Shown here: in pieces, positions 1-64,000 of the stretch
Numbering within the stretch: the first letter of the stretch is position 1
Layout of the letters: each line of letters starts with the position of its first letter
Assembly (NCBI RefSeq): GCF_902167635.1
Contig: NZ_CABHMS010000003.1
Span: 667,786-731,785, forward strand
Source of the DNA: Chitinophaga vietnamensis
Lineage (GTDB): Bacteria; Bacteroidota; Bacteroidia; Chitinophagales; Chitinophagaceae
Length of the DNA stretch: 64,000 bases
Reading direction: 5' to 3'
Notes under the pieces: generated by a model
Database searches by the model: none
What the model was told of the DNA's origin: nothing
What the model saw: only the letters and a program-made list of their open reading frames with translations
Translations under genes and position numbers: made by a program

Positions 1-2
1 AG

Positions 3-1073
3 AAATCCAATATATCCACGGTGCCCGTGCTGGAGAATGATTCCATCGTAGAACTGCGAATGCAATGGTACCGCTACGAAACAAAAAATGAAGATGAGCC
101 GAAAAGCAAGGCACGCCTCAGGATGCTGAAAATAAACCCCGATGGCGCCATCATCCATCTGCCTCAGGAAACAGATAGTTTCGAAGCATTCATGAAACGT
201 TTTCCGGTATTGAAACTGCCGCTCACCATTGATAAAAAGCCTGAAACTGCCACCCTGCGGCCGCTTTCCAAACTTACGCCCTATTATAATTTCGAAGAAT
301 TTATCTTTTACGACAGTCTCAATCTTTATCACTACGGTAAAGTGATCACCAACAATAAAGTACCACTGCTACTATATGCCACAGGGCATATGGAGCAGGA
401 AGAAATGGTGATGGACCCATCTATACAACTGGTATCTTACAATGAAAACGGTAAAGAAGTGAACCGCTGCATTGCCTTTGGCGCTATGGGCGCCGAAGGT
501 TACTACACCGATGTGAAAAGCACGATAATCGCGCCAGACGGCTCTTTCAAACAAGTGGAAGAAGTGGGCGAGCCCGGCGACAATACGCGCGTGACAACGA
601 AAATTTTTACCTGGAACCGTAACACTACCATCGATAATGATGGTAAATTTCATACCATTTATACTTCGCTTCTCCTGTCATCTCCCCAGTTTACAGAAAA
701 AGCATTGAAGATAAAATTGAAAGAGAGAAGGGAGGCAGAAACGCCGCACAGCCCGTACAGCGCAAATTTCAATGAAGATGTGACGCTTATTCCATGGGAG
801 AAACCCTTGTTATTGAAGCTGCACATTTTTCAAAATGAACACGAGCTGCTGGCAGAATTTTTTACGGTAGACAGCAAGGGCAAATTACTGGACCGTTATA
901 CCTTTATCAATACCCTGAAGAAAACGCCCTACGACCAGGTAAAGGCGGGCGACAACGCCGATCACGATGCGACGGCCGACGAGGAAAGCCGCCACCTGCA
1001 AGGGCCAGCGCTCATTCAACTCGCCGACAAACAGCTGGAAGTTACGCCGGATGGCAGGTTCAAGATGAAATAA
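3..1073 (+). CDS. Unidentified protein, 5'-truncated by the window edge
   Basis: The frame is open from the first bases of the window, with no stop before the first possible start (GTG at 21), so the true start probably lies upstream. About 350 residues are visible. They are rich in charged and aromatic residues and in alternating beta-type segments, with no signal peptide, membrane segment or catalytic motif that I recognise. The C-terminal end is strongly acidic, with D/E/A-rich stretches around residues 305-325. The stop lies 28 bases before the acyl-CoA dehydrogenase start, so the two could be co-transcribed. I do not recognise the family and assign no function. That it is coding rests on its length, codon pattern and position. 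Confidence 0.7.
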   Translation, partial: KSNISTVPVLENDSIVELRMQWYRYETKNEDEPKSKARLRMLKINPDGAIIHLPQETDSFEAFMKRFPVLKLPLTIDKKPETATLRPLSKLTPYYNFEEFIFYDSLNLYHYGKVITNNKVPLLLYATGHMEQEEMVMDPSIQLVSYNENGKEVNRCIAFGAMGAEGYYTDVKSTIIAPDGSFKQVEEVGEPGDNTRVTTKIFTWNRNTTIDNDGKFHTIYTSLLLSSPQFTEKALKIKLKERREAETPHSPYSANFNEDVTLIPWEKPLLLKLHIFQNEHELLAEFFTVDSKGKLLDRYTFINTLKKTPYDQVKAGDNADHDATADEESRHLQGPALIQLADKQLEVTPDGRFKMK

Positions 1074-1101
1074 TTCGTACATTCATCTAAAACCATGTAT
1101 T

Positions 1102-2460
1102 ATGTCTGGAACTTTCACCAAGCTGCGGAATGCTTACCAGCTGTTCAAGAGCATTGATTTCAAAATGCTGGCAAAACTCTCCGAAAAAGTAGACCTGCCC
1201 AAAGTGATGGAATCCGTTGCCCATATGGACGAGCAGCAATTGAACGGATTGATGAAGATGTTGAGCAGCAGAGGCAGCAAGAAGAAACTACCACCCATCG
1301 AAGGCGACTTTTACCAGCTGAGCGAAAAGCTGAGCCCGGAAGATCGCGCCCTGCAATTGAAGGTACGGGCCTTCATGGAAAAAGAGATACAACCTATTGT
1401 CAACGAATATTGGCTGAAAGCCGAATTCCCTTTTGAGATCATTCCCAAATTTCGTGAGCTGAACATCTGCGGAGTTACCTATGATGGCTATGGCTGTCCT
1501 AACCGCTCGTATCTCATGGAAGGTATCATTGCCATGGAAATGGCCAGGGTAGATGCTTCCATCGCTACCTTCTTCGGTGTGCAGAGCGGCCTGGCCATGG
1601 GGGCTATCTATCTGCTGGGTTCACAGGCACAGAAAGATGAATGGCTGCCCCGCATGCAGCAGCTGCAAACGATCGGCGCATTCGGGCTAACAGAGCCGGA
1701 AGTAGGCTCCGGTACCGCTGGCGGTCTAACTACTACGGCTAAACGTGAAGGCGATACCTGGATCATCAATGGTCAGAAGAAATGGATCGGCAATGCCACC
1801 TTTGCCGACGTGATCGTGATCTGGGCCAGGGACCTGGATGATAACCAGGTGAAAGGTTTCCTGTTGAGAAAAGATACGCCTGGTTTTTCTGTAGAGAAGA
1901 TGCACGACAAGATGGCCCTGCGCATTGTGCAGAACGGGCTGATCACGATGAAAGATTGCCGTATCGCAGAATCCGACCGTTTGCAGCATGCCAACAATTT
2001 CAAAGATACTTCCCGCGTGCTGCGTATGACCCGCGCCAGCGTGGCCTGGGAGGCTGTAGGCTGCGCCCGCGGCGCTTATGAAAATGCATTGTCGTATACC
2101 CGTAACCGTAAGCAATTCGGTAAGCCTATTGCTTCGTTCCAGTTGATACAGGGGCATCTGGTAGAAATGTTATCCAATCTCACCGCCATGCAAACCATGG
2201 TATACCGCCTCTCTGAAATACAGGACCAGGGCGGCCTGAAAGATGAACATGCTTCGCTGGCGAAAGTATTCTGCACCCTGCGCACCCGCGATGTGGTGAG
2301 CCGCGCCCGGGAAGTGATGGGCGGTAACGGCATCTTGCTGGAATACAATGTAGCCCGCTTTGTAGCCGATGCAGAAGCCATCTACTCATACGAAGGCACC
2401 AAAGAGATCAACTCCCTCATCGTGGGCCGCGCTATCACCGGCGCCAGCGCCTTCGTGTAA
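1102..2460 (+). CDS. Acyl-CoA dehydrogenase, glutaryl-CoA dehydrogenase-like
   Basis: FAD-dependent acyl-CoA dehydrogenase of 452 residues, expected to oxidise an acyl-CoA in the cytoplasm and pass electrons to an electron-transfer flavoprotein. Visible signatures are GLTEPEVGSG and the following W-I-I-N-G-x-K-x-W-I-G-N segment (FAD and substrate binding), a R-x-Q-F-G-K-P motif, and a C-terminal YEGTKEINSL followed by GRAITG. Glu431 of this YEG motif aligns with the catalytic base of the glutaryl-CoA dehydrogenase subgroup, and GRAITGxxAF is typical of that subgroup. The first ~75 residues form an extension of low similarity to the core family. Whether the substrate is glutaryl-CoA cannot be settled by eye. 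Other CoA esters are possible. Confidence 0.88.
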   Translation: MSGTFTKLRNAYQLFKSIDFKMLAKLSEKVDLPKVMESVAHMDEQQLNGLMKMLSSRGSKKKLPPIEGDFYQLSEKLSPEDRALQLKVRAFMEKEIQPIVNEYWLKAEFPFEIIPKFRELNICGVTYDGYGCPNRSYLMEGIIAMEMARVDASIATFFGVQSGLAMGAIYLLGSQAQKDEWLPRMQQLQTIGAFGLTEPEVGSGTAGGLTTTAKREGDTWIINGQKKWIGNATFADVIVIWARDLDDNQVKGFLLRKDTPGFSVEKMHDKMALRIVQNGLITMKDCRIAESDRLQHANNFKDTSRVLRMTRASVAWEAVGCARGAYENALSYTRNRKQFGKPIASFQLIQGHLVEMLSNLTAMQTMVYRLSEIQDQGGLKDEHASLAKVFCTLRTRDVVSRAREVMGGNGILLEYNVARFVADAEAIYSYEGTKEINSLIVGRAITGASAFV

Positions 2461-2498
2461 TCGAAAATTATTCGCTATAATTTCTCTGTTCTTTTTTA

Positions 2499-2506
2499 TA
2501 GATTTG
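2499..2506 (+). promoter_or_regulatory. Bacteroidetes -7 promoter box
   Basis: TAGATTTG matches the Bacteroidetes TAnnTTTG consensus exactly and lies 20 bases before the start of the GDSL-type hydrolase. It sits in an AT-rich gap after the acyl-CoA dehydrogenase stop. The -33 element is weak by eye. Confidence 0.5.
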
Positions 2507-2526
2507 GTCCAGTCTAAATTTCCGTT

Positions 2527-3282
2527 ATGAAACACGCTGACCGTCGTAATTTTTTAAGGAATGTGTCCCTTGGAAGCCTTGCTGCCCTGGCCATTCCGGA
2601 TATCGTATCGGCTGCACTGCCTGCCGATAAATCTAAAAAGATCACCCTGAAAAAAGATTATACCATTCTTTTCCAGGGCGACTCTATCACCGATTCAGGC
2701 CGCAAGCGCGATGCGGACGGCTTCAATAATGGTGGCGCCATGGGCAATGGTTATCCCTTCCTGGCCGCTTCAGATATGCTTTGCTCCCTGGCCGATAAAA
2801 ACCTGAAGATGTATAACCGCGGCGTGAGCGGCAACAAAGTGTACCAGCTGGCAGAACGCTGGGATGCGGACTGTCTCGCTCTCAAGCCGGACGTGCTCAG
2901 CATCTTAATTGGTGTAAATGATTTCTGGCACACGCTTTCCGGTAAATATAACGGCACTGTCAAAACTTATCACGATGATTTCGACAAGCTGCTGGACCGC
3001 ACGAAGCAACAGCTGCCGGATGTGCAGCTCATCATCGGCGAACCTTTTGCTGTAAAAGGCGTGCACGCCGTTGACGACAAATGGTATCCCACTTTCAACG
3101 ACTACCGCGCTGCCGCCCGGGAAATGGCCAACAAGTACAAGGCCATCTTTATTCCCTACCAGGACGTTTTCGACAAAGCACAACAAACCGCTCCCGGCTC
3201 CTACTGGACCGGCGACGGCGTACACCCCTCCATGGCTGGCGCCCGCCTGATGGCAGAGGCCTGGCTGAAGAGTGTGAAGTGA
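2527..3282 (+). CDS. Exported SGNH/GDSL-family esterase
   Basis: Serine esterase or lipase of the SGNH fold, 251 residues. The N-terminus has a twin-arginine-like signal (DRRNFLRN, then a hydrophobic stretch to about residue 30), so a folded export route to the periplasm is likely. Block I is QGDSITD with nucleophile Ser53. Block III is GVND, and block V is DGVHP with Asp230 and His233 completing the triad. Such enzymes in this phylum often deacetylate plant polysaccharides, but the substrate here is inferred only. It has its own -7 box. Its stop is followed within seven bases by a 189-bp perfect palindrome that separates it from the next hydrolase gene. Confidence 0.85.
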   Translation: MKHADRRNFLRNVSLGSLAALAIPDIVSAALPADKSKKITLKKDYTILFQGDSITDSGRKRDADGFNNGGAMGNGYPFLAASDMLCSLADKNLKMYNRGVSGNKVYQLAERWDADCLALKPDVLSILIGVNDFWHTLSGKYNGTVKTYHDDFDKLLDRTKQQLPDVQLIIGEPFAVKGVHAVDDKWYPTFNDYRAAAREMANKYKAIFIPYQDVFDKAQQTAPGSYWTGDGVHPSMAGARLMAEAWLKSVK

Positions 3283-3288
3283 TTTACG

Positions 3289-3477
3289 CGAAGGTTGTCT
3301 TTGCTCAGGATTATTTTGATTAAAAGGATTACCATGATTTTTTTTGCAGGATCAATAAGGATTAAGAAAGGATTCGCGGAGATCTACCCGAAGATATCTT
3401 TTAATCCTTATTGATCCTGCAAAAAAAATCATGGTAATCCTTTTAATCAAAATAATCCTGAGCAAAGACAACCTTCG
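3289..3477. repeat. Long palindromic intergenic repeat, family A copy 1
   Basis: Two perfectly complementary 77-base arms (3289-3365 and 3401-3477) surround a 35-base centre. The outer ends read CGAAGGTTGTCT and AGACAACCTTCG. The left end starts seven bases after the stop of the esterase gene. The same outer sequence recurs at 56969-57149 and at 63889 to the window end. There is no ORF or transposase. The transcript would form a very stable hairpin on either strand, so it could end transcription or protect 3' ends. Confidence 0.92.
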
Positions 3478-3493
3478 ATTATACCTAATTGAC

Positions 3494-4327
3494 ATGAAAC
3501 ACATAATCATCTTTTTAATGATACTTGGTATCTCTCCGCAGTTGCGGGCGCAGCAACATGAGAACATTTATCTGTGGCCGGGTAAGGGCCGCCAGGCGCC
3601 GGAGCTGTCGCCGGATACCAGCCATCATGTAAGGCGGATCAAGGAAGTGAAAGACGCTTTCATGACCGTATATCCGTGTACCTTACCCGGGAAGAAAAAG
3701 GAAGCGGTAGTGGTATGCCCCGGCGGAGGATACAATATACTGGCGATCGACCTGGAAGGAGAGGAGATTGCAGAATGGCTTAACGGTCTTGGCTATACGG
3801 CATTTGTGTTAAACTACCGGGTGCCGCAGCAGCAAGCTGGCGCATTGGAAGATGTACAGCGTGCGATCCGCCTGGTGCGCCAGGGCGCCGCCAATTGGGG
3901 TATCGACCCGGAAAAGGTAGGACTGATCGGCTTTTCGGCCGGCGGGAGTTTGAGCGCACGCGCCGCTACCAGGTATAACGTTCAAGCCTATACGCCGGTG
4001 GATAAAGCGGATACGCTGTCGTGCAAGCCCGCCTTTGCCATGTTGATCTATCCCGCTTACCTCGACCAGGGCCCTGCTAATACTTTGACACCTGAATTAA
4101 CTCTGAGCGCAGATACACCGCCGATGTTCCTTTTTGCTACCAGCGATGATCCATATGGTAACAGCGCCCTGGTGATGGCTGCTGCGCTGCGTCGCGCGAA
4201 GGTGCCGGTGGAACTGCATTTCTATAACAGCGGTGGTCATGGTTATGGCCTGCGTGCAGGCAACAGCGCTGCGGCTGCATGGCCCTTGCTGGCGGCCAGC
4301 TGGTTGAAACAACTGCATCTTAAATAA
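3494..4327 (+). CDS. Secreted alpha/beta-hydrolase, carbohydrate acetylesterase-like
   Basis: Alpha/beta-hydrolase of 277 residues with a signal peptide (MKHIIIFLMILGISPQLRAQ). An in-frame start at 3431 lies inside the preceding palindrome and would hide this signal, so 3494 is preferred. The oxyanion-hole motif is CPGGGY (residues 75-80), the nucleophile elbow is GFSAGG with Ser148, and the acid and base are probably Asp218/219 (ATSDDP) and His249 (GGHGYG). This arrangement is typical of the esterase/lipase group that includes acetyl-xylan esterase-like proteins. It is the second hydrolase after the GDSL enzyme, and both could act on acetylated glycans. The palindrome between them argues for separate transcripts. 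Confidence 0.83.
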   Translation: MKHIIIFLMILGISPQLRAQQHENIYLWPGKGRQAPELSPDTSHHVRRIKEVKDAFMTVYPCTLPGKKKEAVVVCPGGGYNILAIDLEGEEIAEWLNGLGYTAFVLNYRVPQQQAGALEDVQRAIRLVRQGAANWGIDPEKVGLIGFSAGGSLSARAATRYNVQAYTPVDKADTLSCKPAFAMLIYPAYLDQGPANTLTPELTLSADTPPMFLFATSDDPYGNSALVMAAALRRAKVPVELHFYNSGGHGYGLRAGNSAAAAWPLLAASWLKQLHLK

Positions 4328-4431
4328 GAACAGATCAGCGTCATTTTACCACTGGTACCGCCATTCCGCCATCCATGCGGATCAGGGAAATTATAACAAA
4401 TCATTATTTCCTTTTCGAGTAAATATTTCTA

Positions 4432-4439
4432 TAAATTTG
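4432..4439 (+). promoter_or_regulatory. Bacteroidetes -7 promoter box
   Basis: TAAATTTG matches TAnnTTTG and lies 35 bases before the SPFH-domain gene, in an AT-rich gap, giving a short leader. An upstream TTTC/TTTTCG stretch could serve as a poor -33 element. Confidence 0.5.
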
Positions 4440-4474
4440 GCAGTGAAATTTAGCTATTCTTAAAATCTGTCATT

Positions 4475-5584
4475 ATGGGAATATTTGATAAACTCAGGAA
4501 TGAATTTATTGACATCATTGAATGGACCGACCCGTCCGCAGACACCATTGTGTGGAAGTTTCCCCGTTACCAGAATGAAATAAAAATGAATGCCAAGCTC
4601 ACGGTACGTGAATCGCAGGTGGCAATTTTTATGAATGAAGGTAAGATCGCTGATGTATTTCAGCCTGGCATGTATACCCTCACCACGCAGAATATGCCCA
4701 TCCTCACTACCTTACAAGGATGGAAATATGGTTTCAATAGTCCTTTCAAAGCGGATGTGTTTTTTGTGAGCACCCGCCAGTTCACCAATCAGAAATGGGG
4801 TACCAAAAACCCGGTGATGCTGCGTGATGCAGAGTTTGGCCCCCTTCGCCTGCGCGCTTTCGGCAGCTATGCTTTCCGTGTGAAAGATGGCGCTACTTTC
4901 CTGAAAGAGATCGCCGCTACCAACCCGGAATATACCGTAGATGGTATCAATGAACAGCTGCGCAACCTCGCCGTATCGCGTGGTATGGACGCTATCGCGG
5001 AAGCGAAGATCCCGGTGCTGGACCTCGCCGCCAAATACGATGAAGTATCGGCGCTGATCACGGATAAGATACGTCCTGAATTTAATGAGCTGGGACTTGA
5101 ACTGACCAAGTTCCTCATCGAAAATATTTCACTGCCGCCAGAAGTGGAAGCCGCGCTGGACAAGCGCAGCAGCATGGGCATCGTAGGCAACCTCGGTGCA
5201 TATGCACAGTTCCAGGCGGCCAACGCCATGGAGAAGGCCGCCGAAAATCCCGGTGGTGGCGGTCTCGCAGCCGCGGGCCTCGGCGCCGGTATGGGCGCCG
5301 CCATGATGGGACAGGTAGGTAATGTATTTCAGAACAACCAGGTAACACCGAATGCCGGCGCCGGCGCACCGCCGCCTTTGCCCGTGGCAACGCCTTTCTA
5401 CGTAGCCATTGATGGCAAACAGGCCGGCCCTTTTGATATGGATCAACTCCGCCAACTCGCTGCTGCCGGCAGTTTGCAAGGCACTACCCTGGTATGGAAA
5501 ACCGGTATGCCCGCCTGGTCAGCCGCATCTACCGTACCCGAACTTGCACCAATACTCGCCACCATACCACCGCCATTAATTTAG
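4475..5584 (+). CDS. SPFH-domain protein with C-terminal GYF_2 domain
   Basis: Protein of 369 residues. The first ~250 residues resemble the SPFH (band 7) family member often called virion core or YdjI-like: it opens with an FDKLRNEFIDIIEW segment, then a beta-rich core and the helix around EVEAALDKRSSMGIVGN. A Gly/Ala/Pro-rich linker (about 255-305) leads to a GYF_2-type domain (about 306-360; YVAIDGKQAGPF, then a W-K-x-G-M-x-x-W motif). It has no signal peptide, so it probably assembles on the inner face of the membrane. The next gene, beyond a palindrome, encodes a zinc-ribbon membrane protein. This pairing suggests a shared membrane-associated function, but the function is unknown. Confidence 0.8.
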   Translation: MGIFDKLRNEFIDIIEWTDPSADTIVWKFPRYQNEIKMNAKLTVRESQVAIFMNEGKIADVFQPGMYTLTTQNMPILTTLQGWKYGFNSPFKADVFFVSTRQFTNQKWGTKNPVMLRDAEFGPLRLRAFGSYAFRVKDGATFLKEIAATNPEYTVDGINEQLRNLAVSRGMDAIAEAKIPVLDLAAKYDEVSALITDKIRPEFNELGLELTKFLIENISLPPEVEAALDKRSSMGIVGNLGAYAQFQAANAMEKAAENPGGGGLAAAGLGAGMGAAMMGQVGNVFQNNQVTPNAGAGAPPPLPVATPFYVAIDGKQAGPFDMDQLRQLAAAGSLQGTTLVWKTGMPAWSAASTVPELAPILATIPPPLI

Positions 5585-5592
5585 ATATTTGT

Positions 5593-5771
5593 TTATTTGA
5601 TTATTTGGATATTGGATTTAGGGATTTAAGAATTTAGGAATTTATGGATTTACGGATTTAAGAATTTATTGTCGATCCGTAAATCCCTAAATTCTTAAAT
5701 CAATAAATTCCTAAATTCTTAAATCCGTAAATCAAAAAATCCCTAAATCCAATATCCAAATAATCAAATAA
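5593..5771. repeat. Long palindromic intergenic repeat, family C copy 1
   Basis: An AT-rich palindrome. The left end TTATTTGATTATTTGG is matched by CCAAATAATCAAATAA at the right end, and the arms are built from variants of the octamer GGATTTAA/TTTACGGA. It starts nine bases after the stop of the SPFH gene. Related copies lie at 22087, 37092 and 40137. It has no coding capacity. Confidence 0.85.
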
Positions 5772-5801
5772 CCAAATAAAAAAATACCCAAATGTTCCCC
5801 T

Positions 5802-6932
5802 ATGTCTTTTGAGGAGAAAACCAGTGAGACGGTCAACTCACTAAAATGCCAGAACTGCGGAGCGCTGCTGCATTATGCGCCAGGTACGAACAGCCTGCGT
5901 TGTGAATATTGCGGTACCGTTAATGTGATTGAAGATACTGCGCAAACACCCGCTGCCATTCATTCTTTTGATTACAATGAATTTATTCATGCAGAAGAGT
6001 CGCATACCAGCGCCACGCAGGAAGCGGTAGTGGTGAAATGTACCAACTGTGGTGCGGCTACTACTTTGCCTCCTAACGTTACAGCAGATGCATGCCCTTT
6101 CTGCGCATCGCCGCTTGTAGTGGACCATGCGAAAACCACTACAATGTTGCAGCCGCACTATGTGCTTCCCTTTGTGGTGAAAGACAATGAAGCATTGCAG
6201 TACTTCCGCAGCTGGATGAGCAAGCTCTGGTTTGCACCATCGGACCTCGTGAAGAAAGTGAAAGATGGTTCATCGCAACAGCTGAAGGGCGTGTATCTTC
6301 CGCATTGGAGCTATGATACCAATACCAGCACCGATTATCGTGGGCAGCGCGGCGAATATTATTGGGTCACCGAAACATATGAAGAAGAAGTAGATGGCCG
6401 TACCGAAGTGCGTACGCGCGAAGTGCGGCATACTGCCTGGTATCCTGCTGCCGGAACCGTGTTCAACCAGTTCCAGGATGTGTTGGTATCGGCGAGCCCT
6501 TCACTGCCGCAAAAGATGGCGCAGGTAATTGAGCCCTGGAAGCTGGAACAGCTGAAAGCCTACGACGGCCGGTATCTCAGCGGTTTCCGGGCAGAGCTGT
6601 ACCAAACGGATGCCAAGCAAGGCCTTACCATTGCTAAACGCAGGATGGACCCGGAGATTCGTTCAGAAATCTGCGGAGATATCGGCGGTGATGAACAAGT
6701 GATCGATGATTATGATGTTGCTTATAATGATCTTGCCCTGAAATATCTGCTGCTGCCTGTGTGGATCAGCGCCTACAAGTATGATGGCAAAGTGTATCAT
6801 TTCGTTGTCAATGCCAGCACCGGCGAAGTGGCCGGCGATCGCCCCTACAGCTGGATCAAGATCGCAGGCCTGGTGATTTCGATCATCCTGATTGTGGTGT
6901 TATTGTACCAGTTATTTGCCCATCAACATTAG
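5802..6932 (+). CDS. Double zinc-ribbon protein with a C-terminal membrane anchor
   Basis: Protein of 376 residues. Two zinc ribbons open it: Cys16/Cys19 with Cys34/Cys37, and Cys80/Cys83 with Cys98/Cys101 (CQNCG, CEYCG, CTNCG and CPFC). A large soluble region with W-rich segments follows, and a hydrophobic span near residues 347-370 ends the protein, predicting a tail-type inner-membrane anchor. The layout matches TFIIB-type zinc-ribbon proteins of unknown function found next to SPFH/GYF proteins. The order here (SPFH then zinc ribbon, same strand) supports a common complex. No enzymatic motif is seen, and a DNA-binding role should not be assumed from the ribbons alone. Confidence 0.8.
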   Translation: MSFEEKTSETVNSLKCQNCGALLHYAPGTNSLRCEYCGTVNVIEDTAQTPAAIHSFDYNEFIHAEESHTSATQEAVVVKCTNCGAATTLPPNVTADACPFCASPLVVDHAKTTTMLQPHYVLPFVVKDNEALQYFRSWMSKLWFAPSDLVKKVKDGSSQQLKGVYLPHWSYDTNTSTDYRGQRGEYYWVTETYEEEVDGRTEVRTREVRHTAWYPAAGTVFNQFQDVLVSASPSLPQKMAQVIEPWKLEQLKAYDGRYLSGFRAELYQTDAKQGLTIAKRRMDPEIRSEICGDIGGDEQVIDDYDVAYNDLALKYLLLPVWISAYKYDGKVYHFVVNASTGEVAGDRPYSWIKIAGLVISIILIVVLLYQLFAHQH

Positions 6933-6935
6933 TCA

Positions 6936-7105
6936 GAACCAGGATTAAACGGATTGATAAGATTTTCCTGATTTAACGAGAAGATTAACAGTGGCGGATT
7001 TACGCGAAGAAGCCCTTGAAGCGCTCAAAGCGCTTCAAGGGCTTGAACCTTGTTGATCTTCGCGTTAAATCAGGAAAATCTTATCAATCCGTTTAATCTT
7101 GGTTC
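6936..7105. repeat. Long palindromic intergenic repeat, family B copy 1
   Basis: The outer arms (GAACCAGGATTAAACGGATT at the left, its near-complement at the right) run for about 50 bases. They enclose a second hairpin at 7011-7042, made of AGCCCTTGAAGCGCT and its complement. The repeat begins three bases after the stop of the zinc-ribbon gene. A second copy with the same central hairpin is at 62056-62226. Confidence 0.9.
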
Positions 7106-7152
7106 TCTTTTTGTGGTCCATCCCTGTATTCATCACCCAAAAAATTTTAACC

Positions 7153-7722
7153 ATGAAAAACCGTATTTCGCTTACTGCTGGCTGTTTGGGCCTGCTATTA
7201 ACCATCTCTTGCGGTAATGCGCCGAAGCGTCATGAAGCCACAGACAGTGCGCAAAAGATCAATGAAGTGGTGAAGCCGGTGGATGAAAAATCGTCGGGCT
7301 TTGCGGTGGAAGCTGCTAATGGCGGTATGATGGAAGTAGCCATGGGTACGCTTGCACAGGAGAAAGCGCAGAACAAGCGCGTGAAGGATTTTGGTATTAT
7401 GATGGTCAATGACCACTCCAAGGCAAATGATGAACTGAAAGAGCTCGCCGGCCACAAAGGTATTACCCTGCCTGCTTCCGTTGATCCTGCTGAGCAGAAA
7501 CATATCGATGAATTAAGTAAGAAAACGGGAAAGGATTTCGATAAAGCTTATATCGATATGATGGTAGATGATCATAATAAAGATGTGAAAGCCTTTGAAG
7601 ATGCGGCGGGCAACTTGCCGGATATGGACGTGAAAGCCTTTGCCAGCAAGACTTTACCGGTATTGAAAGTGCACCAGGATTCCGCGAAGGCGATCAAGGA
7701 AGCGTTGAAGAAAATGAAATAG
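7153..7722 (+). CDS. DUF4142 lipoprotein
   Basis: Predicted lipoprotein of 189 residues (lipobox LTISC near residues 16-20). The body is helical and matches the ferritin-like DUF4142 pattern: repeated M-M-V-x-D-H segments (IMMVNDHSKANDELKELA and YIDMMVDDHNKDVKAFEDAA), with acidic and His residues spaced as in four-helix bundles. The family is periplasmic or outer-membrane-linked and of unclear role. Metal binding is often suggested. An in-frame start at 7099 lies at the edge of the preceding repeat and lacks a signal sequence, so 7153 is chosen. It converges with the YeeE/YedE pair, leaving only four bases between the stops. Confidence 0.85.
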   Translation: MKNRISLTAGCLGLLLTISCGNAPKRHEATDSAQKINEVVKPVDEKSSGFAVEAANGGMMEVAMGTLAQEKAQNKRVKDFGIMMVNDHSKANDELKELAGHKGITLPASVDPAEQKHIDELSKKTGKDFDKAYIDMMVDDHNKDVKAFEDAAGNLPDMDVKAFASKTLPVLKVHQDSAKAIKEALKKMK

Positions 7723-7726
7723 CCGT

Positions 7727-8137
7727 TTAGTGCGGGAGCTTTTCTTTGATGGCGCCATATACCCATGTGCCGGCGATAGCACTCAGCAAAGTAATGACTA
7801 CGATGGTGAAGCCACTGCCGATCTGTGCGAACAGCGGTCCGGGGCAAGCCCCGGTGATGGCCCATCCCAGGCCAAAGATCAGTCCGCCGAATACCTGGCC
7901 TTTGCTGAATGTTTTAGGCGCAATGCTGATTGGTTCCCCGCCAAAAGTTTTGATGCGGAACCGCTTGATGACCTGCACGGAAATGATGCCGGTGATCACC
8001 GCTGTACCAATCACGCCGTACATATGGAAGGAGCTAAGTTGGAACATCTCCTGTATTCTGAACCAGCTGATTACTTGTGATTTGACCAGTATGATACCGA
8101 AGAAAACGCCTGCCAGCAAGTATTTGAAGTTTTTCAT
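7727..8137 (-). CDS. YeeE/YedE-family membrane protein, half 2
   Basis: Membrane protein of 136 residues with about four spans and the motif TGACPGPLF, whose Cys98 is the conserved cysteine of YeeE/YedE (TsuA-like) sulfur-compound transporters. The ATG at 8137 starts five bases after the stop of the upstream half. Longer in-frame starts would overlap that gene. Together the two genes correspond to the two halves of a full-length YeeE protein, so a heteromeric thiosulfate or related sulfur importer in the inner membrane is likely. The substrate is inferred from the family. Confidence 0.82.
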
Positions 8138-8142
8138 GAAGA

Positions 8143-8718
8143 TCAGTTGAAGCATTTGAACAAGAATGGCAGGATAACATTGGCGCAGAGAAATCCGCCT
8201 GCCAGAAAACAAATAGTAGCTACCAGCGAGGGCCATTGCAGGTTGGAAAGGCCCATGATGGAATGCCCTGAGGTGCATCCGCCGGCATAGCGGGTGCCAA
8301 AGCCCACCAGGAAACCGCCAATTACAAAGAACACCAGTCCTTTCCACGTAAAGAGATTTGCCCAGCTGAATATTTCGGGTGGCAGCAATGCGCTGTAGTC
8401 GTGCACGCCATAGGCGGCGAGGCGCTGTTGTGTGGCGGCGGCTACCTGCACTGGTTCGGGATCACGCAGCAGTGTGCCCGCGATCAGGCCACCGATCGCG
8501 ATGCCGGCAACAAAGAAGAGGTTCCAGGATTCTTTCTTCCAGTCGTAACGGAAGAAAGATACCTGGCCTGGAAAGCAGGCGGCACAGATATGGCGCAAAG
8601 AGGAAGAGATACCAAATGCCTTGTTGCCCAGCAGGAGTAGCAGGGGCACGGTGAGGCCAATCAGAAAACCTGCAACAGCCCAATGCCAGGGCTGTTGCAG
8701 GAAAGAAAGTATTTGCAT
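8143..8718 (-). CDS. YeeE/YedE-family membrane protein, half 1
   Basis: Membrane protein of 191 residues, first gene of the split YeeE/YedE pair. The signature [14 protein letters not shown] contains conserved Cys148, which in the family passes the sulfur compound through the channel. Two more cysteines (CAAC, residues 45-48) lie near the first loop. The second half follows on the same strand after a five-base gap. The pair heads toward, and may share a transcript with, a redox cluster upstream (GNAT, CDGSH, OsmC). That setting fits use or detoxification of reactive sulfur species. This last point is inference. Confidence 0.83.
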
Positions 8719-8736
8719 ATAAAAATGTTATCGGTA

Positions 8737-9027
8737 TTAATGATCTGCGGGCGTGTGCAACAAATCGTTGTACTCCGGGTGCCTTTTCATATAGGCGTGC
8801 ACATAGGGACACAAGGGCTTCACACGGAGGTGGTTGGCGCGTGCATATTCCAGCACGTACTTGGCCATCGCAGAGGCGATGCCTCTGCCTTCCAGCTCCT
8901 GCGGCACTTCGGTATGCACATAAGCGATACCGCCGGGAAAGAGGCTGTAAACGATAAAGGCAGTGTGGCCGTCGACAGTGGTTTCAAACTGATGTTTGGC
9001 CGTGTTCTGATGGATATCGAGTTCCAT
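8737..9027 (-). CDS. Small GNAT-type N-acetyltransferase (COG2388-like)
   Basis: Compact acetyltransferase of 96 residues. The acetyl-CoA loop appears as ELEGRGIASAMAKYVLEYAR (Q/R-x-x-G-x-G/A pattern), preceded by the beta strand IAYVHTEVP and followed by VKPLCPYVHAYMKRHPEY, which is typical of the short YjdJ-like GNAT group. Substrates of these proteins are unknown. It lies nine bases downstream of the CDGSH-type gene and 18 bases before the YeeE pair on the same strand, so it is probably part of that operon. Confidence 0.85.
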   Translation of the reverse strand: MELDIHQNTAKHQFETTVDGHTAFIVYSLFPGGIAYVHTEVPQELEGRGIASAMAKYVLEYARANHLRVKPLCPYVHAYMKRHPEYNDLLHTPADH

Positions 9028-9036
9028 ATGTGGTAG

Positions 9037-9480
9037 TTAAGGTTTGTCTTTGAATTGGATGCGGGTATGTGAGCCGTCGCAATAAGGCTTGTTGCCGGAG
9101 GCGCCACAGCGGCAGAAGGCGGTCACTTTATTTTTATGTGTTTCATGGCCATCGGCATCTTTCACCACGATATTGCCATACACCAGCAAAGGGCCGTTGG
9201 GCAAGGGTTCTACGATGCTTTCGGCAGTGATCTGCGGAGCGGCGCCGCCTTCGGCTGCTACTTCCGCATTCAGGTAATAGGAGAGTGCGCCGGAAGGGCA
9301 ATCCTTTACTTGCTGGATGATTCGTTCAGTGGAAGCGCCTTCGATATTGATCCAGGGTTTGTTATTAGGATCAAATACGGCCGGCAGGTTACTGAAGCAG
9401 ACCTTGGAATGCACGCACACATTGGGTTTCCACACCACGGTCACTTCTCCGTTACTGTATTTTTTCGTGATATCTTTCAT
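9037..9480 (-). CDS. Divergent 4Fe-4S mono-cluster domain fused to CDGSH iron-sulfur domain
   Basis: Iron-sulfur protein of 147 residues with two cluster-binding parts. Residues ~10-72 form a Fer4_19-like domain (Cys22, Cys28, Cys61 in VCVHSKVCF and DCPSGA). Residues ~100-140 form a CDGSH domain with Cys123, Cys125, Cys134 and His138 (CRCGASGNKPYCDGSH), the 3Cys-1His ligand set of 2Fe-2S MitoNEET-type proteins. It is soluble, with no signal. It sits between OsmC and GNAT genes with gaps of two and nine bases, so co-expression is likely. A redox-sensing or electron-transfer role is inferred from the clusters. Confidence 0.88.
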   Translation of the reverse strand: MKDITKKYSNGEVTVVWKPNVCVHSKVCFSNLPAVFDPNNKPWINIEGASTERIIQQVKDCPSGALSYYLNAEVAAEGGAAPQITAESIVEPLPNGPLLVYGNIVVKDADGHETHKNKVTAFCRCGASGNKPYCDGSHTRIQFKDKP

Positions 9481-9482
9481 GA

Positions 9483-9890
9483 TTAATCCGCTTTAGTGAT
9501 AATATGAACCGGGTTACTCAACAATTTATGGATCGGGCATTGTTCTGCGATCTCGAGCAGGCGGTTTCTTTGTTCTTCGTTGAGGTCCCCTCGCAGGTGG
9601 ATCTCGCGTTCTATCCAGGTATCGTTTGGCGCGGCGGGTGTTTTGAGCGCTTTGTTGTAGCGTAGCGTTACCTCGATATCATCCAGCGGCCATTTTTTGC
9701 GGTTGGCGTACATTTTCAAGGTGATGGCAGTGCAGGCGCCAAGGCTGCTCAGTAGCAGTTCTCCGGGTTGAGGGCCGGTATTGCCGCCGCCGGCGTTCTC
9801 TGGTTCATCAGCCAGCCAGCGGTGTTCCCGCGCATCGACCGACACCTGGTAAGGTACGTGGGCCAGTGATACTTTTACGTCTTCGTCCAT
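9483..9890 (-). CDS. OsmC-family peroxide reductase-like protein
   Basis: OsmC/Ohr-fold protein of 135 residues. The two catalytic cysteines of the family are present as Cys53 (SSLGACTAITLKMYA) and Cys118 (AEQCPIHKLLS). These proteins reduce organic hydroperoxides or related electrophiles in the cytoplasm with thiol cofactors. The short length and the HRWLADEPENAGG segment place it with the general OsmC group rather than Ohr. It ends two bases before the CDGSH gene, consistent with an operon for thiol and peroxide stress. Confidence 0.88.
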   Translation of the reverse strand: MDEDVKVSLAHVPYQVSVDAREHRWLADEPENAGGGNTGPQPGELLLSSLGACTAITLKMYANRKKWPLDDIEVTLRYNKALKTPAAPNDTWIEREIHLRGDLNEEQRNRLLEIAEQCPIHKLLSNPVHIITKAD

Positions 9891-9997
9891 TATGTCAAGT
9901 TAAGAAATAAATCCTTTGTCAGCAGAGGAGCAACGGCGTATGTGCGTTACCGTTAGCCGACGGCTGGAACACGTATTTCATCGGTTTGAAATCCATC

Positions 9998-10930
9998 TCA
10001 GTCGAGTTTTGCCAGTTTGCCCGTGATCTCTTCGCGCTGCGCTTCAAATTGAGCCGGTAGTATAAGATCCTTGCCCAGTGTGGCTTTGGGCTCATCTACG
10101 GTAAATCCGGGTTGTTCGGTGGCCAGCTCAAAGAGCACGCCGCCGGGTTCGCGGAAGTATACGGAGCGGAAATATTTACGGTCCAGCTGATGGGTAGGAT
10201 GGAGGCCATAGTTTTCCAGTTGTTCACGCAATTCTTCCTGCGCGGCCTCGTCGGCTACCCGGAAGGCCACATGGTGGATGCTGCCGCCGGCTACATGCCC
10301 ACGGCTTTCGCCTTTGGCCTCTACCAGGTCGATGTAGCCGCCTGCCTGTCCTTCCGGCCCGGCGAAGCGGTAACGGTTGGTATGATGCTTTTTCAGTTCG
10401 TAGCCAAATACCGACACCAGCAGGTCGGCGGTAGGCTGAATATCTTCAAGGGTAAGGGTAACATGATGAAAGCCGCGCGTGGCATTGCTTTCGTTGATGT
10501 CGCCCGTTTCCCAGGGTATGCGGTCGTCGCTTGTTTCAGGAACGGTGAGCTCAAATTTCAATCCGTCGGGATCGAGGAAGGTGAGGTATACTTCTCCGAA
10601 TTTGGAAGAGGGTTTATTGTAGATAATGTTCCTGGCTTCAAAACGTTTCAGCCAGAAGTCGAGGCTGCCTTCCGGAACTGAATAGCCGATCTCCGTAGCC
10701 ATGTGCGTGCCGCGGCGGCCGGTGGCGATATCTTCCCAGGGGAAGAAAGTAAGGATGGTGCCCGGCGTGCCAGTCTCATCTCCATAATAAAAGTGATAAG
10801 TATACGGATCATCGAAGTTGACGGTCTTCTTCACAAACCGCAATCCCATCGTATCGGTATAAAAATCATAGTTACGTTTCGCTTTGCCTGCAATAGCGGT
10901 GATATGGTGCAGGCCCTTGATCTTGCCCAT
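9998..10930 (-). CDS. Ring-cleaving dioxygenase, two VOC/glyoxalase domains (MhqO/LinE-like)
   Basis: Vicinal-oxygen-chelate protein of 310 residues with two glyoxalase-type repeats. The first starts GLHHITAIAG (metal-ligand His) and runs to about residue 140. The second opens with GFHHVTLTLEDI and has HHVAFRV and GGVLFELAT, giving the His/His/Glu ligand set for Fe(II) or Mn(II). The family includes hydroquinone dioxygenases and MhqO, which in Bacillus responds to quinone and electrophile stress. Its position beside OsmC and CDGSH genes fits such a role. Substrate unknown. The 107-base gap after it holds only a short leader. Confidence 0.87.
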   Translation of the reverse strand: MGKIKGLHHITAIAGKAKRNYDFYTDTMGLRFVKKTVNFDDPYTYHFYYGDETGTPGTILTFFPWEDIATGRRGTHMATEIGYSVPEGSLDFWLKRFEARNIIYNKPSSKFGEVYLTFLDPDGLKFELTVPETSDDRIPWETGDINESNATRGFHHVTLTLEDIQPTADLLVSVFGYELKKHHTNRYRFAGPEGQAGGYIDLVEAKGESRGHVAGGSIHHVAFRVADEAAQEELREQLENYGLHPTHQLDRKYFRSVYFREPGGVLFELATEQPGFTVDEPKATLGKDLILPAQFEAQREEITGKLAKLD

Positions 10931-10986
10931 GGCTCCTCCTTCTTTTTATATGATGTTGCCGGCACATTCTGTGCCGGCAACCGGTA

Positions 10987-11520
10987 TTATTTCTTCAACA
11001 GCTGTATTTCGCCGTAGATCTTCACTTCGTCACTTACCATGATGCCGCCGGCTTCGGTCACTGCGTTCCAGTTGAGGCCGAAATCTTTGCGGTTGATCTT
11101 GCCGTTGATCGTGAAACCCGCTTTGGTATTGCCCCAGGGGTCTTTTACCACGCCGCCGAATTCTACATCCAGCTTGATATTTTTGGTCACGTCGCGGATG
11201 GTGAGATCGCCATGCAGTACATAGGAACCGTCATTGTCCACGTTCTCATATTTGGTAGCAACGAATTTGATGTTGCGGTATTTATTCACATCAAAGAAAT
11301 CAGGAGAACGCAGGTGGCCATCACGTTGTTCATTGCCGGTATCCACCGTATCTACATCAACAGTTACCGTTGTTTTAGCCGTCATAAAATCTTCTCCTTC
11401 TGTTTCTGCGTCTACAGAAAAAGTATTGAACTTGCCGCTGATGTTAGTGATCATCAGGTGTCTGATCTTAAAACCTAATTCGCTGTGGTCAGCATCTGCC
11501 ACCCATTTTGTTTTTGCCAT
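10987..11520 (-). CDS. YceI-family lipocalin-like protein
   Basis: YceI-type beta-barrel of 177 residues: the start MAKTKWVADADHSELGFKIRHL and the later GDLTIRDVTKNIKLDVEFGG and AGFTINGKINRKDFGL segments are hallmarks. The family binds polyisoprenoid or amphiphilic ligands. No signal peptide is visible, so this copy may stay in the cytoplasm, unlike the exported E. coli protein. The ATG at 11520 is chosen because it begins at the domain edge. A start nine codons upstream adds only a poor leader. First gene of the minus-strand redox cluster. Confidence 0.88.
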   Translation of the reverse strand: MAKTKWVADADHSELGFKIRHLMITNISGKFNTFSVDAETEGEDFMTAKTTVTVDVDTVDTGNEQRDGHLRSPDFFDVNKYRNIKFVATKYENVDNDGSYVLHGDLTIRDVTKNIKLDVEFGGVVKDPWGNTKAGFTINGKINRKDFGLNWNAVTEAGGIMVSDEVKIYGEIQLLKK

Positions 11521-11790
11521 GTTGAAACTGTTTTTTATAATGAACAATTTTGAACGATCATCGGAAATGCCCTGCTGTACTGTATCTTAACAACCGGACT
11601 GCTAAGATTGTTTATGCAAATATCCGGCTTTCCGGACGGGGTTAAAATGGACTAATTAAAGATATTGATGTACAATTTATGTCCCTCGCTAAAGATAAGC
11701 AATTAGGATAAGGTATTTGTAATCAAATTAGGTTTGATTTTTTTTAAATAACATAAACATTAGTGATGAAAAATTGTTTACCTGTATGAT

Positions 11791-13242
11791 ATGAGATATC
11801 ACCTGTTACTATTACCATTTTTGCTGAACTTACAAACCCGGGCACAGGATGCTGGCAGGATACTGACTTTAAGGGAATGCTATCAGCTGGCCAAACAAAA
11901 GAATGCCATAGTGCAGCAGGCACAACATTCTTTACAGGCGCGTGAATACCTCTTACAGGCAGATAGCCGTGGTTACTATCCGAAGCTCGACCTGCTCGCG
12001 GGTTACAACTATCTTGGCAAGCCGCTGGAAATAAACCTGCAACAAGTGAAAGACGGCGTGGTAAATGGTTCCGCCAATCAAAGCGTGAATACCGCCAATA
12101 CTGTGTTTCAGCAGATCACCGGCCAGAACCTGCCACAAGCTGTGCAAGACAAGATCTACAACGCTACCAAAGGTATCATCAACACTTTCTATCCGGATTA
12201 TAATCCATCGCTCAGCAAACAATCTTATTTTACTGCCGGCCTCTTTTTGCGGCAGCCGCTTTATCTCGGCGGCAAAATCAGATCGGCGCAGGAACTGGCA
12301 CGCACGGGCGTTACGGCCGGGCAACTCAATCAACAGGTAGTAGAGAAGGAATTGTATTTCGGTATCAGTGCGCAATACCTGCGCATCCTCTATCTCAATA
12401 CGATCATGGCGCATGAAACGGTGATCGTAGATGCTTTCCGCAAGAACCGCGACTACGCCACCTCTTTAAAAGATAATCAGCTATTACCTCCCTACCTGCT
12501 CAACTGGGCCAGGGTGGCCTATATACAAGCCACTAACCGTTACAGCAACCTGCAACTGGAAAAACAGAATGCACTGCTGGAACTCAACAAACTGCTCGGG
12601 CAACCGCTGGAAACGCCCGTGGCCATCAACGATACGCTGCAATACAATGCCATGGCCGTTCCCGGCGCGCAAGCCGGTCAGCTGGAAAACAACCCGGTAT
12701 ACCGCACCTTGCAAACGAAAACCGATCAGGCCAGGGTAGCGGTGAAGGCTACACGCTCTTTGTCTTTGCCCAACATCTTCGCCATCGGTAACCTGAGCCT
12801 CTATCAGAAAGACCTGCCCGTAACAGTGCCGCCATGGCTGCTGGGCGTGGAAATGCAATGGAACCTCTTCGACGGATTTTCCCGCATGAAGCGCACCAAG
12901 GCCACGAAGCAACTGGTAGAAGAAGCGCAGCTGGCCGCAGAAAGCACCCGCTCATCATTGGAACTACAGTTGAAAGTGGCCGCCAATAAAATGACCGCCA
13001 TGCAACGCGAAGTGGCTTCGCTGGATAGCGCCCGTCAACAAGCGCATATCACCACCTTACTCATCACAGATCGTATGCAAAACCAGCTCTCTTCCGTAAA
13101 AGATGTGAATGAAGCCCTGTTGATGGAAGAAGAAATGGAGAAGATCTATTACACTGCCGTGCTGGGGTATTATCTCGCATTGGCCGAATACTGGAACATT
13201 GTAGGCACGCCCGAACAGCTGGCTGCCTATATCGATAAATAA
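11791..13242 (+). CDS. TolC-family outer-membrane efflux channel
   Basis: TolC-type protein of 483 residues with a signal peptide (MRYHLLLLPFLLNLQTRAQ). It shows the two long helical-hairpin repeats: LRECYQLAKQKNAIVQQAQH near the start, then LFLRQPLYLGGKIRSAQELA, and in the second half VEMQWNLFDGFSRMKRTKAT. Such proteins form the trimeric outer-membrane and periplasmic duct of tripartite efflux pumps. The adaptor gene starts 13 bases downstream and two permeases follow with overlaps, so this is the first gene of a four-gene pump operon. No ATPase gene is present in the operon. Confidence 0.9.
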   Translation: MRYHLLLLPFLLNLQTRAQDAGRILTLRECYQLAKQKNAIVQQAQHSLQAREYLLQADSRGYYPKLDLLAGYNYLGKPLEINLQQVKDGVVNGSANQSVNTANTVFQQITGQNLPQAVQDKIYNATKGIINTFYPDYNPSLSKQSYFTAGLFLRQPLYLGGKIRSAQELARTGVTAGQLNQQVVEKELYFGISAQYLRILYLNTIMAHETVIVDAFRKNRDYATSLKDNQLLPPYLLNWARVAYIQATNRYSNLQLEKQNALLELNKLLGQPLETPVAINDTLQYNAMAVPGAQAGQLENNPVYRTLQTKTDQARVAVKATRSLSLPNIFAIGNLSLYQKDLPVTVPPWLLGVEMQWNLFDGFSRMKRTKATKQLVEEAQLAAESTRSSLELQLKVAANKMTAMQREVASLDSARQQAHITTLLITDRMQNQLSSVKDVNEALLMEEEMEKIYYTAVLGYYLALAEYWNIVGTPEQLAAYIDK

Positions 13243-13255
13243 AAGCACTGATGGT

Positions 13256-14245
13256 ATGAAAAACATACTGAAGAATTATTGGGCATTGCTGATACCCTTG
13301 CTGGTACTCATTATCGCGTTGATCTTCTTTTTGAAGAAACCCGGCGATGCCGATAAAACCATTATCGGGATGGTAGATGCAGACTATGTAGATGTTGCTG
13401 CGGAATTTCCAGGCCGCCTCGATAGCCTCGTAGTGGAACAAGGCGATACGGTGAAGAAAGGTCAGCTCCTTGGCGTATTGCGCGCCACCGAGATCAATGC
13501 CATCCGCAACCAGGCGCTGGCCGCCATAGAAGCGGCACAGAGCCAGCTCACCCTGTTGGAAAAAGGGGCAAGGCCGGAAGCCATCAAAGCGGCGGATAAC
13601 CTTTACAAGATCACACAGGACCAATATGCGCTGATGCAAAAGACCTACCAGCGCATGGAAAATCTTTTCAACGACCAGGTAATTTCCGGTCAGGAAAAAG
13701 ACCTCGTGTATTTTAAACTGCAAGCGGCCAAAAAAGAAATGGAAACGGCCAAACTCAATATGGATATGCTACAGCAGGGAAGCCGGCCGGAAATGATCCA
13801 GGCAGCTGCGGCCATCCTCAAACAGGCGCAGGAAGGTTATCAGCTCACCAAAGCGCTGGCCGATAATACCTATATACACGCGCCATCAGATGGTATCATC
13901 TCTTCTATGGTGATCGAGGAAGGGGAGATCGTGGCGATCGGCTATCCTTTGATGACGATCCAGAAACCGGCTACTTATCACATGCGTTTCAATATCCGGC
14001 AGGATGAGATGAAAGGCCTGCAAAATGGCGCCCGCGTGAAGATGCGCGTTCCTGGCTGTACGCCGGAGAACTTTGATGCAGAAGTATATAAGGTAGCGCC
14101 CTCGCTCACCTTCGCCAACTGGGTGCCAGTGAAGGAAAGAGGTCAGTTTGAATTACGCACGTTCACCGTGGATTGTAAACCTGTTAGTCAGTCTGCCCTG
14201 CAAGGCCTTCGTCCGGGCATGACTGCCTCCATGCAAATACCATGA
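13256..14245 (+). CDS. HlyD/membrane-fusion adaptor protein
   Basis: Periplasmic adaptor of 329 residues with one N-terminal membrane anchor (about residues 8-27). The biotinyl-lipoyl half motifs are seen at VDSLVVEQGDTVKKGQLLG-like positions ~58-78 and again at IHAPSDGIISSMVIEEGEIV (~205-225), separated by a coiled-coil hairpin rich in Ala/Gln/Glu. The adaptor joins the inner-membrane permeases to the TolC duct. Its last four bases overlap the start of the first permease gene (ATGA), indicating translational coupling. Confidence 0.9.
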   Translation: MKNILKNYWALLIPLLVLIIALIFFLKKPGDADKTIIGMVDADYVDVAAEFPGRLDSLVVEQGDTVKKGQLLGVLRATEINAIRNQALAAIEAAQSQLTLLEKGARPEAIKAADNLYKITQDQYALMQKTYQRMENLFNDQVISGQEKDLVYFKLQAAKKEMETAKLNMDMLQQGSRPEMIQAAAAILKQAQEGYQLTKALADNTYIHAPSDGIISSMVIEEGEIVAIGYPLMTIQKPATYHMRFNIRQDEMKGLQNGARVKMRVPGCTPENFDAEVYKVAPSLTFANWVPVKERGQFELRTFTVDCKPVSQSALQGLRPGMTASMQIP

Positions 14246-15411
14246 TCCGATCTATCTGGCATATCTTCCTGCGCGAATGGAAACGCATCCTCACATTACC
14301 GGTGCATTACCTGGTATTGCTGGTAATGCCGCCACTGGTCTGCTTTCTGTATGCCTATATCTACAATGAGAAATTTGCGAAAGAGCTGCCCGTGGCCATC
14401 TGGGATGAAGCGCATTCGCCTTTGTCGCGGCAGTTTGCATTTATGCTCGAACAAACAGAAAGCATACACATCACCCAAACTGTGAACAGCCAGGCGGAGT
14501 TAGAGGAGATGATGAAACGCAATATCATCAACGCCGCTGTGCATTTCCCGCGCAATATGGACAATGACATTAAAAGCCGGCACCCGGTTTACATCACGCT
14601 ATATACTAATACGGCGTATGTGGTGCCGGGTAAGCTGATCTATAAAGATGCGGCGCAGGTGATCATGACGGCCGGCGCCGGCGTGATGTTACAGAAGTTT
14701 GTAAAAACAGGCATGCCGGCAGGCAAAGCCATGGCCATGGTACAGCCGGTGAACCTGCATACCTATTTCCTGTATAACCCGCAGTACGATTACCAGCGTT
14801 ACCTGGTGCCGGGCCTGGTGGCTGTGGCATTGCAAATGATGGTGATCATGGTAACCGTGCTGGCGCTTAACTATGAAACGCATACCAACACACTAACGGA
14901 TTTGTATACACGCTGCGGCGGATCGGCCTCCAATGCCATCATCGGCAAAGGGCTGGCGCATTTAACGGTAGGCTGGATCAACTACCTGCTGGTTACCTTT
15001 ATTATGTTTCCCCTGTTTACGGGCGGGCAGGTGGTAGCATCAGCTGGTTTATTTGTATTGTACACTTTGCTGATCCTGGCCTGCATCAGCATCGGGATGA
15101 TGGCATCCGCCATCCTCAGCGATGTGATGGTGGCCTGTGATGCAGGCCTGTTCTACACTTCGCCGGCCTTTGTATTCAGCGGTTTCACGTTTCCGCGCTG
15201 GGGCATGCCCTGGTATGATCAGTACTATGCGGCTATCCTGCCATTCACGCCTTTCATGGATGCCTTTTTTAAAGTGTATTTCATGCAGCTGCCACTTTTT
15301 TATGCGTATAAAGAAATAGGGCACCTGGTATTGTTTATTCTCATCACTTTGCCGCTGGCTATTTTCTTTTTCCAGCGCAGGCTGAACAAATTATCCTTAC
15401 AACATGCCTGA
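14242..15411 (+). CDS. ABC-2-type permease (YhhJ/DrrB-like) 1
   Basis: Inner-membrane protein of 389 residues with the ABC2_membrane_3 layout: an N-terminal span (~20-38), a large periplasmic loop of about 140 residues, then five or so spans from about residue 180 (YQRYLVPGLVAVALQMMVIM) to the C-terminus. The FxGxxFPxxxMP motif (SGFTFPRWGMPWYDQYY) before the last loop is typical. It overlaps the adaptor gene by four bases and the second permease by eight. It should form a heterodimer with that second permease. The matching nucleotide-binding protein is absent here. Confidence 0.88.
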   Translation: MIRSIWHIFLREWKRILTLPVHYLVLLVMPPLVCFLYAYIYNEKFAKELPVAIWDEAHSPLSRQFAFMLEQTESIHITQTVNSQAELEEMMKRNIINAAVHFPRNMDNDIKSRHPVYITLYTNTAYVVPGKLIYKDAAQVIMTAGAGVMLQKFVKTGMPAGKAMAMVQPVNLHTYFLYNPQYDYQRYLVPGLVAVALQMMVIMVTVLALNYETHTNTLTDLYTRCGGSASNAIIGKGLAHLTVGWINYLLVTFIMFPLFTGGQVVASAGLFVLYTLLILACISIGMMASAILSDVMVACDAGLFYTSPAFVFSGFTFPRWGMPWYDQYYAAILPFTPFMDAFFKVYFMQLPLFYAYKEIGHLVLFILITLPLAIFFFQRRLNKLSLQHA

Positions 15412-16585
15412 TCTTTTCAAACATATCGGATCACTGTTCCTGCGGGAAGCGAAGCTGGTGGCTAAAGATCACAGTCTGCTGCTCACCTTGCTGCTGGCGC
15501 CTTTGCTATATGCCTTCTTTTACGGAAGTATTTACAGTTATAAGGTAGAGGAGAAGGTATTGCTGGCGGCGGTAGATGAAGACAGGTCCGAGCTGTCGCG
15601 CACTTTTCTTGCACAGATCAACCATTTGCAGATCGCGGCGGTGATGCAGGCCACAGACTTGCACGAGGCGCAGCAAAAGATGTATTATGGCGATTGCCAG
15701 GGCTTTTTGTACATCCCGAAAGGCATGCAGGCTAATGTGCTGGCTTTAAAACAGGCCGATGTGGTGCTGGCCGTGAATGCCGCGCGCTTCCTGCCTTCCA
15801 GCGAATTGGCGGGCGCCGTTACCACTATCGGGATGGCAGTGGGCGCCGGTGTACGGCTGCGCTACCAGGAAATGAAAGGCCTTAATTCCGAAATGGCCAT
15901 GCAGGAGGCCATGCCCGTCAACCTCGATTACCGGCCCTTGTTCAACACACAGTCCAGTTACGGCGCTTTCCTGTTGCCAGGCTTGCTGGCGTTAATATTA
16001 CAGCAAACATTGTTGATCGGTTTGGCGGAGAGCGTAGCATTGGAGCGGCAGCGGAAAATGATCCGGCAGCTGGTGGATGCCGGCGGCAGCAGTGTTTCCG
16101 CGGCTTTCCTGGGCAAAGGGGTTTTCTATTTCGTGCTGTTTGCGGCTTATGCCTGCTTCTTCATGACTGTTAATTATCACATCTTGCAGATCCCTTTCCG
16201 TGGCCATGCGCGAGATGTGGCGACTGCATTGGCTTTGTTCCTGCTGGCCCTGATACCATTAGGCATGTGGCTCGGTACCTTGTTCAAAACACAGCTGCTG
16301 GCTGCGCAGCTAATGGCGTTTTCCACCTACCCGGTATTTCTGCTGGCAGGGTATGCGTGGCCGTATCAATCGCTGCCGCCGGCTTTACAAATCGTTTCAT
16401 CGCTGTTGCCTACCACGCCTTTTATACATATGTATGCATCCATCGTGCAGGCGGGCGGCACGCTAGCTGATAACAAAGGCGCGCTGGTGCACCTGGCCGC
16501 ACTTTGCGTGCTTTACACGCTGCTGGCGCTTTGGCGGCTATCGGCATTAAAACAGCGGGAGGCGTTTTCCGGAATTGACAAATAA
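15404..16585 (+). CDS. ABC-2-type permease (YhhJ/DrrB-like) 2
   Basis: Second permease, 393 residues, with the same topology as its neighbour (one N-terminal span, long periplasmic loop, C-terminal span cluster) and clear paralogy to it: GAFLLPGLLALILQQTLLIG corresponds to the partner's segment around residue 188. Overlap of eight bases with the upstream gene suggests coupled translation. The stop is followed 17 bases later by an unrelated nuclease gene. Function: half of the membrane channel in a TolC-linked exporter. The energy-providing ATPase must be encoded elsewhere or be unnecessary. Confidence 0.88.
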   Translation: MPDLFKHIGSLFLREAKLVAKDHSLLLTLLLAPLLYAFFYGSIYSYKVEEKVLLAAVDEDRSELSRTFLAQINHLQIAAVMQATDLHEAQQKMYYGDCQGFLYIPKGMQANVLALKQADVVLAVNAARFLPSSELAGAVTTIGMAVGAGVRLRYQEMKGLNSEMAMQEAMPVNLDYRPLFNTQSSYGAFLLPGLLALILQQTLLIGLAESVALERQRKMIRQLVDAGGSSVSAAFLGKGVFYFVLFAAYACFFMTVNYHILQIPFRGHARDVATALALFLLALIPLGMWLGTLFKTQLLAAQLMAFSTYPVFLLAGYAWPYQSLPPALQIVSSLLPTTPFIHMYASIVQAGGTLADNKGALVHLAALCVLYTLLALWRLSALKQREAFSGIDK

Positions 16586-16602
16586 GAATATCTTTGCCAA
16601 GG

Positions 16603-17961
16603 ATGTATGCAATTGTAGATATAGAAACCACAGGCGGGCATGCCAGTGCCAACGGCATCACAGAGATCGCCATCTTCCTGTATGATGGCAGGGAGCTGGT
16701 GCAACATTACGAAACGCTTGTGAACCCCGGTGTTCCGATCCCGTATTACATCGAATCACTTACTGGTATCACCAATGAAATGGTGGCCGATGCGCCGCCC
16801 TTTGAAGCGGTAGCGCCGATGGTGTTCAGCCTGCTGCACGACAAGATATTCGTGGCGCACAATGTCAATTTCGATTATTCTTTTCTGAAGCATCATTTGC
16901 AGGCGGCAGGCTACGACCTGCAATGCCGGAAGCTGTGCACCGTACGGCTGGGCCGCAAGATATTTCCCGGCCTGCCTTCGTATAGCCTTGGTAATATCTG
17001 CAAACATTTTAATATCCCTGTAAATGGCCGCCACCGCGCCTCCGGCGATGCAGAAGCTACTATGAAGCTCTTCGGCATGATGCTGGAACAAGACACGAAC
17101 CAGGCCATTGCCACCATGCTCAGGGCAGGCTCCAAAGAGCAGTTCCTGCCACCCAACCTGGAACCGGAAGTGGTGAAACAATTGCCCGAATCGCCCGGCG
17201 TTTATTACTTCCATGATCATAAAGGAAAAGTAGTGTATGTGGGCAAAGCGAAAGATATCCGGAAGCGCGTCAACAGCCACTTTACGGGCAACAGCGCCAG
17301 TCGCCAGCGTCAGAACTTCTTACGTAATATTTACAACATCACCTGCCAGGAAACCGCCACCGAACTAATGGCCTGCATCCTGGAATCCGTTGAGATCAAG
17401 CGCCTGTGGCCCATCTTCAACTATGCACAGAAAAGGGTGGAATTCAGATACGGATTTTATTTATTTGAAGACCAGGAAGGATACCTGCGTTTGGTGATCG
17501 AGAAGAAGAGGAAATACAGTTCGCCACTGCATAGTTTCAACCTGCTTGTTGATGGCCATAGCCTGCTGCGTACGCTGATCCGCGAATTTGAACTATGTCC
17601 CAAATTATGCTTTCTGCAAAAAGGAAATGGCACCTGTACCGGTATCACCGCGCAAACCTGCCATGGCGCTTGTGAAAAAACAGAAGCGCCGGCTACCTAT
17701 AATGAACGCGTGCGTGCCGCCATTCGTTTCCTGCAGGAACAGCAGCCTTCTGTTACCATCTTCGACAGAGGCCTGAAACCCGGTGAGCGTAGCTGCATCC
17801 TCATGGAAAAAGGTCGCTTCTACGGCATGGGCTATATCCCTGAAAACATCGATACCGCTGATCTTTCCAGCTTCCGCGAGCTGCTTACACAGTACCCCGA
17901 AAATGAAACCATCATCAGCCTGTTGCGGCCTTACGCTACCGCACAAACCGCCGTGTCGTAA
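16603..17961 (+). CDS. DnaQ-like exonuclease fused to GIY-YIG (UvrC/Cho-like) nuclease
   Basis: Fusion protein of 452 residues. Residues 1-165 form a DEDDh 3'-5' exonuclease like the DNA polymerase III epsilon chain: Asp6 and Glu8 (DIETTGG), Asp91 (HNVNFDYSF), His144 and Asp149 (HRASGDAEA). Residues ~195-275 form a GIY-YIG domain (GVYYF, then VVYVGKAKDIRKRVNSHF), as in UvrC and Cho. The C-terminal ~175 residues include several cysteines (LCPKLCF, TAQTCHGACE) as in the Cho/UvrC-like family. It should process damaged or structured DNA. The ATG at 16603 follows an AAGG; an upstream TTG at 16594 is less likely. Confidence 0.87.
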   Translation: MYAIVDIETTGGHASANGITEIAIFLYDGRELVQHYETLVNPGVPIPYYIESLTGITNEMVADAPPFEAVAPMVFSLLHDKIFVAHNVNFDYSFLKHHLQAAGYDLQCRKLCTVRLGRKIFPGLPSYSLGNICKHFNIPVNGRHRASGDAEATMKLFGMMLEQDTNQAIATMLRAGSKEQFLPPNLEPEVVKQLPESPGVYYFHDHKGKVVYVGKAKDIRKRVNSHFTGNSASRQRQNFLRNIYNITCQETATELMACILESVEIKRLWPIFNYAQKRVEFRYGFYLFEDQEGYLRLVIEKKRKYSSPLHSFNLLVDGHSLLRTLIREFELCPKLCFLQKGNGTCTGITAQTCHGACEKTEAPATYNERVRAAIRFLQEQQPSVTIFDRGLKPGERSCILMEKGRFYGMGYIPENIDTADLSSFRELLTQYPENETIISLLRPYATAQTAVS

Positions 17962-18004
17962 AAAAAATTCATAAAAATAAAGAACAATCAAACTGTTTCG
18001 TGGT

Positions 18005-18012
18005 TACTTTTG
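18005..18012 (+). promoter_or_regulatory. Bacteroidetes -7 promoter box for purC
   Basis: TACTTTTG matches TAnnTTTG and lies 48 bases before the purC start in an AT-rich gap, leaving an untranslated leader of about 40 bases. Confidence 0.5.
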
Positions 18013-18060
18013 CAGCTCGAAACAGTGACGCTAATCTTTAATTATTAATTTTTTTTATTC

Positions 18061-18990
18061 ATGTTGGATTCAAATTTCAAGTTCCCGGGCCAGACTGCAT
18101 TCTACAAAGGAAAAGTTCGCGATGTATACACCATCGACGATAAACTGATGGTGATGGTAGTAAGCGACCGTATCTCGGCATTTGATGTGGTATTGCCTCG
18201 CCCGATCCCTTACAAGGGCCAGGTGCTGAACCAGGTGGCTGCTATCATGTTGGAAGCTACTAAAGACATTGTTCCTAACTGGGTAAAATCTACGCCGCTG
18301 CCAAATACTACTGTAGGCTTGAAGTGTGAGACCTTCCCCGTGGAAATGGTCGTACGCGGCAACCTTACCGGTCATGCCTGGAGAACCTACAAAACCGGCC
18401 AGCGCACGCTCTGCGGCGTAACCATGCCGGAAGGTATGAAGGAAAATGATTTCTTCCCTTCTCCCATCATTACCCCTACTACCAAAGCGCATGAAGGTCA
18501 TGATGAAGATATTTCCAGAGAAGAGATCATCGCACAAGGACTGGTAAGCAAGGAAGATTACGAGCAACTGGAAAAATATACGCTCGCCCTTTTCCAGAGA
18601 GGTAAGGAGATGGCGGCAGAACGTGGCCTGATCCTCGTTGATACCAAATATGAATTTGGCAAGATCGGCGATACCATCTACGTGATCGATGAAATCCATA
18701 CGCCTGACTCTTCCCGTTACTTCTATGCAGAAGGTTACGAAGCCAATCAACAAGCCGGCCAGCCACAACGCCAGCTGAGCAAGGAGTTCGTACGTGAATG
18801 GCTGATGGAGAACGGCTTCCAGGGCAAAGACGGACAACAAGTACCTGAAATGACTGACGCATTCGTGAACAGCGTAAGTGAAAGATATATTGAGCTGTTC
18901 GAAAATATTACCGGCAGAAAATTCGTTAAAGAAGATGTGCCGGCTGCTGAAGCAGAAGCGAGGATCCTCGCTGCGCTGAAAAGCCTGTAG
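18061..18990 (+). CDS. purC: Phosphoribosylaminoimidazole-succinocarboxamide synthase
   Basis: SAICAR synthase: ligates aspartate to CAIR using ATP in de novo purine synthesis, in the cytoplasm. Visible hallmarks are [11 protein letters not shown] (ATP loop), [21 protein letters not shown], the [17 protein letters not shown] segment, and [15 protein letters not shown] near the C-terminal third followed by [11 protein letters not shown]. At 309 residues it belongs to the longer bacterial/yeast-like form rather than the ~240-residue E. coli form. It stands alone with its own -7 box, and no other purine genes are adjacent. Confidence 0.96.
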
Positions 18991-19058
18991 CACTGGCTGA
19001 AAGATATCCGCCTCTCCCGGCAACGGGAGAGGCTTTACTAACCCGCAACGTACCCACT

Positions 19059-19619
19059 ATGAGAGCTGTATGCTTCGCGGCCCTGGCCTGCCTGCTGGTA
19101 TTATCCGCCTGCAAATTCAGGCAGAAAACAGACCCCATCGAAAAACCCCTCAAAGAAACCCTGGAAGAGGCTGCCACCCAACCCGGCATGAACGCCGGCA
19201 CCGGACTTGTTTCCATCGACATTCCCCAAGGCTGGAACCGCACAGATACCGTTATGAACGGCGTCAATTTCGTATATGTGCTCGGACCTAATTTCCACGT
19301 AGGACAAGCCAGCGCCACCATCATCACACAAGCCCTTACTAATGGCGCCAGTTTCGACAGCTATTTTGAAATGAACAGGAGCGGGCTGGAAAACGGACAA
19401 CGCGTGGTAAGAGTGGACGACAGCGTACGGGAACTCAATGGCGATCCCGTAAAAGGACTGACCATGACGCGCGACATCAATGGCACCACCGTACGCACTG
19501 CGCAGTATTTCGTGCTGCATGACAACATCGTGTACATTGTTACCTTCGGCGCCCCGGAACAACATTTTCATAAATGTGTCAAAGACTTTGATCACATCTT
19601 CAATTCTATAAAGTTCTGA
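19059..19619 (+). CDS. Small lipoprotein, PsbP/DUF1795-like
   Basis: Predicted lipoprotein of 186 residues; the lipobox is LVLSAC with Cys18. The mature region resembles the PsbP/Mog1-like fold used by DUF1795 proteins: a short motif of the type IDIPQGWNRTDTVMNGVNF, a central FDSYFEMNRSGLENGQRVV and a C-terminal FDHIFNSIKF. Such proteins are outer-membrane or periplasmic factors with no known enzymatic activity. It lies 68 bases after purC and 18 bases before the ABC exporter gene, so it could share a transcript with the exporter. Function not assigned. Confidence 0.78.
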   Translation: MRAVCFAALACLLVLSACKFRQKTDPIEKPLKETLEEAATQPGMNAGTGLVSIDIPQGWNRTDTVMNGVNFVYVLGPNFHVGQASATIITQALTNGASFDSYFEMNRSGLENGQRVVRVDDSVRELNGDPVKGLTMTRDINGTTVRTAQYFVLHDNIVYIVTFGAPEQHFHKCVKDFDHIFNSIKF

Positions 19620-19637
19620 TGTATTTATGTCCTATTT

Positions 19638-21455
19638 TTGTTGATAAATCGACAGGACTTGAAACATCTGGCTGCACTCAACAAATACTTTCTACGGAAT
19701 AAATGGCGATTGATCCTCGGGCTGCTGTTTACGGCAATATCCATCGTATTCAGCGTGTTCCAACCCATCATGGTAAGGCAGATATTTGACCTGCTATCGC
19801 ATAATCTCGACGAATACCGCCTCCTGAGCGACACCGGCCTCAAAGGCGTTTTCCGTTCGGACTTCACACATGTACTGGCCTTCTACGGCGTATGTATCCT
19901 GGTGTTTGCGCTGCTCAGCGGCTTTTTCCTCTTCCTCCAGCGGCAAACGCTCATCGTGATGAGCCGCCACATCGAATACGATCTCAAAAATGAAATATAC
20001 CAGCAATATCAGCGACTGGATCTCAACTTCTTCAAGATGCACCGCACCGGCGACCTGATGAGCCGCATCACGGAAGATGTATCACGGGTACGCATGTACG
20101 TAGGTCCCGCTATCATGTATGCATCCCGAACTGTTTTTCTGATCGTCGTTATCGTTTGGCTGATGATAGAGGTAAACCCGCTGCTCACGCTGTATACCTT
20201 GTCGCCACTGCCTTTCCTGGCGCTCACCATCTACTATGTAAACCGTATCATCCACCGCAAAAGCGAAAAGATACAATCACAATTATCTAACATCACGTCT
20301 ATCGCGCAGGAATCTTATTCCGGTATCCGCGTGATCAAATCCTATGTGCAGGAAGAAGACAGCACGGAGCATTTTGAAAAGGCCAGTGAAGACTATAAGC
20401 AAAGCTCTATCAGTCTGGCCAAAACAGATGCCCTGTTCCAGCCCATTATGGCGCTGATGATCGGCCTTAGCGTGATCCTCACCATCTTCATCGGCGGCTT
20501 GCAGGTGATCGCAGGCAATATCACTGTTGGCAATCTGGCCGAGTTTGTGATCTATGTGAACATGCTGATGTTTCCCTTCTTTTCCATCGGCATGGTAGCA
20601 TCGATGATACAACGTGCGGCAGCCTCACAGCAACGCATAAACGAATTTCTGCTGATACAGCCGGATGTGAAAGACAATCCCGGCGCCTCGCATGTGAACA
20701 TCAGCGGAGAGATACGCCTGGAGCGGGTTACATTCACTTATCCGCATACGGGTATCACGGCTATACGCGATTTCAACCTGCATATCACTCCCGGCCAGAA
20801 GGTGGCGGTCATTGGCCGTACCGGCTCGGGCAAAAGCACGCTGGCACAGCTGCTCATCCGCATGTACGATCCGCAGGAAGGAAAGATTTTGCTGGACGGT
20901 CATGATATCCGCCATATGCAGCTGGACAACCTGCGCGGACAAATCAGCTATGTACCGCAGGATGTGTTCCTTTTCTCGGATACCATTGCCAATAATATCC
21001 GCTTCGGCGATCCTTCCGCTGCCTTGCCACTGGTACAAACCGCTGCCCGACAGGCTTCCGTTGAAAAAGATATCCTCGGTTTCAACGAAGGATTCGAAAC
21101 AGAAATAGGGGAGCGTGGCGTTACTTTAAGCGGTGGCCAGAAGCAGCGTATCTCTATCGCCAGGGCGCTGATCAAGAACCCGGAGATACTGTTATTCGAC
21201 GACTGCCTTTCCGCAGTAGATGCCCGTACCGAAAAAGAGATCATTGGTAACCTTTACGCCTATCTGAAAAATAAAACCGCTATCATCATCACCCACCGCA
21301 TCTTCGCGTTGTTTGAGTTCGATAAGATCATCGTGCTGGACGAAGGAAGGATCGTAGAAGAGGGAACACATGAAGAATTGTTGTCATTAAACGGATACTA
21401 TTCCGAGCTGTACGCCCGCCAGCAATCAGGAGATGAGGAAAGCGTAACAGAATAA
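19638..21455 (+). CDS. ABC exporter, fused membrane and ATPase domains (MdlB/MsbA-type)
   Basis: Half-transporter of 605 residues: six membrane spans in residues ~25-320, then an ATPase domain with Walker A GRTGSGKST (about 393-401), Q-loop YVPQDVFLFSDT, signature LSGGQKQR (about 497-504), Walker B ILLFDD and H-loop IITHRI. The residue after the Walker B aspartate is Asp, not the catalytic Glu, as in MdlA-type sites, so this site may hydrolyse slowly unless paired with another half. The start is TTG at 19638; the nearby ATG frame closes after five codons. Substrate unknown (lipid or drug). Confidence 0.9.
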   Translation: MLINRQDLKHLAALNKYFLRNKWRLILGLLFTAISIVFSVFQPIMVRQIFDLLSHNLDEYRLLSDTGLKGVFRSDFTHVLAFYGVCILVFALLSGFFLFLQRQTLIVMSRHIEYDLKNEIYQQYQRLDLNFFKMHRTGDLMSRITEDVSRVRMYVGPAIMYASRTVFLIVVIVWLMIEVNPLLTLYTLSPLPFLALTIYYVNRIIHRKSEKIQSQLSNITSIAQESYSGIRVIKSYVQEEDSTEHFEKASEDYKQSSISLAKTDALFQPIMALMIGLSVILTIFIGGLQVIAGNITVGNLAEFVIYVNMLMFPFFSIGMVASMIQRAAASQQRINEFLLIQPDVKDNPGASHVNISGEIRLERVTFTYPHTGITAIRDFNLHITPGQKVAVIGRTGSGKSTLAQLLIRMYDPQEGKILLDGHDIRHMQLDNLRGQISYVPQDVFLFSDTIANNIRFGDPSAALPLVQTAARQASVEKDILGFNEGFETEIGERGVTLSGGQKQRISIARALIKNPEILLFDDCLSAVDARTEKEIIGNLYAYLKNKTAIIITHRIFALFEFDKIIVLDEGRIVEEGTHEELLSLNGYYSELYARQQSGDEESVTE

Positions 21456-21533
21456 CAATCACTGTCTTGCATATACGCCACTGCAGCCATTTACAGCCTT
21501 GTTTTATGAATTTTCAAAATCATTTAAAATTAT

Positions 21534-21563
21534 TTTGATATTTGTAAAACAATAGTATATTTG
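21534..21563 (+). promoter_or_regulatory. Bacteroidetes-type promoter of the Pur-like gene
   Basis: TTTG at 21534-21537 and TATATTTG at 21556-21563 match the -33 TTTG and -7 TAnnTTTG elements with an 18-base gap. The start codon of the DUF3276 gene is 50 bases downstream. This is the best two-element promoter seen in the window. Confidence 0.62.
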
Positions 21564-21612
21564 TTCCTTATTGAAACAGGATTTGATTCGTTAACACTTA
21601 AATCTAACAACT

Positions 21613-22032
21613 GTGGCGTACGAAAACAACAATCAACAGGAAAGAAACAATGACAGCATCTTTTCTAAACGATTGAAAGCGGGCAAAAGAAGAACGTACT
21701 TCTTTGATGTAAAGACCACTCGGGGAAACGATTATTTTCTGACTATAACAGAAAGTAAGAAACGTTTTAATGACAACGGTTACGACAGGCATAAAGTATT
21801 CCTGTACAAGGAAGACTTCAACAAGTTCCTGAATGCGCTGACCGAAACCATCAACTATGTGAAAACTGAGTTGATGCCCGATTTCGACTTTGATGCCTAC
21901 AACCACGATTATGTGCAGGAAGAACAGGATGAAGCAGAAGGAGCTGAAGTTGTATCAGCTGCTCCTGTTGCAGTTCCTGTAGAGGCTTCTGCGCCAGCCT
22001 CACATAGCACCGATGATGTAGACAAATGGTAA
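21613..22032 (+). CDS. Pur-alpha-like DNA/RNA-binding protein (DUF3276)
   Basis: Protein of 139 residues. The first ~95 residues contain the Pur repeat: IFSKRLKAGKRRTYFFDVK, then an F-L-T-I-T-E-S-K-K-R strand pair and a KVFLYKEDFNKFLNAL helix, as in Bacteroidetes and spirochaete PUR domains that bind single-stranded nucleic acid. The tail is acidic, with poly-E/A and a Ser/Asp end (EEQDEAEGAEVV). The start is GTG at 21613. A good promoter and terminator flank it, so it is a single-gene unit. It is probably abundant. Role: single-strand binding regulator, specific targets unknown. Confidence 0.9.
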   Translation: MAYENNNQQERNNDSIFSKRLKAGKRRTYFFDVKTTRGNDYFLTITESKKRFNDNGYDRHKVFLYKEDFNKFLNALTETINYVKTELMPDFDFDAYNHDYVQEEQDEAEGAEVVSAAPVAVPVEASAPASHSTDDVDKW

Positions 22033-22058
22033 TCTTTTTAATTAAATTAAGATAAATA

Positions 22059-22086
22059 ACCCCCGGATTTTTCCGGGGGTTTTTTA
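22059..22086 (+). terminator. Rho-independent terminator of the Pur-like gene
   Basis: A nine-base stem, ACCCCCGGA and TCCGGGGGT, with a TTTT loop, is followed by a run of T. It lies 27 bases after the stop of the DUF3276 gene. Confidence 0.9.
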
Positions 22087-22267
22087 TTTGAGAATTTACG
22101 GATTTGAGAATTTACGTATTTACGGATTTATGGATTTTGGAATTTAGTTTCGATTCTTAAATTCCAAATTCCAAATTCCAAATTCCAAATTCCAAATTCC
22201 AAATTCCAAAATCCGTAAATCCGTAAATCCGTAAATCCATAAATCCATAAATCCATAAATCCATAAA
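22087..22267. repeat. Long palindromic/tandem intergenic repeat, family C copy 2
   Basis: Built of short tandem units: on the right six copies of AAATTCC, then three of GTAAATCC and four of ATAAATCC; on the left the complementary units (for example TTTACGGA). As a whole it is a palindrome. It fills the space between the terminator and the stop of the M1 peptidase gene, so it is the 3' region of two converging genes. Confidence 0.88.
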
Positions 22268-23902
22268 TTATTTCACCTTTTTCACATTCACATAGAAATT
22301 CTTATCTACCTCAAAATCATCTGGATTGGTGAGTGTGAGGCTGGCCGTGCGCCACAGGGCGCCGGGATAGATCATCTTGTAACCGTTTTCGCTGAGCTTC
22401 ACTTTCACCGGCATATTGAAATCCTTTACATCTGATACCCAGCGGTATTGCAGTTGCTGGCCATAGATGCGGTACTCCAATGTAGGGATGGTGGTTTTGT
22501 GGAGATATTGTTCGAATATCTTGCTGAGATCCATGCCCACGGCTTCACTCATGTAGCTTTCTATTTGCTGTGCGGTAACCGTTTGATGCCAGAAGGTTTT
22601 GTTGAGGCCGCGCAGCATTTGCCGGAAGGCTTCATCGTTGTTCATAATCTGGCGGATCATGTGGATCATGTTAGCCCCTTTGGGATACATATCGCCGCTG
22701 CCTTCCTGGTTTACGTTGTAGGCCGGAATGATAGGAACATCATTTTTAATACCACGACGGATACCTTGTAAGTATTCATTGCCGGCTTTCACGCCATACT
22801 CGCAGGTAGTGAACAGCGTTTCGGAATAGTTGGTAAAGGATTCGTGTATCCACATATCCGCGAGGTCTTTGCTGGTGATGTTGTTGCCAAACCATTCATG
22901 GCCGCTTTCATGGATGATGAGGAAGTCCCATTTGAGGCCCCAGCCGGTGCCGGAGAGGTCGCGGCCGGAATAGCCCATCTTGAATTTGTTGCCATATGCC
23001 ACAGCGCTCTGGTGCTCCATGCCGAGGTGTGGCGATTCTACGAGCTTGTAGCTGTCCTTATAAAAAGGATATTTACCGAACCAGTACTCGAAGCATTTGA
23101 GCATGGGCTTCACCACGGCGAAATGCACTTTGGCGGTATCTATATTATAGTCAAGCACCCAGTAGGAGAGGTCGAGCTTGCCGCCTTCGCCGTTATAGGT
23201 ATCTTTTATCTCTTCATAATGCCCGATGTTAAGGGCTACATCGTAGTTGTTGATCGGATTGCTCACGTACCAGGTGTACGTCGTAGTGCCGTCACCGTTA
23301 GGCTTCACTTTTTTAAGGCGACCGTTGGAAATGTCTTTCAGTTCTGAAGGCACGGTAACATGGATGGTCATATTTTCCGGCTCATCGCTCTGATGGTCTT
23401 TGTTGGGCCACCATACGCTGGCGCCGAGGCCCTGGCAGGCAGTAGCGATCCAGGGACGGCCTTCATTGTCTTTAGCCCATACTACGCCGCCATCCCAGGG
23501 GGCGTTTTTTGCGCGCCTTGGTTTGCCATGATAGAAAACCGTAACGCTGTTGGTATGGTTTTTCTCTTGCGGCGACTGCATTTTAACGAACCAGGCATTG
23601 CCATCGCGGGTGAAGGCGAGTGCGGTCTTGTCCTGTATCACACTGTCGATCACCAGTGGTTCCTGCAAGTCTATCTGCATGGTGGAATCGGTTTTCAATA
23701 TGTCGTAGGTGATGGTATTGAAGCCGGTGAAGGTGCTGTCGTCCAGGTTCACGGCCACGTGCAGGTCGTACGATTTCACATCCCACCAGGCGCGTTGCGG
23801 TGTGATGGAACCTCTCAATGTATCCGCTCTCGTGAAGCGTTGTTGCGCGCCGGCTGTGAATGTTGCCAGCAGGGCGGCGCAGAGCATAGGTATGCCACGC
23901 AT
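22268..23902 (-). CDS. Exported M1-family zinc aminopeptidase
   Basis: Metallopeptidase of 544 residues with a signal peptide (first ~19 residues, cleavage near AGAQ). Zinc-binding HESGH (His331, Glu332, His335) and the third ligand Glu354 (WIHESFTNYSE) fit the HExxH-x18-E pattern of M1. The exopeptidase motif is GMEHQS (294-299) instead of the common GxMEN, as in several Bacteroidetes M1 proteins. An N-terminal beta domain precedes the catalytic region, and the usual long C-terminal helical domain is short. It should trim peptides in the periplasm. The divergent gene encodes a peptide-binding lipoprotein, so the two may serve peptide uptake. Confidence 0.9.
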   Translation of the reverse strand: MRGIPMLCAALLATFTAGAQQRFTRADTLRGSITPQRAWWDVKSYDLHVAVNLDDSTFTGFNTITYDILKTDSTMQIDLQEPLVIDSVIQDKTALAFTRDGNAWFVKMQSPQEKNHTNSVTVFYHGKPRRAKNAPWDGGVVWAKDNEGRPWIATACQGLGASVWWPNKDHQSDEPENMTIHVTVPSELKDISNGRLKKVKPNGDGTTTYTWYVSNPINNYDVALNIGHYEEIKDTYNGEGGKLDLSYWVLDYNIDTAKVHFAVVKPMLKCFEYWFGKYPFYKDSYKLVESPHLGMEHQSAVAYGNKFKMGYSGRDLSGTGWGLKWDFLIIHESGHEWFGNNITSKDLADMWIHESFTNYSETLFTTCEYGVKAGNEYLQGIRRGIKNDVPIIPAYNVNQEGSGDMYPKGANMIHMIRQIMNNDEAFRQMLRGLNKTFWHQTVTAQQIESYMSEAVGMDLSKIFEQYLHKTTIPTLEYRIYGQQLQYRWVSDVKDFNMPVKVKLSENGYKMIYPGALWRTASLTLTNPDDFEVDKNFYVNVKKVK

Positions 23903-23948
23903 ATTTATTCGTATATTTTATGCTGGAAAGATATTAATTTACTGCCAA

Positions 23949-25592
23949 ATGAAGAGTTGTTATTGTCAGGCGGTTACAGGTAGGCTTTGTCTGTTGGCAG
24001 GAACACTGCTGTTGCTATGGTCGTGCGGCAGCCATGAAAAGCAGCAGCAACAGGTGTTTCGCTATAATCAAACGGAAGGCATCTCCAGCCTGGACCCGGC
24101 ATTTGCTAAAAGCCAGGCTGTGATATGGGCGGTGCGGCAGGTGTACAATACCCTCGTGGAGCCGGATACCAACCTGGAGATCAAACCCTCGCTGGCCCGC
24201 AGCTGGCGTATTTCAGAGGATCACCGCACCTATACTTTCGACCTGCGCACGGATGTATATTTCCACGACAGCGACGTATTCCCCGGCGGCAAGGGCCGCC
24301 GCCTCACCGCGCAGGATGTGGTGTACAGCCTCAAAAGGATCATGGACCCCGCCACAGCTTCTCCAGGCGCCTGGATATTCAACGGCAAAATCAGCTCCGA
24401 CACAGGTTTCAAGGCGCTCAACGATTCTACCTTCTCCCTCACCTTATATAAACCCTTTCATCCCATCATGGGCATCCTGAGTATGCAGTACTGCTCTGTG
24501 GTGCCGCATGAAGCCGTGGAACGCTATGGTAAAGACTTTCGCAATCACCCGGTAGGCACCGGGCCTTTTCAGTTTTTTTTATGGGAAGAAGGACAGGCGC
24601 TCGTCCTGCACCGCAACCCGCATTACTTTGAAACGGATAGCAGCGGCCACCGCCTGCCATACCTCGATGCCGTACAGGTCAGCTTCCTCGACAGCAAAGC
24701 CACGGAGTTCCTGTTGTTCCGCCAGGGGCAGCTGGATTTCATGAATGATATCGATGCTTCGTTCAAGGATGAAGTGCTCACCCGTCAGGGCCAGCTGAAA
24801 AAAGAATGGGAGGGTAAAATGGTGCTGAACAAACATGCCTATCTCAATACAGAATACCTGGGCTTCCTGGTAGATAGCAGCAATCCCTTGCTGCGGGCTT
24901 CTCCCATAAAGATCAAAAAGATACGGCAGGCGATCAACTACGGTTTCGACCGTACGAAAATGATGACTTACCTGCGCAACGGTATAGGTACTGCCGCTAC
25001 GGCAGGTTTTGTGCCGGCTGGATTGCCGTCTTTTGATTCAACTAACGTGAAAGGCTATACGTATAATCCGGCGTTAACCAGGCAGTTATTACAGGAGGCT
25101 GGATATCCGCAAGGGCAGGGGCTTGCGCCGGTTAAATTATTGTCGATCCCTATTTATGCCGATTTGGCTAACTATGTGGCTAACCAGTTGCAGGAAACCG
25201 GTATCCGTATACAGGTGGAAGTGATCCAGAAAAGTTTGCTGCTGGAGCAAACCGCCAAATCGCAGGCGCTGTTCTTCCGTGGCAGCTGGATCGCCGATTA
25301 CCCCGATGCCGAAAGCTACCTGGCCATGTTTTACAGTAAAAATCCTGCGCCGCCCAACTATACCCGCTATGCCAACCCGGCCTACGACCGCCTTTATGAG
25401 CAGGCATTGGAAGAAAATAACGACAGCATCCGCTACGGCCTTTACCGGCAGATGGATCGCATGATCATCGCCGATGCCGCCGTGGTACCGCTTTTCTACG
25501 ATGAAGTGATCCGCCTGGTGCAGCCCAATGTAACAGGACTGTTCAACAACGGCATGAACCTGCTGGAACTCAGGCGGGTAAAGAAACATTGA
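23949..25592 (+). CDS. Peptide/oligopeptide-binding lipoprotein (SBP_bac_5 family)
   Basis: Solute-binding lipoprotein of 547 residues (lipobox LLLWSC with Cys27). DppA/OppA hallmarks are ISSLDPAFAK, YNTLVEPDTN, LARSWRISEDHRTYTFDLR, VYSLKRIMDP and YPDAESYLAMFYS. It delivers short peptides or similar solutes to an ABC importer, but no permease or ATPase gene is next to it. The open frame extends 80 codons upstream to 23709 through the divergent peptidase gene; that part is a shadow and the signal sequence begins only at 23949. Only 46 bases separate the two divergent starts. Confidence 0.9.
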   Translation: MKSCYCQAVTGRLCLLAGTLLLLWSCGSHEKQQQQVFRYNQTEGISSLDPAFAKSQAVIWAVRQVYNTLVEPDTNLEIKPSLARSWRISEDHRTYTFDLRTDVYFHDSDVFPGGKGRRLTAQDVVYSLKRIMDPATASPGAWIFNGKISSDTGFKALNDSTFSLTLYKPFHPIMGILSMQYCSVVPHEAVERYGKDFRNHPVGTGPFQFFLWEEGQALVLHRNPHYFETDSSGHRLPYLDAVQVSFLDSKATEFLLFRQGQLDFMNDIDASFKDEVLTRQGQLKKEWEGKMVLNKHAYLNTEYLGFLVDSSNPLLRASPIKIKKIRQAINYGFDRTKMMTYLRNGIGTAATAGFVPAGLPSFDSTNVKGYTYNPALTRQLLQEAGYPQGQGLAPVKLLSIPIYADLANYVANQLQETGIRIQVEVIQKSLLLEQTAKSQALFFRGSWIADYPDAESYLAMFYSKNPAPPNYTRYANPAYDRLYEQALEENNDSIRYGLYRQMDRMIIADAAVVPLFYDEVIRLVQPNVTGLFNNGMNLLELRRVKKH

Positions 25593-25654
25593 TACTTTAA
25601 CATTTCATTTTACATTAATTCAGGTAATTTGGCCTGACTTACAGGTATTTAGTC

Positions 25655-25662
25655 TACCTTTG
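25655..25662 (+). promoter_or_regulatory. Bacteroidetes -7 promoter box of the desaturase gene
   Basis: TACCTTTG matches TAnnTTTG, 33 bases before the desaturase start. An upstream TTTGG in the same gap may act as -33. Confidence 0.55.
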
Positions 25663-25694
25663 ATGTTTAATTGTCAATTTATCATATTTAATAG

Positions 25695-26468
25695 ATGACC
25701 GCGATCCTGATATTCTTTTGTGTGCACTGGTTCTTCTCATTGTTCTTTCACACATTCTATCTACACAGGTATGCATCTCACCAGATGTACACCACCAGCA
25801 AGTTCTGGGAACGTTTCTTTTATTTCTGCACCTGGTTCTTCCAGGGATCTTCTTACCTGATTCCAAGGGCTTATGGCGTGATGCACCGCATGCACCATGA
25901 GTATAGCGATACTGAAAAAGATCCGCATTCACCGCACTTCTTCAAAGACGTATGGACCATGATGGTGCAAACCCGTGTGATCTATAACGGCTTTGTAACA
26001 CGTAAGAGCAAGGTAGATCCGCAGTTCACCGCAGAGCCATTGCCAGAATGGGATGCGATGGACAAGTTTGGCGATAGCAATATCACCCGCCTTGCCTGGA
26101 TGGCAGCGTACATTACTTTCTATGTAATTTTTGTACCAGCCGGTATGTGGTATCTCTACCTGCTGCTGCCGATCCATTTCCTGATGGGGCCTGTGCAAGG
26201 CGCTATCGTGAACTGGTGCGGTCACAAATATGGCTATAGCAATTTTGATAATGGCGATCATTCCCGCAACACTTCTCCCTGGGGCATCATCCTGATGGGA
26301 GAGCTGTTCCAGAACAATCACCACAAGTTCAAAGACAGTCCAAACTTCGCCAAGAAATGGTTTGAGCTGGATCCCAGCTACCAGGTGATGAAACTGATGA
26401 ACTTCATTGGTATCATCAAGCTGAAACCTGCTATGGTAACGCCCGCGCAGTTAAAGAAAGCAGCGTAA
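25695..26468 (+). CDS. Membrane fatty-acid desaturase (acyl-CoA desaturase family)
   Basis: Di-iron desaturase of 257 residues with four or so membrane spans and the histidine boxes HRYASH (24-29), HRMHH (64-68), NWCGHKYG and NNHHKF. It inserts a double bond in a fatty acyl chain using O2 in the inner membrane, changing membrane fluidity. At 257 residues it is shorter than stearoyl-CoA desaturases with cytochrome b5 domains. It has its own promoter box and terminator. Regulation by temperature is typical of the family, but no evidence for it is seen here. Confidence 0.9.
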   Translation: MTAILIFFCVHWFFSLFFHTFYLHRYASHQMYTTSKFWERFFYFCTWFFQGSSYLIPRAYGVMHRMHHEYSDTEKDPHSPHFFKDVWTMMVQTRVIYNGFVTRKSKVDPQFTAEPLPEWDAMDKFGDSNITRLAWMAAYITFYVIFVPAGMWYLYLLLPIHFLMGPVQGAIVNWCGHKYGYSNFDNGDHSRNTSPWGIILMGELFQNNHHKFKDSPNFAKKWFELDPSYQVMKLMNFIGIIKLKPAMVTPAQLKKAA

Positions 26469-26494
26469 TAATCAGTACAATCAATCTGTTCAAT

Positions 26495-26534
26495 AAAAAA
26501 AATGTCTCACTGTAATGGTGGGACATTTTTTTTT
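26495..26534. terminator. Bidirectional terminator between converging genes
   Basis: ATGTCTCAC (26502-26510) pairs with GTGGGACAT (26518-26526), with A-run before and T-run after the stem, so it can work on both strands. It lies between the desaturase and the HAD gene. Confidence 0.85.
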
Positions 26535-26554
26535 GTGGTATAGATAGATGGGCA

Positions 26555-27151
26555 TCACCCCACCGAGCGGAATGGCTTGTAGTGCGGGTATTGCGCCAGC
26601 GATAGCATTGGTTTGTCGCCGCGGCTATCTCCATAAGCAAATATCGTCTGGTACTCTTCCAGCCGGAACACTTCATGGATACGGCGCACCTTTTCCTCAC
26701 CATTGCAATTGGCGCCGAGGATGTTACCCGTGATCCTGTTATTTTTTACTTCCAGTACGGTGCTGATGCAGCGAACATGTATGGTACGGCACCAGGGCAT
26801 CACCCATTGCTGTGCCGATGCGGTGACAATCACCACCTGGTGTCCCAGCCGCTGGTGTTTTCGTATAGCCGTTAATGCGAGTGGGCGCAGCAGGTGTGGC
26901 AGCCGTTCCCGGCAGAAAGCCTCACAGCCCTTGCGAAAGACTTCCTCCGGCATCCCGCCGAAAAAATATTGAAGTACCCGCTGCTTCATGTCCTGTGCGG
27001 AGATCATTTTCAGTTTGAACAGGACCAGTGCGGGCGACAGCATGATCACACCGGCGAGGAGCGAAGCGCGGCCTCTGTGAAAGCGGACGATCTCCCAGAG
27101 TGTATCCCTGTTAGTGATGGTGCCATCGAAGTCGAAAAATGCAATCGTCAC
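26555..27151 (-). CDS. HAD-IB family phosphatase, candidate DPPR phosphatase
   Basis: Haloacid-dehalogenase-type phosphatase of 198 residues. Motif I is FFDFDGTIT with Asp7 and Asp9; motif II is VIVTASAQQW; motif IV is IFAYGDSRGDKPML. The cap pattern and length match HAD-IB (SerB-like) enzymes. Last gene of a four-gene minus-strand operon whose other products resemble the polyprenyl-phospho-arabinose pathway. The pathway needs a 5-phosphatase between the UbiA step and the DprE1 step, so this enzyme is a candidate, in place of the PAP2-type protein used in mycobacteria. That assignment is inference. It overlaps the SDR gene by four bases. Confidence 0.82.
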   Translation of the reverse strand: MTIAFFDFDGTITNRDTLWEIVRFHRGRASLLAGVIMLSPALVLFKLKMISAQDMKQRVLQYFFGGMPEEVFRKGCEAFCRERLPHLLRPLALTAIRKHQRLGHQVVIVTASAQQWVMPWCRTIHVRCISTVLEVKNNRITGNILGANCNGEEKVRRIHEVFRLEEYQTIFAYGDSRGDKPMLSLAQYPHYKPFRSVG

Positions 27152-27879
27152 AGTTTCAGCTTTTTAAAGATACCTTCCGGAATAAGTTTAATAATAAGCA
27201 TAATGTATCGCCACTGCCATTTCACATACACGATATTCTTTTTCTTTTGCACAGCCTTGAAAACGGCGCTGGCCACGGCCTCCGGCTGGGCGGTGAGCAG
27301 GGGCGGGAGCGTGAGGTGCTGGGTCATACGGGTATTCACGAAGCCGGGCTGCACGCTTATCACGTGTACGCCTGTACGAAAAAGACGGTTACGCAGGCCG
27401 CTGAGATAAGCGGTGAAACCGGCTTTGGCGCTTCCATAAATATAGTTACTCTGGCGTCCTCTTTCGCCGGCTACGGAGCTGATGCCCACGATGGCGCCGC
27501 TGCCGCGGGCTTCGAAATGCTCCGCCACCACATTCAGAATAGACACGGCGCCGGTATAGTTGGCGTGGAGGATAGCTGCCGCTTCGGACCAGTTATGTTG
27601 CGCCTTTTCCTGGTCGCCCAGGTAACCGAACGCACATACCACGATATCCGGCTGCACGGGGAGCGACTGATAAAACGTTTCATGGGTATCGTAGGCAGTA
27701 GCGTCAAAGGCGTATGCGCTGGCATTGATGCCGGAACGGATCTGCAGGTCTTGTTGTAAAGGCAGGAGGGAAGCCGCGTTACGGGCAGCCAGTTGTATAT
27801 CGTATTTATGCGATGCAAAATGCCGGGCAATGGCCACAGCCATGTCCGACCCTGCGCCTAAAAGTAGTATTGTTGGCAT
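27148..27879 (-). CDS. dprE2: SDR oxidoreductase, DprE2-like
   Basis: Short-chain dehydrogenase of 243 residues. The nucleotide-binding motif is LLGAGSDMA (residues 6-14), the catalytic Ser is around 134-135 (GISSVAGERG) and the YxxxK pair is Tyr148 and Lys152 (YGSAKAGF). The GxxSDMA motif and ending are typical of DprE2-type proteins, which reduce the 2-keto intermediate made by DprE1 to polyprenyl-phospho-arabinose. The DprE1-like gene lies directly upstream (33 bases), as in mycobacteria and nodulating rhizobia. Membrane association through its partner is expected. Confidence 0.84.
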   Translation of the reverse strand: MPTILLLGAGSDMAVAIARHFASHKYDIQLAARNAASLLPLQQDLQIRSGINASAYAFDATAYDTHETFYQSLPVQPDIVVCAFGYLGDQEKAQHNWSEAAAILHANYTGAVSILNVVAEHFEARGSGAIVGISSVAGERGRQSNYIYGSAKAGFTAYLSGLRNRLFRTGVHVISVQPGFVNTRMTQHLTLPPLLTAQPEAVASAVFKAVQKKKNIVYVKWQWRYIMLIIKLIPEGIFKKLKL

Positions 27880-27912
27880 GGGATGATCAGGTACGTTGGT
27901 GATTCGGTTATG

Positions 27913-29244
27913 TTATTTCGTCAATGATAATCTTTCCGATTGCATGGAAAGGAAGCGTTTGTTGCCATTGTACTGTTGTACAATGTTCGCGAAATGTTGT
28001 GCATTGGGATAGCTCTTCCAGAACACTTCCTGTTTCATGCGGGCATCTTTAGAGAGGTAGAGCCTTCCGCCATATTGCAGTACGATCTCATCCAGTTCAT
28101 CGAGGAAGGGGAACAGCCCTTTCCGTACAGGGAAATCCAGGGCGAGGGTATAACCTTCCATGGGAAAGGAGATCAGGCTTTCCTGGTTGCCGAATACTTT
28201 GAGCACGGCGAGGAATGAGCCCCAGCCTTTATCACTGATCTTCCGGAGAATGGCGATGAGGCCATCTTTCCGGTCCAGCGGCAATACGAACTGGTACTGC
28301 ACAAACCCGGCTTTGCCATAGCCGCGGTTCCAGTGCAGGATAGCATCCAGCGGGTAGAAGAATGGTTCGTAAGGAACCACATTGCGTATCTCCCTGCGGG
28401 TGTTCTTATTATAATATAACCAGTTGAACGCTTTAACGGTAAAGCTGTTGAGTACAAAGGAGGGAAGATTGAACGGTACCGTCAGTTTTCGTTTAGCCGG
28501 TAACGTTAAGGGGGCCTGTTGTTGTGACGCATTGAGGTCTTCGGGCTGGGCATGTTCCCCCACGATGAGGATGCTGCGGCCGAAGGCGTCGCCTTTTTTC
28601 AGGCAGTCGATCCAGGCCATGGAATAAGTATAATGCTTGTAGGTTTCAAACAGGCGGATCACTTCTTCCAGGTTCCTGGCTTTGATCTGGGTTTGTTTGA
28701 TATAGGCGGTGGAGATTTTTTTGAGATGGAATTTTACCCGGGTGATGATGCCGGTGAGGCCCATACCGCCGCAGGTGGCCCAGAAGAGGTCGGCATGCTG
28801 GTCGGGCGCGCAGCAAACGGTTTCACCATCGCCGGTGATCACATCCATATGAATGATATGATTGGAGAAAGCGCCATCCACATGATGGTTTTTGCCATGC
28901 ACGTCAGACGCTACTGCGCCGCCAACGGTGATGAACTTGGTACCGGGTGTTACCGGCAGGAACCATCCTTTAGGAACGATGATATCGAGGAGTTGATCCA
29001 GCGTAACGCCAGCCTGTACTTCCAGTATGCCGGCATCGGTATCGAAGGCCAGCACCTTGTCGTATTTCAGCATCGAGATGCTATGCTCGCCCAGCGAGGC
29101 ATCGCCATAGCAGCGGCCATTGCCGCGGGCGATCAGCCCCGAATGCGTGCCTACATAGCTGCGCAGCTGTTCCTCCTGCGTAAAGGCTACTTCTTCACTG
29201 GTGATAGCGGGGTAGTTCCCCCAGTTTGCTAACCGTTTTTGCAT
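27913..29244 (-). CDS. dprE1: FAD-dependent oxidoreductase, DprE1-like
   Basis: FAD-binding-4/ALO-type oxidase of 443 residues. The FAD segment RGNGRCYGDASL and the later PGTKFITVGGAVASDVHGKN are strongly DprE1-like; VITGDGETV and the CGGMGLTGIITRVKF segment complete the FAD domain. DprE1 oxidises the 2-hydroxyl of polyprenyl-phospho-ribose, the first half of ribose-to-arabinose epimerisation, at the periplasmic or membrane face. Gene order UbiA-DprE1-DprE2 with a one-base overlap at 29244 supports the role. The actual carrier lipid is unknown. Confidence 0.86.
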   Translation of the reverse strand: MQKRLANWGNYPAITSEEVAFTQEEQLRSYVGTHSGLIARGNGRCYGDASLGEHSISMLKYDKVLAFDTDAGILEVQAGVTLDQLLDIIVPKGWFLPVTPGTKFITVGGAVASDVHGKNHHVDGAFSNHIIHMDVITGDGETVCCAPDQHADLFWATCGGMGLTGIITRVKFHLKKISTAYIKQTQIKARNLEEVIRLFETYKHYTYSMAWIDCLKKGDAFGRSILIVGEHAQPEDLNASQQQAPLTLPAKRKLTVPFNLPSFVLNSFTVKAFNWLYYNKNTRREIRNVVPYEPFFYPLDAILHWNRGYGKAGFVQYQFVLPLDRKDGLIAILRKISDKGWGSFLAVLKVFGNQESLISFPMEGYTLALDFPVRKGLFPFLDELDEIVLQYGGRLYLSKDARMKQEVFWKSYPNAQHFANIVQQYNGNKRFLSMQSERLSLTK

Positions 29245-30131
29245 TATTCAAAAAAACTTTTGTTAGTGGGTAAATAAATCAAAACATAAAAACTCAGGAC
29301 CCACAGGAGTATGGTTAATTGAATAAAACGGTCTTTATATAGGATCTTGGTGGGAGAACCTGTATTGTTCTCCACGTAGGTTATTTGCAAATATCGTAAT
29401 AATCCGCCAATTACAAAAAGCGCAGTGTAATAGAGGCGGTAAGTATGGAAACGTTGTTGTGTTTCGGGCGACATGGTATACATCAGGTACGACACGATGA
29501 TCACGGCGGATACCAATGCCAGCATCACATTCATGAAATCCAGGTTGTAGCCTTTGGAGGCCTTCCGCATTTCCTGACCAGATTGTAATTTGATCAATAC
29601 ATCATCGCGGCGCTTGGCTACCGCCATGAACAGCGCCAGCAGGAACACCATGATCATCAGCCATTCGGAGGTAGCAACATCAGTGGCCACGCCACCGGCT
29701 TTCACACGCAATACAAAGCCGCTGGCGAGGATGATCACATCGAGGATGGAAATATTTTTTAACCCGAAAGAATATAAGAGGTTGAGTACAAAATAGATGA
29801 GCACCACGAAAGCAAATTTCGGTTTGATGTACACCGATAATCCCAATCCAATGATGATGGCCAGTGCAAAGATGATCAGCGCGGCTGTTTTAGACACGGC
29901 GCCGGAAGCCAGCGGGCGCTTGCATTTCACGGGATGCCTGCGATCGGCCTCAATATCCCGGTAGTCGTTAATAATATAGATACTGCTTGCGGTAAGACTG
30001 AAAGCTATAAACGCCAATACCAATTCAGCGATCTTGTGGAGGTTAAATATTTCGCCCGCAAAAAAGAGAGGTATAAACAAGAAGGCATTTTTAGCCCAGT
30101 GTGTTGGGCGTAACAATTTCAAGTATTTCAT
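29244..30131 (-). CDS. UbiA-family prenyltransferase, decaprenyl-phosphate phosphoribosyltransferase-like
   Basis: Integral membrane prenyltransferase of 295 residues with eight to nine spans. The first Asp motif is NDYRDIEADRRHP (Asn55, Asp56, Asp59, Asp63), followed by KRPLASG; a second conserved loop is DVIILASGFVLRVKAGG. The KRPLASG segment is characteristic of the DPPR synthase branch (Rv3806c, NoeC-like), which transfers phosphoribose from PRPP to polyprenyl phosphate. First gene of the operon. It shares one base with the DprE1-like gene. The promoter region faces the divergent GT-C-type gene. Confidence 0.86.
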   Translation of the reverse strand: MKYLKLLRPTHWAKNAFLFIPLFFAGEIFNLHKIAELVLAFIAFSLTASSIYIINDYRDIEADRRHPVKCKRPLASGAVSKTAALIIFALAIIIGLGLSVYIKPKFAFVVLIYFVLNLLYSFGLKNISILDVIILASGFVLRVKAGGVATDVATSEWLMIMVFLLALFMAVAKRRDDVLIKLQSGQEMRKASKGYNLDFMNVMLALVSAVIIVSYLMYTMSPETQQRFHTYRLYYTALFVIGGLLRYLQITYVENNTGSPTKILYKDRFIQLTILLWVLSFYVLIYLPTNKSFFE

Positions 30132-30175
30132 GGCGGGATCTCAAAGTTGACGACACAAGATACAATTTATTCGTT

Positions 30176-30183
30176 TACTTTTG
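30176..30183 (+). promoter_or_regulatory. Bacteroidetes -7 promoter box
   Basis: TACTTTTG matches TAnnTTTG, 53 bases before the GT-C-type gene and in the divergent gap with the UbiA-type gene. Confidence 0.5.
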
Positions 30184-30236
30184 ACGCCGTTAGTGTTATG
30201 AAACTTTAGCTTTTGCTGAACATCCCAAGTACTGCT

Positions 30237-31856
30237 ATGCCATCTTTATCCCTGTCATCCCGCAAGTGGGCAGTTGCTGAATTCCTTATTATTATAGGCC
30301 TGGCCCTGGTTCCCTTGTTTGTAACATTTCCGTACCGTGTCAATATATTTCTTTCCTGGGAAGGCGCTTACCGTTTGTCTTTGGGACAGATGCCTTACAA
30401 GGATTTCGGAATGCCCTTGGGCTATGGTTATTGGTTGATACCGGCGCTGTTCTTCAAGCTGTTCGGGCCGCAGCTGGTCACCCTGGTGAAGGCGCAGGTA
30501 CTGATCAATATCATCGCGGGGCTTTCATTCCGGGCGATTTTGAAAAGCCTGGATATACGTCCTGGTGTGCGATTGTTATCAGTGGTGGTATTTGTGCTGT
30601 CTTATTCTTTCTCCAATTTCTGGCCCTGGTATAATCATACTGTGATCGTGTATGAGCTGGTAGCTTTGAGTTTTTTGTTACGCGGATGTTTCAACGAACA
30701 TGCAGTTACCAGGTACCTGCAACTTTTGTTCGCGGCTTTATTTGTGTTCCTGTCCATCTTCACCAAGCAGGATGGCGGTGGCATGGCCTTGTTGCTTTGC
30801 CTGGCATTGCTCACTTATAACAGTTGGGCAAGTCGCCGCTGGAGCGACCTGCCCGTGTTTGTGGCCGGCTTTACGATCATCGCATTATTGGTTATTTTGC
30901 CGCTGATGCCTGGTTTCGCTTATTGGTTCAATCATGGGCAGGCGCCGCATAATTCACGACTGGCGATCAATGATTTTACGGATGAGATACTGGGCGGCTC
31001 TGCCTGGATCAAAGTTTACGCCTTGCTAATTGCGCTTTGTCTGGCTGCAGGACTGCGGCAGTGGCGTCAATGGTTGCGGGAAAGAAAAGCCGTGTTGCTG
31101 GCGATGCTCACGATAGGCATATTGGGAGAGGCGGCGATCTTCCAGGTAACGAGTTATACGCCTCCGGATAATAATATTTTCTTTCACAGTTTTGCTTTTG
31201 CGTTCATTGCTACTTATTTGTGCCGTGCATTGCATATAGATATGGATCGCTGGAAGCCTTTGCTGGCAGCATTGGTATGGGTGCTGTTCTGGTGGTCGGG
31301 TAGCTGGTGGAAATATGTAGCGCGTATTTTTCCGGCGCAGGAGATAGCCCTTGCCAAGCCTGGCGGAGAGAATGTAGTATCGCGCCGCAACTTTATGTTG
31401 CCGACCGATACGACCGATGTTCCGGTGTCACAATGGCAGTTTTCTGATGTGCCGGTGTTCCGGAAAATGTATATGCCGCCTTCTACGGTGGAAGGAATCA
31501 GGCGCGTACAGGCGTTACCGTTAGTAAAGGAGAAAGGAGCGCAGCTGAAGGTGTTGAATATGACAGAACTCACGCCCCTGGCGGCTGCGATACCATACGA
31601 GCTGGAAACCGGGCCGGATTATCCTTTATGGTATCATTTGGGTGTTGGTATGTTCAACCGGCAGCTTGCTGCATTCACCAGGAAGGTGAGAAGCCATCAT
31701 TACGACCTGGTCTTATATGAATATGCCCCCACTTTAAACAACTTTTTTCCTTTCGCTTTGCAAAAAGAATTGCAGGAAAACTACCGGAGGATAGATGTAT
31801 TTCTGGCGCCCCGCCGGCCGACAAATGCCGTGATAGAGGTGTATGTAAAAATGTAA
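30237..31856 (+). CDS. GT-C-type membrane glycosyltransferase candidate
   Basis: Membrane protein of 539 residues with roughly 10-11 spans over residues ~12-385, followed by a soluble domain of about 150 residues. The first extramembrane loop has WEGAYRLSLGQMPYKDFGMP (41-60), which resembles the acidic first loop of GT-C glycosyltransferases; Glu42 is the candidate catalytic acidic residue. GT-C enzymes use polyprenyl-phospho-sugar donors on the periplasmic side. Divergent from the DprE-type operon, it could be the arabinosyltransferase using that donor. Start ATG at 30237; an upstream TTG at 30213 is possible. Family identity is by layout only. Confidence 0.68.
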   Translation: MPSLSLSSRKWAVAEFLIIIGLALVPLFVTFPYRVNIFLSWEGAYRLSLGQMPYKDFGMPLGYGYWLIPALFFKLFGPQLVTLVKAQVLINIIAGLSFRAILKSLDIRPGVRLLSVVVFVLSYSFSNFWPWYNHTVIVYELVALSFLLRGCFNEHAVTRYLQLLFAALFVFLSIFTKQDGGGMALLLCLALLTYNSWASRRWSDLPVFVAGFTIIALLVILPLMPGFAYWFNHGQAPHNSRLAINDFTDEILGGSAWIKVYALLIALCLAAGLRQWRQWLRERKAVLLAMLTIGILGEAAIFQVTSYTPPDNNIFFHSFAFAFIATYLCRALHIDMDRWKPLLAALVWVLFWWSGSWWKYVARIFPAQEIALAKPGGENVVSRRNFMLPTDTTDVPVSQWQFSDVPVFRKMYMPPSTVEGIRRVQALPLVKEKGAQLKVLNMTELTPLAAAIPYELETGPDYPLWYHLGVGMFNRQLAAFTRKVRSHHYDLVLYEYAPTLNNFFPFALQKELQENYRRIDVFLAPRRPTNAVIEVYVKM

Positions 31857-32187
31857 ATATTTTGATATTTATTTATTTGTTTATTTTTTCATTTTAAGAA
31901 AAAACAGATATATATTGAGACGGATTAGCCCCTGGAGCGCCCGCTTCAATTTTCCATCTCTTCACACGGTGCTCTCTCTTTAAAATACCATCAGTATGAC
32001 GAAAAACGGCTCCTTTTTGATGGATGTTTTGCGGATTTATACAAATTGATTTTTAATTAGTTGTGTTTATGTTGAAGAAGGAATGCTTTAGATAGAAAAA
32101 ATGGCATTTGAAAGGCTGTTTTTTATTAACCAGTAAAAATAGTTTTACCGGTTAATTAAATAATGTACCTTCGTAAAAACAAGCCGT
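31857..32187. other. Gene-free AT-rich stretch with operator-like palindrome at its right end
   Basis: About 330 bases without a supported gene. It is very AT-rich close to the upstream stop. A short GC-richer segment near 31930-31980 has no clear hairpin. The right end holds the palindrome and the -7-like box described separately. Confidence 0.6.
32125..32173 (+). promoter_or_regulatory. Operator-like palindrome and -7 box upstream of the CGNR regulator
   Basis: Arms ATTAACCAGTAAAA (32125-32138) and TTTTACCGGTTAAT (32143-32156) are complementary except for one base, with a four-base centre. TACCTTCG (32166-32173) resembles TAnnTTTG with one change, and the start codon of the CGNR gene is at 32188. 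The palindrome covers the expected -33 to -15 zone, so protein binding here would block transcription. Confidence 0.55.
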
Positions 32188-32829
32188 ATGACCACCGAAA
32201 AAACGATAGGATCGCTCCGGCTGGATGGTGGGATACTCTGCCTCGATTTTGTGAATACCATCGATAACCGGAAGAAACCCGCACCCGATTATTTGCATCA
32301 TTTTAAGGATGTCCTGCAATGGTATGCCCATGTAAAAGTGCTGCCCGCAAAAACGATTCACACCCTTGAACGGCTCGCCAAAGAATACCCGCAAAAGGCC
32401 GCCATCGTTTTTGAAAAAAGTATCCGGTTGCGGGAATTGATGTACCAGATCTTCCTGCCATTATCCCATCATAAATCACCAGCCCCTGTCGATCTCCTCA
32501 GCTTCAATACCTATGTTGCCGATGCTTACGCGAATGCCGAATTGGCATGGTCGGCCGCAGATAAGCAGGCGTCACTCACCTTCAACGCACCGGCATTAGA
32601 GCAGGTGAATTGGTGGTTGACCAGGTCGGCGGTGGACTTACTCAGCAGCGAAAAAACAGGGCAGGTGAGGGAATGCCCCGCCTGCGGCTGGCTGTTTCTC
32701 GACAAAAGCCGCAATGGCTCCCGCCGCTGGTGCAGCATGAGCACCTGCGGTGATATCAATAAAGTACAAAGGTTTCAACAGCGAAATAAAAAGAAGACAA
32801 GCCATGAACGAAAATCAGCAAACCAATAG
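32188..32829 (+). CDS. CGNR zinc-finger transcription regulator (ABATE domain)
   Basis: Protein of 213 residues. An N-terminal ABATE-like domain (LRLDGGILCLDFVNTIDNR) is followed by a C-terminal CGNR zinc finger with Cys163, Cys166, Cys182 and Cys187 (CPACGWLFLDKSRNGSRRWC, then CGDINKV in place of the usual CGNRxKV). The family consists of probable ligand-responsive regulators. Its 3' end overlaps an EamA exporter gene by 26 bases, so it probably regulates that exporter and itself. The dyad-symmetric site just upstream is a candidate operator. Confidence 0.86.
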   Translation: MTTEKTIGSLRLDGGILCLDFVNTIDNRKKPAPDYLHHFKDVLQWYAHVKVLPAKTIHTLERLAKEYPQKAAIVFEKSIRLRELMYQIFLPLSHHKSPAPVDLLSFNTYVADAYANAELAWSAADKQASLTFNAPALEQVNWWLTRSAVDLLSSEKTGQVRECPACGWLFLDKSRNGSRRWCSMSTCGDINKVQRFQQRNKKKTSHERKSANQ

Positions 32830-33709
32830 CATCAGCGGAAATACGATCCTTTATCTGTTGGCGGTATATATCATCTGGGGCTCTACTTACCTGGGCATGA
32901 AGATCGTGACGAAGTCGGTGCCGCCATTTTTTATTTCGGCCATGCGCTTCCTGGTGGCCGGCTTGCTGCTGCTGATCGTCGCCCGTTTGAAGGAGCGGGA
33001 GCCTGTTACACGCCAGCAGTTGCTCTCGGCCTGTTTTGTAGGTATCTTATTAATAGGCGTGGGCAATACCACGGTGGCCGTCGCGGTGCATTACATGCCT
33101 TCCGGCCTGGTAGCCTTGCTGGTGGCGGCTATGCCGGCATGGTTCATGGGGCTCGACTGGGCCTTCTTCAGTCGCAAGCGCCCTTCGGCGCTAACGCTCC
33201 TGGGTATCGGGGTCGGATTTCTCGGCCTGTTTATTTTATTTAATCCTTTCCGGCACAACGACGTAGGCACGTTTCCGTTATGGCCTATTGCCGTAGTGGT
33301 ATCGGGCAATATCTGCTGGGCGGTGGGCTCTTTATTTGTGCAGCGCTTGCCGATGCCCACGCAAGTGAGCAGTACGGCCATACAGATGCTGGCCGGCGGC
33401 CTGTTCTCGCTGCTCGTCAGTTTTATACTGGAGCCCGGCGCATGGCGTACGCCTGCCTTGATGCCCACAGAAGGATGGGTGGCTTACATTTACCTGATCC
33501 TCTTTGGCTCCCTGATCGGTTATACCTCTTATAGCTGGCTGACACGTAATGCGCCGCCAAGGCTTACCTCCACCTATGCCTATATCAATCCGATCGTGGC
33601 CATGTTCCTCGGCTGGGCCATCGGCCATGAAAGCGTGACGGCCATGGTGGGAATTGCCTCCGGTATCGTAATTTCAGGCGTAGTATTAATGACACTCGGT
33701 AAAAAATAA
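32804..33709 (+). CDS. EamA-family (DMT superfamily) transporter
   Basis: Inner-membrane carrier of 301 residues with ten spans in two EamA repeats (ILYLLAVYIIWGSTYLGMKI at the start of repeat 1; WPIAVVVSGNICWAVGSLFV in repeat 2). YedA-like proteins export amino acids or metabolites. The start ATG at 32804 lies inside the CGNR gene; a start at 32750 would add only a polar stretch. The 26-base overlap means tight co-expression with the regulator. The Gfo/Idh gene follows three bases after the stop, so the operon likely has three genes. Confidence 0.87.
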   Translation: MNENQQTNSISGNTILYLLAVYIIWGSTYLGMKIVTKSVPPFFISAMRFLVAGLLLLIVARLKEREPVTRQQLLSACFVGILLIGVGNTTVAVAVHYMPSGLVALLVAAMPAWFMGLDWAFFSRKRPSALTLLGIGVGFLGLFILFNPFRHNDVGTFPLWPIAVVVSGNICWAVGSLFVQRLPMPTQVSSTAIQMLAGGLFSLLVSFILEPGAWRTPALMPTEGWVAYIYLILFGSLIGYTSYSWLTRNAPPRLTSTYAYINPIVAMFLGWAIGHESVTAMVGIASGIVISGVVLMTLGKK

Positions 33710-33712
33710 AGT

Positions 33713-34666
33713 ATGATCAGATGGGGAATCATTGGCTGCGGGGATGTGACGGAAGTAAAGAGCGGGCCTGCTTTTAACGAGGCGCCCAACAGCAAGCTGG
33801 TAGCAGTGATGCGCAGAAATGGCGCGCTGGCAGAAGATTATGCACGCCGTCATGGCGTGCCGCACTGGTATGATCAGGCCGATGCTTTGCTGGATCATCC
33901 GGGAATCAATGCCATATATATTGCCACGCCGCCTGATAGTCACGAGACCTATGCGCTGGCCGCTATCCGCCGCGGGCTGCCCGTATACATAGAGAAGCCG
34001 GTGGCATTGAATGCACTGAGCGCCAATCGTATAGCCGATGCCGTTAGTAATTCAGCAGTAAAGGCCGTAGTGGCGCATTACCGGCGCCGGCTGCCTGCTT
34101 TCCTGTTTGTGAAACAGCTATTGGCAGAGGGGCGTATCGGCCGTGTTAACAGCGTAAGCCTCCGTCTCTTCAAATCATCTCCCCAACAAAATAATGGCTG
34201 GCGGCTCAATCCTGCCATCTCCGGAGGCGGCTATTTTCATGACCTGGCGCCGCATCAGCTGGATATCCTGCTGGATTATTTCGGCCCGCCACTGGCGGCC
34301 GATGGTTTGCCCGGCGGCGCTGATCTTCGTATACCCGCCACCGTTAGCGGCCAGGCGAGGTTTGAGGGAGATATCCTTTTCACGGGTGAGTGGAACTTCA
34401 GTGCGCAACACCCGGATGAGCAGGATGAGTGCCTCATCAGCGGGAGTGAGGGCAGTATCCGCTTTCATTTCTTCCGGCATTTCGACAAGGTAACTTTACA
34501 CCGCGGTGAGCGTGCGGAGTACTTCTCTTTTGAAAACCCGATACATATCCAGGCGCCAATGATTGCCGCCACCGTGAAATATTTTCTGGGCGAGGGCCCG
34601 AATCCATGCGCTGTAAGCGAGGCGCTGAGCGGCTTGCAGCTGATGGAACGTTTCACCGCTTATTGA
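33713..34666 (+). CDS. Gfo/Idh/MocA-family oxidoreductase
   Basis: NAD(P)-dependent oxidoreductase of 317 residues: Rossmann motif GIIGCGDVTE (5-14), then the conserved EKP motif (PVYIEKPVALN) and catalytic-type His in FHDLAPHQLDIL. Members oxidise or isomerise sugars, inositols and related compounds in the cytoplasm. The C-terminal half has the typical large beta sheet. Third gene after the CGNR regulator and EamA exporter with almost no spacing. A shared metabolite is possible but cannot be named. Confidence 0.87.
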   Translation: MIRWGIIGCGDVTEVKSGPAFNEAPNSKLVAVMRRNGALAEDYARRHGVPHWYDQADALLDHPGINAIYIATPPDSHETYALAAIRRGLPVYIEKPVALNALSANRIADAVSNSAVKAVVAHYRRRLPAFLFVKQLLAEGRIGRVNSVSLRLFKSSPQQNNGWRLNPAISGGGYFHDLAPHQLDILLDYFGPPLAADGLPGGADLRIPATVSGQARFEGDILFTGEWNFSAQHPDEQDECLISGSEGSIRFHFFRHFDKVTLHRGERAEYFSFENPIHIQAPMIAATVKYFLGEGPNPCAVSEALSGLQLMERFTAY

Positions 34667-34765
34667 TCCCGCCGCGCTTTTGTTTGCTTAAACCCTTCAT
34701 TTTCCGTATATTGCGTTTTTACAGTTTACGCAGGAATAGCCCTATCCATCTTCCGGATAACCCTG

Positions 34766-34870
34766 ATGAACCTTCGCCGCTATAGCAGCATCATCATTAT
34801 CAGTCTACCAGGTTCCGCTCTTTTGGGTGCATTTTTTGTTTTGTTGGAGCTATCCCACATGAGAAAGTAA
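34766..34870 (+). CDS. Possible small membrane peptide (34 residues)
   Basis: A short frame, starting MNLRRYSS, contains one hydrophobic stretch of about 20 residues with basic residues before it, as in small single-span membrane peptides. It lies between the Gfo/Idh stop and the trehalose gene, ending 26 bases before the latter. A Shine-Dalgarno-like sequence is not obvious. It may equally be part of the leader of the next gene. Confidence 0.3.
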   Translation: MNLRRYSSIIIISLPGSALLGAFFVLLELSHMRK

Positions 34871-34896
34871 TTTGATAATAGATATATAAACTGACT

Positions 34897-37071
34897 ATGC
34901 GAAAGACCATTATTGTATCGAACAGGCTACCGGTAAAGATTGCAGAAAAAGACGGTGAATTTACGCTGCAAGCCAGCGAAGGCGGACTGGCAACCGGTTT
35001 GGGATCTATTTACAGAGAAGGTAACAACATCTGGATCGGCTGGCCAGGACAAGAGATCAGCGATCCGAAACAGCAGGAAAAAGTGATCAAAGACCTGCGT
35101 AAAATGAACCTGGTGCCCGTGTTCCTCACACAGGAAGAGATCAACAACTATTATGAAGGTTTTTCCAATGAAACACTGTGGCCGGTTTTCCACTATATGT
35201 CCGTTTATGCCCGCTATGATCAGGGCTATTGGGATGCGTATTACCAGGTCAATAAAAAATTCACGGATATTATTTTGCAGCATGCCGCTCCCGGAGATGT
35301 GATCTGGGTACATGACTACCAGCTCTTACTGGTACCTGGAATGATACGCAACGAAATGCCGGAGGTGTCTGTTGGCTTCTTCCAACATATCCCGTTCCCG
35401 TCTTATGAATTGTTCCGGCTCATACCCTGGAGGGCAGAACTGCTGGAAGGCATGCTGGGCGCAGATCTCATGGGCTTCCATACTTTCGATGATACCCGCC
35501 ATTTCCTCAATGCGGTGAGCCGTATCCTGCCGGTGAACACTTCTGCCAACGTGGTTAATTATAATGATCGCGCCACAGTAGTGGAAACATTTCCAATGGG
35601 CATCGACGACAAAAAATTCTCCGAGCTTGGTCATAGCAAAGCTGTACTGGAACAAATACAAAGCCTGAAGGAGAATTTTAGGGAAGAGAGAATGGTGCTG
35701 TCGATCGACCGACTCGATTATAGCAAAGGCATTCTGCAACGCTTACAGGCATTTGAACTTTTACTGCAACTGTATCCCGAATACCTGGGCAAAGTAGTAT
35801 TGTATATGATCGTGGTGCCTTCGCGTGATACCGTGCCGCAGTACAAAGAGCTGCGCGACGAGATCGACAAGCAGGTGGGGAATATCAATGCGCGCTTCCG
35901 CACACTGAGCTGGCATCCCGTACAATATTTTTATCGCTCCTTTCCGGTGGAAGTATTATCAGCGCTATACAATTTCGCAGATATTTGCCTGGTCACGCCG
36001 ATGCGCGACGGCATGAACCTTGTGAGCAAAGAATATGTAGCGAGCCGCAATAATGATGATGGAGTACTGATCCTCAGCGAGATGGCCGGCGCATCGAAAG
36101 AACTGATTGATGCCATCATCGTGAACCCGAATAACATCGGCGCTATGACGCATGCCATCACCGATGCGCTGAACATGCCGTTGGCAGAGCAACAACGCCG
36201 CATGCGGCAGATGCGCCAGATGGTGTCTAAATTCAATATCCATCACTGGGTAAAGCTCTTCATGACACGCCTGCAGGAAGTGAATACGATGCAACAGAAT
36301 ATGCTGGCGCGCAGAGTGAGCCCTGAAACGGCCGTCCAGATACGGCAGCAATACCGTGAGGCCAAGCGCCGTATCATCTTCCTCGATTACGATGGCACCC
36401 TGGTAGGTTTTCAAACCAACATCGATATGGCATCTCCTGATCCTGATCTGTACCAGCTGCTGCGGGAGCTTGCCGCCGTTCCCGGCAACGATGTGGTAAT
36501 GATCAGCGGCCGGAAACACCAGACCCTCGGCGAATGGTTCGGTCATATGCCTTTGGACCTCATCGCAGAACACGGCGCGTGGCAAAAAACGAGAGAAGGG
36601 GAGTGGTACCAGTTGCCTGGTCTCAACGATCATTGGAAAGAAGAGCTGTTACCCATATTGGAAGTGACCACCGACCGCACACCCGGATCATTCATTGAAG
36701 AGAAAAGTTTTTCGCTGGTATGGCATTACCGTAAAGTGGAATCCGGTCTTGGTGAGCTGCGGGCCAATGAACTCATGGGCACCCTCCGCTACTACACACA
36801 GGAAAAGGGTTTGCAGGTATTACCCGGTGATAAGGTCATTGAAGTAAAGAACATCGAGATCAACAAAGGCAAGGCGGCTCTCAGCTGGCTGCATCACAAA
36901 AAATATGATTTCATCATGGCTCTTGGCGACGACGTGACGGATGAAGATATTTTCAAAGTGCTGCCGTCCAAAGCCATCACTATCAAGGTCGGCAGCCAGG
37001 TATCTGCGGCGCAGTACTATCTGAGAAGCCATCACGAAGTAAGGCACTTGTTGCGGACACTGAAGAAATAG
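34897..37071 (+). CDS. otsAB: Fused trehalose-6-phosphate synthase/trehalose-6-phosphatase
   Basis: Bifunctional enzyme of 724 residues. Residues 1-~470 form a GT20 OtsA domain: VSNRLPVKI, the ASEGGLATGL loop, VWVHDYQLLLVP, HIPFPSYELFR and RLDYSKGI are all present. Residues ~490-724 form an OtsB-type HAD phosphatase: FLDYDGTLVGF, MISGRKHQTL and GDDVTDEDIF. It makes trehalose from UDP- or GDP-glucose and glucose-6-phosphate in two steps. The next gene (opposite strand, across a palindrome) is a GH15 hydrolase and the one after that a glucokinase, so synthesis and breakdown genes lie together. Confidence 0.95.
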   Translation: MRKTIIVSNRLPVKIAEKDGEFTLQASEGGLATGLGSIYREGNNIWIGWPGQEISDPKQQEKVIKDLRKMNLVPVFLTQEEINNYYEGFSNETLWPVFHYMSVYARYDQGYWDAYYQVNKKFTDIILQHAAPGDVIWVHDYQLLLVPGMIRNEMPEVSVGFFQHIPFPSYELFRLIPWRAELLEGMLGADLMGFHTFDDTRHFLNAVSRILPVNTSANVVNYNDRATVVETFPMGIDDKKFSELGHSKAVLEQIQSLKENFREERMVLSIDRLDYSKGILQRLQAFELLLQLYPEYLGKVVLYMIVVPSRDTVPQYKELRDEIDKQVGNINARFRTLSWHPVQYFYRSFPVEVLSALYNFADICLVTPMRDGMNLVSKEYVASRNNDDGVLILSEMAGASKELIDAIIVNPNNIGAMTHAITDALNMPLAEQQRRMRQMRQMVSKFNIHHWVKLFMTRLQEVNTMQQNMLARRVSPETAVQIRQQYREAKRRIIFLDYDGTLVGFQTNIDMASPDPDLYQLLRELAAVPGNDVVMISGRKHQTLGEWFGHMPLDLIAEHGAWQKTREGEWYQLPGLNDHWKEELLPILEVTTDRTPGSFIEEKSFSLVWHYRKVESGLGELRANELMGTLRYYTQEKGLQVLPGDKVIEVKNIEINKGKAALSWLHHKKYDFIMALGDDVTDEDIFKVLPSKAITIKVGSQVSAAQYYLRSHHEVRHLLRTLKK

Positions 37072-37091
37072 TGGAGATTTTCGGATTTATT

Positions 37092-37178
37092 GATTTACGG
37101 ATTTCTTGATTTATTTGAGCGGAGATGAACAATATTGTCGTCTCCGCTCAAATCCGTAAATCAAGAAATCCGTAAATC
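37092..37178. repeat. Palindromic intergenic repeat, family C copy 3
   Basis: GATTTACGG... at the left is matched by ...CCGTAAATC at the right; the innermost arms are TTTGAGCGGAG and CTCCGCTCAAA. It lies between the stops of the converging OtsAB and GH15 genes and can end transcription from both sides. Confidence 0.87.
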
Positions 37179-37184
37179 AAGAAA

Positions 37185-38972
37185 TCATATAAATATCGGC
37201 ACATCCAGTTTCATTGCGATGCGGTAGGCGGCGTTCATGAGGCCTACATGGCTGTAGGCTTGGGGGAAATTGCCCCACTGGCTGCCGTTTTCGGATTCTA
37301 CGTCTTCACTGAAAAGCAGGAGGTGGTTGGAGTATTGCAGCAGTTGTCCGAATTCGCGCTGGGCATCATCGAGGCGGCCTACGCAGGCGAGGGCTTCGAC
37401 GTACCAGAAGGCGCAAACGAGGAAGGTGGTTTTGGGTTTGCCGAAATCATCGGAGTGGAGGTAGCGGTAGAAGAGCCCTTCCGGTGTTTTCAGTTCTTTC
37501 TCGACGGCGGCGAGGTGGTCGCGGGCACGCTCGGAGGCCGGGTCGAGGTAGTTCATCATGATGAGCTGTAAGGTGCTGGCATCCAGGTATTGGCTGCCGG
37601 CGGCATTCGTATATACTTTACGTACCGGGTCGTAGCAGCTCTCGATGTGGGCGGCGGCGCGCTCTTTCAGGGCAAGCGCTTTTTGCAGCAGGTCGTTGTT
37701 ACCGATGGTGCGGGCCATTTTTTCAGCGGCGCAGCAACCGGCCCACTGGAATAAATTCGTATAGCAGTGCACGTTAGCCATGTTGCGGAACTCCCAGATA
37801 CCGGCATCTTTTTCGTCGATGGTGCGGGCGATCTTGTCCAGCAGGAGGTTGATCCACCGGTCGGAGTCTTTGCGTTCGCTGAAAACAAAGCGGTGATCTG
37901 TATAGAGCGGCAGCATGGAGATGAGCACCTGGCCATAGATATCATTCTGGATATGTTCGTAGGCCTGGTTGCCAACGCGCACGGGCTTGTTGCCCATATA
38001 GCCGTCGAGGTGAGGAAGTATATTTTCGGAAAGCGTTTTTTGTCCGGTGATGCCATACAGCGGCTGATAGCGGAAATCGCCTGAGAAGGAGATATCTGTG
38101 ATATAGCCGAAGTAGCGTTCCATCTCTTCAAAATGCCCGATGTGATTAAGTGCGGTGATAATATAATAGGTGTCGCGCAGCCAGCAGTAGCGATAGTCCC
38201 AGTTACGGCCACTATCGGGAAATTCGGGCAAGCTGGTGGTGCTGGCGGCGATGATGGCGCCGGTATCTTCGTATTGATGGATCTTTAAAGCGAGGGCGGA
38301 GCGGATCACATATGGCTGGAAATAATTGGCGATGGAAGAATGTTTGATCCAGGTGCGCCAGTAGGTGGTGGTATCCCGCAGGAAACGGTCTGCAGTACTG
38401 GCCAGCGGCGCTTCAAGCGGGTGGCCATAGGTGAGTATCAGGTACCTCACATCGTTCAACACGAAATATTCTTCTTCAAACACATAACTCACGGGGATGT
38501 TGGTGGTAAGGCGTATACGTTCATCGCAACCGGCAAACTCGATATGGCTGCTGCCACGCAGGGGATGCAGTTGTATGGCGCCGTAATCGCATACTGGCTT
38601 GCATTTCACACGGATGCGGGGTGAGCCGTCGAGCGGCTCTACCTTACGGATCAGCATGAGGGGCTTGAAGAAGCGTTCATATTGCATGAACCGTGGTGCA
38701 AAATCTGTGATACGGTAGCTGCCTTCGTGCGTGGTGATCTCTGTACAGAGGATATTGGTATTTTCCAGGTAATATTGGTGTGTGCTGTTATCGCCTTCCG
38801 GCAGTATGGAAAATTCACCACCTTTTTTTTTGTCCAGCAGGCCGCCGAAGATGAAGGAGCTGTCCATGCGGGGCCAGCAGAGCCAATCTATATTAGTGTT
38901 CCTGTTAATATGCGCCATGAAGGAGCAATTGCCGATAAGTCCAGTCTGATAAGTATGTCTCTCCATAAACAA
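37185..38972 (-). CDS. Glycoside hydrolase family 15 protein (glucoamylase/trehalase-like)
   Basis: GH15 enzyme of 595 residues: an N-terminal beta domain (GLIGNCSFMAHINRNTNIDWLCWPRMDSS, split here by a gap in my reading at residues 11-39), and an (alpha/alpha)6 barrel with SGRNWDYRYCWLRDTYY and, near the end, GNFPQAYSHVGLMNAAYRIA. The latter carries the catalytic-type acidic surroundings of the family. Some GH15 proteins hydrolyse trehalose, which fits the converging OtsAB gene; glucoamylase-type activity is an alternative. No signal peptide, so cytoplasmic. The stop overlaps the edge of the repeat. A second start at 38966 is equally possible. Confidence 0.88.
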   Translation of the reverse strand: MFMERHTYQTGLIGNCSFMAHINRNTNIDWLCWPRMDSSFIFGGLLDKKKGGEFSILPEGDNSTHQYYLENTNILCTEITTHEGSYRITDFAPRFMQYERFFKPLMLIRKVEPLDGSPRIRVKCKPVCDYGAIQLHPLRGSSHIEFAGCDERIRLTTNIPVSYVFEEEYFVLNDVRYLILTYGHPLEAPLASTADRFLRDTTTYWRTWIKHSSIANYFQPYVIRSALALKIHQYEDTGAIIAASTTSLPEFPDSGRNWDYRYCWLRDTYYIITALNHIGHFEEMERYFGYITDISFSGDFRYQPLYGITGQKTLSENILPHLDGYMGNKPVRVGNQAYEHIQNDIYGQVLISMLPLYTDHRFVFSERKDSDRWINLLLDKIARTIDEKDAGIWEFRNMANVHCYTNLFQWAGCCAAEKMARTIGNNDLLQKALALKERAAAHIESCYDPVRKVYTNAAGSQYLDASTLQLIMMNYLDPASERARDHLAAVEKELKTPEGLFYRYLHSDDFGKPKTTFLVCAFWYVEALACVGRLDDAQREFGQLLQYSNHLLLFSEDVESENGSQWGNFPQAYSHVGLMNAAYRIAMKLDVPIFI

Positions 38973-39068
38973 TGGTTTATATTATCTCAACTACATATTT
39001 CCGGGAAAATTGTTCTGAGGAAGAACAAATGCCGTTCCATTTAATTATTTTTAAGGAACAAGTTCCAC

Positions 39069-40127
39069 ATGATGTTACAGACAGTTAAAAAGCAGCATTA
39101 CCTGCCTCAATTCGCGACAACGCCGCCCGAAGAAGGGAAAACCATCTATTTGCTTGCCGGAGATCTGGGTGGCACCAAAACGAACCTGGCATTGTTCAGC
39201 AGCCTGGATGGCGCGCTGGACGTGGTTCGGCAGGATACCTATGCTTCGCGCGAGTATGCCAGCTTTTCGGAAATCATCCAGCATTTTATTGCGCAGGGTA
39301 AAGATACCCCGCCACAGCGTATATGCATTGGCGTTGCCGGGCCGGTAGTGAATGGCAAGGTGGAGCTGACCAACCTGTCGCGGGAGCTGAGCGTGGACGA
39401 GATCAGGCAAGGCACCGGCATTAGATCGGTGGCATTGATCAATGACCTGGAAGCCACTGCTTACGGACTGGCCACATTATCGCCGCAGCAGTTAACGACC
39501 TTGCACCGCGGCGCTGCTGATCACAGGGGCAATGCTGCCATTATCGCGCCAGGAACGGGTTTGGGCATGGCTGGCATGTATTGGGACGGGCAATATCATC
39601 ATCCATTCCCCACAGAGGGCGGCCATACAGATTTTGCACCGAGAACAGAACTGGATATCCAGTTATTAAAATATTTACAGGAGAAATATGAGGTAGCCAG
39701 CTGGGAACGTGTGATCTCGGGACCAGGGATATATGATATTTATATGTTTTTGAGAGATGTGAGAGGGATGGAAGAGCCGGAAGCTATGCGCACGGCCATA
39801 CAGACGGGAGATGCTTCTGCGGCGATCAGCAAGGCGGCGCTGGCGAAAGAGGTGACGATCTGTATTAAAACGATGGAGTTGTTTGTACGTTACCTGGCGC
39901 GGGAATCCGCCAATCTTGTATTGAAGATGAAGGCTACGGGCGGCCTTTTCCTCGGTGGCGGTATTCCGCCGAAGATAGCGCCGCTGCTGGAAACGGGCGA
40001 CTTTTACCATCACTATCTGCAAGGCGACCGTATGGCGGAACTGCTGGCCAGCGTGCCGATCCATCTTGTGAATAATGATAAATCGGCCCTCTGGGGCGCT
40101 GCGTTTTATGCGCAACATATGATTTGA
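39069..40127 (+). CDS. glk: Glucokinase
   Basis: ATP-dependent glucokinase of 352 residues. The phosphate-binding segment AGDLGGTKTNLALF (about 31-44), the glucose-binding ALINDLEATAYGL and the second phosphate loop APGTGLGMAGMYW are all present, followed by FPTEGGHTDFAPR. The family phosphorylates glucose to glucose-6-phosphate in the cytoplasm. Divergent from the GH15 gene (96-base gap), it would use glucose released by that enzyme and feed the trehalose synthase substrate. Two adjacent ATG codons are possible starts. Confidence 0.93.
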   Translation: MMLQTVKKQHYLPQFATTPPEEGKTIYLLAGDLGGTKTNLALFSSLDGALDVVRQDTYASREYASFSEIIQHFIAQGKDTPPQRICIGVAGPVVNGKVELTNLSRELSVDEIRQGTGIRSVALINDLEATAYGLATLSPQQLTTLHRGAADHRGNAAIIAPGTGLGMAGMYWDGQYHHPFPTEGGHTDFAPRTELDIQLLKYLQEKYEVASWERVISGPGIYDIYMFLRDVRGMEEPEAMRTAIQTGDASAAISKAALAKEVTICIKTMELFVRYLARESANLVLKMKATGGLFLGGGIPPKIAPLLETGDFYHHYLQGDRMAELLASVPIHLVNNDKSALWGAAFYAQHMI

Positions 40128-40136
40128 GGATTTACG

Positions 40137-40191
40137 AATTTACGAATGTGAGAATTTGAGAATTTGCGACAAACCCCTACATTCGTAAATT
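40137..40191. repeat. Palindromic intergenic repeat, family C copy 4
   Basis: AATTTACGAATGT (40137-40149) is matched by ACATTCGTAAATT (40179-40191). It begins ten bases after the glucokinase stop and is the shortest copy of the family. Confidence 0.78.
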
Positions 40192-40218
40192 CTCGCATTT
40201 TTATAGTTTCACATTTTT

Positions 40219-41496
40219 TTGCGTCTGAAAAATACATTTGATCAATTTAAGATTACGTACCAGCTGTTGAGATGGACAGTACTGGTGATTCCTGTTGCGC
40301 TTATCGCAGGATCTTTGGTGGCGTTGTTTTTATGGCTGCTGGACCTGGTAACGCATTACCGCTGGGAACATGAATGGTTATTATACCTGTTACCGCTGGC
40401 CGGCGTGGGCATCTACTGGCTATACCGCCTTGGTGGCCGTGATGCAGAGAAAGGCAATAACCTGATCATGGAGGAGATACATCAGCCAGGTGGCGGCGTG
40501 CCTGCGCGTATGGCGCCCTTGGTGCTGCTAACTACTATCATCACGCATCTCTTTGGCGGCTCTGCCGGCCGGGAAGGCACCGCCGTACAGATCGGTGGCA
40601 GTATGGCCGGCCTGATCGGGCGCAAATTGGGACTCACGCAGAAGGATATACGAATTTTATTGATGACAGGGATCGCCGCAGGCTTCGGCGCCGTATTTGG
40701 TACACCGCTCACCGGCGCTGTTTTTGCGCTGGAAGTGCTGGCCATCGGCGCGATCCGCTACGATGCGCTGGTGCCTTGTCTCATCGCCGGTATACTTGCT
40801 GATATTGTTTGCAGCGCCTGGGGCATTCATCATACACATTACGAAATACATTACCAGGCTGCTACCGGCGCCATTCCTTTTATACACACCGATCTGTTGT
40901 TGCTGGCGAAAGTGATACTCGCCGGTGTGGCTTTCGGGCTCACGAGCTTCCTCTTTTCCACTTTGATGCATCGCATCAAGGATCACGCGAACGCCTATAT
41001 TAAAATACCATGGCTCATTCCTGTTGCCGGAGGTCTAATGGTGATCGCCCTTACATTCCTGGCAGGAACAACGGATTATCTCGGCCTCGGCGTAACGAGC
41101 AAATCGCCCGACGGCGTTAGTATTGTGGCGGCGTTTCAGGCCAACAGCAGTGTAAACGGCTGGAGTTGGCTGTGGAAGCTGGTTTTCACGGCTGTTACCT
41201 TGGGCATGGGATTCAAAGGGGGAGAGGTGACGCCCCTGTTTTTTATGGGTGCAACACTGGGTCATGCGCTGGCGTTGGCATTGGGCGCACCGGTAGACCT
41301 CTTCGCCGGCCTCGGGTTTATAGCTGTTTTCGCCGGGGCAACCAATACACCCATTGCCTGTACGCTAATGGGCATTGAATTATTCGGCGCCGAATACGTG
41401 TTGTATTTTGCGGTGGCTTGTTTTACGGCGTATTATTTCAGCGGGCATTCAGGGATTTATGGCGCGCAACGGACGGCAGTTTCGAAGGCAGAATAA
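40219..41496 (+). CDS. ClC-family chloride channel/transporter
   Basis: Membrane protein of 425 residues with the ClC core: [16 protein letters not shown] with gating-type Glu119, [16 protein letters not shown], and [18 protein letters not shown]. The family moves chloride or fluoride through the inner membrane, by channel or H+ antiport; the GREGT version replaces the usual GREGP. No CBS domains follow, so it is the short bacterial type. The best start is TTG at 40219, just after the palindrome. A strong terminator follows the stop. No partner gene is visible; the substrate ion cannot be named with certainty. Confidence 0.9.
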
Positions 41497-41518
41497 GTTG
41501 AGAGATTATTTAATATAG

Positions 41519-41549
41519 CGCGCACCAGAATATCTGGTGCGCGTTTTTT
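41519..41549 (+). terminator. Rho-independent terminator of the ClC gene
   Basis: An 11-base stem, CGCGCACCAGA with TCTGGTGCGCG, closes a three-base loop and is followed by T6. This is the last chromosomal feature before the left att site. Confidence 0.92.
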
Positions 41550-41621
41550 ATTTAAAGGACCAGACGAAAAATCTGTAAGTAGTTAACCTTAGTATCAATA
41601 GCCATCTTTAGTAGTCGGTTA

Positions 41622-41649
41622 TTTTCTTATAATTTATAGTATCTATAAC
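41622..41649 (+). other. Left Xer att site (attL): XerC arm and core kept, XerD arm degenerate
   Basis: XerC arm TTTTCTTATAA, core TTTATA, then GTATCTATAAC where a XerD arm should be. The 14-base string TCTTATAATTTATA (41625-41638) is shared exactly with the right site at 49104-49117. A site with a good XerC arm and a degraded XerD arm is expected of a phage att site used by XerC exchange (VGJ- or TLC-phi type). Confidence 0.75.
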
Positions 41650-42084
41650 ACAAATAGAGAATATGTTTTTCTGGTCTAATGTTCTCTATTTTGTACAAGT
41701 TACTTGATAAGAAGTAGCCACCACAAGGTCCTTTAAAGTTCCTTATATTAGGATTGATTATATAATAGCCAAGTTTTAGTTAGTAATGATCGTTTACGGA
41801 GCTAATGTAAATAGGTTTTTTGAACTGTGTGGTCCTTTTTGAGAATCTTTTTTGAAGGAATTTCCTAAAGCAGCGATAGTATTGAGTTCAAGAGAATTAT
41901 TTTTTTTCAAGACAAGAAATTCGCAGTTTAGCACCGCACTTTTTAAAACTGGCTTTGGTATTGCATTTTATCGAGCTAATGTTTAAGTGAGTTTACAAAG
42001 CATACTGTTAAAGTTTTCATTCTTAACAGTTTGTTATGTGGATTATGAAGATCATCGGATCAGCATAAAAACCCACTTACTTTT
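41650..42084 (+). other. Left non-coding end of the element, with small hairpins
   Basis: No supported gene. AAATAGAGAA (41652-41661) pairs with TTCTCTATTT (41682-41691), ACTGTTAA (42004-42011) with TTAACAGT (42023-42030), and CGGATCA (42056-42062) with TGATCCG (42086-42092), the last covering the first start codon at 42085. Codon-like structure is absent. It could hold early promoters and origin elements. Confidence 0.5.
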
Positions 42085-42606
42085 ATGATCCGAAAAGACC
42101 TAACCCAAACCGTCCCCAACAGTCAAAGTTACTGTAGCAACTGCCCCAAGGCCCCAATGATCAGTACCGTGGAACAACATCTGTTTTTTTACGGTGCTGA
42201 TCGGCAAGAGTTCCCAACAACCAAGGAGCAAGCCGAAATTATTCTACTCTTCAATTTGTCTTATCTACCGTGTGTTATCCGATTACAATTTGCGTCTGAT
42301 ATCGGTAGAATACTGTGGAAAGCAGGCGAGGGGCTTGTAAACAAGCGGGCTTTTATGAAATTCCTCAAATATCATGACGTACCCGCACAGGCTGTTCATG
42401 GTAACGCAATCTTTTTCCCGAAGTATAAGACAGAAGGTACAGCCGTTAACAACTATGTCGTTTTTCACGATGATGGAAGTGTTACCGTCAAGCCACAGCA
42501 CCGCAAATTCACTGTTGATGTAAGATTTTATGAATCTCGCCATTTCTATTTAAAGTTATCAAGATACTTTTCTCTTCCTGCTTTAGAAGTGGTCACCCGC
42601 CTTTGA
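42085..42606 (+). CDS. Prophage protein of unknown function, Cys-containing N-terminus
   Basis: Protein of 173 residues, first gene of the element. A CSNCPKAP motif (residues 17-24) with two cysteines could bind metal but is not paired with another Cys pair. The rest is mixed alpha/beta with several Phe/Tyr residues and no membrane span. The gene is followed by a hairpin and then the replication initiator, so it may act in replication or its control. I do not recognise the family. Its start codon lies in a predicted seven-base stem. Confidence 0.68.
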   Translation: MIRKDLTQTVPNSQSYCSNCPKAPMISTVEQHLFFYGADRQEFPTTKEQAEIILLFNLSYLPCVIRLQFASDIGRILWKAGEGLVNKRAFMKFLKYHDVPAQAVHGNAIFFPKYKTEGTAVNNYVVFHDDGSVTVKPQHRKFTVDVRFYESRHFYLKLSRYFSLPALEVVTRL

Positions 42607-42608
42607 CA

Positions 42609-42632
42609 ACTCCCGTGAAGTAATACGGGAGT
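42609..42632 (+). other. Hairpin upstream of the replication initiator gene
   Basis: ACTCCCGT (42609-42616) pairs exactly with ACGGGAGT (42625-42632) around eight bases. It lies 45 bases before the Rep start and has no T-run, so it is more likely an origin or regulatory hairpin than a terminator. Confidence 0.5.
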
Positions 42633-42677
42633 GATTCTGCCATTCGCTTAATGATTCGCAAATTTTAATCTACAGTT

Positions 42678-43784
42678 ATGAATTATTGCCATGTTATCGA
42701 CTGGCTTCAATTACACGTAAAGTGTCCGGTGTCGATTGAAGCCAAAGACAACTTTAAGTATCATACGGAAAAACTGGATTTGCAAACCCGGCACTTTAAA
42801 GAGGTGTACGAGATTTCAGTTTTGATGCCTTCAGGCATCTACGAGCGATGCGCTACGTTGGCGTGCAAGCCGCACGCCAGCTTTCTCGGTGGTGATATGG
42901 GATTGCTGAAGATCGAAAATAAATTCCTCTATCAACCTGATCTACGCCGGTTTGTGGCGGAGTTGTTAGAGCAATATAATTTTCGATTTCACGCCATCAG
43001 CCGGATCGATATTGCTATGGACTTCATCAGCTTTAAAGACGGCCTGTCACCGGAGAAATTTATCCGGGATTTCCTTGGTGATATCTATCTCAAAAAACAC
43101 AAAGCCAAGTTTAGCGTTAGCGGGGAACATCAATCCTGCAACACCTTTGAGTATCTGCGTTTCGGCAGTAAGACCAGCGAGTTAAACTATTATCTCTACA
43201 ACAAAAGCCGCGAACTTGAGGCGAACAAGAATAAGCCCTGGATTCGCGAGATGTGGGCTGCCGCTGGCTTTGATGAAAAAGAAACTGTTTGGCGGCTTGA
43301 GTTTAGTTTGAAAAGTTCGTGTAAGGAGTTGCTAGACTATGATGGCGGCGAAGTGGTGCCATTCAATGGCCTAGAAGTCATTACGCCGGAAATGAGTTTC
43401 ACGCTGTTTAAAACGCTCTTCCATAAGCACTTTTCTTTTGTGCATAACAATCAGGGGAACCGGAAAGATAGAATGGAAGAAGTACACTTGCTTGAACTTA
43501 TACGTCCAAACACAAGGGTGTTAAGGCTTTCGGATAAATTGGAAAGTTCACGCATGGATAAGGTATTTATACGACGCATGGAACAGCATAACAATGATAT
43601 GCGAAAGATAGATGTTAACTACGCCTTCTATGGTGCCAAGATTTTATTTGAATACATTGAAAAACGAGCACTTGTAAAATGGTATTTGAAGCACTTCCCC
43701 AACGGAAGTGCCGATCTTTCCGCCATCGGAAAGCGAGCCGGTTTTATAAGTGATGAATACCGGCAACAGGAACTATTTGAATGA
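42678..43784 (+). CDS. Replication initiation protein (Rep_trans/phage Rep type)
   Basis: Rolling-circle-type initiator of 368 residues. The family hallmarks are RIDIAMDF (109-116), YNKSREL (174-180, with candidate active-site Tyr174) and VWRLEFSL (204-211), a pattern known from plasmid and phage Rep proteins of the pfam02486 group. It nicks one strand at the origin and starts single-strand synthesis. The two ends of the element lack other replication genes, so this should be its only initiator. The stop overlaps the next start (ATGA). Assignment by motif pattern only; the exact nick site is not visible. Confidence 0.84.
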   Translation: MNYCHVIDWLQLHVKCPVSIEAKDNFKYHTEKLDLQTRHFKEVYEISVLMPSGIYERCATLACKPHASFLGGDMGLLKIENKFLYQPDLRRFVAELLEQYNFRFHAISRIDIAMDFISFKDGLSPEKFIRDFLGDIYLKKHKAKFSVSGEHQSCNTFEYLRFGSKTSELNYYLYNKSRELEANKNKPWIREMWAAAGFDEKETVWRLEFSLKSSCKELLDYDGGEVVPFNGLEVITPEMSFTLFKTLFHKHFSFVHNNQGNRKDRMEEVHLLELIRPNTRVLRLSDKLESSRMDKVFIRRMEQHNNDMRKIDVNYAFYGAKILFEYIEKRALVKWYLKHFPNGSADLSAIGKRAGFISDEYRQQELFE

Positions 43785-43999
43785 CGAGAAAATCCGTTAA
43801 AGTTATGACAAAGACAATTTCGTTTAAGGTTTTGACACACAAGGACTATATGGCTATTTTCAATATATGCGAGAAGACGGCAAAAAGGTGGATCGCTGAA
43901 GATCGCCGCAGGATTGAATCTAAGCGAATTACCGATTATCATTTGCAAAAACTGTACGGTATTTCTTGGGACCCCCCAACGGGTAATAATCGGGCCTAA
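43781..43999 (+). CDS. Small putative helix-turn-helix protein of the prophage
   Basis: Protein of 72 residues (64 if it starts at 43805), basic, with a possible helix-turn-helix, LTHKDYMAIFNICEKTAKRW, where the second helix has K-T-A-K-R-W. The start at 43781 overlaps the Rep stop by four bases. It could regulate replication or the structural genes. It resembles small phage regulators in size and charge, but no family is recognised. The 3' flank leads into the 44027-44097 hairpin. Confidence 0.6.
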   Translation: MTRKSVKVMTKTISFKVLTHKDYMAIFNICEKTAKRWIAEDRRRIESKRITDYHLQKLYGISWDPPTGNNRA

Positions 44000-44026
44000 T
44001 TGGGCCACAGTGGATGCTTTTAGGGT

Positions 44027-44097
44027 GAGCCTGTGAAGCCGGTTAAGTTTCTTTGAAAAAAAAATTCAATGAAACTATTATCGAACTTCACAGGCTC
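44027..44097 (+). promoter_or_regulatory. Long hairpin that buries the start codon of the next gene
   Basis: Outer stem: GAGCCTGTGAAG (44027-44038) and CTTCACAGGCTC (44086-44097), a perfect 12-base match. Inner stem: AGTTTC, one mismatch, TTGAA (44046-44057) with TTCAA, T, GAAACT (44065-44076). The ATG at 44069-44071 lies in the inner stem. The likely effect is translational control of the 236-residue protein, or a DNA packaging/origin hairpin. Confidence 0.7.
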
Positions 44098-44779
44098 TAG
44101 CAAAGATGACATCTATTTGCAAAGTTCAGCGCATGGCATCGGATTCCATTTTGCTGATCCGGCTGGGGTTGACTTATCAACGATCACGCTTAAAGTAGAT
44201 TTCTTCAGCAAGAATCGCGGTAGTAAAGAGATTTACCCGCGTATGCCTTTCGCAACTGCGTTTGAGATGAACACATTTGAAGAAGGCTTTTATTTGAGGG
44301 ATACCAACTTAGTTAAGGGTTTGATCAAACTTAGCCCAGATGGTTCACTGCATCTTGAAGAGGGTGAATACATCAAAATCTCCTTTGATGGTGCGAAAGC
44401 TACCAATGTTATGAACATTAGCAGCATTGACGCGCCTATCCTTTCAAGCACCTACAAAAACATCTCTGCTGTTACGATCACGGGACAGACAAAAGACCTG
44501 AACGTCGCCGATTCTACCATGCTGCATTTACCTGTCGCGCTCATCGATGAAATTGATATAGTCTACCCGGTGAAAACAGTGAAGTACTCCGGCGCGGAGC
44601 TGGAATACCTTGCACGTGCTATCAACGACCTCGTAAGTGTTGATTCGGCAGGTGCTAATGTTGTTGCAGGATATGAGAAGTATATATCATTGTCCTGTTA
44701 CGACGCCTACAAAGTGGCAATAACCCCACGTGATAACTCGCCTTTCGTGATCTACACGGAAAAGCACAAATCCTTTTAA
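44069..44779 (+). CDS. Prophage structural-protein candidate 1 (236 residues)
   Basis: Beta-rich soluble protein of 236 residues with no signal peptide and no membrane span. It has many Gly/Asp/Ser turns (HGIGFHFADPAGVDLSTITL) and a long run of short strands, as in jelly-roll or receptor-binding virion proteins. The start codon is in a strong hairpin, so expression is probably tightly controlled, as expected for an abundant protein. The next gene follows after two bases and encodes a membrane protein, a pairing seen in membrane-containing phages. A capsid or spike role is inference from composition and context. Confidence 0.6.
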   Translation: MKLLSNFTGSSKDDIYLQSSAHGIGFHFADPAGVDLSTITLKVDFFSKNRGSKEIYPRMPFATAFEMNTFEEGFYLRDTNLVKGLIKLSPDGSLHLEEGEYIKISFDGAKATNVMNISSIDAPILSSTYKNISAVTITGQTKDLNVADSTMLHLPVALIDEIDIVYPVKTVKYSGAELEYLARAINDLVSVDSAGANVVAGYEKYISLSCYDAYKVAITPRDNSPFVIYTEKHKSF

Positions 44780-44781
44780 CC

Positions 44782-45228
44782 ATGAGCTTTTTGGGTAACC
44801 TCTTCAAACGCAAACCCGGCGGTACTTTCTTTGGCAACCTCCTGCGAAAGACAGCTAACACCGTCGCCGGGGCGATTCCCTTTGTTGGTGGAATTGCCAG
44901 CAAGATAGTGGGGCAGGGCGCTATGATGATTTCGCAGGAAGAAGCAGACAAACGGGACCTTTCGGATGCTGACTATGTAGCCAAATACGGGCAAATGAAA
45001 GATGGTCGCCCGGCATCTGTTCTCAATCCTGCCGGTCAGCAGCTTCTTGCAACGGCTGCTACTGGCGCGGTTGCTGGTGCAAACGCAGCGGTAACAACTT
45101 TGAATACAGCCAACGCTGTTGGTGTTTCACCTGATGTGTGGAAGTATTTAAAGTGGCTGCCAGCGATAGCCCTGGCGATTCTCATTTACAAGGTTTACAA
45201 TAACAATCACAAGAAAAAACGTAGATAA
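44782..45228 (+). CDS. Prophage membrane-associated protein (148 residues)
   Basis: Protein of 148 residues. The first ~15 residues are basic (FKRKPGG), then comes a Gly/Ala-rich hydrophobic part (TVAGAIPFVGGIASKIVGQG), a polar middle and an Ala-rich helix, ending in a clear membrane span (WLPAIALAILIYKVY, 128-142) and a lysine/arginine tail. This is consistent with a virion inner-membrane protein or a DNA-binding membrane protein. It ends by overlapping the next ATG by one base. No family recognised. Confidence 0.65.
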   Translation: MSFLGNLFKRKPGGTFFGNLLRKTANTVAGAIPFVGGIASKIVGQGAMMISQEEADKRDLSDADYVAKYGQMKDGRPASVLNPAGQQLLATAATGAVAGANAAVTTLNTANAVGVSPDVWKYLKWLPAIALAILIYKVYNNNHKKKRR

Positions 45229-45341
45229 TGCAAAAGTTGAAAGAATTTTTTACCACGCTTCCGGGCAAGGCTACGGCGGTTCTCGGACTCATTTTGGTTG
45301 TGGTTTTTGTTTGGAAAAAGTCAAACCATAAAAGGCGGTAA
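45228..45341 (+). CDS. Small prophage membrane peptide (37 residues)
   Basis: Starts at 45228, sharing one base with the previous stop (TAATG). The product, MQKLKEFF at its start, has one hydrophobic span (TAVLGLILVVVFVW) and a basic tail KKSNHKRR. Its size and layout fit a small virion membrane protein. The next gene starts two bases after the stop. The frame is too short for routine ORF calling but is well placed in the operon. Confidence 0.65.
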   Translation: MQKLKEFFTTLPGKATAVLGLILVVVFVWKKSNHKRR

Positions 45342-45343
45342 TC

Positions 45344-45763
45344 ATGGCATACGGTAATTACAATCGTGGCTATAACAGCTATCCGCGCACGCTTAACCGT
45401 TCGTATAGCCGTGGAAGTTATAGCCAACGACAGAACAAGAAACACAGCGGCTGCAAAAGCCAAAACGGTTGGGTATCAAGGAAAACCGGCGAACGTGTTG
45501 ATGATTTGCTATTAAAAGGCTGGAATTATTCACGCCGCCGTGGCATGATCAGTTTCGTGGCCGTACCACGAAAGGAGCGCGATACTGCCAACCCGAACTA
45601 CGAACACTGGGTCGTTTCGGTGAGCGCATCGGATGGCCGGAAGACGTTTACAGGCTTCTACAACGTTGCTAAACGCATTCTTGTTATTCCTGACTTGCGG
45701 ATGGTGGCGAACCCTAACGCTCCCAATGGTGGCTATTTTGGCCGGTTCTTTAAAGGAAAGTAA
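45344..45763 (+). CDS. Basic Arg/Tyr-rich prophage protein, candidate nucleic-acid binder
   Basis: Protein of 139 residues. Residues 1-40 are rich in Arg, Tyr, Asn and Ser (YNRGYNSYPRTLNRSYSRGS) and strongly basic, followed by a compact domain with W and aromatic residues and ending FGRFFKGK. Such a protein could bind ssDNA inside a virion. It has no membrane span. It is followed by the 100-base regulatory gap with repeated palindromes. No family recognised; the DNA-binding idea rests on composition. Confidence 0.62.
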   Translation: MAYGNYNRGYNSYPRTLNRSYSRGSYSQRQNKKHSGCKSQNGWVSRKTGERVDDLLLKGWNYSRRRGMISFVAVPRKERDTANPNYEHWVVSVSASDGRKTFTGFYNVAKRILVIPDLRMVANPNAPNGGYFGRFFKGK

Positions 45764-45787
45764 GAAGTCAAATTGATTCATTTAAAA

Positions 45788-45844
45788 ATGTCATGATTAT
45801 GACTTTTTGATAATACTGTTATCATAATGTCATGTTTATGACAT
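45788..45844 (+). promoter_or_regulatory. Iterated dyad repeats in the prophage (operator- or iteron-like)
   Basis: ATGTCATGATTATGAC (45788-45803) and ATGTCATGTTTATGAC (45827-45842, extending to ACAT) are two near-identical 16-mers, each with GTCAT/ATGAC symmetry. Between them lies TGATAA-TACTG-TTATCA (45808-45824). They sit in the only larger gap of the late gene block. Possible binding sites for a prophage regulator or Rep. Confidence 0.58.
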
Positions 45845-45864
45845 GGTAATTAAATTGATATACT

Positions 45865-46005
45865 ATGAATAATATTCTGAAAATTTTGAAATATGCGGGC
45901 GTGCTTCTTATTGTGGTGGAATGCATCAAATCCGCTGTCACAAAGGTGAGTGAGCAGTACCCCGAATTGCTGGAATCCAAAAAAACAAGCGATGTTAACC
46001 AGTAA
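45865..46005 (+). CDS. Small prophage membrane peptide (46 residues)
   Basis: Frame from 45865, starting MNNILKILKYAG, with a membrane span at about residues 8-24 and a polar C-terminus. It ends 14 bases into the transglycosylase gene, so the two are translationally linked. Holin-like size and position are suggestive, but the proof is lacking. Too short for standard ORF calling. Confidence 0.55.
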   Translation: MNNILKILKYAGVLLIVVECIKSAVTKVSEQYPELLESKKTSDVNQ

Positions 46006-46576
46006 CGAGTTATCGTTGATCTTGGGGATCGAGCAGCGGTTGGGCTTTCCGGCTCTTTCATTGGTGGACTGCATTATGTTTGAAACCGGGGGAACGTTTT
46101 CCCCCGGCATTAAAAACAGTTCGTCAGGTGCCACCGGACTGATTCAATTTCTTGAAAGTACTGCGGAAGGAATTGAGAAGGGGTTGTATAAACGGTTGCC
46201 TGCTATGACGGTATCACAGCAACTTGTTTACGTTGAGAAATATTTTTTGCAATTAAAGAAAGTGTATCCAGCTCCACCCAATGAGGCTTTTGACGTTTAT
46301 TGCCTGATGCTTCACCCGCCATTGTTTAATAAACCTGATAGTACTGTTTTTGCTACTGAAGGGACGAAACGATACTTGTGGAACAAAGGATTCGACGTTG
46401 ATAGCTCAGGGGTAATTACAAAAGGCGAGATAAAAAAGAGGTGGGCTACCGGCGTGGAGAAGCTAAAGGCGAAAACTAAACTGCCTATCACCACAGTAAC
46501 GGCATCGTCTTTCATTCTTTTGTCCATAGCGATTTTCCTTGCTGCGATGTACTACATTTTAAACCTACACCAATGA
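45992..46576 (+). CDS. Prophage lytic transglycosylase with C-terminal membrane anchor
   Basis: Protein of 194 residues. The lysozyme-like fold motif is IMFETGGTFSP with catalytic Glu31, followed by SGATGLIQF (45-53), the SLT/goose-lysozyme signature. A hydrophobic span (168-191) ends the protein, so it is anchored to a membrane. It should cut the peptidoglycan strand during entry or release. FLiP also carries a transglycosylase-like gene. The ATG at 45992 is chosen; a longer frame from 45950 overlaps the small membrane gene. Its stop overlaps the next start (ATGA). Confidence 0.82.
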   Translation: MLTSNELSLILGIEQRLGFPALSLVDCIMFETGGTFSPGIKNSSSGATGLIQFLESTAEGIEKGLYKRLPAMTVSQQLVYVEKYFLQLKKVYPAPPNEAFDVYCLMLHPPLFNKPDSTVFATEGTKRYLWNKGFDVDSSGVITKGEIKKRWATGVEKLKAKTKLPITTVTASSFILLSIAIFLAAMYYILNLHQ

Positions 46577-47010
46577 GAAAAGACCAGATTAAAACGTATC
46601 TGCTTTACGGCATCATAGTGGCTGTTATCTACTACTTATGGCGCGGGTTTCAAGCCGCGAGTAAGGTGGTGATGGGGGTTGCGGAATTGGAAGCAGTAGC
46701 GGCATCTTCCAACGTAAGTAAAGACAGGATAGCGGTTTGCAGGGATGTAGCAGAGAAAGCCGAAAAGGCCATTTGGAATACGCACAATATGTTCGGCGTG
46801 ATCCCTATTCTTGACTGGCGGTTTGATGAGGACGAAGATGCAGTTATCCAAAACCTGAACAGGCTTAACACCATCGAGGAAGCCAAGCTAACAAGCCAGT
46901 ATTATCAACAATATAGCAAAGGTAAAAGCCTCCGTGCTGACGTGAAGAAGTATCTCAACAACAGCGAACAGGCACAAATAAAAACAACTATAATCAACAG
47001 TTTGGACTAA
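46573..47010 (+). CDS. Prophage membrane-anchored protein (145 residues)
   Basis: Protein of 145 residues with one N-terminal membrane span (KTYLLYGIIVAVIYYLW, residues 8-24) and a helical soluble part with an Ala/Glu-rich segment. The last residues are polar. The soluble domain likely lies outside the cytoplasm if the span is an anchor. It overlaps both neighbours (four bases at its start, one at its end), so it belongs to the structural block. Function unknown. Confidence 0.65.
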   Translation: MRKDQIKTYLLYGIIVAVIYYLWRGFQAASKVVMGVAELEAVAASSNVSKDRIAVCRDVAEKAEKAIWNTHNMFGVIPILDWRFDEDEDAVIQNLNRLNTIEEAKLTSQYYQQYSKGKSLRADVKKYLNNSEQAQIKTTIINSLD

Positions 47011-47738
47011 TGACACACGGTAACACAGAAGTAAACGGGGGTTTTGCCTTTAACGATCAGTTTTTTGAAGCAATCAAAGCGCCAAAGTATCAGGTACAAA
47101 CCGTAACGCCTGAAGTCATTGGCTATGGTGCTTTTCAGCCGGTGGAACTATTGAAAGTACAGTTTGTTAACGATCCTGAATGGTACACGTTTGCTGAAAA
47201 GGGTATCACTATAATAGAAACAAAGTCAGCTCTCGGATTTCCGCCTACTTACCCTGGCTGGCAGCTTGTAACGAATGTAACAGTACCGCAAGGCTTACCG
47301 AATGTGGCAAAGGTAAAAGGTATTGTGATTCCGGCTAGGCTTGTGGATGTGGCAACAGCATGGAACATTATGAGCATGGAAGGGACAATCCACAAAATCG
47401 ATTATTTTGATTCCTTCGGTGCCGACTACGTTCAATGTGTTCATGAAAGCATGAGCGTACACCCCGGTGTCGGCGAAAGTCACATCGATGGCCGAATCAG
47501 GTTCGGTTTAATGTTACCTTTTCAGGAGCTTCCTGACGATGTTTTGGTACGTGATAAGATTTCGTATAATGTTGACTACAAACATATCTTAGTCGGTAAG
47601 TTAAAAAATGATGACGTGGTAGAGAGCCTTAAAATGCAGTGCTGGCCTGACAATGTAGACTTTTCTATCCTTCACAAACCCGCAGGGATATACGAAGTTG
47701 GTGAAAATTCCAAGTACGTTTTATTTCGCGTGTTGTAA
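47010..47738 (+). CDS. Prophage structural-protein candidate 2 (242 residues)
   Basis: Beta-rich protein of 242 residues, without signal or membrane span. Strand-like segments such as VELLKVQFVNDP and VAKVKGIVIPARLVD alternate with Gly/Pro turns. It starts with the last base of the previous stop and is the last of the coupled block, directly before a 123-base structured region. Together with the 44069 protein it is the best capsid candidate; FLiP's major capsid protein has a double beta-barrel and is of larger size. Role is inference, no homologue was searched. Confidence 0.6.
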   Translation: MTHGNTEVNGGFAFNDQFFEAIKAPKYQVQTVTPEVIGYGAFQPVELLKVQFVNDPEWYTFAEKGITIIETKSALGFPPTYPGWQLVTNVTVPQGLPNVAKVKGIVIPARLVDVATAWNIMSMEGTIHKIDYFDSFGADYVQCVHESMSVHPGVGESHIDGRIRFGLMLPFQELPDDVLVRDKISYNVDYKHILVGKLKNDDVVESLKMQCWPDNVDFSILHKPAGIYEVGENSKYVLFRVL

Positions 47739-47757
47739 TTTTTTATATCTTTAGCGG

Positions 47758-47880
47758 GTCTAAACTTTAACGGATCAAAACACCTCGCGCCGCCCCGGAA
47801 CTAACTTAACTTTCGGGGTTGGCATGGGGATGCAAGTGCCCCAAATTTTCTGGCGCCTCCGGTGTCCGTGAAGTTTAGAC
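47758..47880 (+). other. Structured 123-base intergenic element, three-way-junction-like
   Basis: Basal stem: GTCTAAACTT (47758-47767) and AAGTTTAGAC (47871-47880). The stem continues with CGGA/TCCG, CACC/GGTG and GCGCC/GGCGC (47787-47791 with 47852-47856). Inside are two hairpins: CCCCGGAA (47793-47800) with TTTCGGGG (47811-47818, one G-T pair) and GGGG (47826-47829) with CCCC (47839-47842). Possible origin or packaging signal of the ssDNA genome. Confidence 0.75.
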
Positions 47881-47900
47881 GGTGACCAACCCCCTTTGTT

Positions 47901-48392
47901 ATGATCACTGCAAACGCTTCGACACCCAAATCTGATACTCGGAAAATCTCCCTACACGAATGGTTTTCTTTCTCGCAATCAGTTACCAGCTTTGGCAAGC
48001 TGGTTAAATTATTTAAGGCTACACAACATTACAAGAGCCTGGGCGCTGCGGATCAGCAATATCTTTCGGCTTTCAAAAGTGCTATAGAGATTGTTATCAG
48101 CGCGCATTATATTCTCGCCGAACTCCCTTTAAATCCAATACTAGCAACATATTGCGCAGACGATGTAAATGCTTTTTTACATCATCTGCGTTGCTCTGTT
48201 CTCTCATCAAAGAAATTTGATCAACTCGACGGCATCGAACGGGATGACTTAGAATTTTTTTTGCAAGGGCTGGAACAGTGGTTGACTGATGCAGCCCCCC
48301 TTTTCCATTGTTTGGAAACCCCCGCCGGGGTGGGGGAAGGGGGGAGTGGCGCGGCGGCAGCGCCCTCCCCCGGTTTTATTCATTTTCGCTAA
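47901..48392 (+). CDS. Prophage protein of unknown function (163 residues)
   Basis: Protein of 163 residues. Most of it is helical and polar with a run of short hydrophobic segments (AIEIVISAHYILAELPLNPI, residues ~53-72), no signal and no known motif. The last ~25 residues (ETPAGVGEGG and so on) are Gly/Ala/Pro-rich and are encoded by a strongly GC-rich hairpin, unlike the rest of the gene, so the C-terminal end may be a by-product of a DNA structure. It starts 20 bases after the structured element. Function not assigned. Confidence 0.6.
   Translation: MITANASTPKSDTRKISLHEWFSFSQSVTSFGKLVKLFKATQHYKSLGAADQQYLSAFKSAIEIVISAHYILAELPLNPILATYCADDVNAFLHHLRCSVLSSKKFDQLDGIERDDLEFFLQGLEQWLTDAAPLFHCLETPAGVGEGGSGAAAAPSPGFIHFR
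48340..48371 (+). terminator. GC-rich hairpin at the end of the preceding gene
   Basis: GGGGGAG (48340-48346) pairs with CTCCCCC (48365-48371), and GGCGC (48348-48352) with GCGCC (48360-48364), with one bulged base; GGTTTTATT follows. It overlaps the last codons of the 163-residue gene. Terminator-like, or a packaging hairpin in ssDNA. Confidence 0.55.
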
Positions 48393-48402
48393 TCTTTTCT
48401 AT

Positions 48403-48663
48403 ATGATATCAGCCCCAGTAACTATACAGAACAGGAATTTACTGGCCCGCGCACATTCAGAACTTATTGAGTTGCCAAACATTCTTAGGGGGAAAATCTG
48501 CGCGGAATGTAGTTGGAGCGTGGCGACGTATTATCGCAGATTGAAATTGCTGGACATGGACGGCAAGCCAGTGTTCAGCAACACAGAAACTAAGAGGATC
48601 GAAAAGGTTTTGCGGGAGTTCTACGGAGATGGGATTGTTCTAAACCTACAACCGGAGCGCTAA
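48403..48663 (+). CDS. Small prophage protein, possible helix-turn-helix regulator (86 residues)
   Basis: Protein of 86 residues from the ATG at 48403 (a longer frame from 48289 runs through the hairpin and is unlikely). The segment ICAECSWSVATYYRRLKLLD reads like a recognition-helix region, and the protein is basic. It resembles the 72-residue protein after Rep in general layout (helix, turn, basic helix). It may act as a repressor. It is the last gene before the right att site, which is 438 bases further. Confidence 0.55.
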   Translation: MISAPVTIQNRNLLARAHSELIELPNILRGKICAECSWSVATYYRRLKLLDMDGKPVFSNTETKRIEKVLREFYGDGIVLNLQPER

Positions 48664-49100
48664 AGGGCATCACTATTAGCACAGGATCGATGCCGGGATG
48701 GGGTTTTTACCTCGTCCCAAAATTTGTATGATAATCGTTAACATATAAAAATTATTAATGTTTTCCGCAGTGATGTTTTTACACCGCTGCCTGTTTCATT
48801 TACCAAACCGACCAGCCCCGGACAGATGTTTCTACATCACCGGGCTTATGATGAGCATGATAATTTAATTCTCTTATTGATTCCGAGTGATCCTTGGGCG
48901 GAAGTCCTGCATGGGACGGCGTAGTTAGCGAAATCCTACGGCGGCTGGAAGAAAATTTTTGGCTGGTATTGAAAATAAGATACTTTTATCTCGTTAACGA
49001 AATTATTCAGGCACTGATCCTGAAATCTTCACATTCTAAAAATTCACTTTTAACACAAATGCGCACATATGTAATTACTTTCTAATTTGGTGGTTATGAA
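48664..49100. other. Right non-coding end of the element, with two hairpins
   Basis: No supported gene. GGGATGGGGT (48695-48704) pairs with ACCTCGTCCC (48709-48718; two G-T pairs, TTTT loop). AGCCCCGG (48814-48821) pairs with CCGGGCT (48840 onwards, one bulge), enclosing GATGT/ACATC. An open frame at 48894-49085 has only a TTG start and no supporting signal. The rest is AT-rich. Confidence 0.55.
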
Positions 49101-49128
49101 TAGTCTTATAATTTATATTATGTTAAAT
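49101..49128 (+). other. Right Xer att site (attR), dif-like with canonical XerD arm
   Basis: XerC arm TAGTCTTATAA, core TTTATA, XerD arm TTATGTTAAAT. The XerD arm and the five core bases before it match E. coli dif without change, and 21 of 28 positions match overall. It should be the right-hand product of recombination between the chromosomal dif and the phage site, and suggests that this window lies in the chromosome's terminus region. Confidence 0.8.
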
Positions 49129-49203
49129 AAATCAAGACACTGTGAAGTAATTCATCTATATTCGAACTCATTTATACATCCCTACTACCCTTTGCCGGCT
49201 GCT

Positions 49204-50388
49204 ATGAGTACGATAAACACGTCCTTACATCCAGACATTTCAAATACGCCATTCTCAGCGGGTTCCTATATTAAAAGCCTCGACGGTTTGAGAGCCGTCG
49301 CCATTACATTGGTGATGTTATATCACTTCGAGATACTCCATTTCGGATGGATCGGTATCCAGTTATTCTTTGTGTTATCGGGGTATTTGATCGGCGGGAT
49401 TTTGTTGAGAGAAAAAATGCAGCCTGCGGACCTTGGCGTCCGGCTCCGGAAATTCTGGGGCCGCCGCGTGCTTCGGATATTTCCGGTGTATTATGCGTAC
49501 CTGCTGGCCTTCGCGCTGATATGCGCCGTAACCGGCTTTCCGCCAGCATATTGGCGGCAGTTACCGTACCTGCTCACGTACACATATAACCTGACCTTCT
49601 TCGGCAATTGGTCGCTGAGTTCCGTATACACGCATCTGTGGTCGCTTTGCGTGGAGGAACAATTTTACCTGACCTTTCCGCTGCTCATTTTCCTGCTGTC
49701 CTTGAAGCGCCTGCGTGTATTAACGCTTGTGATACTTTTACTAGGACCGGCTTTTCGTTGGTGGCTGGTATACTTCATGCAACTGCATGGCAAGGCGGAT
49801 TACCAGGCCTGGGATATCGTATATACGTTCCCGTTAAGCTACCTGGATGCGTTCTTCATAGGCGCCGGCCTGCACCTGTTCAGTTTACAGCGCTCCGTAC
49901 GAAAGCCGCACTGGTACTTCATTGCAGCGCTAATGATAACGCTGGCCGCCGGAACAGCCAACTACCTGCTGGCCGATAAAACCAGCATCCGGGGATATGA
50001 TTTCGATAGTCATTATGCACCGTATTGGTCTGTGCTGGGATTCTATGTACGGGATATTTCGTCGTACGGACATGTATGGTATTTCCTGGTGTTGAATTTC
50101 CTGTCTGCCGCCATTCTCCTCTTACTGACCAGCGAGTTTCACAGTCCCCTGCAACGCGCACTCACCGCTCTCCTCGAAACAAAGCCACTGGTGGCCATTG
50201 GCAAGGTTTCCTATGGCATGTACATCTTCCATTTTATCTTACAGATCGTCATCATCAAAACCATTCATCTACCTGTCTACCTGCTCTTCCTCCTTGATTT
50301 TCTGCTGGTATACCTGCTTGCTGCTGCCAGTTATTATCTACTTGAACAAAGGTTCATGCGACTAAAAAGCAAATACGGAAGAGGATAG
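49204..50388 (+). CDS. Acyltransferase 3 family membrane protein (OafA/YrhL-like)
   Basis: Membrane acyltransferase of 394 residues with about ten spans. The N-terminal YIKSLDGLRAVAITLVMLYH holds the conserved R and H of the family, followed by LFFVLSGYLIGGILL and RRVLRIFPVYY and later LWSLCVEEQFYLTFP. It transfers acetyl or other acyl groups to surface glycans or lipids across the inner membrane. An open frame extends upstream to 49087 through the attR site; the ATG at 49204 fits the domain start and avoids that. The gene lies directly outside the prophage. Confidence 0.88.
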   Translation: MSTINTSLHPDISNTPFSAGSYIKSLDGLRAVAITLVMLYHFEILHFGWIGIQLFFVLSGYLIGGILLREKMQPADLGVRLRKFWGRRVLRIFPVYYAYLLAFALICAVTGFPPAYWRQLPYLLTYTYNLTFFGNWSLSSVYTHLWSLCVEEQFYLTFPLLIFLLSLKRLRVLTLVILLLGPAFRWWLVYFMQLHGKADYQAWDIVYTFPLSYLDAFFIGAGLHLFSLQRSVRKPHWYFIAALMITLAAGTANYLLADKTSIRGYDFDSHYAPYWSVLGFYVRDISSYGHVWYFLVLNFLSAAILLLLTSEFHSPLQRALTALLETKPLVAIGKVSYGMYIFHFILQIVIIKTIHLPVYLLFLLDFLLVYLLAAASYYLLEQRFMRLKSKYGRG

Positions 50389-50432
50389 GGGTTGATGCCT
50401 AAAAATCAGCCCCTCTCCTGCTTTCCAAGGGA

Positions 50433-52028
50433 TTAAAAGGTAGCCGCTGCGGGCTGTTTGGAACGTACGTTGATGATCGTCCGGTTGATAAATGGCGCCA
50501 TGATGATCATCAACATGGTCACACAAATCAATATCGCGATCCATTCATAATAATCCATCGCATATTTCAGGAACACCTGCTTTTGCACGGCCCTGCTCAA
50601 AAGCCCGTTAGCCGCCCTGGCGGCCTGGTCTGGCGGAAGGCCCCGGCTTTGCAATGCCGACTGATACATTTTCAATCGCTCAGGCAAACGGTCATCGATC
50701 ACCGTAACGTGATCGTTCAACCTGTTGGCATGAATATTCCCGAAGAACAAGGTGAAGTAATTGATCAATGCCGTACTCACGCTAAAGAACGCATAGCGCA
50801 CAAACACACCCACCGCAGAGGCAGATTGGCCCAGCTCTTCCGGCACTGAAGAGATGATGAAGAGAATGATCGGCGTCATCAACATACCGGCGCCGGCGCC
50901 CTGAATGATCAATGGCATAATAAAGTCAGGCATATCTGCCTCCGATGCGAAATGGAAATACATCCAGCTATGGAACAGGAACAAGAGGAAAAAACCCGCG
51001 AGCCAGATAAACTGTAAAGGACGCCTTTTGATAATGAGCCTTGCTGAAGCAACCGCACCGATAGCGATTCCTATGATATTGTAGATGAACAACTCATAGA
51101 TATGCAAAGGGTCCATACCCAGCACGGTAGCGAAATACGCGGTAGTAACGTTGAAGGCCCCACGAATAACATACAACAGCGCGAGCAGCAACAGGCCAAA
51201 TATAAAGGCCTTCGATTTGAATACTTCGAGATGAATGAAAGGGCGCTTCCTCGTCAGCTGCCGCAGGATAAAGAAGCACAACAGGCCTGCCATTCCGGTC
51301 AGGCTCCAACGGATACGTGCATCCTGTAACCAATAATATTGTTGTCCGTATATGAGTACGTATCCCAGCAGGATCAGCATGGGCGCATATAAGCAGAAGC
51401 TGCCCCAATCCAGCTGGTAGAGCGGTGTTTTGCGGACCAGGTGTATGCGGTTCATCAACAATAATAGTAAAACTGCGCCGGGTATAAACGTGTAGATCAC
51501 TACTTTATACAATACGTTGTATTCGTAGTCGTCGATGATCGGCGCCATCACCAGGGAGGTGAGTGAGGCAGAACACAGGATCATGGCGTAGAAGATCGCA
51601 TAACCAATCTCGCGTGCATATTCTGATTTCAGGCGGGAGAACAGCAAGGTTAAACAAATGCTTGTTACGCCGCAATTGATGATCCCCTGCAAAAAGCGGC
51701 AGACAAACAACACCGGTATCAGTCGCGTATTGTAACAACACCAGGAAACGATCACCTGCATCACGATACAGATCACGAAATATTCTTTGGTGGAGATGCG
51801 GCTGAAGAAGCGCTTTTCCAGTGGCGTAAAACTGGCCAGGGCAGCGTAATACAGCAACATGGAGAATTGTATATCGGCAGGCTCGGCGCCGTAGAAACCA
51901 GTGGCAGCATTGACGTTGGCAGTAGACAAAGCAAACAACATCACTGTTGGTAACAGCACGAGCATGATGGTCAGGCGGATCAGCCATTCGGGGACCCATG
52001 ACCGGAATATCGTCTGGCCTTTACCCAT
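50433..52028 (-). CDS. MFS drug/H+ antiporter, DHA2 (EmrB-like)
   Basis: MFS transporter of 531 residues with 14 predicted spans. Hallmarks: an N-terminal span LTIMLVLLPTVMLFALSTAN, a conserved VCRFLQGIINCGVTSICLTL, and the later ALLYVIRGAFNVTTAYFATV. The EmrB-type pump exports drugs or other hydrophobic compounds in exchange for protons. The HlyD-type adaptor gene lies four bases upstream and the TolC gene beyond it, so this forms a complete tripartite system. The regulator gene is divergent. Confidence 0.9.
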   Translation of the reverse strand: MGKGQTIFRSWVPEWLIRLTIMLVLLPTVMLFALSTANVNAATGFYGAEPADIQFSMLLYYAALASFTPLEKRFFSRISTKEYFVICIVMQVIVSWCCYNTRLIPVLFVCRFLQGIINCGVTSICLTLLFSRLKSEYAREIGYAIFYAMILCSASLTSLVMAPIIDDYEYNVLYKVVIYTFIPGAVLLLLLMNRIHLVRKTPLYQLDWGSFCLYAPMLILLGYVLIYGQQYYWLQDARIRWSLTGMAGLLCFFILRQLTRKRPFIHLEVFKSKAFIFGLLLLALLYVIRGAFNVTTAYFATVLGMDPLHIYELFIYNIIGIAIGAVASARLIIKRRPLQFIWLAGFFLLFLFHSWMYFHFASEADMPDFIMPLIIQGAGAGMLMTPIILFIISSVPEELGQSASAVGVFVRYAFFSVSTALINYFTLFFGNIHANRLNDHVTVIDDRLPERLKMYQSALQSRGLPPDQAARAANGLLSRAVQKQVFLKYAMDYYEWIAILICVTMLMIIMAPFINRTIINVRSKQPAAATF

Positions 52029-52032
52029 GATC

Positions 52033-53106
52033 CTAGCTCCGCTGTTTTTTTACTGATACAATAGCACTCATCCCGGCAGACAGCTTTTCCAGCTCTTTTG
52101 CATCTCCGTGTAGGCGTATCCGTACGGGAATGCGTTGTGCAATTTTCACGAAGTTGCCCGTCGCGTTGTCTGGTGGCAATAAAGAGAAACGGGAACCAGT
52201 GGCGGCCGACAGTGATTCAATGCGTCCGGTGAAAGTCTTGCCAGGAAAGGCGTCTATCGTAATGGATGCGCTGTCGCCAACGATCATATGACGGATTTGT
52301 GTTTCTTTAAAATTGGCGATCACCCATTTGCCGGCTTCGCGGTCAACGATAAAGGCCAATGTTTGTCCGGCCTGGATCAGTTGTCCTGGCTGGATGGTAC
52401 GGCGGCCCATCTTGCCGTCGTAAGGCGCAACGATAACGGTATAAGAAACGGTGAGCTCATTTCTTTTCACTACTGCCTCTCTCCTTTTGATCTCTGCATT
52501 GAGCGCCTGCTGCTGTACTTTGGCATCTTCTACTTTTGAAAGCGAGGCCTTGTAGGCGCCAACAGCGGTATTGTAGTCGGAGCGGGCTACGTCGAGCGCC
52601 GCCTGCACACGGTCGAGCTGCTGTTTGGTAGCGGATTCTACATCGTACAGTTTTTTATAACGGTCGTATTCCTGTTGTTGATTCACCAGCCTGGCTTTGG
52701 CCGCAGCGATCTGCGATTCATATACTTTGGCATTGTCGGCGCTGGTGCGTACATTGCTTTGCAGCACATTCGTTTGTGCTTCTGCGTTAGTGAGGGCCGC
52801 CTGCGCTTCCTGTTGTGCAGCACTGTATTCGCTGTTATCGATCAGTATCAGCGTATCTCCCTTTTTCACTTCCTGGTTTTCCTCATAACGGATCTGTTCT
52901 ACATAGCCCGTCACCTTGGCTACTACGGGGTTAATGTATTCATCTACCTGTGCATCATTCGTTTCTTCGTATTTCAGCTGATGGAGCAATGTCCTGATCC
53001 CCCAGATGGCCAGGCATATCACCACTATGGAAGCCACGATGGTGGTGATCCTTGAGATAATCCGGTCAGTTCTGTTGGTGTTGGTGTCGGTATTCGTTTT
53101 GTTCAT
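52033..53106 (-). CDS. HlyD/EmrA-type adaptor protein
   Basis: Adaptor of 357 residues with a membrane anchor at ~15-38 (TIVASIVVICLAIWGIRTLL) and the EmrA-type pattern: ETNDAQVDEYINPVVAKVTG, the lipoyl half EVKKGDTLILIDNSEY, a long coiled-coil hairpin (about 90-200), then the second half VIVAPYDGKMGRRTIQPGQL. It links the MFS pump to TolC. Spacing of four bases on each side to its neighbours supports co-transcription. Confidence 0.92.
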   Translation of the reverse strand: MNKTNTDTNTNRTDRIISRITTIVASIVVICLAIWGIRTLLHQLKYEETNDAQVDEYINPVVAKVTGYVEQIRYEENQEVKKGDTLILIDNSEYSAAQQEAQAALTNAEAQTNVLQSNVRTSADNAKVYESQIAAAKARLVNQQQEYDRYKKLYDVESATKQQLDRVQAALDVARSDYNTAVGAYKASLSKVEDAKVQQQALNAEIKRREAVVKRNELTVSYTVIVAPYDGKMGRRTIQPGQLIQAGQTLAFIVDREAGKWVIANFKETQIRHMIVGDSASITIDAFPGKTFTGRIESLSAATGSRFSLLPPDNATGNFVKIAQRIPVRIRLHGDAKELEKLSAGMSAIVSVKKQRS

Positions 53107-53110
53107 ATGA

Positions 53111-54445
53111 TTAAAGGTTGCCTGTGGCTTTCAGTAGTTGATAATATTGGAGTTGAGCGGTCACTTGCGCTGTGGTAAGATCGAAGCGGGATTGCAGTAG
53201 TTGCGTTTCTGCGTCCAGCAGATCGGTGAGCAATGACAGCTGATTGAAATAGGTGTTGTTGACGATGCGGAAATTCTCCTGTGCCTGTGCGATGTTGTCA
53301 TTGGCCACCTGGATGCGGGTGAGCGCTTCGGTATAGCGTACGTAGGCTGCTTTAACAGCTTCCCTGACCTGGTCGCGGGTATCAGCATGTTCGATCTCTT
53401 GTTGCCGGAGGTGCAGGGCGGCTTCTTCTTTTTTATGTTTGTTGAGATAGAAGGCAGAGATGGGCAGGCTGGCCTTTACGCCGGTTTGTCCGAGCCCATA
53501 TAATGCGACGCTGTAGGGATAGAACAGTATCTGCGGATAGGCGTAACCGTATTCGGCAAAGAGGCCTACCCGCGGTAGCACGTTTGCCTTTACCTGCTTG
53601 AGTTTCAGCTCACTCAGGGCAGTTTCCTTCTCTGAAATCTTCATGGTAAAAGAATGTTCATAAGCATCATTCAGGTAATCTTCGTAGGTGCGTTCGGGTG
53701 AGGCGGCGAGTGCGAGGGTATCCATCGCGATGTTGACAGGCGTAGTGTCGGGATCGCCGGTAAGGATATTGAGGCGTTGCACCGCAATCACAATGCTGTT
53801 ACGGATTTCGAGGAGGGTCATTTTCTGCTTGGACAGCTTTAGCTCCGCTCTCAATACATCGCTCTTTAATACTACGCCATTCTTTTGCAGCTGGCGTATC
53901 TCATTCAGTTCCTGTTCTCTGTCGGCAATATCTCTCAACATTACTTTTTCGTACATGCGGTTCCGGTAGATGTCGAGATAATAGGCAGCGACTTTATAGC
54001 GGATCTCTTGCTCAGAGAGGTGTTGCTGTTCTTGGGCCAGCGCATGCTCTGTTTGCGCCATGCTGATTTCGCGGTTCGTTTTGCCACCGTTATATACGTT
54101 CCAGTAAGCATCGGCGCCGAACTTGTAGGTTTCATGTACCACAGGATACTGTGCAGGTGCGTGCAGGAGGCCATCTTCATATATGGGCAGGTTGGATACG
54201 CGGCCATACATACCATCGGCTTTCACTTCGGGCAGCTTTTCTGCTTTGGCGTTTTTGATGCGGGCATCCATGCTTTGCACGTGCAGGTATTTCATCTGCA
54301 ACTGTTTGTTGTGCTCAGCGGCCTTTTTCCAGACTTCGGGTAATGTGAGATAATGGGTGGCAGGGTCCTGACTATAGGCCTTTCTGTTGCAGGCAAACAA
54401 CAGCAATAGCGCTGCTGTCAGCAACTTACAAGATAATGTAGACAT
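53111..54445 (-). CDS. TolC-family outer-membrane channel
   Basis: TolC-type protein of 444 residues with a signal sequence (MSTLSCKLLTAALLLLFAC, then NRKAYSQ; a lipidated N-terminus at this Cys is possible). Both helical-hairpin repeats are visible (ATHYLTLPEVWKKAAEHNK; VKASLPISAFYLNKHKKEEA). A start at 54487 would overlap the -7 box at 54485-54492, so 54445 is preferred. First gene of the tripartite EmrAB-type operon, divergent from the AraC regulator. Confidence 0.88.
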   Translation of the reverse strand: MSTLSCKLLTAALLLLFACNRKAYSQDPATHYLTLPEVWKKAAEHNKQLQMKYLHVQSMDARIKNAKAEKLPEVKADGMYGRVSNLPIYEDGLLHAPAQYPVVHETYKFGADAYWNVYNGGKTNREISMAQTEHALAQEQQHLSEQEIRYKVAAYYLDIYRNRMYEKVMLRDIADREQELNEIRQLQKNGVVLKSDVLRAELKLSKQKMTLLEIRNSIVIAVQRLNILTGDPDTTPVNIAMDTLALAASPERTYEDYLNDAYEHSFTMKISEKETALSELKLKQVKANVLPRVGLFAEYGYAYPQILFYPYSVALYGLGQTGVKASLPISAFYLNKHKKEEAALHLRQQEIEHADTRDQVREAVKAAYVRYTEALTRIQVANDNIAQAQENFRIVNNTYFNQLSLLTDLLDAETQLLQSRFDLTTAQVTAQLQYYQLLKATGNL

Positions 54446-54484
54446 ATTGATGGTGATGAAGCTGCAAAGTTCCATTCTCTGCGC

Positions 54485-54492
54485 CAAATTTA
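54485..54492 (-). promoter_or_regulatory. Bacteroidetes -7 promoter box of the efflux operon
   Basis: CAAATTTA on the plus strand reads TAAATTTG on the minus strand, a perfect TAnnTTTG, 40 bases upstream of the TolC start at 54445. It lies in the divergent gap with the AraC gene, which is the expected place for its control. Confidence 0.6.
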
Positions 54493-54531
54493 TTTTCTAT
54501 AAATTGCCATAAAATTGTTCGATCCGGCCAA

Positions 54532-55356
54532 ATGAAAAAACAGACACCAGAGCAGATCCTGCGCGCCACCGACGAGTTACCGCAATCGGCTTATATATGG
54601 CATTTGAAAACGGAGCATCACTTTCCCTTTCATCAACATAACAAAGGACAACTCACGTATGTTGAAGGAGGAGCGGCTTTTTTATACACGCGGGACAAGA
54701 CCTACTTCCTGCCTGCCCGTCATTATATGTGGGTACCGGCTGGCGTAGAGCATCATTTCATCCACCGCTATCCGGCGAACTATGTGCGAAGCATTTATTT
54801 TTTTTCGGAGAGAGATGACCGGAATGATCCTTTCTATACCACTACCGGCATTTACCCGGTGAATAATTTATTGCTGGAGATGATCCTGTATACGGCTAAA
54901 TGGGAAGGCAACGTAATGCCCGGCAGCAAGGCCTTTACCTTTGTGAAGGCGCTCAAACATATACTGCCGGAGGTAAGTCTGGCGCCTTTACCCATCACGT
55001 TGCCTACCACCCGGAACAGCCGTGTGCAGCCTATGTTGCGGTACATACAGGAGAACCTGGCGGAGCCATTGACGCTGGAAAGTATCTGCCATGCCTTTAA
55101 TACAAGTGAGCGTACGCTCACGCGCCTGTTTCGTTCTACCATGGATATTTCTTTCTTCCAATATCTCAAGCTGGCGCGTATGTTGCGCGCTATGGGCTAC
55201 CTGCTGGAGACAGACAAAACCATCAGTGAGATCGCCTGGGACACCGGCTACAACAGCGTTGCAGCGTTCAGCAATACCTTCTTCAAGCTGGTGGGCAGGC
55301 GGCCATCCGAGTTCCAGCATCTCAACAAACACCGGCCTGCGGCGGCGGACGAATAG
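54532..55356 (+). CDS. AraC-family transcription regulator
   Basis: Regulator of 274 residues. An N-terminal cupin-like sensor domain (FPFHQHNKGQLTYVEGGAAF, then RHYMWVPAGVEHHF) is followed by two C-terminal helix-turn-helix units: PLTLESICHAFNTSERTLTR and ISEIAWDTGYNSVAAFSNTF, ending in the VGRRPSEFQ motif. The divergent promoter faces the TolC-EmrA-EmrB operon, so it is probably the regulator of that pump, responding to a small molecule. Ligand unknown. Confidence 0.92.
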   Translation: MKKQTPEQILRATDELPQSAYIWHLKTEHHFPFHQHNKGQLTYVEGGAAFLYTRDKTYFLPARHYMWVPAGVEHHFIHRYPANYVRSIYFFSERDDRNDPFYTTTGIYPVNNLLLEMILYTAKWEGNVMPGSKAFTFVKALKHILPEVSLAPLPITLPTTRNSRVQPMLRYIQENLAEPLTLESICHAFNTSERTLTRLFRSTMDISFFQYLKLARMLRAMGYLLETDKTISEIAWDTGYNSVAAFSNTFFKLVGRRPSEFQHLNKHRPAAADE

Positions 55357-55428
55357 TTCCGCTTATCCAAAAGTATTTGCATTTGTGACGCTTTTGGCCA
55401 ATCTTTAAAACCAATCAAGATCTAATAC

Positions 55429-56967
55429 ATGAACGTAATGAGAAAGCAAGTGCTTTTACCCGCCCTGCTCACGGCGCTTAGCCTGCAGGCGGTAACTGCG
55501 CAGCAGAAAGACAAAGCCAACACCGCTCCTGCGCCGAAAGCAGAAGCGCCTCACCTGTCGGTAACACTCAATCCCGACACGACTGTCACCACCTTGCATG
55601 ACGTAACCATCAAAGGGCAAAAGGTGCCTTACAAGGTGATTGCCGGCACGCAGCCTGTATGGGACCAGGATGGTAAAGCCATTGCAGGCCTCTTCTACAC
55701 TTATTATGAAAGAACAGATGTAAAAGACCGCGATGCGCGCCCGCTCGTGATCTCGTTCAACGGCGGCCCGGGCACGCCCTCTGTATGGATGCAGATTGCG
55801 TATACCGGCCCCCGCCTCCTCAACATCGACGATGAAGGCTACCCGGTACAACCCTATGGCATACACGAAAATCCGCAGTCGATACTCGATATCGCAGATA
55901 TCATCTATATTGATCCGGCCAACACCGGCTTCTCCCGCATCACTTCCAAAGATGCGCCAAGGGAGAAATTCTTTGGTGTGAATGCGGATATTAAATACCT
56001 CGCAGAGTGGATCAACACCTTCGTATCCAGGCATAACCGCTGGGCATCGCCCAAGTACCTGATCGGTGAAAGCTATGGCACCACGCGCGTATCTGGTCTT
56101 GCGCTGGAGTTACAGAATGCGCAATGGATGTACCTCAACGGGGTGATACTCGTCTCCCCCACCGACCTGGGCATCAACCGCAATGGCCCTGTGGACGCGG
56201 CTTTGCGGCTCCCCTATTTTGCTGCCACCGCCTGGTATCACAAGGCCCTGCCTGCCGATCTGCAACAGAAAGACCTTACCGCCATGCTGCCGGAAGTAGA
56301 ACAGTTCACCATCAATGAGCTGATACCCGCCATCAGCCAGGGCGGCTTCCTCGATGAAAACAAAAGAAAAGATATTGCGGGCAAGATGGCGCGTTATTCC
56401 GGCCTTTCGCAGCAAGTGATACTGGATCATAACCTCAATATCCCTACCGGCTTTTTCTGGAAAGAACTATTGCGCAGCAAAGGCTTTACGGTGGGTCGTC
56501 TGGATAGCCGCTACCGTGGCGTAGATCGTGAGATCGCGGGCGATAATCCTGATTACAACGCCGAGCTTACAGCCTGGTTACACGCCTTCACACCGGCCAT
56601 GAACATCTATGTACGTCAGGAGCTCAACTTCAAAACAGACCTGAAATATAACATGTTCGGCCCTGTATTTCCCTGGGACCGCAACAACGACAATACCGGC
56701 GAGAACCTGCGCCAGGCTATGGCCCAGAACCCTTACCTGCATGTGATGATACAATCCGGCTACTACGATGGCGCCTGCGATTATTTCAATGCCAAATACA
56801 GCATGTGGCAACTCGATCCCGGCGGCCGTTTGAAAGACCGCCTCTCCTGGCGCGGCTACCGCAGCGGCCATATGATGTACCTCCGCAAAGAAGACCTCGC
56901 CACCGGCAACGACGACATCCGCGAGTTCATCCGCAAGTCGCTGCCAAAGGGCGCTGCGAAGTATTGA
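55429..56967 (+). CDS. Exported S10-family serine carboxypeptidase
   Basis: Serine carboxypeptidase of 512 residues with a signal peptide ending at AVTAQ. Typical S10 features are SFNGGPGTPSVWM (oxyanion region), GESYGTTRVSGLALELQ with the nucleophile Ser, SGYYDGACDY carrying the likely Asp, and SGHMMYLR with the likely His near the C-terminus. It should remove C-terminal residues from peptides in the periplasm. Two ATG codons near the start are possible (55429 or 55438). A family A palindrome begins two bases after the stop. Confidence 0.9.
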   Translation: MNVMRKQVLLPALLTALSLQAVTAQQKDKANTAPAPKAEAPHLSVTLNPDTTVTTLHDVTIKGQKVPYKVIAGTQPVWDQDGKAIAGLFYTYYERTDVKDRDARPLVISFNGGPGTPSVWMQIAYTGPRLLNIDDEGYPVQPYGIHENPQSILDIADIIYIDPANTGFSRITSKDAPREKFFGVNADIKYLAEWINTFVSRHNRWASPKYLIGESYGTTRVSGLALELQNAQWMYLNGVILVSPTDLGINRNGPVDAALRLPYFAATAWYHKALPADLQQKDLTAMLPEVEQFTINELIPAISQGGFLDENKRKDIAGKMARYSGLSQQVILDHNLNIPTGFFWKELLRSKGFTVGRLDSRYRGVDREIAGDNPDYNAELTAWLHAFTPAMNIYVRQELNFKTDLKYNMFGPVFPWDRNNDNTGENLRQAMAQNPYLHVMIQSGYYDGACDYFNAKYSMWQLDPGGRLKDRLSWRGYRSGHMMYLRKEDLATGNDDIREFIRKSLPKGAAKY

Positions 56968-56968
56968 T

Positions 56969-57149
56969 GCGAAGGTTGTCTTAGCTCAGGATTATACTGA
57001 TTGAAAGGATTACCAGGATTTTTTTTCTGGATTAAAAAAGATTCGCGAAGATTATTTTCGAATTGATCTTCGCGAATCTTTTTTAATCCAGAAAAAAAAT
57101 CCTGGTAATCCTTTCAATCAGTATAATCCTGAGCTAAGACAACCTTCGC
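56969..57149. repeat. Long palindromic intergenic repeat, family A copy 2
   Basis: Two perfect 84-base arms, 56969-57052 and 57066-57149, with a 13-base centre. Outer ends GCGAAGGTTGTC and GACAACCTTCGC are as in copy 1. It starts two bases after the carboxypeptidase stop. Confidence 0.95.
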
Positions 57150-57179
57150 TACTATTAAAAAAATTCCTAACATTGCGGC

Positions 57180-57689
57180 ATGTTGGATAAAGAAAGACTC
57201 AAGCGGATTGCAGTATATGCCGCCAAATGTGTTACCGGTGTGCTGGTAGTGATGTTGCTTTCCTGGCTACTGGATTACAAGGATGTAGTTTGGGTGCTGA
57301 TATCAGTGATGCTGGTGCTTTCGCCTAGCGGCTCTGATGCCGTTACGCTGGCGGTAACACGTATCAAGGCAAACCTGGTGGGGGCTGCTGCGGGTTTCGC
57401 ATTGATATTACTGCATTCCAATCTGATATTGATGATGGGTATAGCGGTGGTGATTACCGTTGCCGTTTGTAATTTATTGAAAATAGAGGCCGCTACACGC
57501 AGTGCATTGGCTGCCACTGTCATCGTGATGACACATGAGGCCGGCGTTCATCCCTGGGATACGGCATTAGGCCGCGTATTATCGGTGGTGGCGGGTTGTG
57601 TGCTGGGCCTGGGTATTACCTTTCTCTATCATAACCGCTTTACCCGAAAGCCCGTGCCACAGGTGGATGTACAGCACCATGAGGCCTGA
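57180..57689 (+). CDS. FUSC/aromatic-acid-exporter-like membrane protein
   Basis: Membrane protein of 169 residues with five to six spans, resembling the N-terminal membrane domain of FUSC (aromatic acid exporter) proteins: VLISVMLVLSPSGSDAVTLA and ATRSALAATVIVMTHE, followed by GRVLSVVAGCVLGLGITFLY. It lacks the large cytoplasmic domain of the full-length exporters. It lies between the palindrome and the PAP2 gene, 63 bases upstream of the latter. Substrate unknown; possible role in solute efflux. Confidence 0.8.
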   Translation: MLDKERLKRIAVYAAKCVTGVLVVMLLSWLLDYKDVVWVLISVMLVLSPSGSDAVTLAVTRIKANLVGAAAGFALILLHSNLILMMGIAVVITVAVCNLLKIEAATRSALAATVIVMTHEAGVHPWDTALGRVLSVVAGCVLGLGITFLYHNRFTRKPVPQVDVQHHEA

Positions 57690-57752
57690 CCAACCTCAGC
57701 TACAGATTTGCTACAGAATTAGTATTTATGTTTGAATCCTAAGGAGTGATGC

Positions 57753-58574
57753 ATGAAGAAGATGATTATAGCAGCAGGCATGGCTTGTAGCGCCGCGGTA
57801 GCCTGCACCTCAACTGTAGCGGCCCAGTATATGACCGATTCCCTTCCTGCCAGCCAGGATTCCTTTCCGCCCATAAAGATACAGATGCCCGCTAATGAAC
57901 CCCGGTTCAAAAGCACCATTGCCGGATGGGCTGTGCCCGCCGCCATGCTGGGCTATGGATTTCTGGCCCTGAATAATCATTCCCTTACGGATCTCAATAC
58001 CAGCGCACGCAATGAGATCAAGGAAGATCATCCCCACTTCAATACGGGCATTGATAATTTCCTGCAATATTCACCGGCGGTGGCAGTGTATGTGCTGAAT
58101 GCCGCGGGCGTGCATGGAAAGCACAACCTGCGCGACCGTACAGTGATACTGGGTATTTCTGCTTTACTGACGGCGGGCGCTGTACAGGGGCTCAAAACAT
58201 GGACACATGAAGAGCGTCCTGATCAAACCAATTACCTTTCCTTTCCCAGCGGCCATACCGCTACAGCATTTGCTGCTGCTGAATTTTTACGGCAGGAGTA
58301 TAAAGATGTATCGCCCTGGTATGGAGTGGCCGGCTATGCTGCCGCCACTGCCACCGGCGCCTTACGCATGTATAACAACCGCCATTGGCTCAGCGATGTA
58401 GTGGCCGGCGCCGGTTTAGGTATATTATGTACGAAAGCTGCTTATTGGATGTATCCCTTTATTCAACGCAAGCTGTTCCCTGCGCATCAAGACAAGTTTG
58501 TTGTGATGCCATATTACAACGCGCAGTGGCGCACGGCAGGCGTGAATATGACTGTCATATCTTTCGGTAGATAA
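57753..58574 (+). CDS. Exported PAP2-family phosphatase
   Basis: PAP2-type acid phosphatase of 273 residues with a signal peptide (about residues 1-24). The three phosphatase motifs are KTWTHEERPD (motif 1), FPSGHTATAF (motif 2) and RMYNNRHWLSDV (motif 3; the His of NNRHWLSD). Unlike typical membrane PAP2 proteins it carries a long periplasmic N-terminal region. It could dephosphorylate lipids or sugar phosphates in the periplasm. A second PAP2 gene lies 1.4 kb downstream. Confidence 0.9.
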   Translation: MKKMIIAAGMACSAAVACTSTVAAQYMTDSLPASQDSFPPIKIQMPANEPRFKSTIAGWAVPAAMLGYGFLALNNHSLTDLNTSARNEIKEDHPHFNTGIDNFLQYSPAVAVYVLNAAGVHGKHNLRDRTVILGISALLTAGAVQGLKTWTHEERPDQTNYLSFPSGHTATAFAAAEFLRQEYKDVSPWYGVAGYAAATATGALRMYNNRHWLSDVVAGAGLGILCTKAAYWMYPFIQRKLFPAHQDKFVVMPYYNAQWRTAGVNMTVISFGR

Positions 58575-58577
58575 AAC

Positions 58578-58604
58578 AAGAGCCCTCGCAATAGCGGGGC
58601 TCTT
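58578..58604 (+). terminator. Hairpin after the PAP2 gene, likely terminator
   Basis: AAGAGCCCTCGC (58578-58589) pairs with GCGGGGCTCTT (58594-58604, one bulge). Only a short CTC follows, with no T-run, so termination may be factor-dependent. Lies three bases after the PAP2 stop. Confidence 0.65.
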
Positions 58605-59046
58605 CTCAAGTTAATAAACCGTAAAAGCGGGTGACCAATCAATTGTTGCATACAAAGGACGATACCCAACTGCGCCTGATCTCCCCTGTCCGCTGTATTT
58701 CTTTACTATCGCAATGATAATGAACTGATCTGATACCCGGCGCCATAGGACCTTCCGCCGGTTTAATTACTCTAAAGAAGAAGCACAGGTTACAAACACC
58801 CGAATAACGATATCAGCAAATGTGCAGAAATCTTTTGAAATATTTTGCAAGCCTTTTGTTAACGCTGCAAAATTGCCGCACATATTCCCCTCTATGCCGC
58901 TATGGTGGCTAATCTTCATGAATACATTCTCTTAATCGCTTTTTTGTTAACATTTAGTAAAGGAAGAGAAGTGATCAACAAAGTAAATTCATGATTATTC
59001 AGACGGCATCATCTGTTATCCCCGTCCTCAAAAAACCAGTTAACTT
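58605..59046. other. Gene-free stretch of about 440 bases
   Basis: No ORF of credible size and no strong hairpin. The left half is of mixed composition, the right half AT-rich with a TTTTTTGTTAACATT segment about 90 bases upstream of the following gene that could serve as its promoter. I see no RNA gene. Confidence 0.5.
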
Positions 59047-59442
59047 ATGAAGCAGTATTATCTACTGGTCATGTTCTATTTTCATATTGCTTGCATTTTC
59101 ATTTACCTGTGCGTTGTATTCCGCTATCGAAAGAAGGCCGCACCTGAGCCCTCGCTGCCCCAAGCTGGCGCCAACGCGCTTTCGGAAGTAGCGCTCGTAC
59201 GTTATGTGATGCCTGATAATGAAGCAGAGGGCGTGGAATACATCCGCAACAATGCCTGCATATGCGTAAAGGTGACGATCAAGCAGAAGCGCTGTTGTGA
59301 TAAAAAGTGGCAGACCAATTTACTCGTATTCAACCGCCTGCGGCCCGGCGAAGAGATAGAACTTGGCTACGCCGGCCATGGCATTTCAGATAATTCACTG
59401 ATCAGTGCAGAACATACGATTGTTACTGCTGAATATTTATAA
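59047..59442 (+). CDS. Membrane-anchored protein, paralogue 1 of a tandem pair
   Basis: Protein of 131 residues with one N-terminal span (residues ~5-27) and a soluble domain that ends LRPGEEIELGYAGHGISDNS and then EHTIVTAEYL. The next gene's C-terminal half has the equivalent IAPGEERRLGHADEV and IGYEIVWARY, so the two are related copies. The Cys-rich stretch (NACICVKVTIKQKRCC) is unique to this one. The family is not recognised. The stop overlaps the next start by one base (TAATG), so they are translated together. Confidence 0.65.
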   Translation: MKQYYLLVMFYFHIACIFIYLCVVFRYRKKAAPEPSLPQAGANALSEVALVRYVMPDNEAEGVEYIRNNACICVKVTIKQKRCCDKKWQTNLLVFNRLRPGEEIELGYAGHGISDNSLISAEHTIVTAEYL

Positions 59443-59975
59443 TGATGATGTACGTTCCGTTTATTTTGCTATGCGCCTGCCTGGTGGTTTATATGATCTG
59501 CCGGCGCCCGCAGCAAGGCCTGCAACACAAATTGCTACAACCGCTGAATGGCGAAGATGCCATCCAGGACACACGCATCGTTGGCGTCAGCAACAGTGTT
59601 TTCACCGTATCGCGCTACCTGCGCAGTGTACGTAATTACTCTTCATCGCAATGGATCACGGTGGCCGTGAACCAGGTGATCCGCACCAACATGGGCACCA
59701 CCATCGAAACCCGCCTCCTGCGCGATATTGCGCCGGGTGAAGAACGACGCCTCGGTCATGCCGATGAAGTAAAAGAAGGCAAATACCATATCTACATCGG
59801 CTATGAGATCGTATGGGCGCGCTACACGCCTGCTCCTCACTGGCATCAGCCTAAAAGTAAACGCTATCCTACACCCAGAGAGATGTATGATGAAGTGATG
59901 AAGAACTACCGCCCACAATTTTTACGGGAGATGGAAGAAAAAGAAGGACGTAAATATGAAGACCTATGGCCTTGA
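59442..59975 (+). CDS. Membrane-anchored protein, paralogue 2 of a tandem pair
   Basis: Protein of 177 residues with an N-terminal span (YVPFILLCACLVVYMIC) and a soluble domain similar to paralogue 1 but with a longer C-terminal helix (YPTPREMYDEVMKNYRPQFL). The start has three ATG codons in a row. Its last 12 bases overlap the 3' end of the PAP2 gene on the other strand. Both paralogues probably sit in the inner membrane with the domain on one face. No function can be given. Confidence 0.68.
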   Translation: MMMYVPFILLCACLVVYMICRRPQQGLQHKLLQPLNGEDAIQDTRIVGVSNSVFTVSRYLRSVRNYSSSQWITVAVNQVIRTNMGTTIETRLLRDIAPGEERRLGHADEVKEGKYHIYIGYEIVWARYTPAPHWHQPKSKRYPTPREMYDEVMKNYRPQFLREMEEKEGRKYEDLWP

Positions 59976-60593
59976 TGCAGCATAACCTTTTCCATCAACA
60001 TATGCCAGCCACAGCATGCTGAAAAAGATACCTACAAATGCGCCGGCCACCACATCTTCAAAGAAATGCTGGCTCATATACATACGGGAATAAGCCACCA
60101 GCAAGGCTAACAGCAGGTACAACAAAGACCAGGCTTTGTTATTGCTGTAATAAGACAGTACCGTGGCAGCAGTAAACGCACAGGCGCTATGCCCCGAAGG
60201 AAAACTCCTGAAATTATCCAATACCGTTATGCCCGGAACAAAATAGATCTCGCTCAGTCGGTGCTCGAAATACCGGTGCGGCCGTGGAAAGGCTACCACA
60301 AACTTCAGCACAAAATTAATGATCGTGGTAAAGCAATAGGTAGTGGCCATCACAAAGCCCATCCGGCGGCTTCGGATGAAAAGCAGCACCACCAGGGTTA
60401 CCGCCACAGCGGTACTTCCCAACTCCGTGATGTAAGGAAAGAGCCAATCGCCGGCAGGCGTATGTAAATGATTGATGTAAAAATAAATTTCCTCCCGCGT
60501 GTACATCAGCTTCAAAACCAGCGCTATCAGCAATATCATGGCAAATGGCCATAGCAGCCATCCTAAGGCCTTGCAAACTTTTCCGAGCTTCAT
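59964..60593 (-). CDS. Membrane PAP2-family phosphatase
   Basis: Integral membrane phosphatase of 209 residues with about six spans and the PAP2 motifs: KFVVAFPRPH (motif 1), FPSGHSACAF (motif 2) and SRMYMSQHFFEDVVAG (motif 3). It may act on phosphatidic acid or undecaprenyl pyrophosphate. The ATG at 60593 starts five bases after the MBL gene stop; the GTG six codons upstream overlaps that gene. Downstream it overlaps the opposite-strand gene by 12 bases. The MBL protein upstream is NAPE-PLD-like, so both may act on phospholipids. Confidence 0.88.
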   Translation of the reverse strand: MKLGKVCKALGWLLWPFAMILLIALVLKLMYTREEIYFYINHLHTPAGDWLFPYITELGSTAVAVTLVVLLFIRSRRMGFVMATTYCFTTIINFVLKFVVAFPRPHRYFEHRLSEIYFVPGITVLDNFRSFPSGHSACAFTAATVLSYYSNNKAWSLLYLLLALLVAYSRMYMSQHFFEDVVAGAFVGIFFSMLWLAYVDGKGYAASRP

Positions 60594-60598
60594 ATCTT

Positions 60599-61585
60599 TT
60601 ATTTTCTCCACCAGGGATCAATACTGGTATGTGTAGGTACACCGCTACAGGCGCCGGGAGCAGGCATCCAGAGCGTGATACCTTTTTCTTTGGCGATCTG
60701 CACGATGCGCTCTGCCGGCTCATCCCAGGGATGCAGGGCAAGATTGAAAGTACCCCAATGTACGGGCAACATAACTTTACCGCCTAATTCCAGATGTGCT
60801 TTGGCGGCGTTGGCGGGCCCCATGTGAATATCGGGCCAGGTATCGCCATAGGCGCCTATTTCGAGAATGGTAAGATCAAACGGGCCGAACTTTTTCCCGA
60901 TCTCCGCAAAGCCGGGAAAATAGCCGGAGTCGCCACCAATAAATACTTTACGACCGCCCGTTTCCAATACGTAAGATGTCCATAAAGTGCGGTTGCGTTG
61001 GAAGCCCCGGCCGGAAAAATGTCGTGCAGGCGTAGCCGTTAGTTTGATGCCGCTCATGATCTCCTTCTCCTGCCACCAGTCGAACACCTGTATCAAAGCC
61101 TTGTCGGCGCCCCATTTCAGCAGGAGGGCATCTACCCCTAAGGGGCAATAGAAAGGTATCTTCTTTTGGATCAGGAACCGGATCATGTGTTCATCCAGGT
61201 GATCATAATGATCATGTGTGAGGATGATGCCATCCAGTGCGGGCAATTGTTCCGGCGCAACCGGCACATCGAAAAAGCGTTCCGGTCCCATGAAAGCTAC
61301 CGGCGATGCGCGTTTCGCCCATACGGGATCGAGGATAAAACGTTTGCCTCCGGCCTGCAGCAGGTAGCTGGAATGCCCGAGCCAGGCCACTCTCAATGCA
61401 TCTGTTGGCGCTGTTTCATAAGCTGCCGGCGACAGCTGAAAAGGACCAAGCGGATGATCCGGCACCCGCTGTCCTTTATAGGTAAAGAACTTCCACATGG
61501 TGCCCCACAACTTGCCAGGCACAGACACCTGCGTAGGTACGGGGTTCTCGAAAACCTTTCCATTGAAATGCGGTGATGTATACAC
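60599..61585 (-). CDS. MBL-fold metallohydrolase, NAPE-PLD-like
   Basis: Metallo-beta-lactamase-fold hydrolase of 328 residues. Motif HSSYLLQAGG, the metal-binding LTHDHYDHLDEH, a late HWGTFNLALHPWDEP and the GGDSGYFPGFAEIG segment fit the NAPE-PLD/UlaG-like group, which binds zinc. It is cytoplasmic or membrane-associated without a signal. Substrate could be an N-acyl phospholipid or a lactone. The DinB-like gene lies three bases upstream and the PAP2 gene follows on the same strand, so they form a probable operon. Confidence 0.88.
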   Translation of the reverse strand: MYTSPHFNGKVFENPVPTQVSVPGKLWGTMWKFFTYKGQRVPDHPLGPFQLSPAAYETAPTDALRVAWLGHSSYLLQAGGKRFILDPVWAKRASPVAFMGPERFFDVPVAPEQLPALDGIILTHDHYDHLDEHMIRFLIQKKIPFYCPLGVDALLLKWGADKALIQVFDWWQEKEIMSGIKLTATPARHFSGRGFQRNRTLWTSYVLETGGRKVFIGGDSGYFPGFAEIGKKFGPFDLTILEIGAYGDTWPDIHMGPANAAKAHLELGGKVMLPVHWGTFNLALHPWDEPAERIVQIAKEKGITLWMPAPGACSGVPTHTSIDPWWRK

Positions 61586-61588
61586 GTG

Positions 61589-62023
61589 CTAATGTATTAA
61601 GCGTCGGTGATAGTTGATCTGCCCCAGGTGATAATTCAGGTGGCCATAGAGGTGTGTCAGGAATTTTTCTACCGTGATCTCCTCTCCCAGCGGCTTGCCG
61701 GTATAAAGCGCCTGCAAGGCTTCGGGACTCAAACCGGATATAACGGTATGGACTATACGTTGCGTAGCGTCGATCTCTGCCAGCAGTTTATCTATCGGTA
61801 TATCCTTATCACTAAATTCTTTCTCCCTCACCCGCACATAGCCGCTATTGCCCAATATAGCGCCGATAAAATGCTGCAAATTACCACAGAGGTGCAAACA
61901 GAGGTTCCCGCCTGAATTGGCGATCCCCGGAGCCACCTGCCAGATGGCCGTTTCAGTAGTATATGCTTTTATCTCCTCTGATAATCGCTTTAAATCTCTT
62001 TCAAACAATGATGCCAGTAACAT
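61589..62023 (-). CDS. DinB-like (DUF1572) four-helix protein
   Basis: Protein of 144 residues with the four-helix DinB fold. Helix 1 LFERDLKRLSEEIKAY, then GGNLCLHLCGNLQHFIG with candidate metal His residues, and helix 4 FLTHLYGHLNYHLGQINYHRRL with His-rich pattern. Members bind a metal and may act as thiol-dependent transferases. It lies three bases upstream of the MBL gene on the same strand. Function is family-level only. Confidence 0.86.
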   Translation of the reverse strand: MLLASLFERDLKRLSEEIKAYTTETAIWQVAPGIANSGGNLCLHLCGNLQHFIGAILGNSGYVRVREKEFSDKDIPIDKLLAEIDATQRIVHTVISGLSPEALQALYTGKPLGEEITVEKFLTHLYGHLNYHLGQINYHRRLIH

Positions 62024-62055
62024 GGTGGTAGTGTTTAATGCAAAATACGAACATA

Positions 62056-62226
62056 GGACCAGGATTAAACAGATTTATAAGATTAATAAGATTTAACGCG
62101 AAGATTTAAGCGAGTCCGATTTAAGCGAAGAAGCCCTTGAAGCGCTTTGAGCGCTTCAAGGGCTGGAACCTCGTTGATCTTCGCGTTAAATCAGGAAAAT
62201 CTTATAAATCCGTTTAATCCTGGTTC
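62056..62226. repeat. Long palindromic intergenic repeat, family B copy 2
   Basis: Outer arms around GGACCAGGATTAAACAGATT and its near-complement, with the inner AGCCCTTGAAGCGCT hairpin shared with copy 1. It occupies the gap between the start of the DinB-like gene and the stop of the GRAM-like gene. Confidence 0.9.
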
Positions 62227-62239
62227 AGACAAGTTCGCA

Positions 62240-62638
62240 TTATTTCACATCAAAGAGCGGCTTCACTTCCAGCATGGCTTTCTGGTAGTGCAGATCAAAT
62301 TCATCGAACTTGCCGGCCAACGCAATGCGGGTGGTGGTGCCATCCAGCAGTTCAAAGTCCATTACATTCTTGTTGAAGCCATGTTTGGTACGGGTCATGT
62401 TCACCACATCAGTGAGGGCAAATTCTTTTGCTTTTTTACTGCGGGTCAGCAGGTAGCCGATAATCCCGAACAGCGCGAACATCAACATGGGCTTGGCTTC
62501 GAATACGATGCGTTCACTGGTGAGATAAACAGTACCTTGCTTGCCTTGCCATTTGTTTTTCAATAATACGGCTCCTTTCTTGTACAATACAGTTTCTTGT
62601 GGGTTAAGCGGGAACCTTACTTTAATTGCTTTCTGCAT
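62240..62638 (-). CDS. GRAM/PH-like domain protein
   Basis: Protein of 132 residues. The core TVYLTSERIVFEAKP and the strand following it resemble the GRAM/PH-type strand pattern, and the hydrophobic MLMFALFGIIGYLL segment (residues ~51-64) interrupts the domain and may contact the membrane. The C-terminal part (TTRIALAGKFDEFDLHYQKAML) completes the fold. Phosphoinositide binding is not expected in bacteria, so the ligand is unknown. A start at 62638 fits an AT-rich leader. Confidence 0.7.
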   Translation of the reverse strand: MQKAIKVRFPLNPQETVLYKKGAVLLKNKWQGKQGTVYLTSERIVFEAKPMLMFALFGIIGYLLTRSKKAKEFALTDVVNMTRTKHGFNKNVMDFELLDGTTTRIALAGKFDEFDLHYQKAMLEVKPLFDVK

Positions 62639-62712
62639 AAAATATTGGATATGAGGATATGATTAACAAGACCCAAAAATAGTTATTATTGTCAATAATT
62701 AAATTGAAATTA

Positions 62713-63888
62713 ATGCTATTGACCTCGATACTGGACAACGACTTCTACAAATTTACCATGCAGCACTGTGTGGTGAAGCTGTTTCCGAAGGCGCGTGCGC
62801 GTTACAAATTCATCAACCGGGGCCAACACGCCTTTCCGCCGGGGTTTGCAGCCGCGCTGCGCGAAGCTGTGAATGGCATGGCTACCTTGCAACTGACTAA
62901 GGAAGAGAAAAATTATCTCGCCATTACCTGCCCCTATCTCGATCCTACCTATCTCGATTTTTTACAGGGATACCGCTACAACCCGGACGAGGTGCACATT
63001 GCGCAGCATGGCGAAGAATTAGAGGTGCATGTAGATGGTTACTGGTACCGCACGATCCTTTGGGAGGTGCCGCTCATGTCGATGATCTGTGAGCTGTATT
63101 ACCAGCTCACCGGCCAGCAGCGCGTAGCTGATGAGGAAGTGGTGCGCATCACCAGAGAAAAGATCGAGGCTTATAAAAAGATGGACATCACCATTGCCGA
63201 TTTCGGTACGCGCCGCCGCCATTCACTGGCTGTACACCGCCTGGTGGTGCAAACGCTCCGCAAATATGGTGAAGGCTGTTTTATCGGTACCAGCAATGTA
63301 CACCTGGCTATGCGCAACGGCGTAAAGCCGGTAGGTACGCATGCACATGAATGGTTCATGTTCCATGGCGCCAAATACGGTTTCAAGATGGCCAATATGC
63401 TTGGCCTGGAACACTGGGTACAAGTGTATCGCGGCGATCTGGGCATCGCTTTGTCTGATACCTACACTACCCCTGTTTTCTTTGAACAATTCGATAAGAA
63501 GTTCGCCAAACTCTTTGATGGCGTACGTCACGACAGCGGCGATCCCCTGCTCTTCGCAGACCGCACCATCGCGCATTACAAAGAAAAAGGCATTAACCCG
63601 CTGAGCAAAACCATCATCTTCTCCGATGGTCTGAACGAAACCCTTGTAGCGCAGATCGCCAACTATTGCCGCGGTAAGATAGGTATGTCTTTCGGCATCG
63701 GCACCAACTTCACCAACGACGTAGGCCTCAAAGCCCTCAACATCGTTATCAAAATGTACGAAGCCCATCCCGAAGACGCTCCCCGCTGGACGCCCGTAGT
63801 AAAACTCTCCGACGTAAACGGCAAATACACCGGCGACAGCAAAATCATTGACCTGGCAAAGACCATATTGGGCATCACAGCGAATTAA
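62713..63888 (+). CDS. pncB: Nicotinate phosphoribosyltransferase
   Basis: Enzyme of 391 residues that converts nicotinate and PRPP to nicotinate mononucleotide in NAD salvage. The start SILDNDFYKFTMQHCVVKLF, the FGTRRRHS motif, VGTHAHEWFMFHG with the regulatory His, and FGIGTNFTNDVG (PRPP contact) are typical of PncB. A TTG start 24 bases upstream is less likely. The size fits bacterial PncB. Its stop is followed directly by a family A repeat. Confidence 0.94.
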   Translation: MLLTSILDNDFYKFTMQHCVVKLFPKARARYKFINRGQHAFPPGFAAALREAVNGMATLQLTKEEKNYLAITCPYLDPTYLDFLQGYRYNPDEVHIAQHGEELEVHVDGYWYRTILWEVPLMSMICELYYQLTGQQRVADEEVVRITREKIEAYKKMDITIADFGTRRRHSLAVHRLVVQTLRKYGEGCFIGTSNVHLAMRNGVKPVGTHAHEWFMFHGAKYGFKMANMLGLEHWVQVYRGDLGIALSDTYTTPVFFEQFDKKFAKLFDGVRHDSGDPLLFADRTIAHYKEKGINPLSKTIIFSDGLNETLVAQIANYCRGKIGMSFGIGTNFTNDVGLKALNIVIKMYEAHPEDAPRWTPVVKLSDVNGKYTGDSKIIDLAKTILGITAN

Positions 63889-64000
63889 CGCGAAGGTTGT
63901 CTTGCTCAGGATTATACTGATTGAAAGGATTACCAGGATTTTTTCTTTCAGGATTAATAAAGATTAAAAAAAGACTCGCGGAGATCATATCGATTTGATC
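63889..64000. repeat. Long palindromic intergenic repeat, family A copy 3 (cut by the window end)
   Basis: Starts CGCGAAGGTTGTC directly after the pncB stop and continues with the same left arm as copies 1 and 2. The end of the window cuts the right arm; the loop (TCATATCGATTTGATC) is still visible. Confidence 0.9.

Follow-up and report, generated by a model that had tools for sequence, protein, structure and literature searches.

A probable dif-integrated prophage of the FLiP, PhiCjT23 and Obscuriviridae group of ssDNA phages in Chitinophaga vietnamensis

The window analysed here, a stretch of 64,000 nucleotides from Chitinophaga vietnamensis, contains a segment bounded by two similar 28-bp sites, and this raises the question of what the segment encodes and how it came to lie in the chromosome. 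The sites had been noted in a sequence-only reading and were found at exactly the same positions, 41622-41649 and 49101-49128, their relationship being borne out by the sequence and by the genus context. It is highly probable that the segment is a prophage, belonging to the FLiP, PhiCjT23 and Obscuriviridae group of icosahedral ssDNA phages and put by host XerC and XerD into dif, the chromosomal site at which the cell separates daughter chromosomes. This reading is based on a complete right dif with a half-matching left copy, the recurrence of this arrangement in three further Chitinophaga genomes, the element-free dif loci within the genus, homology at the level of Rep and capsid, and the Xer genes of the host. 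All features described below lie on the plus strand and are given in window coordinates.

The right site (49101..49128), assigned as attR, represents the complete chromosomal dif and consists of the XerC arm TAGTCTTATAA, a TTTATA core and the XerD arm TTATGTTAAAT; attL (41622..41649) is composed of the XerC arm TTTTCTTATAA, the same core and a degenerate XerD arm, GTATCTATAAC. Counted by eye, the two sites are identical at 9 of 11 positions of the XerC arm, 6 of 6 of the core and 6 of 11 of the XerD arm, and the element measures 7,479 bp from core to core. The 14-mer shared by both sites had two matches in the window when up to two mismatches were allowed, both being exact, and at least two matches were obtained in 10 of 100 shuffles; taken alone it is weak evidence, and its weight comes from context. 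The exact 14-mer occurs at these two places only in the entire 6.3-Mb genome, where allowing one mismatch gave 4 matches as compared to 3 for a reversed control pattern. Of 79 genomes of the genus, 52 contain a single counterpart of the right site (at most two mismatches) and 27 contain none, while the reversed control pattern of this site gave 0 matches in all 79. Between 41001 and 49000, in eight steps of 1 kb, GC content is 42-46%, as compared to mostly 46-55% in the rest of the window, where the few other low-GC steps lie near 11, 21-22 and 62 kb. The host genome encodes XerD, scoring above cut-off, and a second Xer protein for which XerC was the best model, at a score below the XerC cut-off. 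A third tyrosine-recombinase match (28.5 bits) was also observed in this genome.

Three further Chitinophaga genomes (L002, L003 and L004) carry relatives of the element at this dif and next to the same host genes, and the left/right att pair was found again in all three, the left copy of the XerC arm plus core showing 1 mismatch in 14 for L002 and L004 and 3 in 14 for L003. Strains bearing relatives include Chitinophaga arvensicola DSM 3695 and C. niastensis DSM 24859. The left flank carries glucokinase and CLC genes in all four carriers and the right flank an MFS gene in three (names by Pfam), L003 giving no match within 5 kb right of dif. A comparison with genomes lacking the element, suggested earlier as a check, was possible within the genus: the element was absent from all 47 other Chitinophaga dif loci examined, seven of which still have the same host genes to the left and to the right. 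Ten loci have the CLC gene 0.26-1.4 kb from dif and one has it at 6.7 kb, as compared to 7.6-10.1 kb for the four carriers. In one element-free locus (L049) a transglycosylase match (36% identity) lay 3.7 kb to the right of dif and was taken as an unrelated enzyme owing to the absence of both Rep and capsid matches there. Eleven genes have open frames in each of the four elements, in identical order, and pS (0.67-0.92) exceeds pN (0.08-0.41) in every pair for the nine genes compared.

In agreement with the sequence-only reading, scans of 10 ORFs against Pfam and PHROGs matched no integrase or transposase family. Profiles were further compared with a set of 70 annotated phage proteins, reduced to 68 by leaving out Omtje gp1, which spans the record start, and the minus-strand gene product gp14 of PhiCjT23, the best six matches being listed for each profile. 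At the left end, a variable gene (42085..42606) encodes a 173-aa protein with local identities of 58% to L002 (residues 73-173), 38% to L003 and 36% to L004, for which no Pfam family was matched and the best PHROG reached E 0.21. Hairpins are present as had been proposed, and one, an 8-bp perfect hairpin (42609..42632; ACTCCCGT-8nt-ACGGGAGT) located 45 nt before rep, has a stem identical in all four elements within poorly conserved surroundings, making it a candidate rolling-circle origin. PhiCjT23 possesses a similar hairpin, GTTGCCGT-8nt-ACGGCAAC, 27 nt before rep, and the same scan detected none upstream of rep in phi18:4. The following gene (42678..43784) specifies the rolling-circle replication initiator Rep, whose assignment to the Rep_trans type was upheld by phrog_20614 (E 3.8e-12) and by Pfam Rep_trans, the latter at 27.3 bits, slightly below its cut-off of 29.6, with all four members matching. 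In tblastn Rep matched 12 phage records, of which all but one belong to Cellulophaga phages, and its profile gave no match against PDB sequences. The adjacent 72-aa protein (43781..43999) has a weak helix-turn-helix signal (Pfam HTH_17, E 0.066, below cut-off) and is placed like gp3 of phi12:2 and phi18:4, at a profile score of only 4 bits.

The major capsid protein candidate (44069..44779), of the double jelly-roll type of FLiP and PhiCjT23, is 81-82% identical across the three relatives and matched phrog_20547, a virion structural protein, at E 1.7e-4. Its profile matched the capsid proteins of Omtje (36.6 bits), phi18:4 (31.7 bits) and PhiCjT23 (19.4 bits, E 2e-6 in the 68-protein set), and the FLiP capsid protein was absent from its best six listed matches. 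Foldseek, applied to a low-confidence model (pLDDT 57.9), returned PhiCjT23 (PDB 7zzz, 8.3e-9) and FLiP (5oac, 1.9e-7) as the best solved structures. Comparison with PhiCjT23 gp5 by hhalign reached only 17%, which was counted against homology, whereas the profile and Foldseek matches supported it; a single tblastn match in phage records (E 0.8) was taken as chance. The next gene (44782..45228) encodes a candidate virion protein, a relative of FLiP gp9 (26.3 bits) and of gp5 of phi18:4 and phi12:2 (25.6 bits for the latter), with phrog_20088 at E 3.5e-4, and is followed by a 37-aa peptide (45228..45341), hydrophobic by eye and present in all three relatives, a homologue of PhiCjT23 gp7 (45344..45763; 34.7 bits) and a 46-aa protein (45865..46005) resembling the structural protein gp7 of phi18:4 (16.1 bits).

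The lytic transglycosylase recognised earlier from the sequence (45995..46576) proved to be a homologue of FLiP gp14 (79.6 bits) with a C-terminal hydrophobic segment seen by eye; it matched PDB 9udh, a 'lytic transglycosidase', at E 6e-25 and Pfam SLT at just E 0.14. Downstream lies a protein (46573..47010) with an N-terminal hydrophobic segment, again by eye, which is weakly similar to PhiCjT23 gp12 (14.1 bits) and 61-64% identical in the relatives. The fastest-diverging late protein (47010..47738) is 40-42% identical in the relatives as compared to 81-82% for the capsid candidate and, judging from its position, is perhaps a spike or host-recognition protein. Structure and homology searches had been advised for three proteins; those with Rep and the capsid candidate (the latter's structure from the low-confidence model) led to phages, and the 47010 protein had no homologue by hhalign or among its best six listed profile matches, and its fold matched nothing in the PDB at E<=0.001. 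Profiles of the 44069 and 47010 proteins gave nothing better than E 0.4 against PDB sequences. No listed profile match or hhalign match to the gp13-type spike of PhiCjT23 was obtained in the element, and such proteins diverge fast. A conserved non-coding stretch (47789..47903), 75-77% identical in nucleotides to L002 and L003 and also aligning with L004, may constitute a regulatory or packaging signal. The variable right end holds a 163-aa ORF (47901..48392), weakly matching one L003 ORF (22% identity, E 7e-6), and an 86-aa open frame (48403..48663) without an NCBIfam or Pfam match.

Rep, capsid and other proteins are related to those of isolated ssDNA phages and follow one another in the same order. 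The genes form a mosaic of relatives of PhiCjT23, Obscuriviridae and FLiP, the first two being as near to the element as FLiP. PhiCjT23 is a temperate ssDNA phage, and PhiCjT23-like prophages of 6.0-8.4 kb, with dif copies at each end and a proposed use of XerC/XerD, are described in Flavobacterium in the cited part of Kejzar et al. 2022 (PMC9719478). The 7.5-kb Chitinophaga element is comparable in size, likewise has rep closely followed by the double-jelly-roll capsid gene and 28-nt dif motifs at both ends, although its left XerD arm is degenerate, and shares Rep, capsid, gp7 and gp12 profile matches with PhiCjT23. It differs in host, in a capsid protein only about 20% identical, and in having a FLiP-type transglycosylase and no recognisable gp13 spike. 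With the Obscuriviridae (the Cellulophaga phages phi12:2, phi12a:1 and Omtje, and phi18:4) it shares a parallel gene order from Rep to capsid to late gene, and its best capsid profile match, to Omtje. Their core proteins comprise a replication factor and eight structural proteins according to the cited part of PMC8776804; in the element Rep, gp4, gp5 and gp7 were matched and gp6 and gp9 weakly so, whereas gp8, gp10 and gp11-13 were not among the best six listed matches, a transglycosylase replaces the endo-beta-N-acetylglucosaminidase, and the Obscuriviridae are described from isolates. FLiP has in common with it the transglycosylase and gp9, and the FLiP capsid was a fold match of the low-confidence capsid model, but the FLiP-type initiator (ORF 15) was not among the best six listed matches of the Rep profile, which reach down to 2.5 bits.

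Integration at dif is known from other phages. CTX, VGJ and TLC vibriophages use host XerC/XerD there, XerC acting first for CTX and VGJ and XerD for TLC (PMC4246890), as is proposed for the Chitinophaga element in respect of the host enzymes; those phages are filamentous, whereas no Zot or gpI-type ATPase was matched by Pfam or PHROGs among the 10 ORFs, and a filamentous-phage reading was set aside for this reason. Microvirus (BMV) proviruses at dif-like sites in Bacteroidetes, reported in 2011, resemble it as integrase-less icosahedral-ssDNA-phage proviruses (PMC3091885), but a microvirus reading was set aside as no microvirus family, capsid protein included, was matched among these ORFs. 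The expectation that a dif-integrated phage without a Zot-type ATPase would be unusual was not sustained, since PhiCjT23-like prophages (PMC9719478) and microvirus proviruses (PMC3091885) occur at dif and FLiP, in the account given in the cited part of PMC5894146, lacks a packaging ATPase.

Other explanations fit the locus less well. Chance repeats in AT-rich intergenic DNA around an old chromosomal gene cluster could account for the 14-mer pair alone, given its frequency in shuffles, but the right site is the dif of the genus, the pair recurs in relatives and other dif loci lack the element, such that this explanation is scarcely credible. A decayed, domesticated prophage remnant, which no longer excises or makes particles, is favoured by the poor XerD arm of the left att, by right-end ORFs without a family match and by the irreversibility of CTX-type integration (PMC4246890). 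It is nevertheless unlikely, as eleven genes have stayed open in one order, pS exceeds pN throughout, and the site of isolated, infectious PhiCjT23 also has a poor XerD side. Rep_trans initiators occur in plasmids too, which counts in favour of a Xer-integrated rolling-circle plasmid or a TLC-like satellite using the capsid of another phage. TLC-type satellites do integrate at dif (PMC4246890), but the element has its own capsid candidate, relatives of phi18:4 gp4, gp5 and gp7, annotated as virion proteins from mass spectrometry, and weak gp6 and gp9 signals, making this a very improbable origin.

For a prophage at dif, the circular replicative form of 7,479 bp would carry an attP with a good XerC arm and core and a poor XerD arm, on which XerC would exchange strands in the manner of the CTX/VGJ class. 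A complete dif would be restored at the new right junction, and the host would thereby keep dimer resolution. Upon induction the circle would excise or roll out, Rep would nick the hairpin preceding its gene, and a double-jelly-roll capsid, perhaps together with a membrane, would enclose the ssDNA. The transglycosylase would act in entry or lysis, and host recognition would fall to the 47010 protein; excision and the ssDNA nature of the virion genome are both predicted here.

The suggestion of a lysogenic FLiP-like or otherwise undescribed ssDNA phage thus stands as regards dif integration, the missing integrase, the ssDNA-phage genes and the FLiP-group relationships, but not as an undescribed kind, given the cited parts of PMC9719478 and PMC3091885; as cousins are known from Flavobacterium, the kind is a known one and the element represents a new lineage within it. 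What is new is a divergent Chitinophaga lineage, together with dif-flanked relatives in other Bacteroidota in two polarities and the conserved hairpin before rep. The range of dif-integrating double-jelly-roll ssDNA prophages is thereby extended from Flavobacterium to Chitinophaga and, via more divergent relatives, to further Bacteroidota, and one mosaic genome links three phage lineages. The XerC side is duplicated in the Chitinophaga element and the XerD side in G771 and G715, so that XerC-first and XerD-first integration could be compared within one phage group on a nearly identical genome plan. Also new is the observation that the isolates phi18:4, phi12:2 and Omtje carry an XerC-arm-plus-core site, hinting that Obscuriviridae may integrate too, and if this attP-like site works, phages now treated as free-living would be temperate. 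FLiP has no exact XerC-core site and is reported as non-integrating in the cited part of PMC13269007. A broader scheme, which we offer tentatively and rate slightly below an even chance, is that dif use is general and ancestral in the double-jelly-roll ssDNA phages of Bacteroidota, in both polarities, that these three Obscuriviridae isolates have a working dif-type attP and are capable of lysogeny, that FLiP represents a secondary loss, and that the Chitinophaga elements, as mosaics of three known lineages, form a separate family-level branch.

A capsid match in G609 (E 2e-4, residues 71-147 only) was rejected since no phage gene was found in the surrounding stretches searched and the best dif-like site lay on another contig. 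Scans of viral contigs with the capsid, Rep or 44782 proteins or alignments, or with the PhiCjT23 capsid, yielded zero relatives, and the scan with the Omtje capsid retrieved two contigs only, whose lengths equal those of phi18:4 and phi12:2.

The two sites proposed from the sequence alone are both present, at exactly 41622-41649 and 49101-49128 of the window. In E. coli and Vibrio, dif has an arm-core-arm layout, and judged on this layout the right site is a complete dif, while the left site has the XerC arm and core in common with it and a degenerate XerD arm; we assigned the arms to XerC and XerD after the E. coli and Vibrio layout. The 14-mer common to both sites is within chance by itself inside the window and, with one mismatch, has 4 matches genome-wide versus 3 for the reversed control; in exact form it occurs at two places only in the 6.3-Mb genome, these being the left and right sites. 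The full right site occurs once per genome in 52 of 79 genomes of the genus, which includes Chitinophaga arvensicola and C. niastensis, and the reversed control in none.

The capsid-candidate protein is present in four of the 79 genus genomes, the window genome counted. All four carriers have glucokinase and CLC genes in the left flank, an XerC-plus-core copy at the left end and a complete dif at the right end, the sites being 7,479 bp apart in the window and 6,767, 7,960 and 7,059 bp apart in the others; an MFS gene lies in the right flank of three, the carrier locus L003 being compared over 5 kb right of dif. For comparison, element-free loci were taken from 47 of the other 48 dif-bearing genus genomes (G062 was left out). 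A second XerC-plus-core copy upstream was found at none of these 47 loci (one mismatch allowed; reach mostly 9-11 kb, 1.3 kb for L078), and tblastn with the Rep, capsid-candidate and 47010 proteins gave no match at any of them. On the carriers the same scan recovered the left copy in three of four and is thus not fully sensitive, as it missed that of L003 (3 mismatches in 14). Among the 47 non-carrier loci, 11 have a CLC gene to the left of dif, at 0.26-1.4 kb in ten and 6.7 kb in L054, with an MFS gene also on the right in seven of the 11; the CLC-to-dif distance in carriers is 7.6-10.1 kb. The comparison with genomes lacking the element, suggested by the sequence-only reading, thereby yielded empty dif loci, their emptiness being one of between-species synteny and not of a single strain. 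At L049, a Chitinophaga locus without the element, the core and XerD arm are repeated without mismatch 10.5 kb to the right of dif, a second copy that possibly belongs to another dif-using element.

As the arm that differs is that of XerD, the likelier integration route, on the sequence of the junctions, would be that of the CTX/VGJ class, in which strand exchange is made by XerC (PMC4246890). Recombination of attP would give a left junction of host XerC arm and phage XerD side and a right junction of phage XerC arm and host XerD arm, so that the host would retain a complete dif. Host XerD scores 353 bits (cut-off 330), and the best model for the second host Xer protein is XerC at 282 bits, under the cut-off of 335.

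Eleven proteins are found in unchanged order in all three relatives, and in the nine genes compared pS (0.67-0.92) exceeds pN (0.08-0.41), which indicates that the genes are maintained as proteins. Identity to the window ranges from 81-82% for the capsid candidate down to 40-42% for 47010, the latter value fitting a protein that recognises the host. Each four-member family was searched as a profile against 68 proteins from five ssDNA phages, and the best six matches per profile were listed. The Rep profile matched phi18:4, phi12:2, PhiCjT23 and Omtje (47-54 bits) and the capsid-candidate profile Omtje (36.6), phi18:4 (31.7) and PhiCjT23 (19.4 bits), FLiP being among the matches listed for neither. 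Further matches were to FLiP gp9 (26.3 bits) and phi12:2 gp5 (25.6) for 44782, PhiCjT23 gp7 (34.7) for 45344, phi18:4 gp7 (16.1) for 45865, FLiP gp14 (79.6) for the transglycosylase and PhiCjT23 gp12 (14.1) for 46573; 42085, 43781 and 47010 had no meaningful match among those listed from this set. The genes run in the order of phi12:2 and phi18:4, and also follow that of PhiCjT23; with matches spread over PhiCjT23, Obscuriviridae and FLiP, the element is therefore a mosaic with links to three known lineages. In all four elements, rep is preceded by a hairpin whose 8-bp stem does not vary, and Rep would nick there; PhiCjT23 has a similarly placed hairpin with the same inner CCGT-8nt-ACGG, while the same scan found a different hairpin upstream of rep in Omtje and none before rep in phi18:4. 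The non-coding segment 47789-47903 is alignable between carriers at the nucleotide level although most of the adjoining late gene is not, and a GC-rich 67-base block at 48305-48370 has 91% identity in L004, with no match reported in L002 or L003.

A single exact match to the XerC arm and core, CTATAATTTATA, is present on the minus strand of each of phi18:4 (L093:5177), phi12:2 (L009:5150), Omtje (L010:1132) and PhiCjT23 (L094:1), and was not found in FLiP; order-1 Markov controls contained it in 1-3 of 200 sequences per phage, and phi12:2 and phi18:4, being close relatives, are not two independent cases. In phi18:4 it continues as GTATGTAAATT, which by eye is like the XerD arm of Chitinophaga, a reference other than the Cellulophaga dif, at 8 of 11 positions, and at its start the phi18:4 sequence resembles the left junction of G561, a genome described below. 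Members of Obscuriviridae are known as free phages, and this site is possibly their attP; the text of the phi18:4 paper (PMC11946311) contains none of Xer, dif site or integras.

The sequence-only reading had proposed a lysogenic, possibly undescribed ssDNA-phage relative at dif. The element is real and its lineage new, and its kind was already known: in Flavobacterium, Kejzar et al. 2022 described 57 putative prophages of the PhiCjT23 type whose ends carry dif (PMC9719478), and microvirus proviruses at dif-like sites have been known since 2011 (PMC3091885). Nor is spread beyond Flavobacterium new in itself, as Yutin et al. 2018 mentioned likely FLiP-group prophages in Bacteroidetes (PMC5894146) and the FLiP-2 paper reports putative prophages resembling FLiP from Pedobacter, Arcticibacter and a further member of Sphingobacteriia (PMC13269007); Obscuriviridae is one of the taxa ratified in 2025 (PMC12451628). 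A literature search combining Chitinophaga, ssDNA phage and prophage found no paper; these elements may be listed elsewhere, since supplements lay outside that search.

Capsid profile searches matched six of 395 phylum genomes and three of 396 order genomes, the own genome counted in each, or seven genomes besides the own when combined; six of these seven matches are located near dif. The prophage in G775 is PhiCjT23-like, its Rep being 75% and its capsid 87% identical, and the distance between its XerC-plus-core copies is 7,882 bp. In G561 (L103/L117, G561:C1:3587273-3604889), Obscuriviridae-like genes lie between an XerC-plus-core copy and dif; this 17.6-kb span is about twice one element, and is perhaps a tandem of two. 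G128 (L121, G128:C27:84938-92256), of another genus in the same family, has copies 7,307 bp apart enclosing much of the window gene set, reversed relative to dif. On the short contig of G395 (L122, G395:C11, 8,471 bp), dif lies between two Rep genes in opposite directions, a layout that would reflect either an inverted element pair or an assembly artefact. The match in G609 was rejected as a relative after inspection of its surroundings and dif-like site. Two divergent elements have core-plus-XerD repeats, and thus a polarity opposite to the XerC-plus-core repeat of the window element: in G771 (L104) the copies are about 6.7 kb apart, at 6732 and 13457, with a third at 5980, 0.75 kb further left, and in G715 (L105, reverse) about 8.1 kb apart, at 7380 and 15437. 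With respect to the genes, the att site of PhiCjT23 (L094) is on one strand and that of its close prophage relative in G775 (L102:7469) on the other; the near-palindromic core may permit either orientation.
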